Shown piece by piece: positions 1 through 33,202 of a stretch of 33,202 nt of DNA; within the stretch, counting starts at the first letter, position 1, and each line of letters begins with the position of its first letter. A program made the position numbers and the translations under genes. Below the pieces are notes generated by a model, which saw only the letters and a list, made by a program, of their open reading frames with translations, made no database searches and was not told the origin of the DNA. Location: contig CAIXZH010000102.1 in the NCBI GenBank assembly GCA_903923905.1, forward strand, positions 1-33,202. The letters are read 5' to 3'. The stretch is from an uncultured Bacteroidia bacterium. Its GTDB lineage: Bacteria > Bacteroidota > Bacteroidia > Bacteroidales > Prolixibacteraceae.

Positions 1-71
1 AATTAAATAAGGTCAATCTTGATTTTTGTATTCGGATTTAGGCCAGTTTTATTAACCATCCAACGCGAAGG

Positions 72-79
72 AATCTTTG
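72..79 (+). promoter_or_regulatory. Possible -7 element for the XRE regulator
   Basis: The octamer AATCTTTG matches the Bacteroidetes -7 consensus TAnnTTTG at all but the first defined position. It lies 45 bases before the ATG at 125. No clear -33 TTG is seen. The rest of positions 1-124 shows no coding sequence or repeat that I recognise. Confidence 0.35.
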
Positions 80-124
80 CTACGGGAAGTTATTTCCATT
101 ATTAAACGATAAATTGCAACAGCC

Positions 125-637
125 ATGAAGGACAGAATTACACAATTTCTTAAAAGTGAGGGGATTTCCCCTGCTGAATTCGCCGATAAGATTGGTGTAC
201 AGCGATCCAGTGTTTCACATGTCCTTAATGGCCGTAATTATCCAAGTGCCTCTTTTATACAAAAGATGCTTGGAGTATACAAAACATTAAACTCCCGCTG
301 GTTACTGCTGGGTGAGGGTGCCATATTTGAGACTAAACCACCTCTGGCTAAAGATTTGTCATTATTTAAGGAAATCGCTGAAACTCCTGCTTCTTTCGGT
401 AGTTCATCATCGGGTGGAAAAACAGAGGTGAATCCTTCTGAAAAGGTTCCTGATCAACCACTTGAAAACCTGTTTGTTCAACAAGTAAAGCCGATTGAGC
501 CTAATCAATCCGCCAGTTTAAATTCAACCCTGCCTACTTCTGATTTAAACGGTTATATCAATGATATTAAGGATGTTGAGCGAATAGTATTCTTCTTTAA
601 AGATAAAACTTTCGCAGCCTATACTCCTTCAAAATAG
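125..637 (+). CDS. XRE-family helix-turn-helix transcriptional regulator
   Basis: This is a 170-residue cytoplasmic protein with an N-terminal Cro/C1-type helix-turn-helix at about residues 5-57. The core is visible as the stretch ISPAEFADKIGVQRSSVSHV followed by LNGRNYPS, the usual second and third helices of this fold. The remaining residues (about 70-170) are low in complexity, rich in Ser, Pro and Glu, and match no domain I know. They may be a flexible or dimerisation tail. Single-domain XRE proteins with the motif LNGRNYPS and a tail are common in Bacteroidetes chromosomes, and their targets are usually unknown. A separate -7 element precedes pyrK, so this gene is probably not co-transcribed with the pyrimidine genes. 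The ATG at 125 is the natural start because the HTH begins almost at once. Confidence 0.85.
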   Translation: MKDRITQFLKSEGISPAEFADKIGVQRSSVSHVLNGRNYPSASFIQKMLGVYKTLNSRWLLLGEGAIFETKPPLAKDLSLFKEIAETPASFGSSSSGGKTEVNPSEKVPDQPLENLFVQQVKPIEPNQSASLNSTLPTSDLNGYINDIKDVERIVFFFKDKTFAAYTPSK

Positions 638-646
638 AATTTGACC

Positions 647-654
647 TATCTTTG
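647..654 (+). promoter_or_regulatory. -7 promoter element of pyrK-pyrD
   Basis: TATCTTTG is a perfect match to TAnnTTTG, ten bases after the stop of the upstream regulator and about 85 bases before the pyrK ATG. Transcription from here would give a leader of roughly 75 bases, in which I see no strong hairpin. No -33 TTG is evident. Confidence 0.6.
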
Positions 655-737
655 CATGAATTAGTGCCGTTTTAGCGTGTCAGTCAAAAGAGTCGGGCCA
701 ACAGCTTTAAACTGCCATCAATGAATTTATAAATTTC

Positions 738-1523
738 ATGCAGATGAGAAAAACCGTTCAGAACCTGAAGGTCATTGAAAATCTTCAACTCAACGATGAT
801 CATCATTTATTACAATTAGAGGTGCCTGATCAACTGGAAACGATCTTTCCAGGCCAGTTTGCCAATTTGTTGGTGAACCATTCGCCTGGTGTTTTCCTGC
901 GCAGGCCATTTTCTATTTATTCGGTTGACTATATTAAAAATACAATCTCTGTATTTATAAAGGAAATTGGAGAGGGAACGCGCGCGCTAGGCCAAACTCC
1001 GGTAAATAGCTATATCAATAGTATGTTTCCACTTGGAAATAGTTTTACTATTCCAAATGAGCCCGAAAAAATTCTCCTGGTCGGTGGAGGAAGCGGTGTT
1101 GCTTCATTAATGAATCTGGCACAGGAACTTAACAAGAATTTAAATGACGTTTACATCTTAATAGGCGCCCGATCGTCAGCAGATCTGGTTGAACTTGAAC
1201 ATTTTTCCCAATACGGAACGGTGTATACAACAACCGAGGACGGAACACAAGGGGAAAAAGGCTATGTAACGAATCATTCTATTCTTAGGGATCAATTCGG
1301 CCAGTTTAAACGCATTTATAGTTGCGGTCCCGAACCTATGATGAGGGCAGTGGCTGCAAAGGCAAAGTCCCAATCGGTATTCTGTGAAGTATCCCTTGAA
1401 AACACCATGGCTTGTGGCTTTGGCGTTTGTTTATGCTGTGTAACTGAAACTATCGAGGGGCATAAATGCGTTTGCACAGACGGGCCAGTATTCAACATAA
1501 ATCAATTAAAATGGCAGATCTAA
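738..1523 (+). CDS. pyrK: Dihydroorotate dehydrogenase B, electron-transfer subunit PyrK
   Basis: PyrK carries electrons from the FMN of PyrD through FAD and a [2Fe-2S] cluster to NAD+ in the fourth step of UMP synthesis. The 261-residue length is normal. FAD-binding RRPFSIY is at about residues 55-61 and the nucleotide-binding GGGSG at 116-120. The reductase motif YSCGPEPMM is at 194-202. The C-terminal cluster motif runs from CGFGVCLCC to CVCTDGPVF, with likely ligands Cys226, Cys231, Cys234 and Cys246. The gene overlaps pyrD by 13 bases, which fits translational coupling of the two subunits. An in-frame ATG at 744 is an equally possible start. A perfect -7 element lies at 647-654. Confidence 0.95.
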
Positions 1524-2422
1524 GCACAACCATCCACAAGTTAGAACTCAAAAATCCAGTACTGACAGCGTCAGGTACATTTGGTTATGGATTGGAATAT
1601 GATGATTTCCTGGATGTCAGCCTGTTGGGAGGAATAGTGGTTAAAGGGACAACCATCCATCCCCGGCAGGGAAATGCATATCCGAGAATGGCCGAAACAG
1701 CCTCAGGAATGCTGAATTCAGTCGGCCTACAAAATCGGGGTGCCCGATACTTTGCCACAGATATTTATCCGAAGCTGACCAAATACAATACAAATGTGCT
1801 TGTTAATGTTTCAGGGTCAACCATCGAAGAATATATTGCCTGTGCTGAGATTATTAATGAGCTGGATCATATCGCCGGAATTGAACTGAATATTTCGTGC
1901 CCAAATGTGAAGGAGGGTGGAATGTCATTTGGGACATCCTGTGGTTCGATTGAAAATGTAGTCAGTGCAGTCCGAAAAGTATATCAAAAGACCATGATCG
2001 TTAAACTGACCCCAAATGTTACCGATATTGGCGAATTGGCAAGGGCAGCCGAATACAGTGGAGCAGATAGTTTATCATTGATAAATACATTGCTTGGAAT
2101 GGCCATAAATGCTGAGACCAGGAAGCCTGTGCTGGCCACAATTACAGGTGGTCTATCGGGACCAGCAATAAAACCAATTGCATTACGCATGGTTTGGGAG
2201 GTTGCTAAAGCCGTTAATGTTCCTTTGGTTGGCATGGGTGGAATCATGAATGCAACTGACGCCATCGAGTTTTTTCTTGCTGGAGCTTCAGCAATTCAGG
2301 TTGGGACCGCAAATTATATTGATCCGACAATAACCTTGAAAATTATCGACGGAATCGATTCTTATCTTAATTATCATAAATTCAATAAGTTAAGTGATAT
2401 TATAGGTTGTTTACAATTGTAA
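1511..2422 (+). CDS. pyrD: Dihydroorotate dehydrogenase B, catalytic subunit PyrD (class 1B)
   Basis: PyrD is the FMN enzyme that oxidises dihydroorotate to orotate in the cytoplasm. As a class 1B enzyme it works as a heterotetramer with PyrK. I place the start at ATG 1511 (303 residues). An in-frame ATG at 1466 would add 15 residues that only re-read the PyrK iron-sulfur region, while [17 protein letters not shown] is a typical family start. Key features are NISCPN with catalytic Cys130, KLTPN near residue 165, [10 protein letters not shown] at 213-222 and the phosphate-binding region GMGGI near 241-245. Cysteine rather than serine as catalytic base, together with the PyrK partner, supports class 1B. 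The last codons and the stop lie inside a 12-bp dyad discussed separately. Confidence 0.95.
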
Positions 2423-2435
2423 ATTACAAATGTAA
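2411..2435. promoter_or_regulatory. Tandem TTACA-NN-TGTAA dyads before the serine hydrolase gene
   Basis: Two perfect inverted repeats, TTACAATTGTAA (2411-2422) and TTACAAATGTAA (2424-2435), sit 13 bases apart centre to centre, between pyrD and the gene at 2481. The first contains the last codons and stop of pyrD. Repressors of the BlaI/MecI family are known to bind TACA...TGTA dyads, and the next gene is a beta-lactamase-family protein, so an operator is plausible. No BlaI gene is in the window, so this is inference. Confidence 0.45.
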
Positions 2436-2480
2436 ATCAATCAAAGGTGTTTTTTACTACTAAGTTAAATCGGGTATCAT

Positions 2481-3767
2481 ATGCATAAATTGCCGAATCT
2501 TATTTGTTTAATCTGGCTCGCTGTTTTTCTTTTCTGCCCTTTTAGGCAAGTCTCTTTCTCTAATCGGAATTCACTTTTGTCACCTCTGAATGAGTCATTT
2601 AACAAGCTGGTATTCAATAAATTAATCGAAGAACAAAATGCCGGTGTTATCGATGCATTCATAGAAAAATTCAGAATTCAGAACGGTTTAAAAGGTGTTG
2701 CTGTAGCAGTAGTTAAAGATGAAAAACTGGTTTTCGCCAAGGGATACGGTTACGCTGATGAGGAAGATCAAATTCAGGTCACTCCCAATAACCTTTTTAG
2801 ATTAGCAAGCGTTTCAAAACTGATTACGGCTGTGGCAGTAATGAAACTTGTTGAGAATTCAAAAATTTCACTTGAATCGAAAGTGTTTGGCAAAGACGGG
2901 ATTCTCAACGATGAACAATTTTTGAATATCAAGGATAAACGGCTTGAGAAAATTACGGTTCGTAACCTGCTTAACCATTCCGGGGGTTGGACCCAACATT
3001 ACGGAGATCTTGCATTTCTCCCTAAAACAGTTTCCAAAGCGGTTGGCGATCCATTGCCAGTTACCATTGATTCTTATATTAAATTTGTAACTATGCATCG
3101 GGTTCACTTTGAACCGGGATCAAACAGTGTATATTCAAATCTTGGGTACCTGATATTGGGACGAGTGATTTCAAAGGTTGCGGGTACTGATTATGAATCA
3201 TTTGTAAAGAAAGAAGTTTTAGCACCGGCAGGAATTACCGACATGCGTCTTGGTGGAAGTTTTTTGAATGAAGCCCTTCCCAATGAAGTAAGATATTACC
3301 AGCCTGAAGATGGACAACCAATTGAATCATTCGATGGAAGTGGTCGTATGGTTTCAAAAATTTATGGAGGAAATGATATCCATTTGCTGGGATCTGCCGG
3401 CGGATGGCTTGCATCACCCATTGACTTAATGAAGCTAATTGTGGTCATCGACAATGAGCCTAAAGTTAAAGACATTCTTTCTGCTGAAAGTATCAATGCA
3501 ATGACTCATGTGGATCCCTTTGGTTTAGATCCGCTTGGATGGAGAGCGACAAATGAAAAAGGCGAATGGTGGAGAACGGGTACGTTGCCGGGGTCTTCGG
3601 CGCTCGTTAAACGACAACCCGACGGAATTTCATGGGTCATACTCTCCAATACCAGCAATTATAAGGGTCCCCACCTGGCAAAGGAGATGGACCGTGTGAT
3701 GTCTCATATTTTGCTTAAAGTGGATCAGTGGCCTGACTATAATCTTTTTTCTTTCCTGGGAAATTGA
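2481..3767 (+). CDS. Exported serine hydrolase, beta-lactamase / class C PBP fold
   Basis: This 428-residue protein has a hydrophobic N-terminal segment (about residues 5-19, LICLIWLAVFLF) that looks like a signal peptide, so it probably acts in the periplasm. The domain starts near residue 55. The three family motifs can be placed: the nucleophile motif S110-V-S-K113, the second motif Y218-S-N220, and R365-T-G367 where true class C beta-lactamases have KTG and related esterases often have HxG. The family includes esterases, D-aminopeptidases, carboxypeptidases and lactamases, and substrate cannot be told from sequence. The R-T-G triad argues against assuming antibiotic hydrolysis. The gene stands alone, preceded by the tandem dyads at 2411-2435. 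Confidence 0.85.
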   Translation: MHKLPNLICLIWLAVFLFCPFRQVSFSNRNSLLSPLNESFNKLVFNKLIEEQNAGVIDAFIEKFRIQNGLKGVAVAVVKDEKLVFAKGYGYADEEDQIQVTPNNLFRLASVSKLITAVAVMKLVENSKISLESKVFGKDGILNDEQFLNIKDKRLEKITVRNLLNHSGGWTQHYGDLAFLPKTVSKAVGDPLPVTIDSYIKFVTMHRVHFEPGSNSVYSNLGYLILGRVISKVAGTDYESFVKKEVLAPAGITDMRLGGSFLNEALPNEVRYYQPEDGQPIESFDGSGRMVSKIYGGNDIHLLGSAGGWLASPIDLMKLIVVIDNEPKVKDILSAESINAMTHVDPFGLDPLGWRATNEKGEWWRTGTLPGSSALVKRQPDGISWVILSNTSNYKGPHLAKEMDRVMSHILLKVDQWPDYNLFSFLGN

Positions 3768-3880
3768 ACTATTTTTAAGTTAAATTTAAACTAAAATTTA
3801 ATCTTTTTGTTAGTTATCAATATGCACACGAAAATGTGTACTTTTTATGATTGATTATATTAAAATGTAAATAGTAAACA

Positions 3881-5200
3881 ATGTCTGACTTTAATGTACT
3901 AATACCAAAACTTGGAGAGAGTATCCAGGAAGCTACAATAACTAAATTATTTGTAAAACAGGGAGATACAGTAACTGAAGATGAAATTCTGTTTGAAATT
4001 GCTACTGATAAAGTAGATTCCGAGATTCCATCTCCTGTAGCCGGAATCATTAAAGAGATCAGATGTGCGGAGAATGATTTAATTCCTGTGGGTCAGATCG
4101 TGATTGTAATTGCCTTGGACAATGACGAAAATTCAATTCCCGAGCCCGGAGTTATTGAAGAAAAAGAAGATATCAGGGAACCGGAACCTGTCGTCGAAAT
4201 AAAAACGCCACAGATTATTACAAAAGAAGAGCTGAAAAATACAGGACGTTTTTATTCGCCGCTCGTTAAAAGTATTGCTTCGAAAGAGGGGGTTACCTTA
4301 TCTGAACTTGATTCTATAACTGGTAGTGGTTTAGGAGGCAGAGTTCAAAAAAGTGATATCCTGTATTTCGTCGAACAACGTCAGGGTGGGGTAAAAGGAG
4401 CCCCTTCGCAACCGGCACCTGCGGTAAAGGCTCCAAATATTCCTGCTGCTCCTCAGGTCGAACGGCCTAAAGTCTCTGTCTCAATCGGAGCAGAAGATAC
4501 AATCCTGAAAATGGATCGCATCCGTAAGTTAATTGCCAATCATATGGTCATGTCTAAACAGGTTTCGCCTCATGTGACGACAGTTGTGGAGGCTGATGTC
4601 ACCAATATAGTACTTTGGCGCAATGCAGTTAAGAATGACTTCGAAAAGAAACACGGTGAAAAGCTGACCTTCATGCCTTTATTTGTAGAGGCTACTGCAA
4701 AAGCATTGGCTGAATTCCGCCAGGTCAATGCCTCAGTCGATGAAGATAATATTATTTTGCGCAAACATATCAATGTCGCAATCGCTGTTGCCACAAATGA
4801 CGGTAATCTTGTTGTCCCCGTAATTAAAGATGCTGATTCAAAAAATCTGGTTGGATTAGCGCGGGAGGTCAACAATTTTGGCAAAGCCGGTCGTGAAAAC
4901 AAACTCGGTCCGGATGATCTTCAGGGAGGAACCTTCACAATAACCAATTTCGGATCTTTTGGAGGCCTTATCGGAACTCCGATTATCAACCAGCCCCAGG
5001 TCGCCATTCTGGCAGTAGGTATCATCGAGAAAAAGCCCGCTGTCATGGAAACTCCAACAGGAGATGCGATAGTTGTCCGACATAAAATGTTTTTATCGCT
5101 TTCGTATGATCATAGGGTTGTAGATGGGATGCTGGGCGGTAAATTCTTACGCCGTATAGCAGACTTACTGGAACAATTTGAACAACCTCAAAATATTTGA
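3881..5200 (+). CDS. 2-oxoacid dehydrogenase complex E2, dihydrolipoamide acyltransferase
   Basis: E2 forms the core of a 2-oxoacid dehydrogenase complex and moves the acyl group from E1 via lipoyl-lysine to coenzyme A. The 439 residues hold the usual three modules. There is one lipoyl domain (about 1-80) with the attachment motif EIATDKVDSE and lipoyl Lys44. A peripheral-subunit-binding domain lies at about 123-165 (SPLVKSIASKEGV, GSGLGGRVQKSDI). A Pro/Ala linker leads to the catalytic domain (about 205-439), with active-site SYDHRVVDG containing His411 and Asp415. The next gene is the fused E1 partner, starting 13 bases on. The single lipoyl domain and the partner suggest a branched-chain or similar 2-oxoacid substrate, not proven. 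No E3 gene is present nearby. Confidence 0.92.
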   Translation: MSDFNVLIPKLGESIQEATITKLFVKQGDTVTEDEILFEIATDKVDSEIPSPVAGIIKEIRCAENDLIPVGQIVIVIALDNDENSIPEPGVIEEKEDIREPEPVVEIKTPQIITKEELKNTGRFYSPLVKSIASKEGVTLSELDSITGSGLGGRVQKSDILYFVEQRQGGVKGAPSQPAPAVKAPNIPAAPQVERPKVSVSIGAEDTILKMDRIRKLIANHMVMSKQVSPHVTTVVEADVTNIVLWRNAVKNDFEKKHGEKLTFMPLFVEATAKALAEFRQVNASVDEDNIILRKHINVAIAVATNDGNLVVPVIKDADSKNLVGLAREVNNFGKAGRENKLGPDDLQGGTFTITNFGSFGGLIGTPIINQPQVAILAVGIIEKKPAVMETPTGDAIVVRHKMFLSLSYDHRVVDGMLGGKFLRRIADLLEQFEQPQNI

Positions 5201-5213
5201 TTTAGAATTAAAA

Positions 5214-7280
5214 ATGCTTAATATGAAAGTTTTACACGATATGCCCGTAGAAAAAATCTTTACAATCAAAAACACAGATAAAGAGCTTCTTAAAAAATGG
5301 CTTTATCTGATGACTGTTGGGCGTATTATCGATGAAAAGGCACCAAATTATCTCAAACAAGCCATCGGATGGTCATATCATGCACCATATGCAGGACATG
5401 ATGGGATTCAGCTTGCAATAGGACAGGTATTTAACAGGGAGGAGGACCATCTTTTCCCTTACTATAGGGACATGCTAACCAATATATCAGCTGGCCTTAC
5501 TGCAGAAGAGATTATATTAAACGGAATATCCAAAGCTGCAGATGTAACCTCCGGAGGACGCCATATGTCAAATCATATTGGTAAACCTGAATGGAATATT
5601 CATAATGTATCCTCAGCAACTGGCAATCATACTTTACATGCCGTCGGAGTAGCCAGAGCCATCAAGTATTATAAAGGCAAGGGAGTAGCTATAAGCTCTC
5701 AAGGAGAATCATCTGTATCGGAAGGATATGTTTATGAGGCGATTAATGGCGCCTCTACAGAAGAGCTTCCTGTTATATTTGTATTTCAGGATAATGGATA
5801 CGGAATTTCGGTACCTAAAAAAGATCAGACAGCCAACCGCAAGGTAGCCAATAATTTTACCGGATTTAAAAACCTGAGAATCATCCATTGCAATGGAAAA
5901 GACGTATTCGATTCCATCAATGCCATGACAGAGGCGAAAAAGTGGTCATTGGAAAACCAGCACCCTTGCATCGTTCAGGCTAATTGTATCCGGATTCACT
6001 CTCACTCCAACTCTGACAGACATGATTTATATCGCAATGAAGCTGAATTGGGTTATGTTTTAGAGTCTGATCCGTTATTGAAGTTTAAGCGGATGCTTTT
6101 GCGTTACGAACGACTTACTAAGGAAGAGATCCATGAGATAGTTGAAAAGGCAAAAGAAGAGGTTAAATTGGCACACCGCAGTGCTATGGCATCTCCGGAC
6201 CCGGATCCGGCATCAATCTATGATTTCATTATTCCTGAACCATATCCAGCTTCAAAATATCCTGAAGGTATTCATAATTTTGCCGGTGAGAAAAAGAAAT
6301 TGATTGAAGGGATCAACGAAACTCTAAAAGCCGAGTTCCGTTTAAATCCGGATACCTTTATCTGGGGTCAGGATATGGCCAATAAGGAAAAGGGTGGGAT
6401 ATTTAATGTTTCCAAAGGGTTACAGCAGGAGTTTGGACCGGCACGGGTATTTAACGGACCGATAGCAGAAGATTTCATTACCGGTACAGCCAATGGGATG
6501 TCTCGTTACAATAAAAAAATACGTATTGTTGTTGAAGGTGCTGAGTTTGCAGATTATTTCTGGCCAGCCATGGAGCAATATGTTGAAATGACCCATGAAT
6601 ATTGGCGAACGAATGGAAAATTTAGTCCAAACGTAACTATTCGCTTAGCATCAGGAGGTTATATTGGCGGTGGATTGTATCATTCTCAGACTACAGAAGG
6701 GACACTCTCTACTTTCCCCGGAATTCGAATCGTGTATCCCTCATTCGCAGACGATGCTGCCGGATTACTCCGCACTTCCATCCGATCAATGGGGCCTACT
6801 CTTTTTCTTGAACCAAAAGCACTTTACAACTCTCCGACTGCTGCGACTCCAATACCGGATGATTTTGAGGTTCCTTTTGGAAAAGCAAGAATTCGTAGAT
6901 CTGGAACTGATTTAAGTTTAATAACTTACGGTAATACAACTCACCTTTCACTTAAAGTTGCTGAACGTCTTTCGCGGGAAGGTTTCAATATTGAAGTAAT
7001 GGATATCCGGTCTTTAATACCTTTAGATAAAGAGGCAATCCTTAACTCCGTGAAGAAAACAGGAAGAGTACTGGTAGTTCATGAAGATAAAGTTTTTGGA
7101 GGTTTTGGAGGTGAATTGGCAGGCATCATTGGCGAAGAGGCATTTGAATTCTTGGATGCACCTGTTCGCAGGGTTGGTTCTGCCTTTACGCCGGTTGGCT
7201 TCAACAGAATTCTGGAAGCCGCCATTTTGATTAACGAAGAGAAGATTTATATTGCAGCTCTCGATTTGTTAAAGTATTGA
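5214..7280 (+). CDS. 2-oxoacid dehydrogenase E1, fused alpha and beta subunits
   Basis: This thiamine-diphosphate enzyme decarboxylates a 2-oxoacid and passes the acyl group to E2. The 688-residue chain joins an alpha half (to about residue 340) and a beta half (from about 365), an arrangement common in Bacteroidetes. In the alpha half, YAGHDGIQLAIGQ, GGRHMSNHIG and the cofactor region QGESSVSEG...QDNGYGISVP (about 163-200) are recognisable. In the beta half, FNGPIAEDFITGTANG, VEGAEFADYFWPAMEQ and GGGLYHSQ are typical, the His of HSQ being an active-site residue. I chose ATG 5214. ATG 5223 is equally possible, while a TTG at 5178 would overlap E2. Substrate is probably a branched-chain 2-oxoacid, by family resemblance only. 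Confidence 0.9.
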   Translation: MLNMKVLHDMPVEKIFTIKNTDKELLKKWLYLMTVGRIIDEKAPNYLKQAIGWSYHAPYAGHDGIQLAIGQVFNREEDHLFPYYRDMLTNISAGLTAEEIILNGISKAADVTSGGRHMSNHIGKPEWNIHNVSSATGNHTLHAVGVARAIKYYKGKGVAISSQGESSVSEGYVYEAINGASTEELPVIFVFQDNGYGISVPKKDQTANRKVANNFTGFKNLRIIHCNGKDVFDSINAMTEAKKWSLENQHPCIVQANCIRIHSHSNSDRHDLYRNEAELGYVLESDPLLKFKRMLLRYERLTKEEIHEIVEKAKEEVKLAHRSAMASPDPDPASIYDFIIPEPYPASKYPEGIHNFAGEKKKLIEGINETLKAEFRLNPDTFIWGQDMANKEKGGIFNVSKGLQQEFGPARVFNGPIAEDFITGTANGMSRYNKKIRIVVEGAEFADYFWPAMEQYVEMTHEYWRTNGKFSPNVTIRLASGGYIGGGLYHSQTTEGTLSTFPGIRIVYPSFADDAAGLLRTSIRSMGPTLFLEPKALYNSPTAATPIPDDFEVPFGKARIRRSGTDLSLITYGNTTHLSLKVAERLSREGFNIEVMDIRSLIPLDKEAILNSVKKTGRVLVVHEDKVFGGFGGELAGIIGEEAFEFLDAPVRRVGSAFTPVGFNRILEAAILINEEKIYIAALDLLKY

Positions 7281-7378
7281 TCGCTAAAGTTTAATAAAAA
7301 TATAGTATATTCGTAGTAACAAATGGATGAATTTCTCTTGACACAGGCACATCCGTAATTATTTTAAAGAAGTATCGA

Positions 7379-7885
7379 ATGGGAAAAATTGGCCTTTTTT
7401 ATAGTTTTAAATCGAAGAAGACAGCGAAAATTGCCGGAATCATTCACAACGCGTTCTCCGGAGTTGAAGTTCAGCTTGTCAATGTTGATGAAGTTCACAA
7501 GGAACAATTCCTGGAATTTAACCAGATGATTTTTGGCGTTCCAACCTGGTTTGACGGAGAATTACCAAATTACTGGGATGAATTACTTCCTGCACTCGAA
7601 GATGTGGATTTTTCAGATAAAAAAATTGCTGTTTTTGGTTTGGGGGATCAAAAAGGATATGCTGAAAATTTTTGTGATGCCATTGGAATAATGACCACTT
7701 TTTTTGAAGAGAAGGGGGCCTTGATTGTTGGTAATTTCCCTTTGGAAGGATATACTTTCGAAAGGTCAAAGGCAGTTAAAGACGGACAATTTAGAGGTTT
7801 ACCTCTTGACCAGGAAAATCAGGCACGGTTAACCCATAAACGAATTGAAAATTGGGTTGAAATCGTTAAAAAAGAGTTTAATTGA
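7379..7885 (+). CDS. Flavodoxin with atypical phosphate-binding loop
   Basis: Flavodoxin is a small FMN electron carrier of the cytoplasm. The 168-residue length and most of the chain fit the long-chain FldA type: GVPTWFDGELP (53-63) with the FMN-stacking Trp57, FGLGDQKGYAENFCDA (86-101) with Tyr94, and the C-terminal EGYTFERSKA and LTHKRIENWV segments. The N-terminal loop that normally reads T/S-x-T-G-x-T is here S9-F-K-S-K-K-T15, so the loop glycine is a lysine while the last threonine is kept. Because the rest is so typical, I keep the flavodoxin call but note the odd loop. The gene stands alone and the start at 7379 fits the family. Confidence 0.9.
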   Translation: MGKIGLFYSFKSKKTAKIAGIIHNAFSGVEVQLVNVDEVHKEQFLEFNQMIFGVPTWFDGELPNYWDELLPALEDVDFSDKKIAVFGLGDQKGYAENFCDAIGIMTTFFEEKGALIVGNFPLEGYTFERSKAVKDGQFRGLPLDQENQARLTHKRIENWVEIVKKEFN

Positions 7886-7964
7886 TTCCAATGCGTTTTT
7901 TCTTTTTATTGGATGTAACGAATTAATCAAATATAAATTGGGAGTAAATTAACCATGCATATTT

Positions 7965-8834
7965 ATGCTGAGAGGAATTCGCGATGTAATTTATATTGCA
8001 CTGGTGGTTTTGGTATTCTATATCGCTGTAAAGGTAGAAATTTACCACTCAAGGTACTGGCCTGAAATTATCCGTGTTCGTAATATTCAGTTGACATCTG
8101 TTGATTCCATTATTTATCAATCAGATTCATCCTTAATCCCTATCAACTATAGAGGATCCATTGACTTTCGGGATGTAAATCCGGACAAAAGAAAGGATTT
8201 GTTTATCATGCATATTTTACCCGCAATTGTGATTACCCGGGAACGTTTAATGGATGATTTGCACCATTTAGATTTCCTTGAAGATCGGATTAATCAGAGA
8301 AAATCACTATCAAAATCTGATTCTTCGTTTTTGGTTAGCATAAAACAAAGGTATGAAACCGATTCATTAGGTGAATTAAAAAAACGTATTTATCCTCATC
8401 CGGTCAGCCTAGTGCTAACCCAGGCCGTGCTTGAATCAGGTTGGGGAACCTCCTCCATATTTCGAAACGGGAACAATATATTCGGAATAATGTCCTTCTC
8501 AAGTGACGACCCCAGATCACAAATGCCCTATATTGAAGGTGATGATGACCGGTATTTACGAACATATAATTCTGTTACAGAGTCAGTTGAACATTATTTT
8601 CTCTTTATCGCAACCGTATCTTCCTACAAGAAATTCCGACAAAAACGATGGGAGGGGGGAACTTCTGCTCAATTAGTGCGGTATTTAGGCAGATACCACG
8701 ACCAATCAGAACAATATGCCGAAATGGCTCAGTCAATCATTGCCAGCAACAATCTGGAACGATATGACAATATTTCAATCAATCCAAAGTACAATGGAAC
8801 TATGACTTTGAAGTCTTTCTTAATGAAATATTAA
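7965..8834 (+). CDS. Membrane-anchored glucosaminidase (Bax/FlgJ-like peptidoglycan hydrolase)
   Basis: This is a 289-residue protein with one N-terminal membrane segment (about residues 7-24, rich in Val, Leu and Ile) and no obvious cleavage site, so it is probably anchored facing the periplasm. From about residue 140 it matches the glucosaminidase family that cuts the glycan strand of peptidoglycan. VSLVLTQAVLESGWGTS carries the presumed catalytic Glu157, followed by NGNNIFGIMSF and YLRTYNSVTESVEHYF. The later stretch ending GRYHDQSEQYAEM fits the Bax subgroup. The middle region (30-135) has no recognised domain. It is likely a cell-wall remodelling enzyme. Convergence of length, anchor and motifs makes the family call firm, the exact bond cut less so. 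Confidence 0.85.
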   Translation: MLRGIRDVIYIALVVLVFYIAVKVEIYHSRYWPEIIRVRNIQLTSVDSIIYQSDSSLIPINYRGSIDFRDVNPDKRKDLFIMHILPAIVITRERLMDDLHHLDFLEDRINQRKSLSKSDSSFLVSIKQRYETDSLGELKKRIYPHPVSLVLTQAVLESGWGTSSIFRNGNNIFGIMSFSSDDPRSQMPYIEGDDDRYLRTYNSVTESVEHYFLFIATVSSYKKFRQKRWEGGTSAQLVRYLGRYHDQSEQYAEMAQSIIASNNLERYDNISINPKYNGTMTLKSFLMKY

Positions 8835-8878
8835 TATTTTGATAATCAAACAGGTGATGTTATAAAGCCATATAGCTT

Positions 8879-8886
8879 TAACTTTG
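8879..8886 (+). promoter_or_regulatory. -7 promoter element of mgsA
   Basis: TAACTTTG is a perfect TAnnTTTG match, with its last base 19 bases before ATG 8905. The possible TTG start at 8884 lies inside this element, so it cannot be translated from this promoter. This decides the mgsA start in favour of 8905 or 8911. Confidence 0.65.
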
Positions 8887-8904
8887 TCTCATAAAATTGA
8901 TAAT

Positions 8905-9378
8905 ATGAGAATGAAAATTAAAAAGACCATAGCAATCGTAGCCCACGATAACCGAAAAAAAGATATGGCTGAATGGGTCGGTTATAATTGGAAAGAATTA
9001 GCTCAACATACACTCGTTTGTACGGGTACTACCGGGAAAATGGTTGAAGATGTGATCACTTTAAAATGTAAGGAGTTTGATGCCATGCCACCTCAGGTTA
9101 TTATTCTAAAATCGGGTCCATTAGGTGGTGACCAGCAACTTGGTTCGATGATTTGTGAAGGAAATGTGAATTTGCTCATCTTCTTTTGGGATCCGATGCA
9201 ACCACAACCTCATGACGTGGATGTTAAGGCACTGTTAAGAATTGCTGTTTTATACAATATCCCAACTGCATCAAACCGCTCAACTGCCGATTTTATCATT
9301 TCATCTCCCTTATTTCACCTTGATTATAAACCAATTATTAAGGATTATTCAGCCTACATCACCCGGGTAGTAGAATAG
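8905..9378 (+). CDS. mgsA: Methylglyoxal synthase
   Basis: MgsA converts dihydroxyacetone phosphate to methylglyoxal and phosphate, a cytoplasmic bypass that relieves sugar-phosphate build-up. The 157-residue chain matches the E. coli enzyme closely. It has the N-terminal IVAHDNRKKDM, the phosphate-binding CTGTTGK, and SGPLGGDQQ with the catalytic Asp of GGD. FFWDPMQPQPHDVDVKALLR carries the conserved His and Asp residues, and it ends NRSTADFII. I start at ATG 8905. ATG 8911 also fits, and a TTG at 8884 is excluded by the overlapping promoter. The gene faces msrB end to end, with a possible hairpin terminator at 9454-9475. Confidence 0.96.
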   Translation: MRMKIKKTIAIVAHDNRKKDMAEWVGYNWKELAQHTLVCTGTTGKMVEDVITLKCKEFDAMPPQVIILKSGPLGGDQQLGSMICEGNVNLLIFFWDPMQPQPHDVDVKALLRIAVLYNIPTASNRSTADFIISSPLFHLDYKPIIKDYSAYITRVVE

Positions 9379-9453
9379 CCTTAGAATGATATAAAAGATG
9401 AGGCCTTGCATGTCTTGGATACTGATGGTCTTTAACCTAATCGACTACAGCTG

Positions 9454-9475
9454 AACAGCCTATTTTCCGGCTGTT
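9454..9475 (+). terminator. Possible hairpin terminator after mgsA
   Basis: A 7-bp stem AACAGCC/GGCTGTT with an 8-base loop is followed by TTCTCC, so the U-run is short. It overlaps the 3' end of msrB, whose stop codon is in the loop. It may serve mgsA. No U-run follows it in the msrB direction. Confidence 0.4.
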
Positions 9476-9975
9476 TTCTCCTGCGGAATAAATTTAAGTG
9501 ATACTGAATTAATACAGTACCGAAGTCCGGTTGGAGGTGGCCCATCATCGAAAACGTGCCCAAGGTGAGCTTCACAATTCGAGCAGGTTATTTCAGTCCG
9601 AACCATTCCATGACTTTTATCGCTAATTATATTGATTGATTTTAGGTCAGCCACATCATTAAAGCTGGGCCAACCACAACCAGACTTGAATTTTGATTCC
9701 GAATTAAAAAGAAGTGCGCCGCAATTGGAGCAATAGTAGTTTCCTTTTTCATAAAAATTGAAATACTGTCCCGTAAATGGCCTCTCGGTCCCTTTATTGC
9801 GCGTAACTTCGTATTGTGCCTGTGTGAGCTCAGCTTTCCATTGGTCAGCTGTTTTTGTCACCTTAGGCGTAAAATGTTGCTCCTTTAAATTATTCGTTCG
9901 AATATCACCTTGACCCATAATCTGGATATTTGTTAAAAGTGAGAAAAGAATTAGGGTTGAAAAAAATGTTTTCAT
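9460..9975 (-). CDS. msrB: Exported peptide-methionine (R)-S-oxide reductase MsrB
   Basis: MsrB reduces the R form of methionine sulfoxide in oxidised proteins. I start at ATG 9975 (171 residues), because [21 protein letters not shown] is a good signal peptide. The ATG at 10023 would place 16 mostly charged residues before it. The domain (about 42-165) has two zinc CxxC pairs (C82/C85 in CSNCG and C131/C134 in CSNCE), [17 protein letters not shown], and the catalytic Cys154 in [11 protein letters not shown]. Export suggests a role in repairing oxidised periplasmic proteins, as known for other exported Msr enzymes. It lies downstream of the TPR gene but a strong terminator separates them. I saw no promoter match just upstream. 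Confidence 0.94.
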
Positions 9976-10116
9976 CAAGATCTTTTTTTTCTCTAAAACG
10001 AAAAAAAGGGCTGTTTTGTTCATTCGCTAATATTCTCTGCAATTTGAATCGGATAATGTACTTATAACCAGACCTATGCATGTCTCATAATTAATATTAT
10101 GTTAATATATGAATGT

Positions 10117-10148
10117 ATAAAAAGAGGGAAGTAATTCCCTCTTTTTAT
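10117..10148 (-). terminator. Rho-independent terminator of the TPR gene
   Basis: A perfect 14-bp stem with loop GTAA is flanked on both sides by A/T runs (core GAGGGAA/TTCCCTC). It begins at the stop codon of the minus-strand TPR gene and could stop transcription in both directions. Confidence 0.85.
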
Positions 10149-11314
10149 TATTTTTTATTCAATGCTTCAAATTTATCCATCATTTTAAGACGATAATATA
10201 AATTCTTTAACTGGTCAAGAATATAAGTATCCTTAGGATTGTACTTCACTGCATTCTCAAGATAAGGAACAGCTTCTTTGAAAAAATCATCAGCTTTCTT
10301 CTTCTCGGCATCGTAACGAACCTGATCGGTGGTTGGGACAGCGTTAGCAACATCAAATTGTTTTACACCGCGGTTAAAATAGATCACTCCAATATTATAA
10401 TAGGCATCAGCATTTTCAGGCTTCATTTCGATTGCTTTTTTGTAAACCTCAATGGCATCATCCTGACGCCCTAGTCTATCAAGTGCAACACCTTTTGCCA
10501 AATAAAAGGATGAATTATCCTTTTCTTTGGCAATCGCTTTATCAAGATAACTAATAGCTTCATTAGGCTGACCTGACATGATATAATAATTAATCAACTG
10601 CACATTTATGCTTAGGTCGTTAGGATATTTTTCAAATGCCTGTTTCATTATTTCAACAGCCTTGACGGTATCCTCTTTTGTACCAAGTTGATGGTAAGCA
10701 CTGATAATCTGAGCATAGGAAGAACCACCATTATACCCGTATTTTGTACATTCCGTGAAGTATTTAATGGCTTTGGCATATTGTTTGGCATTCATCGCTG
10801 CTAGCCCGGTATTGTAACAAATTGCTGTATCGATAGCACCGTCAGTTTTGAACAATGGAGTTTTGTCAATTAAAAGCTTTTTCTCAAAATAATCTGCAGC
10901 CTTCGCGTATTCATTTGCCTGATATGCAGCAACAGCAGCAGTGATCAGCGTATTAGTAAAGGATAATAGTTTAATTTTGAGAATCTGACTACCACCCTTT
11001 TCGTCCAATTCCATCGCTTTCATATAGGAACTATAGGCTTCTTCAACGGGATTTGGTACCAGCTTCAGAAATTTCTCATCTTTGGAAAGTATAATTGCCT
11101 CAATGATTTCACCGCGAGCCTGCCAGGCTCCACTCCATTTTAAGGTTTTCTCAGCTTTTGGATTGGCCGGATCTACTGTTTCTTTAATCGCTTCCCAAGC
11201 CTTATCAAGCTTTTTGTCTTCCTTATATGAAAGTGCTGTTGCCACTTTCCCCTTCTGGGCAAAGAGTGCAGTAGTGAACAGGAATATTAAAACTGTAAAA
11301 ATTAATTTTTTCAT
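10148..11314 (-). CDS. Exported tetratricopeptide-repeat protein
   Basis: This 388-residue protein starts with a clear signal peptide (MKKLIFTVLIFLFTTALFAQ) and is made largely of TPR-like helical repeats. The best two are near residues 270-320, where SSFYLAKGVALDRLGRQDDA and YKKAIEMKPENADAYYNIGV show the canonical Gly/Ala/Tyr/Pro spacing. Weaker repeats occur near 165-240. A Lys-rich insertion lies at about 335-350. TPR proteins are scaffolds for protein contacts, and the partner is not evident from sequence. Exported TPR proteins of this size are common in Bacteroidetes and are often annotated only as such. It is downstream of gyrA on the same strand but has its own -7 element and terminator, so it is probably a single-gene unit. 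Confidence 0.88.
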   Translation of the reverse strand: MKKLIFTVLIFLFTTALFAQKGKVATALSYKEDKKLDKAWEAIKETVDPANPKAEKTLKWSGAWQARGEIIEAIILSKDEKFLKLVPNPVEEAYSSYMKAMELDEKGGSQILKIKLLSFTNTLITAAVAAYQANEYAKAADYFEKKLLIDKTPLFKTDGAIDTAICYNTGLAAMNAKQYAKAIKYFTECTKYGYNGGSSYAQIISAYHQLGTKEDTVKAVEIMKQAFEKYPNDLSINVQLINYYIMSGQPNEAISYLDKAIAKEKDNSSFYLAKGVALDRLGRQDDAIEVYKKAIEMKPENADAYYNIGVIYFNRGVKQFDVANAVPTTDQVRYDAEKKKADDFFKEAVPYLENAVKYNPKDTYILDQLKNLYYRLKMMDKFEALNKK

Positions 11315-11370
11315 GATTTAAAAATGTTTGTTATAAATTAATGCGAAATTGAACCATATTTTTAAAAATA

Positions 11371-11378
11371 CAAAAATA
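11371..11378 (-). promoter_or_regulatory. -7 promoter element of the TPR gene
   Basis: On the minus strand this reads TATTTTTG, a perfect TAnnTTTG match, 56 bases before the ATG at 11314. It lies in the 91-base gap after gyrA and supports separate transcription. Confidence 0.55.
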
Positions 11379-11405
11379 ACAATTGCTTTTAGTGTTTGAA
11401 AAGAA

Positions 11406-13919
11406 CTAATCAAGTTCGCTGTCATCTTCTTCAGTATTAGAAAGAAGTTCGCCATCATCCATGACAATTTCATCTACCTCTTCATTTTCAACGCGAGCTA
11501 CTGAAGCAATTGAATCATCTTCACGAAGGTTGATCAGCTTGACTCCCTGAGCTGCACGACCTGTCATCCGGATTTTAGATATCGGCAGTCGGATAGTAAC
11601 ACCCGCCTGCGTGATAATCATCAGGTCATCAGTATCGGTAACATTTTTAATAGCAACCAAATGACCTGTCTTATCGGTGACATTTATAGTTTTCACCCCT
11701 TTGCCTCCCCGGTTAGTTATCCGGTAATCTTCTATTTTAGACCGTTTTCCGTATCCGTTTTCAGAAACAACCAATACATCCTCCACATCATTTTCAACAC
11801 AAATCATCCCTACCAGCTCATCACTCTCGTTAGCGAGACTGATACCTCTGACTCCTGAGGCCGTCCTGCCAATTGCCCGGGCATGTTTTTCGTGAAACCG
11901 GATTGCTTTTCCTGACTTGATGGCAAGCAGAATCTCGTTATTTCCGTTGGTCAGACGAGCTTCAATCAGTTGGTCATTTTCACGTATGGTTATCGCATTA
12001 ACACCATTTTGCCTTGGTCGGGAATACGCTTCAAGCGGGGTTTTTTTAATTACCCCTTTTTTGGTGCAAAGAATAATGTAGTTATTGTTAATATAAGCTT
12101 CATCTTTCAATGAAGTGACATTGATATAGGCTCTCACCTGGTCATCAGCTTCTATGCCCAGGAGATTCTGAATTGCCCTTCCTTTTGAAGCTTTGGTTCC
12201 TTCAGGTATTTCGTATACCTTGAGCCAGAAGCATTTACCTTTCTCAGTAAATAAAAGTAATGTGTTGTGCATTGTGGCTATAAACATATGCTCAAGAAAA
12301 TCCTCTTCTCGCGTACTTGATCCTTTGGATCCTGTCCCTCCTCGGGCTTGAGTCCTGAACTCGGTAAGTGGTGTCCGTTTGATATAGCCCATGTGTGATA
12401 TAGTAATGACCATATCTTCATCGGCATAAAAATCTTCAGGATTAAAATCTTCAGAAGCATAAACAATTTCAGTACGTCTGGCATCACCATATTGGGACTT
12501 AATCTCCATTAATTCGTCCTTGATAATCCCCATTCTTATTGACTCGTTCGCCAAAATCTCCTTTAACCAGTCAATATATTTACTCAGCTCCTCATATTCG
12601 GCATGGATCTTATCGCGCTCAAGACCGGTAAGTCTTTGTAAACGAAGATCAAGGATTGCACGGGCCTGAATTTCATCAAGTTCAAAATTCTGCATCAATC
12701 CTTCCCGCGCTTCTTCAGGTGTTTTAGCATTCCGGATCAGGCTAATTACCGCATCCAAATGGTCAATTGCAATAATAAGTCCTCTCAGAATATGTGCTTT
12801 TTTCTCCGATTGCTCAAGATCATATTTAGTACGTCTGATAACTACTTCGTGCCGGTGTTCTACAAAGTAATGGATCAGATCTTTGAGGTTCAGCATTTGA
12901 GGACGCCCCTTAACCAAAGCTATATTATTGACATTAAAGGCATTCTGAAGTTGAGTAAACTTATATAGCTTATTCAGTACAACACTGGCCATTTCGTCGC
13001 GTTTGATATCCACGACAATTCGCATTCCTGTACGATCAGATTCATCGTTGATATTCGAAATCCCATCAATTTTTTTCTCGTTGACCAACTCAGCAATTTT
13101 GATAATCAATTCTGCTTTATTGACCATGTAAGGAATCTCTGTGATAATGAGTTTTTCACGACCATGTTCAACTGACTCAATTTCAGCTTTACCTCTGACA
13201 ACAATTCGACCTCGTCCGGTTTCAAAAGCTTCCTTTACACCAGCATAGCCATAAATTATTCCACCAGTTGGAAAATCCGGAGCTTTGACGATATCGATCA
13301 ACTTACCAATCTCAATATCATTATTATCAATATAGGCGATGATTGCCTCGATGGTATCCGAAAGATTATGAGGTGGCATATTAGTCGCCATTCCAACCGC
13401 AATACCTGAAGTACCATTTACTAAAAGCATTGGAATCTTTGTCGGTAACACGGTAGGCTCCTGAAGTGTCTCATCAAAATTGGGCCTGAAATCAACGGTA
13501 TTTTTATCCAGGTCGGCAAGTGCTTCTTCAGCAAGCTTTTTTAGACGTGCCTCCGTATAACGCATGGCTGCCGGACTATCACCGTCAACAGATCCAAAGT
13601 TTCCCTGGCCATCAATAAGTGGATAACGAAGTGACCATTCCTGAGCCATTCTGACCATGGCAAAATAGACGGATGAATCACCATGGGGGTGAAATTTACC
13701 CAGCACCTCTCCCACTATCCTGGCAGATTTCTTATAAGGTTTATTGGAAGCGCTGCCTAATTCACTCATTCCATATAAAACCCTGCGATGTACTGGTTTA
13801 AGTCCATCACGGACATCAGGTAGAGCCCTTGAAACAATCACAGACATCGAATAATCAATGTAAGCTGTTTTCATTTGCTCCTCAATATTAATCTGTATAA
13901 TCTTTTCTAAATCAGACAT
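11406..13919 (-). CDS. gyrA: DNA gyrase subunit A
   Basis: GyrA is the DNA breakage-reunion subunit of gyrase, which introduces negative supercoils with GyrB and ATP. The 837-residue length is normal. The N-terminal [20 protein letters not shown], the active-site [10 protein letters not shown] with catalytic Tyr121, and the coiled-coil region [12 protein letters not shown] (about 428-438) are all present. A GyrA box variant Q524-A-R-G-G-T-G530 (usual form QRRGGRG) opens the C-terminal DNA-wrapping domain and supports GyrA rather than ParC. The chain ends in a strongly acidic tail. The quinolone-resistance region reads [12 protein letters not shown]: Ser82 is kept, but the position of E. coli Asp87 is Phe86. 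A perfect -7 element lies 36 bases upstream. Confidence 0.97.
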
Positions 13920-13938
13920 ATATGCCTTATTCGTTTAA

Positions 13939-13958
13939 TTTGTGTAAAGTCACACAAA
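13939..13958. repeat. Inverted repeat at the gyrA transcription start
   Basis: TTTGTGT and ACACAAA are perfect 7-base arms with a 6-base spacer. The repeat overlaps the downstream end of the gyrA -7 element and the likely start of transcription. It could be an operator or a short 5' hairpin in the mRNA. Confidence 0.4.
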
Positions 13959-13962
13959 AATA
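13955..13962 (-). promoter_or_regulatory. -7 promoter element of gyrA
   Basis: On the minus strand this reads TATTTTTG, a perfect TAnnTTTG match, 35 bases before the gyrA ATG at 13919. Confidence 0.6.
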
Positions 13963-14240
13963 GTAATTTTAAACTTAAAGTAAGTATAAATTGTTCTTTT
14001 TATGTGGCTGAAAAATGCAAAGGAATAACGATTTGGAAAACAATGCATTCGAGCTCGGATTTGAGGTGAAAATCATTTGGTTTATTGTCGTTATTAGCTT
14101 GATATTTAATTAAATAAACCAGGATATTTGATTTTTATTAAAAACATATTTCTTTGGCAAAGTTCTGTTTATTGTGAATTATTAGTTAATTTAGTCGCAA
14201 AATATAATCGGGTTATAAAACAAAAGACAATAAATATATT

Positions 14241-16787
14241 ATGGATTCAAAATTCTCTCCCCGTATCAAGGATGTGCTTTCATATAGCCGCGAGGAAGCC
14301 ATCAGATTAGGAAATGAATACATTGGCACTGAGCATCTTTTTCTTGGGATCATTAGAGATGGCGAAGGAATTGCAATTGATGTAATGAATAAATTACAAT
14401 TGGATTATATGACCATGCGCAGAGACCTTGAAATTCAATTGCGCAAAGATAATTCACTGCAGTTCGAAGCCAATATACCATTACTTAAAAACACAGAAAA
14501 AGCGCTAAAACTAGTATTTCTTGAAGCACGTGCAATGAATGAAAGCACTGTTAATACTGGTCATCTGCTTCTGGCGATCCTAAAAGAGAAACAAGGGATT
14601 ATCAGTTCTATTTTTAAGCATTATAATGTTGGTTATGACGAAATTAAATCCAAAATTGAAGAACTGACCCGGATAGAAAATAAATCCGATTTTCCTGAAG
14701 ACAGCGACGATGATGATATGTTCGGGAAAGGTGGCGGAAGCGTTAGTGGCCCTTCCGGTTCAAAGGGGTCTTCAACTCCTAAGACCGATACACCGGTTTT
14801 GGATAATTTTGGGATCGACATAACCAAAGCAGCTATCGAAGGGAGCCTTGATCCAATTGTAGGAAGGGAAAAAGAGATCCAACGGATTGCTCAGATTCTA
14901 AGTCGAAGGAAAAAAAATAATCCCGTTTTAATTGGCGAACCTGGAGTCGGAAAATCTGCTATCGTTGAAGGTCTAGCATTGCGAATATCTCAACGTAAGG
15001 TCTCACGTGTGCTATTCGATAAACGGGTAATAAGTCTGGATCTGGCATCTATTGTGGCCGGGACCAAATACAGGGGGCAATTTGAAGAGCGGATGAAAGC
15101 TATTTTAAATGAACTTGCCAAAGTTGATAACATCATTTTATTTATTGATGAAATTCATACTATCGTTGGTGCCGGAGGTGCGACCGGATCTCTTGACGCC
15201 GCCAATATGCTTAAGCCTGCACTGGCCCGGGGAGATATTCAATGTATAGGTGCAACCACACTGGATGAATACCGGCAGCACATTGAAAAAGACGGCGCCT
15301 TGGAACGTCGTTTCCAAAAAGTGATGGTTGAGCCCACCACGGTTGAAGAAACTATTGAAATTCTTCACAATATTAAGGAAAGATATGAAGATCACCACAA
15401 TGTAACCTATACCCCTGAAGCCATAGAAGCTTGTGTAAGGCTCACTACCAGGTATATATCTGATCGTCACCTACCTGATAAAGCAATCGACGCACTGGAT
15501 GAAGCGGGATCAAGGGTCCATATTACCAATATTACTGTCCCTGAAAGGATCATTAAGTTGGAAGAACGTATTGAAGAAGCCAGAAGTGAAAAGATACAAG
15601 CAGTAAAAAGTCAGAATTTCGAACTTGCTGCCAGTTTTAGAGATCAGGAGAAGAACCTGCTCGCTTTGGTGGATAAGGAAAAGGAGATTTGGGAAAAAGA
15701 ATTGGAAAATCATCGGGAAATTGTTGGAGAAGAGCAGGTTGCAGATATCGTAGCTATGATGTCAGGTATTCCTGTCCAACGGATTGCTCAGGCTGAAGGT
15801 AAACGTCTGCAAAACATGTTCAATGATATGAAACAGAATATCATTGGACAGGATGATGCCGTACTTAAAATTACCAAAGCAATTCAACGCAACCGTGCAG
15901 GGTTAAAGGATCCGAATAAACCTATCGGATCTTTTATTTTCCTTGGACCCACTGGTGTTGGTAAGACTCAGCTGGCTAAAGTATTAGCCAAATATCTGTT
16001 TGATACTTCTGATGCCCTGATTCGTGTAGATATGAGCGAATATATGGAAAAGTTTTCCGTTTCAAGGCTCGTCGGAGCTCCTCCCGGATATGTTGGTTAT
16101 GAGGAAGGTGGACAGTTGACTGAAAAGGTCAGGCGAAAACCTTATGCCGTAATATTGCTTGATGAGATTGAAAAAGCACATCCGGACGTTTTCAATATTT
16201 TGCTGCAGGTAATGGATGAGGGACGTCTGACCGACAGTTTGGGGCGCAAAATTGATTTTCGCAATACCATTGTCATCATGACCTCTAATATTGGAACCAG
16301 GCAACTTAAAGAGTTTGGACAAGGGGTTGGTTTCTCAACCCGGAAATCGGCTGACGAAGAAAATGAATATGCGAAATTTGTCATTCAAAAAGCCTTAAAG
16401 CGTGCATTTGCCCCTGAATTTCTGAACAGGGTGGATGATGTCGTAATATTTAATCCGCTGGAAAGAAGTCATATCGAACAAATTATAGACATAGAGCTTC
16501 AAGGTTTATACGAGCGGGTTGAAACGTTAAAATACAAGCTTGACATTACTGAGGATGCAAAGCGCTTTATAGCAGATAAAGGATTCGACCCTCAGTTTGG
16601 AGCAAGACCACTCAAAAGAGCTATTCAAAAGTACTTGGAAGATGAGATGGCAGAAACGATTATTGGTAATGTGATCAATGAAGGTGATAGGATCACAATC
16701 GATTTGGATGAAACCAAAGAGAAGATTGTTGTACGGATAATTCCTCATGAATCAGTTTTGATAGATAAAGAAAAAAGCGGCGAATAG
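14241..16787 (+). CDS. clpC: ATP-dependent Clp protease ATP-binding subunit ClpC
   Basis: ClpC is a hexameric AAA+ unfoldase that feeds substrates to the ClpP protease. The 848 residues show the full architecture. Two Clp N-terminal repeats lie at about 1-145, followed by an acidic and Gly/Ser linker (150-185). The first AAA+ module has Walker A GEPGVGKS (232-239) and Walker [10 protein letters not shown] (299-307). A UVR-type coiled-coil middle domain (about 433-475) separates ClpC from ClpA. The second AAA+ module has Walker A GPTGVGKT (569-576). The ClpP-docking loop V696-G-F698 is of the ClpC type. The gene converges on mazG, and its stop codon lies in the loop of their shared terminator. 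No clpP or mcs genes are adjacent, so regulation is not visible. Confidence 0.96.
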
Positions 16788-16808
16788 CCGCTTTTTTCTT
16801 TATCTATC
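16760..16808. terminator. Shared bidirectional terminator of clpC and mazG
   Basis: A perfect 22-bp stem with a 5-base loop (GAATA, 16782-16786) is centred between the two genes. The GC core is GCGGC/GCCGC, flanked by A6 and T6 tracts, so it can act in both directions. The clpC stop (16785-16787) begins in the loop and the mazG stop (16804-16806) is in the outer stem, so both genes end inside the structure. Confidence 0.9.
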
Positions 16809-17595
16809 CTTTCTTCTCCCCTATTTTAGCCTCTTCCCAATAATAATCCATCTCAGCAAGACTCATTGAATGAAGTGATTTACCCTTCATTAGAGTTTGC
16901 TCTTCCAGATAATTAAATCTACGGATAAACTTCTGATTGGTTCGCTCCAAAGCGCTTTCGGGGTCAATCTCATATAAACGGGCAACATTCACAATAGAGA
17001 AAATAAGATCTCCTAATTCGTTTTCCATGTCTGGCCGGTTATCAACACGGACTTCGGCCTCAAACTCTTCAAGTTCTTCCTTGACTTTATCCCATACCTG
17101 CTGTTTTTCTTCCCAGTCAAACCCCACGCCCCGGACCTTCTCCTGTATTCTGTTCGCTTTAACCAATGCGGGAAGTGCATCGGGAACCCCTTCAAGAACA
17201 CGTCGTCCCCTACCCTTTTCCGTTAATTTGAGCGCTTCCCAATTCTGTTCAACTTCGAGTGCACTGCTAACATCAATATCTCCAAAAACATGAGGATGGC
17301 GATATATTAGTTTATCGTTCAGGTTATTAATAACATCCCCAATATCAAAATTATTCGATTCAGAACCAATCTTCGCATAAAAGACAATGTGAAGTAAAAG
17401 ATCCCCAAGTTCTTTTTTTACTTCATTCGGGCTACTTCGAAGGATTGCATCCCCTAATTCATATACCTCTTCGATGGTAAGTTTTCGCAATGTTTCAAAA
17501 GTCTGTTTTTGATCCCATGGACATTTCTCGCGAAGTTCATCCATTATGTCAAGCAGTCGTTCAAACGACTCTAATTGTTCTTTTCTGGTTTTCAC
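16804..17595 (-). CDS. mazG: Nucleoside triphosphate pyrophosphohydrolase MazG
   Basis: MazG hydrolyses (d)NTPs to the monophosphate and pyrophosphate, cleaning the nucleotide pool and, in E. coli, lowering ppGpp. I place the start at GTG 17595, giving 263 residues, the usual length, with the family-typical opening KTRKEQLESFERLLDIMDEL. An upstream ATG at 17715 would add 40 residues unlike the family, and translation from it would run through the -7 element at 17618-17625. Two MazG repeats are visible. The first has TIEEVYELGDA and KELGDLLLHI (about 40-70). The second has EELEEFEAE and MENELGDLIFSIVNVARL, carrying the metal-binding acidic residues. YRHPHVFGD between them is typical. It converges on clpC. 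Confidence 0.95.
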   Translation of the reverse strand: MKTRKEQLESFERLLDIMDELREKCPWDQKQTFETLRKLTIEEVYELGDAILRSSPNEVKKELGDLLLHIVFYAKIGSESNNFDIGDVINNLNDKLIYRHPHVFGDIDVSSALEVEQNWEALKLTEKGRGRRVLEGVPDALPALVKANRIQEKVRGVGFDWEEKQQVWDKVKEELEEFEAEVRVDNRPDMENELGDLIFSIVNVARLYEIDPESALERTNQKFIRRFNYLEEQTLMKGKSLHSMSLAEMDYYWEEAKIGEKKG

Positions 17596-17617
17596 TTTAT
17601 TCCGGTTTTTGTGGCAG

Positions 17618-17625
17618 CGAAGGTA
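17618..17625 (-). promoter_or_regulatory. -7 promoter element of mazG
   Basis: On the minus strand this reads TACCTTCG, matching TAnnTTTG at all but one position. It lies 22 bases before the GTG at 17595 and supports that start over ATG 17715. Confidence 0.5.
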
Positions 17626-17675
17626 AGCAAATGGTTCAAAAAAATGTTTATTTTGTAGAATCAAAAATGGCAGGC

Positions 17676-18641
17676 ATGATCGAGCATAGTTTTCAGCTGG
17701 AAGGGATCGAACCAACAGAATTTTACGGTGTTAGAAACTCCAAAATGGAGTTGATCAGATCGTATTGCCCAAAGATTTTAGTTGTAGCCCGTGGTCACAC
17801 TATTAAAATAAAAGGTGAAGAGAGCGAAGTCGGCGATTTTATCCGTAAATTTCAACTGATTATTGAACATTACTACCATTTTAATGCCCTTTCTGACGAA
17901 ACCATCCACCAGATAATGATGGATGATATAAGCACCATAGACCAGAGTATCCAGAATGCTAGCGACGTTCTGCTCTTTGGAAATACCGGGAAACCAATTC
18001 GTCCAAGGACTTCAAATCAACAAAAACTCGTTGACGGAACTAAAAAAGATGATTTGATATTTGCTATAGGACCTGCAGGAACAGGTAAAACATATGTTGC
18101 TATTGCACTAGCAATCAGCGCATTGAAAAATAGGCAAATTAAGCGGATTATCCTTAGTCGCCCAGCGGTTGAAGCAGGAGAAAACCTTGGATTTTTGCCA
18201 GGTGACCTTAAAGAAAAAATAGACCCTTATCTGCAGCCTATCTACGATGCCCTACTTGATATGATTCCTCCCAAGAAACTGGAAGAGTACCTGAAGGATG
18301 GCATAATTCAGATAGCCCCGCTTGCTTTTATGAGAGGAAGAACATTAAGCAATGCTTTTGTCATTCTTGATGAAGCCCAAAATACCACAATCCCACAGCT
18401 AAAAATGTTTTTAACTCGTATGGGATTGAATACTAAGTATATAATTACAGGCGATATCACACAAATTGATTTGCCAAGAAAGCAACATTCTGGATTGATT
18501 CTCGCTTTAAAGATTTTAAATGGTGTGGAAGGAATCTCGACAATTCATTTCGATAAAAGTGACATCGTACGTCATAAATTAGTCCGGGAAATTGTTGATG
18601 CCTATGACCGTTACAACATCCTGCATAATGAAGATTATTAA
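17676..18641 (+). CDS. phoH: PhoH-family ATPase
   Basis: PhoH-like proteins are cytoplasmic P-loop ATPases linked to RNA metabolism, with an unsettled exact role. I prefer ATG 17676 (321 residues), since the opening MIEHSFQLEGIEP matches remembered Bacteroidetes homologues. In-frame ATGs at 17667 and 17631 are possible and only add residues. The N-terminal part (about 1-85) is the KH-like region, including VVARGHTIKIKG. The ATPase has Walker A GPAGTGKT (about 132-139), a PhoH-typical SRPAVEAGENLGFLPGD, and Walker B FVILDEAQNT. The helicase-like TGDITQIDLP follows. It is divergent from mazG and 22 bases upstream of purC, so phoH and purC are probably co-transcribed. Confidence 0.92.
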   Translation: MIEHSFQLEGIEPTEFYGVRNSKMELIRSYCPKILVVARGHTIKIKGEESEVGDFIRKFQLIIEHYYHFNALSDETIHQIMMDDISTIDQSIQNASDVLLFGNTGKPIRPRTSNQQKLVDGTKKDDLIFAIGPAGTGKTYVAIALAISALKNRQIKRIILSRPAVEAGENLGFLPGDLKEKIDPYLQPIYDALLDMIPPKKLEEYLKDGIIQIAPLAFMRGRTLSNAFVILDEAQNTTIPQLKMFLTRMGLNTKYIITGDITQIDLPRKQHSGLILALKILNGVEGISTIHFDKSDIVRHKLVREIVDAYDRYNILHNEDY

Positions 18642-18663
18642 TAACCTTTAAAATTAAATTTAT

Positions 18664-19614
18664 ATGAGTAATGCAATAGTTTCTACCGAATTCTCTCTTC
18701 CGGGACAACTGAGTTTTTATAAAGGTAAAGTGAGAGACGTTTATAATATTAATGACGATTACCTGGTTATGGTTGTTACTGACCGAATCTCTGCCTTCGA
18801 CGTTGTTTTACCCAAGGGAATCCCCTTTAAAGGACAAGTTTTAAATCAGATAGCGGCTAAGTTTCTGGATGCCACTTCAGATATTGTTCCTAACTGGAAA
18901 ATTGCGACTCCGGATCCAATGGTTACGGTTGGACATTTATGCGAACCATTTAAAGTGGAGATGGTCATCCGGGGTTATTTGACAGGTCATGCCTGGCGGC
19001 AATATCGGGCAGGAAAAAGGGTTCTTTGCGGGGTTGAAATGCCTGAAGGGATGAAAGAAAGTCAGAAATTTCCCAACCCTATCATTACACCAACTACCAA
19101 GGCAAATGAAGGGCATGATGAGGATATTTCGAAGGAAGAGATTATTAAACAAGGACTTGTATCAGCCGAAGAATATGAAATATTGGAAAAATATACGCTT
19201 TCGCTTTTTCAGCGTGGCACTGAAATGGCTGCAGAGAAGGGTTTAATATTGGTAGATACAAAATATGAATTTGGAAAAAAGGGGGATCAGATATACCTGA
19301 TTGATGAAATACACACACCCGATTCATCGCGTTATTTTTATGCTGAGGGATATGAGGCGCGTTTGGCAAAAGGGGAAAATCAAAAACAGCTTTCCAAGGA
19401 ATTTGTGCGCCAGTGGTTGATTGAAAATGGATTTCAGGGACTTGAAGGACAAAAAGTACCTGAAATGACCAATGAATTGGTTAACCAGATTTCAGATCGG
19501 TATATTGAACTTTTTGAAAATATCACAGGAGACAAATTTGTCAAAGGCGATGTTGCCAATGCAGGTGGCCGAATCGAGAAAAATATCCGGCAGTTTATTG
19601 CAGAAAAAGTTTAA
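18664..19614 (+). CDS. purC: Phosphoribosylaminoimidazole-succinocarboxamide synthase
   Basis: PurC joins aspartate to CAIR with ATP to form SAICAR in purine biosynthesis. The 316-residue chain is the longer type found in Bacteroidetes and yeasts. Diagnostic stretches are GKVRDVYNI (22-30), [18 protein letters not shown] near 37-55, [14 protein letters not shown] near 102-115, the signature [18 protein letters not shown] near 139-156, and LVDTKYEFG plus [14 protein letters not shown] in the C-terminal half. The ATG at 18664 has only 22 bases between it and phoH, so it likely shares the upstream promoter. A hairpin terminator follows at 19703-19728. Confidence 0.97.
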
Positions 19615-19639
19615 GTGATCATTATTTGAATTAATCTAT

Positions 19640-19786
19640 AATTCTGGCAAACATTATATTAGATAAGATTACCAGAATTTATTATTCATGTTTATTATAA
19701 AAGCGCAGAACACTTTGGAGTTCCGCGCCTTTATATCTTTATATTCTAATAATACAGATTTCTGTATTCAGAAAGCTTTTATTCTG
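19640..19786. repeat. Cluster of four inverted repeats in the purC-DUF5606 gap
   Basis: The 192-base gap between these convergent genes holds four hairpin-forming repeats. They are AATTCTGG/CCAGAATT (19640-19647 and 19672-19679, long loop), the terminator at 19703-19728, AATACAGA/TCTGTATT with a TT loop (19751-19768), and CAGAA/TTCTG (19769-19773 and 19782-19786). I found no gene in this gap. A short open frame on the plus strand here has no recognisable product. Confidence 0.5.
19703..19728 (+). terminator. Hairpin terminator downstream of purC
   Basis: The arms GCGCAGAAC and GTTCCGCGC pair at eight of nine positions around an 8-base loop. An A run lies before them and CTTTATATCTTT after them. 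It lies about 90 bases beyond the purC stop and may act for both convergent genes. Confidence 0.6.
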
Positions 19787-19806
19787 GATTTTCTTATTAA
19801 AAAATA

Positions 19807-20250
19807 TTATTCCTTAGTATCTGAATCGATAGAGGGTTCTTCGATTACTGATTCATCAGTTACATCTGAATCAAAAACTAATAAACCTTTTGTATTCAAT
19901 AGATTATACCATGAAATAACCTTTTTTACATCAGAACCATACACGCGCTCCTTATCATATTCTGGTAAAATTTCCTCAAAATAGTCCTTGAGTTCTTCAG
20001 GAGAAGATTTAACATCAAGGGCCTGCCCGCCGTTTTCCTTATCCGCAATTTTTTGAAATACTTTTTTTAGAGGAACATCCTCAGATGAAGTATAAATTGC
20101 AATATCCTCCAGCGATGACATCTTAGCGTCTGCATAAGCAGTTGATTTTTTTCCTGTTAACAATGATTCTATCACAACATTGTTCTTCCCTTCAGATATC
20201 ACTTTATAAAGTCCGGGTTGTCCGGAAATGGCTAAAATTCCTTTTAACAT
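19807..20250 (-). CDS. DUF5606-family conserved protein
   Basis: This 147-residue cytoplasmic protein matches, from memory, the DUF5606 family conserved across Bacteroidetes, whose function is unknown. The conserved N-terminal domain (about 1-70) begins MLKGILAISGQPGLYKVISE and includes ESLLTGKKSTAYADAKMSSL and EDIAIYT. A helical segment with SSPEELKDYFEEILPEYDK and VKKVISWYNLL follows, and the C-terminal tail is acidic. I start at ATG 20250. In-frame ATGs at 20274 and 20289 lie at or before the likely transcription start set by the -7 element at 20277-20284. The gene stands alone, convergent with purC and downstream of the TonB-receptor gene on the same strand. Confidence 0.88.
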   Translation of the reverse strand: MLKGILAISGQPGLYKVISEGKNNVVIESLLTGKKSTAYADAKMSSLEDIAIYTSSEDVPLKKVFQKIADKENGGQALDVKSSPEELKDYFEEILPEYDKERVYGSDVKKVISWYNLLNTKGLLVFDSDVTDESVIEEPSIDSDTKE

Positions 20251-20276
20251 AAATTCTTCATTTATTTTTTGCATGG

Positions 20277-20284
20277 CGAAGATA
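20277..20284 (-). promoter_or_regulatory. -7 promoter element of the DUF5606 gene
   Basis: On the minus strand this reads TATCTTCG, one base from TAnnTTTG, 26 bases before ATG 20250. It rules out the upstream in-frame ATG at 20289, and probably the one at 20274. Confidence 0.5.
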
Positions 20285-20349
20285 GTCATTTTTAAATCTT
20301 CGGCAATAAGTTATAGGGAAATGAGTCATTCTCACTTCCCTTTTCACAG

Positions 20350-22422
20350 TTATAAATTCATTTGTTGAATAAAACCAATTTTTAACCATCGCCCCGGTTC
20401 AGGAATATTTCCAAAATCGAAATACGATTTATTGAACAGGTTGGAAGCTTCCAGGTATAATGTCGTACCTTTTTTATTCCAGTGTAACCGGCTATCAACC
20501 AATATAAACGGTTTATATTCCACATTTTGGCCATATTGGGAACCGTTCCAGTAAGTGTAGGTTCCGTTTCTTTCCTGATAGGATATTTGCCAATTGATTC
20601 CTATATTTTTCAGAACCTTGTGTGAAATGCCCAGGTTTATTTTATATTTCAAATAATCAAGAACATACTGAGATTCGTAGATTCCTGATTGTTTATTTTG
20701 GGTTAACCACGAACAATTGAGGTTAAGTGACTGGATAAATACTTTTTTATCCAACAGTTTCTCAGGATTGATTTTTGCTGAAAATTCAAGTCCGTTAGTA
20801 TTCAATTTTGTAATGTTTTCGGCATACCAAACATTATCATTCGGCATTTTAACCCAGTCTATCATATTCTTCCCATCCCTGTGGAAATAGGCAAAATGAC
20901 CTTCAACTCCCTTAAGCTGATATTTAAACCCTGATTCGTACTCAACAGCCTTTTCCGGGAGCAGCAAGGGGTTGCCAATATTTGTTGGACTCGAATAGTA
21001 CAGATCAGTAAAAGTTGGCATACGGAGGGATGTATTAATTGATAAATAACACTTTATAGAATTTGAAATCCGATAACTCAGATCAGCTCCGGGGAATAAC
21101 TTCCAACCTGCTTCCAATTGCGAATTCCAATTCGCCATGAGACCTGCGGAGGCGGCAAATTTTTGAAAATTGACAGAGTGTTCCACGAATAGACTGAAAT
21201 TCGACCGGGAATCTGATTTAGTAAAAAAATGACCCTCTTCACCAGGGACTGGAAGTGGTTTTACTAATGATAATCCAAGTACATTGCTTAGGATATTTTC
21301 ACTTCTAAAATCGGTTCCAAATGCTGTTTTTCCAAGAGGAGAGGCAATCCATGAATTTAAATTAATCCCATAAACATCTGTAAGATGATAATTATCTGTT
21401 GTATACCATGAAGGAATTAAATTCGGATATCTGAAAAGCTCAAAGTGGTCCTGATTTCTTCGCCAGTATACTGACGGCGTAAAATGGAGTTTATTACCTG
21501 TTTCCAGTTTAATGGAGGCAAAGGTTGTTTTTACATGTTCGTATTGATCAGGAAATGCAGGAGTATAGAAGCTATTTGCCCCAAATCCCCTGTCGGTGTG
21601 CCCGAGTTGCCAATCCAGATCGCCTGCCTTGGTTGTCAGTTTTCCCTCATAAAAGGCGTCGGTGAGCTTAAAATCGGTGTTTTTGATGTATCCGTCAGAA
21701 CTTCGATGGTCCACAGAGACAAAATTACTGATCTTTCCGGAAACGAATGTACCAGAAAGTCCGCCATCATAAAAACCATTTTGTCCTGTACTTAGACGGG
21801 CTTTTAAGTTTGACTTGTCTGAAGTTCCTGTGATTATGTTGATTGCGCCACTGAAGGCATCAGGCCCGTAAATGCGGGATGCTGGCCCTTCCAGAATTTC
21901 AATGCGGTCAATAGCATCTAAACTAACCGGGAGATTCATTGAATGGTGTCCCGTTTGCGGATCACTGATGTTGATTCCATTGAGCAGGATGAGTACCTGG
22001 TCGAAAGAACTTCCGCGCATACTGATATCGGATTGTACTCCCAAACCACCGCGTTGCCGTATGTCAACGTCCAAAGCGTAGCGAAGTAAGTCCTGAAGGC
22101 TTTGGACCGGCGCAGTTTGGATCTCTTCCTTCCCAATTATTTTGACGATGCGCGCCACCTGTGAGAAGGCAACAGGGGCTCGCTGAGCGCTGACAACAAC
22201 TTCTTCAACTTCAATATCTTTCATTGAGTTAATTGTGTCGTGTCCGGCAATCATCATGTCTCTTTCAGCATTGGCAGGTATTGCGAATAATAAATAACAA
22301 ACGCTTAAGCACCCTATTCTCACTACTTTGTGAAGGCTTTGAAAAATAGAATACCCCTTTCGGCCAAATTTTCTGAATGTTGCAACATGATTCGCCTGGC
22401 GCACCAGACCTTTTTGTTTCAT
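20350..22422 (-). CDS. TonB-dependent outer-membrane receptor, BtuB-like
   Basis: This is a 690-residue outer-membrane transporter powered by TonB. I start at ATG 22422. The frame is open further upstream but a -7 element at 22449-22456 lies there. The N terminus is unusual: a basic stretch of about 35 residues, including FRKFGRKGYSIFQSLHKVV, precedes the hydrophobic signal core and the cleavage region AIPANA (about 47-52). A TonB-box-like EVEEVVVSAQRAP follows at 71-83. The plug (about 90-200) contains SMRGSSFDQVLILLNGINIS and IEILEGPASRIYGPDAFSGA, resembling cobalamin-type receptors. The barrel ends LKIGFIQQMNL. No SusD partner or cobalamin riboswitch is visible, so the substrate is open. 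Confidence 0.9.
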   Translation of the reverse strand: MKQKGLVRQANHVATFRKFGRKGYSIFQSLHKVVRIGCLSVCYLLFAIPANAERDMMIAGHDTINSMKDIEVEEVVVSAQRAPVAFSQVARIVKIIGKEEIQTAPVQSLQDLLRYALDVDIRQRGGLGVQSDISMRGSSFDQVLILLNGINISDPQTGHHSMNLPVSLDAIDRIEILEGPASRIYGPDAFSGAINIITGTSDKSNLKARLSTGQNGFYDGGLSGTFVSGKISNFVSVDHRSSDGYIKNTDFKLTDAFYEGKLTTKAGDLDWQLGHTDRGFGANSFYTPAFPDQYEHVKTTFASIKLETGNKLHFTPSVYWRRNQDHFELFRYPNLIPSWYTTDNYHLTDVYGINLNSWIASPLGKTAFGTDFRSENILSNVLGLSLVKPLPVPGEEGHFFTKSDSRSNFSLFVEHSVNFQKFAASAGLMANWNSQLEAGWKLFPGADLSYRISNSIKCYLSINTSLRMPTFTDLYYSSPTNIGNPLLLPEKAVEYESGFKYQLKGVEGHFAYFHRDGKNMIDWVKMPNDNVWYAENITKLNTNGLEFSAKINPEKLLDKKVFIQSLNLNCSWLTQNKQSGIYESQYVLDYLKYKINLGISHKVLKNIGINWQISYQERNGTYTYWNGSQYGQNVEYKPFILVDSRLHWNKKGTTLYLEASNLFNKSYFDFGNIPEPGRWLKIGFIQQMNL

Positions 22423-22448
22423 AATTTGTAATTTTAAATTTAACGGCG

Positions 22449-22456
22449 CAAAGGTA
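22449..22456 (-). promoter_or_regulatory. -7 promoter element of the TonB-receptor gene
   Basis: On the minus strand this reads TACCTTTG, a perfect TAnnTTTG match, 26 bases before ATG 22422. The 128-base divergent gap is too short for a full cobalamin riboswitch in the leader. Confidence 0.65.
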
Positions 22457-22474
22457 TTCAAAGATTTTATTTTA

Positions 22475-22482
22475 TAGTTTTG
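22475..22482 (+). promoter_or_regulatory. -7 promoter element of the GH109-type gene
   Basis: TAGTTTTG is a perfect TAnnTTTG match, 68 bases before ATG 22551. Its opposed partner at 22449-22456 is only 18 bases away, so the two promoters are back to back. Confidence 0.5.
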
Positions 22483-22550
22483 AAGAATCATTTTTGCATG
22501 CTTCCGGAAATAGAGCAAAATTGAAAAGTCAACAACTAAACAAAAATCAA

Positions 22551-23996
22551 ATGAAAACAAACCGTAGAGATTTTGTTAAAATGGGAACTGTGGCCGGTGT
22601 TGGTTTAGCAGGGTTGGGTTTAACTGATAGTAATGTATTTGGAGAGAATAAGCTTAATGGCAAAAAACCGGTAAATCAGGATCCCAATGTTGTAAGGGTT
22701 GGTTTTATTGGTGTTGGAGGTCGAGGAAGTGGACATGTTCATGATTCAATAACCGTTGGTGGAGTTGATGTTGTGTCGATTTGTGATATAAACCAGGAGG
22801 CGATTGATAGGGTTCAATCAATGGTTGTTAAAAATGGCATGAAGGCCCCCAAAGCTTATACCGGAAGCGATCATGCATTTGAGGAGATGCTTAAAAATGA
22901 AATCCTTGATGCAGTGATAATTGCGACTCCCTGGGAATGGCACGTTCCAATGGCAATAGCTTCAATGAAAGCTGGTGTTCCCTATACCGGAGTGGAGGTT
23001 TCCGCTGCCAATACACTTGAAGAATGTTGGGATCTGGTGAATGTTCATGAACAAACCGGAAATCAGGTTATGATCATGGAAAATGTTTGTTATCGGCGCG
23101 ACGTAATGGCCATTCTTAATATGGTTCGAACGAACCTGTTTGGAGAGCTGATTCATTGTCGTTGTGGATATGAACATGATTTGCGTGGGGTAAAGTTTGA
23201 TATGATCGCCAATGACCTGAAAATCGGAAAGGAGGCCCATTCGGAAGCCATGTGGCGTGGCCTTCACGCTGTTAGGCGAAACGGAGACCTCTACCCTACG
23301 CATGGACTTGGACCGATCGGAGTTTATTTGGATATTAACCGCGGAAACAGATTTTTGACACTATCAGCCATGGCCACAAAGTCAAGAGGTTTAAAGAAGT
23401 TTGTGGATGATCATGTCAGTAAGGATAGTTCTTACCATCAATTGAATTTCAATCTTGGCGATATTGTGACTTCCATGATTAAATGTGCTAATGGCGAAAC
23501 AATCATCGTAACACATGATACGAATTTACCTCGCCCATATTCTCTTGGTTTCCGGGTTCAGGGAACTAATGGTCTCTGGAAGGGTGAAGGTGGTGGCGAT
23601 TGGCAGGACACCGGCGAGCAGATCTACGTGGAAGGACAAAGTAAACCTCATACCTGGGATAAGGCCGAAGATTGGTTAAAGAAATATGATCACCAATATT
23701 GGCGTGAAAAAGGTGAAAAAGCTACAGGTTCAGGTCATGGCGGAATGGATTTTATCATGCTTAACGACTTTTTCGAAACTGTCCGTCATAAAAGACTGGT
23801 TCCTCTGGATGCCTATGATGCTGCAGCCTGGAGCGCGGTTTCAGCTTTGTCTGAAATGTCAGTTGCCAAAGGAGGAGAGCTGGTCGATTTTCCGGACTTT
23901 ACACGCGGGCAATGGATTAAACGTCACCCGGGTTTTGCACTTGATACTCAATTCCCTATCGCCCCTGAACGAGACTTTATTAATAATTTGTTTTAA
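22551..23996 (+). CDS. Exported Gfo/Idh/MocA-family protein, GH109 type (alpha-N-acetylgalactosaminidase-like)
   Basis: The 481-residue chain begins with a twin-arginine signal (TNRRDFVKMGTVAGVGLAGL), so it is probably exported folded, with its cofactor bound. I start at ATG 22551 because this signal begins there. The Rossmann NAD-binding loop GFIGVGGRGSG is at 51-61. Several stretches match remembered GH109 enzymes, which cleave alpha-N-acetylgalactosamine by an NAD-dependent redox mechanism: ENVCYRRDVMAILNMVR (177-193), the active-site region RNGDLYPTHGLGP (243-255), HGGMDF and VDFPDFTRG. The GH109 assignment is strong at family level. The substrate could be GalNAc on glycans or a related sugar. 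It is divergent from the TonB receptor and ends at a strong terminator. Confidence 0.88.
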   Translation: MKTNRRDFVKMGTVAGVGLAGLGLTDSNVFGENKLNGKKPVNQDPNVVRVGFIGVGGRGSGHVHDSITVGGVDVVSICDINQEAIDRVQSMVVKNGMKAPKAYTGSDHAFEEMLKNEILDAVIIATPWEWHVPMAIASMKAGVPYTGVEVSAANTLEECWDLVNVHEQTGNQVMIMENVCYRRDVMAILNMVRTNLFGELIHCRCGYEHDLRGVKFDMIANDLKIGKEAHSEAMWRGLHAVRRNGDLYPTHGLGPIGVYLDINRGNRFLTLSAMATKSRGLKKFVDDHVSKDSSYHQLNFNLGDIVTSMIKCANGETIIVTHDTNLPRPYSLGFRVQGTNGLWKGEGGGDWQDTGEQIYVEGQSKPHTWDKAEDWLKKYDHQYWREKGEKATGSGHGGMDFIMLNDFFETVRHKRLVPLDAYDAAAWSAVSALSEMSVAKGGELVDFPDFTRGQWIKRHPGFALDTQFPIAPERDFINNLF

Positions 23997-24014
23997 AATT
24001 TAATTTGAAATAAT

Positions 24015-24051
24015 AAGCCCGGCAGGTTTTCAAAACTTGTCGGGCTTTTAT
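24015..24051 (+). terminator. Rho-independent terminator after the GH109-type gene
   Basis: Arms at 24015-24030 and 24032-24047 pair over 16 positions, with two G-U pairs (GC core AAGCCCG/CGGGCTT). A short T run follows. It lies 18 bases beyond the stop codon. Confidence 0.85.
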
Positions 24052-24069
24052 ATTTGGTAAACGAGTCAA

Positions 24070-24753
24070 TTAATCTCTTCTTACTCCCATGTAGATCATA
24101 ATATAATACAATAAGGTGGCAAGGGAACCTAATGCTGCAACAATGTAGGTATAACCTGCCCATTTTAAGGCATCCTCGGCCTTGAGTTGCGTCTGTGAAT
24201 TGGTTATACCGGATGTTTTGATCCAGATCAAAGCCCTGTGACTGGCGTTGATTTCTACAGGTAAAGTAATAAAACTAAATAATGTTGTCATGGCAAACAG
24301 GACAATTCCCGCTAATAAAATTGCCGGAAAAGTATTCACCAGAAGAATTCCAGCCAATAAAATCCATTGCATCCATTGTGAGGCAAAACTTACAATGGGA
24401 ACTAAACCCGATCGTAATCCAAGCCACTGATAAGCTGCTGCATGTTGTAATGCATGTCCACATTCATGTGCGGCAACAGCTGCAGCTGCAACATTCCGAC
24501 CATTATAAACATCTTCACTCAGATTAATCGTTTTAGTTGTCGGATCATAATGATCAGTAAGTTTTCCTTCCACCGATTCAATTGTAACACCATAGATTCC
24601 ATTATCCCGCAACATTTGCTCAGCGACTTCCCTTCCCGACATTCCATTTGAAGTCGCGATTACAGAATACTTCTCAAAACGACGTTTTAACTGATGGCTG
24701 ATTAACCAACTCACCAAAGCAAAAACAATAAATATTATCCAACTTCCAATCAT
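24070..24753 (-). CDS. Membrane zinc metallopeptidase, YugP type
   Basis: This 227-residue integral membrane protein belongs to the YugP family (Zn_peptidase_2). A first membrane segment lies at about 4-20. The zinc motif H96-E-C-G-H100 in AAHECGHALQH supplies two ligands and the catalytic Glu, and two hydrophobic segments follow near 115-165. A final hydrophobic segment is near the C terminus (about 200-222). The signature INLSEDVYNGRNVAAAAVAA before the zinc motif is typical. Substrates are not known for the family, and a role in membrane protein quality control is only a guess. It stands alone, facing the GH109-type gene end to end. I saw only an imperfect -7 match upstream. Confidence 0.93.
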   Translation of the reverse strand: MIGSWIIFIVFALVSWLISHQLKRRFEKYSVIATSNGMSGREVAEQMLRDNGIYGVTIESVEGKLTDHYDPTTKTINLSEDVYNGRNVAAAAVAAHECGHALQHAAAYQWLGLRSGLVPIVSFASQWMQWILLAGILLVNTFPAILLAGIVLFAMTTLFSFITLPVEINASHRALIWIKTSGITNSQTQLKAEDALKWAGYTYIVAALGSLATLLYYIMIYMGVRRD

Positions 24754-24944
24754 AGTTTAATTTTTAAATTCATTCAAATAATTACAATATCTCCAATCAA
24801 ATTTCCGGCCAAAATACAAATTTCTGCAAAATTGGCAGATGCATTAATTTAATAAAAATAAAACCTTGTTTTTATAACAAATTAATTGAAATTTCGTATT
24901 TTCAAGAAAGCAAATCTTTAATGTTAATTTTTAAAATTACAGGT

Positions 24945-25256
24945 ATGAAAAAAATTATTTCAATTTTCCTTATCGCTAGCTTTTTTTTCTGTTTTATTCC
25001 AGTTCAGGCGGGAAATAATATGCAAAACTCAAGTAAGTCGGAAATCCAGAACAATAAACATCATGGAAAAGGTCTCAAGAAAAAAAGATCAGATAAAAAG
25101 AAAAACAAAGATGCTAATTCTGAGAAACAAGCCAGGGAATTGAAAAAGAAAGAGATTGAAGCTAAAGAACGTTCAATTGACAGGAATATAAAGGTCAAAA
25201 AGGTTTCGGTTGATGACAATCTGCCGGAAACGGTTCATCAAAGGAATATCCCATAG
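24945..25256 (+). CDS. Small, very basic exported protein of unknown function
   Basis: This 103-residue protein begins with a good signal peptide (MKKIISIFLIASFFFCFIPVQA, cut near residue 22). The start is ATG 24945, and an in-frame ATG eight codons upstream would spoil the signal. The mature part is dominated by Lys, Arg, Glu and Asn, with dense basic runs around residues 40-60 (GKGLKKKRSDKKKNKD) and a charged helix-forming stretch near 60-85. It has no cysteine after the signal and no domain I know. Such composition suggests an unstructured or coiled-coil periplasmic protein that might bind an acidic polymer or envelope surface, but this is speculation. It converges on the DUF502 gene with only three bases between stop codons. 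Confidence 0.6.
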   Translation: MKKIISIFLIASFFFCFIPVQAGNNMQNSSKSEIQNNKHHGKGLKKKRSDKKKNKDANSEKQARELKKKEIEAKERSIDRNIKVKKVSVDDNLPETVHQRNIP

Positions 25257-25259
25257 GTT

Positions 25260-25847
25260 TTATAATGTTTTTGTGTGAAAATCGACGCCCGAAACCCCAC
25301 CTGAGATGATAAATTTCATCGCCTCAGTGGGTGGAATCTCAAGCGATTTTATGTTTGTTGAAGGAACAAAGTAAAGCTCTCCTGAAAATCCGTAAGAAAA
25401 AGGACAATAAACAGTAATCAATGCATTGTCATTAATATGTATTGGAGTATCCTGGGTTATAAATCCAATTTTCCATAAATTATTCTCTCTGTTGATCAAT
25501 ATCATTACCGGGCGGTGAAATTTTCGTTCTTTACCGATAAAAGCAGAAAATAAATCGTTAATTGACGAATAAATTAATTTAAGAAAAGGGGTCTTTTGAA
25601 GAATCCTGTTAATTAAATTTTTAATTGGTCTGGCTAAAATAGTCTCCCCAACCATTCCTAATAAAACAAGAAAAACAAAAATAATCAGGATTCCTAAACC
25701 AGGAGTCTTGATTTCAAAATGTTCCTGCAAATAAGTCGATAACAATCCATCGGTAAAAGTAAAAATCCGATAAACAATATATACCGTAATCCCTAAAGGA
25801 GCGACTAGTAAAAGTCCCTGAATAAAATACGTAAACAATTTCTTCAT
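25260..25847 (-). CDS. DUF502-family membrane protein
   Basis: This 195-residue protein matches DUF502, a widespread family of unknown function. It has two membrane segments, at about 8-28 (GLLLVAPLGITVYIVYRIF) and 48-68 (PGLGILIIFVFLVLLGMVGE). A soluble C-terminal domain follows with the family stretches VPSTNIKSLEIPPTEAMKFI and SGGVSG. The N-terminal PLGITVY and the central PFLKLIYSSINDL are also typical. Most of the protein after residue 70 probably faces one side of the inner membrane. A near-perfect -7 element lies just upstream and the gene seems to be its own unit. The ATG at 25847 is well supported by the membrane segment beginning at once. Confidence 0.93.
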   Translation of the reverse strand: MKKLFTYFIQGLLLVAPLGITVYIVYRIFTFTDGLLSTYLQEHFEIKTPGLGILIIFVFLVLLGMVGETILARPIKNLINRILQKTPFLKLIYSSINDLFSAFIGKERKFHRPVMILINRENNLWKIGFITQDTPIHINDNALITVYCPFSYGFSGELYFVPSTNIKSLEIPPTEAMKFIISGGVSGVDFHTKTL

Positions 25848-25867
25848 TCCGGCTGCGTTTTATTCTG

Positions 25868-25875
25868 CGAAAATA
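25868..25875 (-). promoter_or_regulatory. -7 promoter element of the DUF502 gene
   Basis: On the minus strand this reads TATTTTCG, one base from TAnnTTTG, 20 bases before the ATG at 25847. Confidence 0.5.
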
Positions 25876-26016
25876 CGAAAAAGTTAGCAAGGTTTAAAAG
25901 CCCATAATAGATCCCATACCTATCTCTCACTCGAATTTAAATTGAAAGTAAATGGTCGGATAGAACGCGCTCCGTCAGACAGATCATCTGTGTTTGTGAT
26001 TGCCGAAATGCTTAGT

Positions 26017-26901
26017 TCATTGAATCCATTCTTCGCTTAGAATTTCACCTTTGATACCTATGATAACAGCTTTAACTGGAACTTTCCTCATTGCACGTGA
26101 TATCGCCATCTCAACTAGTTGAAGCAATCCTGCGCAGCAAGGCACTTCCATAATCAAAACCGTAATTGTATTAACCTTCGCCTGATCTATCAACATAATA
26201 AATTTTTGTAAATAGTTTTCTTTACCCTGATCAAGCTTTGGACAAGCTATGACCAATGTCCTGTTTTTTAACCATCTCTGATGAAAATCGCCAAGAGAAA
26301 ATGCACTGCAATCAGCTGCAACCAATAAATCAGAATGGCTAAAATGGGTTGCACCCGGGTTAATTAAATGGAGTTGAACAGGCCATTGCCCCAACTGAGA
26401 TTGAATTGAGCCTTTAATTTGATTATCAGCCATTTTTAATTTTGTAAGATCAAATATTATGGTTTTTGATCCCGGACATCCACGACTGAAACCAGCTTCA
26501 TCATTCATGCTATCCATTTGATGAACAGCCTTCTTTACATCATGAATCATAAATGATAGTTTTAATTCATTTTCAATAAGATACTTCATTCCTTGTTTTA
26601 AATACACGGTTTCGTTGTGTTCATTTAAATGCCGAAGATGAGCAACAACAGTATTAAATCCCTTGGAAACCATGATTTCCATAACTTTATACTCATCATA
26701 AGGCTCAGCTTCCCTCTTTTCAATGGTGATTGCCCCTTCAGGACAATGACCGATACAAGCGCCAAGCCCATCACACATTAAATCACTAATTAAACGAACT
26801 TTATTGTCAATTATTTGAAGTGCACCTTCATAACAATTTGGGACGCATTGTCCGCATCCGGTGCACAGGTCCTCATCAATTTTTATAATATCGCGTTCCA
26901 T
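26017..26901 (-). CDS. Ferredoxin-type iron-sulfur protein with a cysteine-rich C-terminal domain
   Basis: This is a 294-residue cytoplasmic protein. The N-terminal 60 residues form a bacterial ferredoxin domain. The first motif is complete (C13-x2-C16-x2-C19-x3-C23). The second reads C43-DGLGA-C49-IGH-C53-P, with Gly where a fourth ligand usually stands, so the second cluster may be [3Fe-4S] or use another ligand. The remainder (70-294) belongs to no domain I can name but keeps Cys142 (RGCPGS), Cys198 (ADCSAF), Cys220 (ACPKLD) and Cys255-Cys256 (VPCCAGL). I recall such proteins beside anaerobic or nitrosative-stress genes in Bacteroidetes and Clostridia, a memory that needs checking. It is divergent from a Crp/Fnr gene and probably controlled by it through the dyad at 27000-27021. 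Confidence 0.8.
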   Translation of the reverse strand: MERDIIKIDEDLCTGCGQCVPNCYEGALQIIDNKVRLISDLMCDGLGACIGHCPEGAITIEKREAEPYDEYKVMEIMVSKGFNTVVAHLRHLNEHNETVYLKQGMKYLIENELKLSFMIHDVKKAVHQMDSMNDEAGFSRGCPGSKTIIFDLTKLKMADNQIKGSIQSQLGQWPVQLHLINPGATHFSHSDLLVAADCSAFSLGDFHQRWLKNRTLVIACPKLDQGKENYLQKFIMLIDQAKVNTITVLIMEVPCCAGLLQLVEMAISRAMRKVPVKAVIIGIKGEILSEEWIQ

Positions 26902-26973
26902 TTTCTTAAAATTAAATAAATATTTGCTTATAGTAAAGCATCGAATTTAATGGATCTCCTGTATTTCTGGTGA

Positions 26974-26981
26974 CAAAAATA
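26974..26981 (-). promoter_or_regulatory. -7 promoter element of the iron-sulfur gene
   Basis: On the minus strand this reads TATTTTTG, a perfect TAnnTTTG match. No -33 element is seen. Instead the 22-bp dyad begins 18 bases upstream, its centre falling near -41, the position of class II activators. Confidence 0.65.
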
Positions 26982-26999
26982 CGATAAGGATAACTTCTG

Positions 27000-27021
27000 T
27001 AGTGTAACATTTGTGACACTA
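27000..27021. promoter_or_regulatory. Crp/Fnr-type operator shared by divergent promoters
   Basis: The 22-bp dyad consists of TAGTGTAACAT and TTGTGACACTA. The half-sites agree at nine of eleven positions (TAGTGTnACA). It has the size and symmetry of Crp/Fnr-family sites and sits between two opposed perfect -7 elements beside a Crp/Fnr gene. Confidence 0.7.
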
Positions 27022-27025
27022 ATAT

Positions 27026-27033
27026 TATATTTG
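27026..27033 (+). promoter_or_regulatory. -7 promoter element of the Crp/Fnr-pabB-pabC operon
   Basis: TATATTTG is a perfect TAnnTTTG match, 24 bases before ATG 27057. The dyad ends only four bases upstream, so a bound protein would cover the promoter. Confidence 0.65.
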
Positions 27034-27056
27034 CAAAAAATAATAATAATATCTGA

Positions 27057-27731
27057 ATGTTTGAAATTTTAAAATTAGCTCCCTTATTTTTTGGACTGGA
27101 AGTCCAGGAAATTACAATTTTAATAAATAAGGTTCTACATCAGATACAGCATTTTTCAAATAATGAGGTTTTAGCCTTTTCAGGTGATCGAATTGAAAAA
27201 GCAATGATTTTATTGGAAGGTAAACTAAAAGGTGAAATGATTGATTACTCGGGTATCAGTCTTAAAATTGAGGGGTTAGATCCGCCGCAAATGGTGGCTC
27301 CGGCATTTCTTTTTGGACCACAAAGCATATTTCCTGTCAATTTATCAGCGTTATCTGAAGGAAAGATTTTAATCATCTATAAAAATGACTTTACTTCGCT
27401 GTTATCTAGTGATTCACGAGTTTTAACCAACTATCTCAATATCGTTTCGGGAAAAGTTCAATTCTTATCTCACAAAATTGCTTTATTAAGTTATAAAACT
27501 ATCAAAGAAAAAATTGCTTCATATTTATTAAATCAATTGAATCCCGGATCATCATCCCTTATAATGAACCAAAGCCAAAAAGGATTAGCTGAAATGTTTG
27601 GCGTAGCTCGTCCTTCATTGGCACGAACGATCAGCAAAATGGAAGAAGATAAGATCATTCGCTGGGAAAGAAATCGGGTAATAATACTAAACCTTAAATC
27701 ACTTGAGTTAATATTAGGTCATTTAGCATGA
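27057..27731 (+). CDS. Crp/Fnr-family transcriptional regulator without cysteines
   Basis: This 224-residue protein has an N-terminal cyclic-nucleotide-binding-type beta barrel (about 5-115), a long dimerisation helix (about 120-160), and a C-terminal winged helix-turn-helix with QKGLAEMFGVARPSLARTIS and KMEEDKII. It contains no cysteine, so it cannot carry an iron-sulfur cluster as FNR does. A bound ligand such as heme or a small molecule would be needed for sensing. The recognition helix has RPSLAR where FNR has RETISR, so a different half-site is expected. The HcpR/DNR group is a plausible relative. Its stop overlaps the pabB start (ATGA), and the dyad at 27000-27021 suggests self-regulation. 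Confidence 0.88.
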   Translation: MFEILKLAPLFFGLEVQEITILINKVLHQIQHFSNNEVLAFSGDRIEKAMILLEGKLKGEMIDYSGISLKIEGLDPPQMVAPAFLFGPQSIFPVNLSALSEGKILIIYKNDFTSLLSSDSRVLTNYLNIVSGKVQFLSHKIALLSYKTIKEKIASYLLNQLNPGSSSLIMNQSQKGLAEMFGVARPSLARTISKMEEDKIIRWERNRVIILNLKSLELILGHLA

Positions 27732-28708
27732 TGCAACTTCAGAATAAAAGCTATATTGAAAAAATGAACAGATGGGGTGAAGAGCGCAAGCCCTTTATTT
27801 TCATCATTGACTTCGAAATGAAAAATCCTATCATTCTTCCCTTACATGAGGCAGCTGATAATGAGATCTATTTCAAATTTCCAACTAAAAATAACATTAA
27901 TAATCAATATTTAAAAAAAAGAGAATTTGTTTTCAACAAATTTCCGGTAAGCTATAGGGTTTATAAAAAATCATTTGATCACGTTTCGAATGAAATAAAA
28001 ATAGGCAATTCCTTTCTTACAAACCTCACATTTCAAACCCCTATTGAAACAGATCTATCACTTAAGGAGATTTTTTATAACAGCGATGCACCTTATAAAT
28101 TACTGTTTAAGGATCTATTCGTTGTTTTTTCACCGGAACCTTTTATTACGATATCAGATGATACAATTTCGTCCTATCCAATGAAAGGAACCATCGATTC
28201 ATCTGTTCCAGATGCTGAAAGAAAGATATTAGATGACAAAAAGGAAACAGCTGAACATCATACTATTGTAGATATGATCAGAAGTGATCTTTCGAAGGTT
28301 TCCACAAATGTGAAAGTCGAGAAATTCCGGTTTCTGGACAAGATTAAAACTTCCAATAAAACTTTATTACAGGTAAGCTCCAAAATTACAGGTAAGCTTC
28401 CTGCAAATTATCAGGCTCATTTGGGTGAAATTCTTTCGGCCTTGCTACCCGCCGGGTCAATTTGTGGGGCTCCAAAGAAAAAAACCCTCGAAATAATCAG
28501 TAAATCAGAGACGTACAAAAGAGGATATTATACAGGAGTATTTGGCATTTTCGATGGTTCTGAACTTCAGTCTGCTGTGATGATCAGGTTTATAGAGAAG
28601 AATGGAACGGAATTTTTGTTTAAAAGTGGAGGAGGGATCACATTTTATAGTGATCCTGAAAAAGAATACCAGGAACTAATAGATAAAGTCGATGTACCAA
28701 TTTATTGA
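27728..28708 (+). CDS. pabB: Aminodeoxychorismate synthase component I
   Basis: PabB aminates chorismate to aminodeoxychorismate, the first step to p-aminobenzoate and folate. The 326-residue chain is shorter than E. coli PabB because most of the N-terminal tryptophan-binding-like region is missing, as in other short homologues. Core motifs are all present: PMKGT (151-155) with the nucleophilic Lys153 that marks PabB, EHHTIVDMIRSDLS (176-189), LLPAGSICGAPK (237-248), and a C-terminal YYTGVFG and SGGGIT. The amidotransferase subunit PabA is not in the window, so ammonia supply must come from elsewhere. The start overlaps the regulator stop by four bases, implying translational coupling, and a second ATG follows immediately. 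Confidence 0.93.
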   Translation: MMQLQNKSYIEKMNRWGEERKPFIFIIDFEMKNPIILPLHEAADNEIYFKFPTKNNINNQYLKKREFVFNKFPVSYRVYKKSFDHVSNEIKIGNSFLTNLTFQTPIETDLSLKEIFYNSDAPYKLLFKDLFVVFSPEPFITISDDTISSYPMKGTIDSSVPDAERKILDDKKETAEHHTIVDMIRSDLSKVSTNVKVEKFRFLDKIKTSNKTLLQVSSKITGKLPANYQAHLGEILSALLPAGSICGAPKKKTLEIISKSETYKRGYYTGVFGIFDGSELQSAVMIRFIEKNGTEFLFKSGGGITFYSDPEKEYQELIDKVDVPIY

Positions 28709-29291
28709 GACCATTTGTTATGAAAATAATTGCTTCCAGCGCCTTGAGCTGCATAATCAAAGGTGCAACCGCACCAGAAGCCACTTTTTTGGAAGCCAAC
28801 CTGACCTACAGCTTGAATCGTACCTCTCAGTTCCTGCAGACCTACAGGATGAAATATTGAAATGTACTGTTATCTATGGAATTGATATTGTGAATATTGA
28901 ATATGTTTTATACCAAATCAGACCAATCAGTTCATTGCGTATGATTATAGATGATAATATAGATTACGAATTTAAGTATGCCAATAGATCCAAACTTTTC
29001 AAATTATATCAAAAAAAAGGATATTATGATGATATATTGATTGTTAAGAATGGCTTAATAACTGACATTTCGTATGCGAATACTATATTCTTACATGATA
29101 ACATATGGTATTCGCCCAAAAATCCACTCCTGATCGGTACCAGGCTTCAGGGGTATCTGAAAGAAGGAAGAATCACTCCTACCCCACTCCGCCCTGAAGA
29201 TCTTCCACTATTTTCAGAAGCCCGTATTATCAATGCTATGATTTCAATTGAAAATTCTCCGGTTATCCCAATCAGTGAAATCTGTTTCTAA
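28692..29291 (+). CDS. pabC: Aminotransferase class IV, aminodeoxychorismate lyase (PabC)
   Basis: PabC removes pyruvate from aminodeoxychorismate to give p-aminobenzoate, using pyridoxal phosphate. The 199-residue chain is short for the family (about 250-290) but has the key pieces: FKYANRSKL with the presumed cofactor Lys95, DDILIVKNGLITDISYANTI (about 113-132), and PLLIGTRLQ followed by LPLFSEARIINAM. The family call is class IV aminotransferase. The lyase role rests mainly on pabB, which it overlaps by 17 bases. Together the two genes make a p-aminobenzoate unit behind a Crp/Fnr regulator. Other class IV enzymes act on D-amino acids or branched-chain amino acids, but the gene order makes those less likely. 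Confidence 0.87.
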   Translation: MYQFIETICYENNCFQRLELHNQRCNRTRSHFFGSQPDLQLESYLSVPADLQDEILKCTVIYGIDIVNIEYVLYQIRPISSLRMIIDDNIDYEFKYANRSKLFKLYQKKGYYDDILIVKNGLITDISYANTIFLHDNIWYSPKNPLLIGTRLQGYLKEGRITPTPLRPEDLPLFSEARIINAMISIENSPVIPISEICF

Positions 29292-29492
29292 TTTAGAATG
29301 CTTCAAAATTAAGGTGTTACCTCAATTCTTACTTTCATTTTGAAAACAATCATATAATATTTCTGTTTATTTGAGTGAATTTAAGGTTCATTTTGAATCA
29401 TTTGCAACCTTTTGGTTGATTTAATCATCAAATAGCTATTAAGATTTAAAAGAACAGTCATTTTTCGTTTAGTTTAAAAAAAAATAACATTG

Positions 29493-30530
29493 ATGCGTTT
29501 CACCCGAAGAAAATTAAATCTATATGTCTTGAGAAGGAGAAAAACCATTTGGACATTCATAGAACTCCTGTCTTTATTAATTATTTTAGCACTTATTCAA
29601 GTCCAATGCCGGCATGACGGACTCAATGTTGCAACCCTTAAACCAGTTTGTTTTGATACCCAAATTGCGCCTATCTTCATAAATAATTGTGGAAGTTGCC
29701 ATAGCGCAAGCAGATCCAGAGGTGGATATTCATTTGTGGATTATACCTCAATCCTACAATCGGTAACTCCATATAATGCAGAAAAAAGCACTGCTTATCA
29801 AGCGATTACAGGGAAAGCATTTAAGCAATTAATGCCTCCTGGAATTCCGCTTTCAGAAAATGACCGCATCTTAATCCGAGTCTGGATTGACCAGGGAGCA
29901 TTAAAAACCACTTGTACTGCAGATACCACTGGCACAAGTGGTACAGGAGGTACAACACCGCCATCAGGTGGAACCGGTTCACTGGTTTGTTTTCAGAGAG
30001 ATATTCTGCCGGTTTTATTATCCTCATGTGGCACAACAGGTTGTCATAATCAGACTACAGCCAAAGAAGGTTATATCATTACAAGTTATGCCTCTGTTAT
30101 GAGTAATATGGTGGTGGCAGGTTCCCCAAACTCCAGCAGACTTTACACTGCTGTTGCCAATAATAATATGCCACCAAGCTCTTACGCTAAGTTAACCACT
30201 GCAGAAAAGGACAGTATCTATAATTGGATCAAGGATGGAGCACTTAATTCAACTTGTTCATCGTCATGTGATACCACCGGAACAGTCACCTATTCGAATC
30301 AGATAGTCGCTATTATGACTGCAAACTGTGTTTCATGCCATAGTGGTTCCTCTGCTCAAAAGGGAATACTTTTGGATAGTTATACTAACGTAAAAGCAAA
30401 TATGGATAATGGGAATATATTATCGGCCGTACGTGGGATAACTTTACAAATGCCACCAGGAGGTCTATTAACAAATTGTGAAATGCGTCAGCTTGAAATT
30501 TGGAAAGCCACTGGCGAAGTACAGAATTAA
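29493..30530 (+). CDS. Triple-domain cytochrome c-like envelope protein
   Basis: This 345-residue protein has an N-terminal hydrophobic segment (about 22-37) ending IQVQC, so Cys39 may be a weak lipobox, and it is otherwise likely periplasmic. It carries three related heme-binding repeats. C66-GS-C69-H70 pairs with M114-P-P. C179-GTTG-C184-H185, a CX4CH form, pairs with M226-P-P. C279-VS-C282-H283 pairs with M320-P-P. Each repeat is followed by an IWxxxG-like helix (RVWIDQGAL, YNWIKDGAL, EIWKATGEV). A Gly/Thr linker lies at about 145-163. This resembles planctomycete-type cytochrome c domains. ATG 29493 is the start, and a TTG at 29490 is unnecessary. It opens a five-gene operon. Confidence 0.85.
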   Translation: MRFTRRKLNLYVLRRRKTIWTFIELLSLLIILALIQVQCRHDGLNVATLKPVCFDTQIAPIFINNCGSCHSASRSRGGYSFVDYTSILQSVTPYNAEKSTAYQAITGKAFKQLMPPGIPLSENDRILIRVWIDQGALKTTCTADTTGTSGTGGTTPPSGGTGSLVCFQRDILPVLLSSCGTTGCHNQTTAKEGYIITSYASVMSNMVVAGSPNSSRLYTAVANNNMPPSSYAKLTTAEKDSIYNWIKDGALNSTCSSSCDTTGTVTYSNQIVAIMTANCVSCHSGSSAQKGILLDSYTNVKANMDNGNILSAVRGITLQMPPGGLLTNCEMRQLEIWKATGEVQN

Positions 30531-30539
30531 CTCAAAAAT

Positions 30540-30914
30540 ATGAAGAATTTAATTTTAGTAATTGTATTTTTCTCTCTTACCAGCTGCTATTATGACAGCG
30601 AAGAGGCTTTATATGGTACCCCAGGTTCAACTGTATGCGATACGACAGTTACTAATTTTAGTACCGTGATTCAACCAATCCTCTCCTCCAATTGCTGGGC
30701 ATGCCATTCAAACTCAGCGGGACCATCCAGCGGTGCAGGAGTTTTATTACAAAATTACACTGATGTAAAAACTTACGTCCAGAATGGTAAACTGATTGGC
30801 GATATTCAGCAGCTGTCAGGCTTTAATCAAATGCCCAAAGGGGGTATGAAACTAAGTGATTGTGATATACTTAAAATTCAAACCTGGATAAAAAAAGGAG
30901 CACTAAATAATTAA
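30540..30914 (+). CDS. Mono-heme cytochrome c-like lipoprotein
   Basis: This 124-residue protein starts with a lipoprotein signal (MKNLILVIVFFSLTSC), making Cys16 the likely lipidated residue. The mature part is a single copy of the cytochrome repeat seen in the preceding gene: C52-WA-C55-H56, a YTDVKTYVQNGKLIG segment, M98-P-K-G-G with the likely distal methionine, and a final helix IQTWIKKGAL. It resembles the third repeat of its neighbour, so the two may have arisen by duplication. It is nine bases from the upstream gene and four bases from the next, within one operon. It probably passes electrons or binds heme at the membrane surface, though acceptor and donor are unknown. Confidence 0.87.
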   Translation: MKNLILVIVFFSLTSCYYDSEEALYGTPGSTVCDTTVTNFSTVIQPILSSNCWACHSNSAGPSSGAGVLLQNYTDVKTYVQNGKLIGDIQQLSGFNQMPKGGMKLSDCDILKIQTWIKKGALNN

Positions 30915-30918
30915 ATTA

Positions 30919-31827
30919 ATGAAAATAAACTCGCTAAAATCTGTAATTATATTAGGATTAATAGTATTATTCTCTAATCAAGTCTGGAGCCAGGATCTTG
31001 ATTCCTTACTGGATAAGGAGATTAAACCACAAACAATTTATGCTGCCGCAACCTTCAAAGCTACCAGAATTGTCAATGGGCACTCAGTTGAGCAGATGAA
31101 AAAAAAACAGCTTGATTTTAGAATTTCGCATCGTTTTGGAGATATCAATTCAGGCTCCTATAATCTTTATGGATTGGATAATGGTTTAATTCATTTCTCG
31201 TTAGAATATGGTCTGACAGATTGGCTTGAAGTCGGAATTGGACGAAGTACCTATCAAAAAACATTCGATGGATTCGCAAAAGTCTCGATTCTCAGGCAAA
31301 CCAGCGGGGCTAAAAATATGCCAATTCATTTGACCTATTTATTTAGTACAGAGTATATTTCATTAAATACGGACACATTGATGAAAAATGCATATTCGCG
31401 AATGTCGTATATTCATCAAATTCTGATTGCCAGGAAGTTCAATGAGAGTCTTTCATTGCAGTTGACACCTACTGTCATTCACAGGAATCTTGTTCCAACA
31501 GAATTGGATAAGAACGACCTCCTTGCAATTGGGTTAGGTGGCCGATACAAGTTATCAAAGCGAATAGCCTTAAATGTTGAATATTACTATGTCTATCGAC
31601 CTAATGAAAAGGCAATCAGTCAATCGATTCCAACCCCTGTTAAATATTATAATCCGCTTTCAATTGGTATTGATATTGAAACTGGAGGACACGTTTTTCA
31701 GATTATGCTGACCAATTCACAGGCAATGCGCGAGGGTGGTTTTATCGGCAAAACTACTGAAACATGGAGTAACATGGGTATCCATCTGGGATTTAATATT
31801 TCAAGAGTTTTTTCATTTACAAAATAA
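30919..31827 (+). CDS. DUF5777-family predicted outer-membrane beta-barrel protein
   Basis: This 302-residue protein has a signal peptide (MKINSLKSVIILGLIVLFSN to about residue 25). It then matches, by memory, DUF5777, a Bacteroidetes family of beta-barrel-like outer-membrane proteins of unknown function. Typical stretches are LDFRISHRFGDINSGSYNLY near 66-85, FSLEYGLTDWLEVGIGRS near 93-110, and TGGHVFQIMLTNSQAMREGG near 254-273, ending GIHLGFNISRVFSF. Alternating hydrophobic and polar strands fit a barrel. Its place after two cytochrome-like genes suggests an outer-membrane partner of a redox module, but this is inference from order. The operon position is tight on both sides. Confidence 0.82.
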   Translation: MKINSLKSVIILGLIVLFSNQVWSQDLDSLLDKEIKPQTIYAAATFKATRIVNGHSVEQMKKKQLDFRISHRFGDINSGSYNLYGLDNGLIHFSLEYGLTDWLEVGIGRSTYQKTFDGFAKVSILRQTSGAKNMPIHLTYLFSTEYISLNTDTLMKNAYSRMSYIHQILIARKFNESLSLQLTPTVIHRNLVPTELDKNDLLAIGLGGRYKLSKRIALNVEYYYVYRPNEKAISQSIPTPVKYYNPLSIGIDIETGGHVFQIMLTNSQAMREGGFIGKTTETWSNMGIHLGFNISRVFSFTK

Positions 31828-31840
31828 TAATGCAATGGTT

Positions 31841-32389
31841 ATGAATAAGTTAATTCTCTATTTTGTCTTTAGTCTGATCGTTTTTAACGTACAGGCTCAA
31901 AACCGGTTTTTCACCAAAGATGCAAAAATCAATTTCAACTCTTCAACCTCTGTCGAGGACATTGTTGCAGAATCTAATCAGGCCACCACATTAATTGATA
32001 TTGATAAAAATGAAATTGCATTTTCAGTTTTAACTACCTCGTTTAAGTTTCGCCGGGCATTGATGGAAGAGCACTTTAATGAAAACTATATGGAATCGGT
32101 GAAATTTCCAAAGGCAAAGTTCAATGGGAAAATTATTTCTCCTATAGAGTGGAAAAGTGAAAAGGTGGTTCTGGTTGATGTTAAAGGAGTATTGACAATG
32201 CATGGTGTAAGCAATGAAATCATTTTAAAGGCTCAGATTATACCTGGAAAAAATAAAATTCTCGCCATAACAGAATTCAAAGTGATTCCTGAAGCTTTCG
32301 GCATATCAATTCCATCCGCAGTAAGAGATAAAATTGCAAAAGAGGTAACTATCAAAATTGATGCAGCTTACACCCCTTATCAACCATAA
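31841..32389 (+). CDS. YceI-family exported protein
   Basis: This 182-residue protein has a signal peptide (MNKLILYFVFSLIVFNVQAQ). I start at ATG 31841, with ATG 31835 also possible. An upstream in-frame ATG at 31736 overlaps the previous gene. The mature part fits the YceI lipocalin-like fold, whose known members bind isoprenoid chains such as those of polyprenyl quinones. Matching pieces are NFNSSTSVEDIVAESNQATT near the start, FKFRRALMEEHFNENYMESV near 67-86, FPKAKFNGKI, DVKGVLTMHGVSNEI near 124-138, and the final FKVIPEAFGISIP. Ligand identity cannot be told. Within the operon it could handle a quinone-like lipid for the cytochromes, which is speculative. Confidence 0.88.
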   Translation: MNKLILYFVFSLIVFNVQAQNRFFTKDAKINFNSSTSVEDIVAESNQATTLIDIDKNEIAFSVLTTSFKFRRALMEEHFNENYMESVKFPKAKFNGKIISPIEWKSEKVVLVDVKGVLTMHGVSNEIILKAQIIPGKNKILAITEFKVIPEAFGISIPSAVRDKIAKEVTIKIDAAYTPYQP

Positions 32390-32399
32390 AACTTTAAAT

Positions 32400-32843
32400 A
32401 TGACCAAAAGAAAAACGGTTCAATGGCTACTCTGGATTTTACTTATTGGATTGATTGCTGCGTTTTCTGCTATTTATTTTGCTTTTAATATGCCGCGCAG
32501 AAATCTTGCAAATGAAAATTCAGTTTACTTGCTATCCGCCAAACAGTTGATATCAGATTTTCGGAATGATGAGACGATTGCAACCAAAAAATATCTCGAT
32601 AAGGCTATAACAGTTACAGGTGAAATAAAAAGTATTAGAAATTTGGATAACCATAGTATCGTCTTTAGTCTGGAAGATGCAATGGAAGGTGTGAGCTGCA
32701 CTATCGATAGTGCAGATATTGTAACTTATGCCTCAAAACTTTTACATTATAAAACAGGGTCAAGAGGAACCTTTAAAGGGCGATGTTCAGGCATGCTTAT
32801 GGATATCCAGGTAATCAATTGTGTACCGGTTCAGGGAAACTAG
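32400..32843 (+). CDS. Anchored OB-fold protein, tRNA_anti-like
   Basis: This 147-residue protein has one N-terminal membrane segment (about 8-30, QWLLWILLIGLIAAFSAIYF). A small domain follows (about 55-147) resembling the tRNA_anti-like OB fold often found on exported Bacteroidetes proteins. The stretch KYLDKAITVTGEIKSIRNLD, an acidic loop, then YKTGSRGTFKGRCSG and the final VINCVPV fit its strands. The name of the family does not imply tRNA binding here. It starts at ATG 32400, ten bases after yceI. An in-frame ATG at 32358 would overlap the previous gene and weaken the signal anchor. It closes the operon, ahead of the terminator at 32864-32900. Confidence 0.78.
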   Translation: MTKRKTVQWLLWILLIGLIAAFSAIYFAFNMPRRNLANENSVYLLSAKQLISDFRNDETIATKKYLDKAITVTGEIKSIRNLDNHSIVFSLEDAMEGVSCTIDSADIVTYASKLLHYKTGSRGTFKGRCSGMLMDIQVINCVPVQGN

Positions 32844-32863
32844 AAACGCATAGAAACAAGTTT

Positions 32864-32900
32864 AAATAGCTCATACAATTAAATGAATGAGCTATTTTTA
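32864..32900. terminator. Terminator of the cytochrome-DUF5777 operon
   Basis: A perfect 11-bp stem (AAATAGCTCAT/ATGAGCTATTT) with a 12-base loop is followed by TTTATTT. It lies 20 bases after the operon and just before the end of the minus-strand fragment, so it can act in both directions. Confidence 0.75.
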
Positions 32901-32901
32901 T

Positions 32902-33202
32902 TTAAAAAGCAATTCCAAAACTTACTCCACCCCGAAACCATGGATATGGAATATTATTTGCCTTTACTATTACCTGAGTATCTGTTTGATTAACTGAGAG
33001 CTTGTTTTTGATGAACGAGGGTAAATTTGCAATATTTTGAGCTATCACTTCATTTAAAACACCACTACTGTCCGGTTAAGAATTCCAGAGTGACAACTGG
33101 GATCCATCGGGCTGGTTATTAAAATTATTATTGTTTTCAAAAAGTTCTTTGACAGGGGTCTTTTCGAACAGAGTAAGACCCAAAGTTTGAGCGAATGTAT
33201 AA
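32902..33202 (-). pseudogene. C-terminal part of an outer-membrane-type gene with an in-frame stop
   Basis: Reading the minus strand in the frame that ends at 32902 gives about 98 codons with one interruption. The downstream 57 codons end NNIPYPWFRGGVSFGIAF, a classic C-terminal beta-barrel signature with terminal Phe. The upstream 41 codons include LGLTLFEKTPVKELFENNNN and look protein-like in the same frame. A single TAA at 33076-33078 separates them (LSLWNS-stop-PDSSG). This fits a gene broken by a nonsense mutation and truncated by the window end, though a sequencing error or a genuine stop with a fragment after it cannot be excluded. The family cannot be named from this part. Confidence 0.55.

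Follow-up and report, generated by a model that had tools for sequence, protein, structure and literature searches.

In the porin-cytochrome conduits MtrAB and Pcc, an outer-membrane barrel is encoded with haem proteins and encloses a multihaem wire. The barrel of Cyc2 has 16 strands, and for the 12-stranded KdgM/NanC porins we know of no redox partners. In the available part of PMC8406198, Cyc2 is a fusion, in one chain, of a small N-terminal cytochrome with an outer-membrane barrel. In the BcnA-LcoA system, as presented in the accessible sections of PMC9113575, a YceI-family lipocalin gene lies beside that of a dedicated redox protein, and gene fusions occur; the same sections describe YceI lipocalins as linked or fused to cytochrome b561 in the Gram-negative bacteria studied, ascribe to them protection against lipid peroxidation, and report that most of the YceI structures solved contain an isoprenoid, Ubi-8 for example.

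The window analysed here is a stretch of 33,202 nucleotides from an uncultured member of the Prolixibacteraceae (Bacteroidota). Five open reading frames, which we call g1 to g5, occupy 29493-32843 of one strand, with intergenic gaps of 9, 4, 13 and 10 bases, and 3' of g5 lies a stable hairpin that none of 200 shuffles equalled. The initial annotation had described a tight five-gene operon ending at a strong terminator, and gaps and hairpin together confirm this description (a simple hairpin scan limited to loops of 3-8 does not have the terminator on its list). As the same gene arrangement recurs across the phylum, the layout is more than chance. The features are as follows.

29493-30530, + strand: g1, probable lipoprotein with three cytochrome c domains, 345 aa
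29688-29702, + strand: g1 haem motif 1, CGSCH
30027-30047, + strand: g1 haem motif 2, CGTTGCH (wider, CX4CH)
30327-30341, + strand: g1 haem motif 3, CVSCH
30540-30914, + strand: g2, small monohaem cytochrome c-like lipoprotein (motif, lipobox LTSC; Pfam under cut-off)
30693-30707, + strand: g2 haem motif CWACH, with MPK
30919-31827, + strand: g3, DUF5777, predicted 12-stranded outer-membrane barrel
31841-32389 (or from the ATG at 31835), + strand: g4, YceI-family lipocalin with signal peptide, PF04264 55.7 bits
32400-32843, + strand: g5, OB-fold (tRNA_anti-like) protein with conserved Cys100 and Cys129, PF12869 61.2 bits
32864-32897, + strand: intrinsic terminator hairpin, -15.3 kcal/mol, z -4.74

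The product of g1 has MPP downstream of each of its three haem motifs and matches both PSCyt1 (65 bits, cut-off 22) and Cytochrome_CBB3 (39.4, cut-off 27); it combines the CXnCH motif, distal methionine and cytochrome fold by which a c-type cytochrome is recognised. Its lipobox (QVQC) is unusual, and because Cys39 is invariant across 35 aligned sequences, g1 too is probably a lipoprotein. The g1 domains resemble FoxE and PccH, but unlike these the protein is a lipoprotein of three domains whose middle motif is CX4CH; we did not accept the likeness to FoxE as evidence of iron oxidation. No curated Pfam cut-off is reached by g2 (19.2 vs 27 for Cytochrome_CBB3, 18.9 vs 21.3 for Cytochrom_C), so its assignment as a cytochrome rests on motif and alignment. 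The LIC11213 lipoprotein family (NF047812, curated cut-off 100) is reached by neither protein (g1 88.1, g2 32.3). Genes for COX1 and for a cytochrome c assembly protein are present in the same genome.

At the centre of the operon, g3 is a full-length DUF5777 protein (PF19089; 316.9 bits vs 23.1, positions 1-247 of 247) with a signal peptide recognised by eye, and its barrel is predicted with high confidence to have 12 strands. Pfam labels the family simply as a membrane-bound beta barrel, to which a conserved redox partnership is added here. In structure-similarity lists the model resembles small-solute channels of the KdgM/NanC kind, although identity between these porins and DUF5777 is 6-11%, and Foldseek ranks an OmpC model and OmpG highest; no MtrB-like barrel is among the matches listed for the model, which excludes nothing. 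Conserved charges run along the predicted lumen, which could mean that the barrel is closed. A cytochrome domain is about 25 Å across, and by geometry a 12-strand barrel should be too narrow to enclose one; the predicted strand number and the likeness to small-solute porins both suggest that the DUF5777 barrel should not hold a cytochrome. Two invariant histidines, H71 and H258, were considered as haem ligands, an idea we dropped because strand phase places both on the lipid-facing side, at opposite ends of the barrel.

The two remaining genes exceed the cut-offs of their families, YceI for g4 (23.7) and tRNA_anti-like for g5 (23.5). Sequence matches of g4 to solved YceI proteins are weak (best E 0.043), and a search up to E 1 returned no solved relative of g5. 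In an alignment of 60 g5 sequences, Cys100 and Cys129 alone stand out and no histidine is strongly conserved; a CcmE-like haem chaperone was accordingly rejected. By eye, g4 has a signal peptide and g5 one N-terminal membrane helix. With the g2 lipobox, the probable lipid anchor of g1 and the signal peptide of g3, all five products can be regarded as exported or anchored; on this point, as on the haem motifs in two proteins, the predicted outer-membrane barrel, the YceI family and the anchored OB fold, the initial annotation agrees with our results.

How general is this arrangement? DUF5777 occurs in 115 of 296 sampled Bacteroidota genomes, about two fifths, at 139 strong places by hand count (nine weak rows were set aside), of which 122 were examined; three of these (L044, L089, L143) are cut by contig ends, leaving 119 uncut loci. 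Of the 122 loci, 113 (113/119 uncut) have a redox protein no more than 3 kb from DUF5777, 106 of them on the same strand, and the median distance is 503 bp; six uncut loci have no recognised redox partner (L081, L105, L111, L114, L125, L129). A cytochrome is found within 3 kb in 101/122 loci, as judged by a profile that was built from DUF5777 neighbours and then used to count them. The independent check is a motif-only count, which finds no partner in 19 of 118 loci; many of these are misses of the ORF caller that were recovered from six-frame stretches. No cytochrome or Rieske match was found at 240 control points in 20 stretches, and 328 control genes, the only controls in which cupredoxin was sought, contain none of the haem, Rieske and cupredoxin motifs. 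The linkage of DUF5777 to haem genes, on which the initial annotation had made its proposal depend, is thus conserved. The expected neighbourhood also extends to YceI, present in 102/122 loci, and the OB protein is present in 32/122; both are accessory to the module rather than its core. A further sample of named loci (80 kept from 578 confirmed) may overlap the first in species. COX1 is present in all 46 DUF5777-bearing genomes given and also in 18 of 24 DUF5777-negative ones, kinship being ignored in this comparison.

Upstream of DUF5777 loci, a Bacteroidota-type promoter pattern was found in 6 of 75 stretches against 0.73 in single-base shuffles, a minority, and none lies within the window. 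A Crp/Fnr box was rejected as a shared element (FNR-type in 0/75 stretches, Crp-type in 1/75). The second DUF5777 gene of this genome sits among multihaem cytochromes, and genes for NrfD, 4Fe-4S, EB_dh and multihaem cytochrome proteins recur near this second type. A search of the open-access literature for DUF5777 and the module returned no description of them; in the portion of PMC5429918 available, a single YceI gene appears as an entry of an expression table and the module is not discussed.

The partner of the barrel is not always the same kind of protein. It is mostly a cytochrome c lipoprotein, a Rieske protein in 11 loci (called by Pfam for L096 and otherwise by a profile from eight seeds) and a cupredoxin in three (called by pattern, with Pfam confirmation as Copper-bind for L107). 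Aquimarina litoralis (L237) has a cytochrome as partner, and Dyadobacter fermentans and Runella limosa (L201, L215) have a Rieske protein. On a first tree, at least five changes of partner type are needed. A second tree, run once the first was known, kept 54 of 121 rows and left out L152 and L129 as long branches; it rejects a single clade of Rieske loci (p-AU 2e-50). That the carrier has been exchanged more than once for an unrelated redox fold suggests that what is conserved is the electron rather than the haem. Moreover, in two genomes (L152, L287) an N-terminal cytochrome domain is fused to the barrel; L287 was the one fusion among eight further long-frame or distant places checked. Pfam at E 0.01 finds DUF5777 and no cytochrome family in the L152 protein, the cytochrome part of which rests on its motif and the profile built here. 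We infer that the N-terminus of a barrel of this type lies on the periplasmic side. Fusions and scattered Rieske partners together make an electron-transfer role likely.

Operon, families, linkage, carrier exchange, the two fusions and the 12-strand prediction are the computed basis on which we tentatively favour, at a little under an even chance, a redox module with a narrow DUF5777 channel in the outer membrane at its centre and carriers at the periplasmic mouth of that channel. Docked there, the one-electron carriers g1 and g2 would pass electrons, in one direction or the other, between the cell's pool of cytochrome c and some small or lipophilic substrate, which would come to them either by way of the barrel or alongside it. 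The YceI lipocalin may ferry a molecule of quinone or lipid type across the periplasm, while g5 would be held in the inner membrane.

Alternatively, the barrel may be the accessory and the lipocalin the centre of an antioxidant or quinone-recycling system like BcnA-LcoA, in which YceI takes lipid peroxyl radicals or oxidised quinone and a small carrier re-reduces it. The frequency of YceI in the loci and the properties of known members outlined above (PMC9113575, in the sections accessible) fit this, as does carrier exchange, since any one-electron donor would suffice. An ECF sigma factor directly upstream in some loci also points this way, but the link is weak (an ECF gene within six genes in 27/118 loci vs 2/20 control stretches). 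Against it, barrel and carrier persist without YceI, 17 loci (respiratory-type ones included) having a cytochrome and no YceI, and Pfam finds no cytochrome b561 among the five operon genes. Both systems pair a YceI-family gene with a redox protein and both show fusions, but here the partner is a cytochrome c, Rieske protein or cupredoxin, the outer-membrane barrel is the core, and the fusions join carrier to barrel, not carrier to lipocalin. We consider this explanation unlikely, if by no means negligible.

A direct conduit, in which barrel and cytochromes pass electrons straight across the outer membrane to or from an external partner, as in Cyc2, is in our view quite unlikely. The fusions in L152 and L287 recall Cyc2 (PMC8406198, in the part available), and the FoxE- and PccH-like domains of g1 agree with such a role. 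So do some neighbouring proteins: collagen-like six-haem lipoproteins adjoin the second DUF5777 type (L003, L110), and other DUF5777 loci adjoin secreted proteins, some with a T9SS tail and a CxxCH motif that falls in a Temptin_C domain (L136, L140, L144, L141), others with a DOMON match under the threshold. The likeness to Cyc2 is one of architecture, and there are differences: DUF5777 is predicted to have 12 strands, against 16 in Cyc2 and few for a cytochrome domain of the size given above, its carriers may be Rieske or copper proteins, and in the window cytochromes and barrel are separate genes. As in MtrAB and Pcc, the barrel is encoded beside haem proteins, but a large barrel enclosing a multihaem cytochrome is at odds with the 12 predicted strands; the DUF5777 barrel is much smaller, and its partners are monohaem to trihaem lipoproteins, mostly monohaem, or Rieske and copper proteins rather than wires. 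The surface-export signal of lipoproteins, as described in the part of PMC5080379 available, shows no clear excess: acidic residues at +2 to +6 average 1.13 in the 79 partner lipoproteins caught by the lipobox pattern and 1.08 in 114 others, though proteins with none are rarer among partners (12/79 vs 36/114), and surface exposure thus gains no clear support. Presence in 115/296 genomes also seems wide for an extracellular-respiration trait. Of the porin-cytochrome-like conduit proposed in the initial annotation, then, the electron-transfer role stands as likely, while strand number, likeness to small-solute porins and the export signal weaken the comparison with a conduit.

A role for the cytochromes in sensing or in assembly of the barrel, with electrons passing neither across the membrane nor at it, is improbable: sigma factor genes lie near some loci, but it would be strange for a structural part to be replaced again and again by unrelated redox folds.

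If the favoured module round a narrow channel is taken further, DUF5777 modules may represent a new class of system for electron exchange at the outer membrane, a possibility we hold to be real but rather doubtful. A barrel too narrow for a cytochrome would be combined with interchangeable one-electron carriers, whether a cytochrome c, a Rieske protein, a cupredoxin or a fused cytochrome, and in a large fraction of aerobic Bacteroidota electrons or a redox-active small molecule would cross the outer membrane by some mechanism other than a haem wire inside a barrel. The DUF5777 cluster is common yet uncharacterised in this phylum, and the pattern of carrier replacement gives it a testable function. 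If this is true, common aerobic heterotrophs would use their outer membrane for redox chemistry of a sort that, to our knowledge, no known system covers.

Of 296 Bacteroidota genomes sampled, 115 encode DUF5777, a predicted 12-stranded outer-membrane barrel, as do all 18 genomes of the window's genus, its own counted. The initial annotation had tentatively placed it in an envelope electron-transfer or redox-sensing module, and its linkage to haem and other redox genes is borne out: a cytochrome c, Rieske or cupredoxin lies within 3 kb in 113 of 122 loci (113 of 119 excluding loci cut by a contig end), the sample comprising 122 of 139 strong DUF5777 places, the window among them. At 240 control points on 20 stretches from the same genomes there were no cytochrome or Rieske matches, and a motif-only check of 328 control genes gave no haem, Rieske or cupredoxin motif. 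Partner and barrel share a strand in 106 of 122 loci, the nearest same-strand partner lying at a median of 503 bp. YceI is within 3 kb in 102 of 122 loci (5 of 240 control points, all one gene) and the OB-fold protein in 32 of 122. A second sample of 80 named loci, which may overlap the first in species, gave 72 with a redox partner, 68 with YceI and 58 with the OB protein; in three Prolixibacteraceae loci (L174, L176 and L177) gene order matches the window's.

What varies is the carrier. Among the 122 loci, 99 have cytochromes alone, 10 have Rieske proteins alone and 2 have cupredoxins alone; one locus combines Rieske with cytochrome, another combines cupredoxin with cytochrome, and 9 have none of these. 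Pfam confirmed Rieske in L096 (5.9e-9) and Copper-bind in L107 (8.3e-14); the other Rieske and cupredoxin calls were made by profile or pattern. At least five changes of partner are required on the DUF5777 tree, and a topology test rejects the grouping of all Rieske loci in one clade (p-AU 2e-50, with 54 of 121 rows in the tree, the test being run with the first tree already seen). In two loci from different families, L152 and L287, a single reading frame encodes a monohaem cytochrome domain followed by DUF5777, with cytochrome profile E-values of 4.7e-13 (search of that single sequence) and 2.1e-12 respectively; Pfam assigned no name to the cytochrome part of L152. The case for a barrel that works with electrons is strongest here, in unrelated one-electron carriers sharing one slot and in these fusions. 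COX1 occurs in all 46 DUF5777-positive genomes tested (46 of the 115 that carry DUF5777) and 18 of 24 negatives (Fisher p 0.001, a statistic that ignores kinship).

The second DUF5777 of the window's own genome falls on a separate branch of the tree.

L003 cluster (contig C47), 3737-11047: second DUF5777 among multihaem and monohaem cytochromes; respiratory-looking.

Its multihaem products are a 6-haem lipoprotein with a collagen-like linker, a 7-haem protein and a 6-haem protein resembling NapC. Alongside are monohaem cytochromes, including a lipoprotein, and a small membrane protein that appears, by eye, cytochrome b561-like. Relatives on this branch adjoin a 4Fe-4S protein and NrfD in six loci (by clustering, and by Pfam in L113), and EB_dh accompanies DUF5777 in L110, L113 and L127, upstream in the first two; L127 also has a COX1-family protein nearby. 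These settings lack YceI and look respiratory in type. In L110, L113, L117, L118, L121 and L128 an 82-89-aa protein, 4Fe-4S, NrfD, a ~290-aa protein of no named family and cytochromes recur beside DUF5777, and this NrfD/4Fe-4S cluster may be an undescribed quinol dehydrogenase. In L118 (2563-8417) metal-efflux-type RND genes, CusA/CzcA-like under NCBIfam's cut-off and with HlyD_D23 adaptors, lie immediately upstream of the cytochrome-DUF5777 pair. Six loci without YceI (L055, L060, L119, L124, L126 and L137) have members of a family of dihaem cytochromes, ~340 aa long, next to DUF5777.

Most remaining loci, the window's included, have YceI and often the OB protein. The first protein of the window's operon, a probable lipoprotein, is of a type in which C-[KRT]-H-[DE] is mostly shared at the lipidated cysteine (29607-29618 in the window, forward strand); the histidine is kept in 90% or more of 35 sequences. 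The OB protein (32400-32843) has two cysteines that are kept in more than 90% of 60 sequences. At some DUF5777 loci there are secreted proteins with a T9SS tail that carry either a CxxCH motif or a weak DOMON match; in L047, L058, L062, L070, L073 and L101 T9SS-tailed proteins lie near an ankyrin-repeat protein and the module, five of the six with a DOMON-like match under cut-off. An ECF sigma gene is nearby in 27 of 118 loci versus 2 of 20 control stretches; in L046, L061, L064, L069, L096 and L105 it stands immediately upstream of the module with a C-terminal outer-membrane-barrel-domain protein, anti-sigma-like by position only.

Of the readings weighed for the DUF5777 module, a redox-coupled channel is the likeliest. 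A direct electron conduit across the outer membrane, loosely resembling porin-cytochrome systems as initially suggested, draws some support from the fusions and surface-type neighbours, but the predicted barrel size and partner lipoproteins without a clear export signal speak against that part of the claim. An antioxidant system fits in part, given YceI and an exchangeable electron donor, but not the loci without YceI.

DUF5777 is named in no paper of the open-access literature searched (most subscription journals and bioRxiv lay outside its scope), and within that scope no title or passage describing the module came up in searches on YceI or polyisoprenoid-binding proteins together with cytochromes or Rieske, which is no proof of absence. 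According to one paper (PMC9113575), most solved YceI structures contain an isoprenoid such as Ubi-8, and lipocalins of the YceI family are associated with cytochrome b561 in defence against lipid peroxyl radicals. In the redox-coupled channel proposed here, electron carriers would sit where DUF5777 opens to the periplasm and pass electrons to or from a substrate that is small or lipophilic. YceI would move a quinone- or lipid-like molecule, a step proposed by analogy with this YceI-cytochrome b561 precedent.
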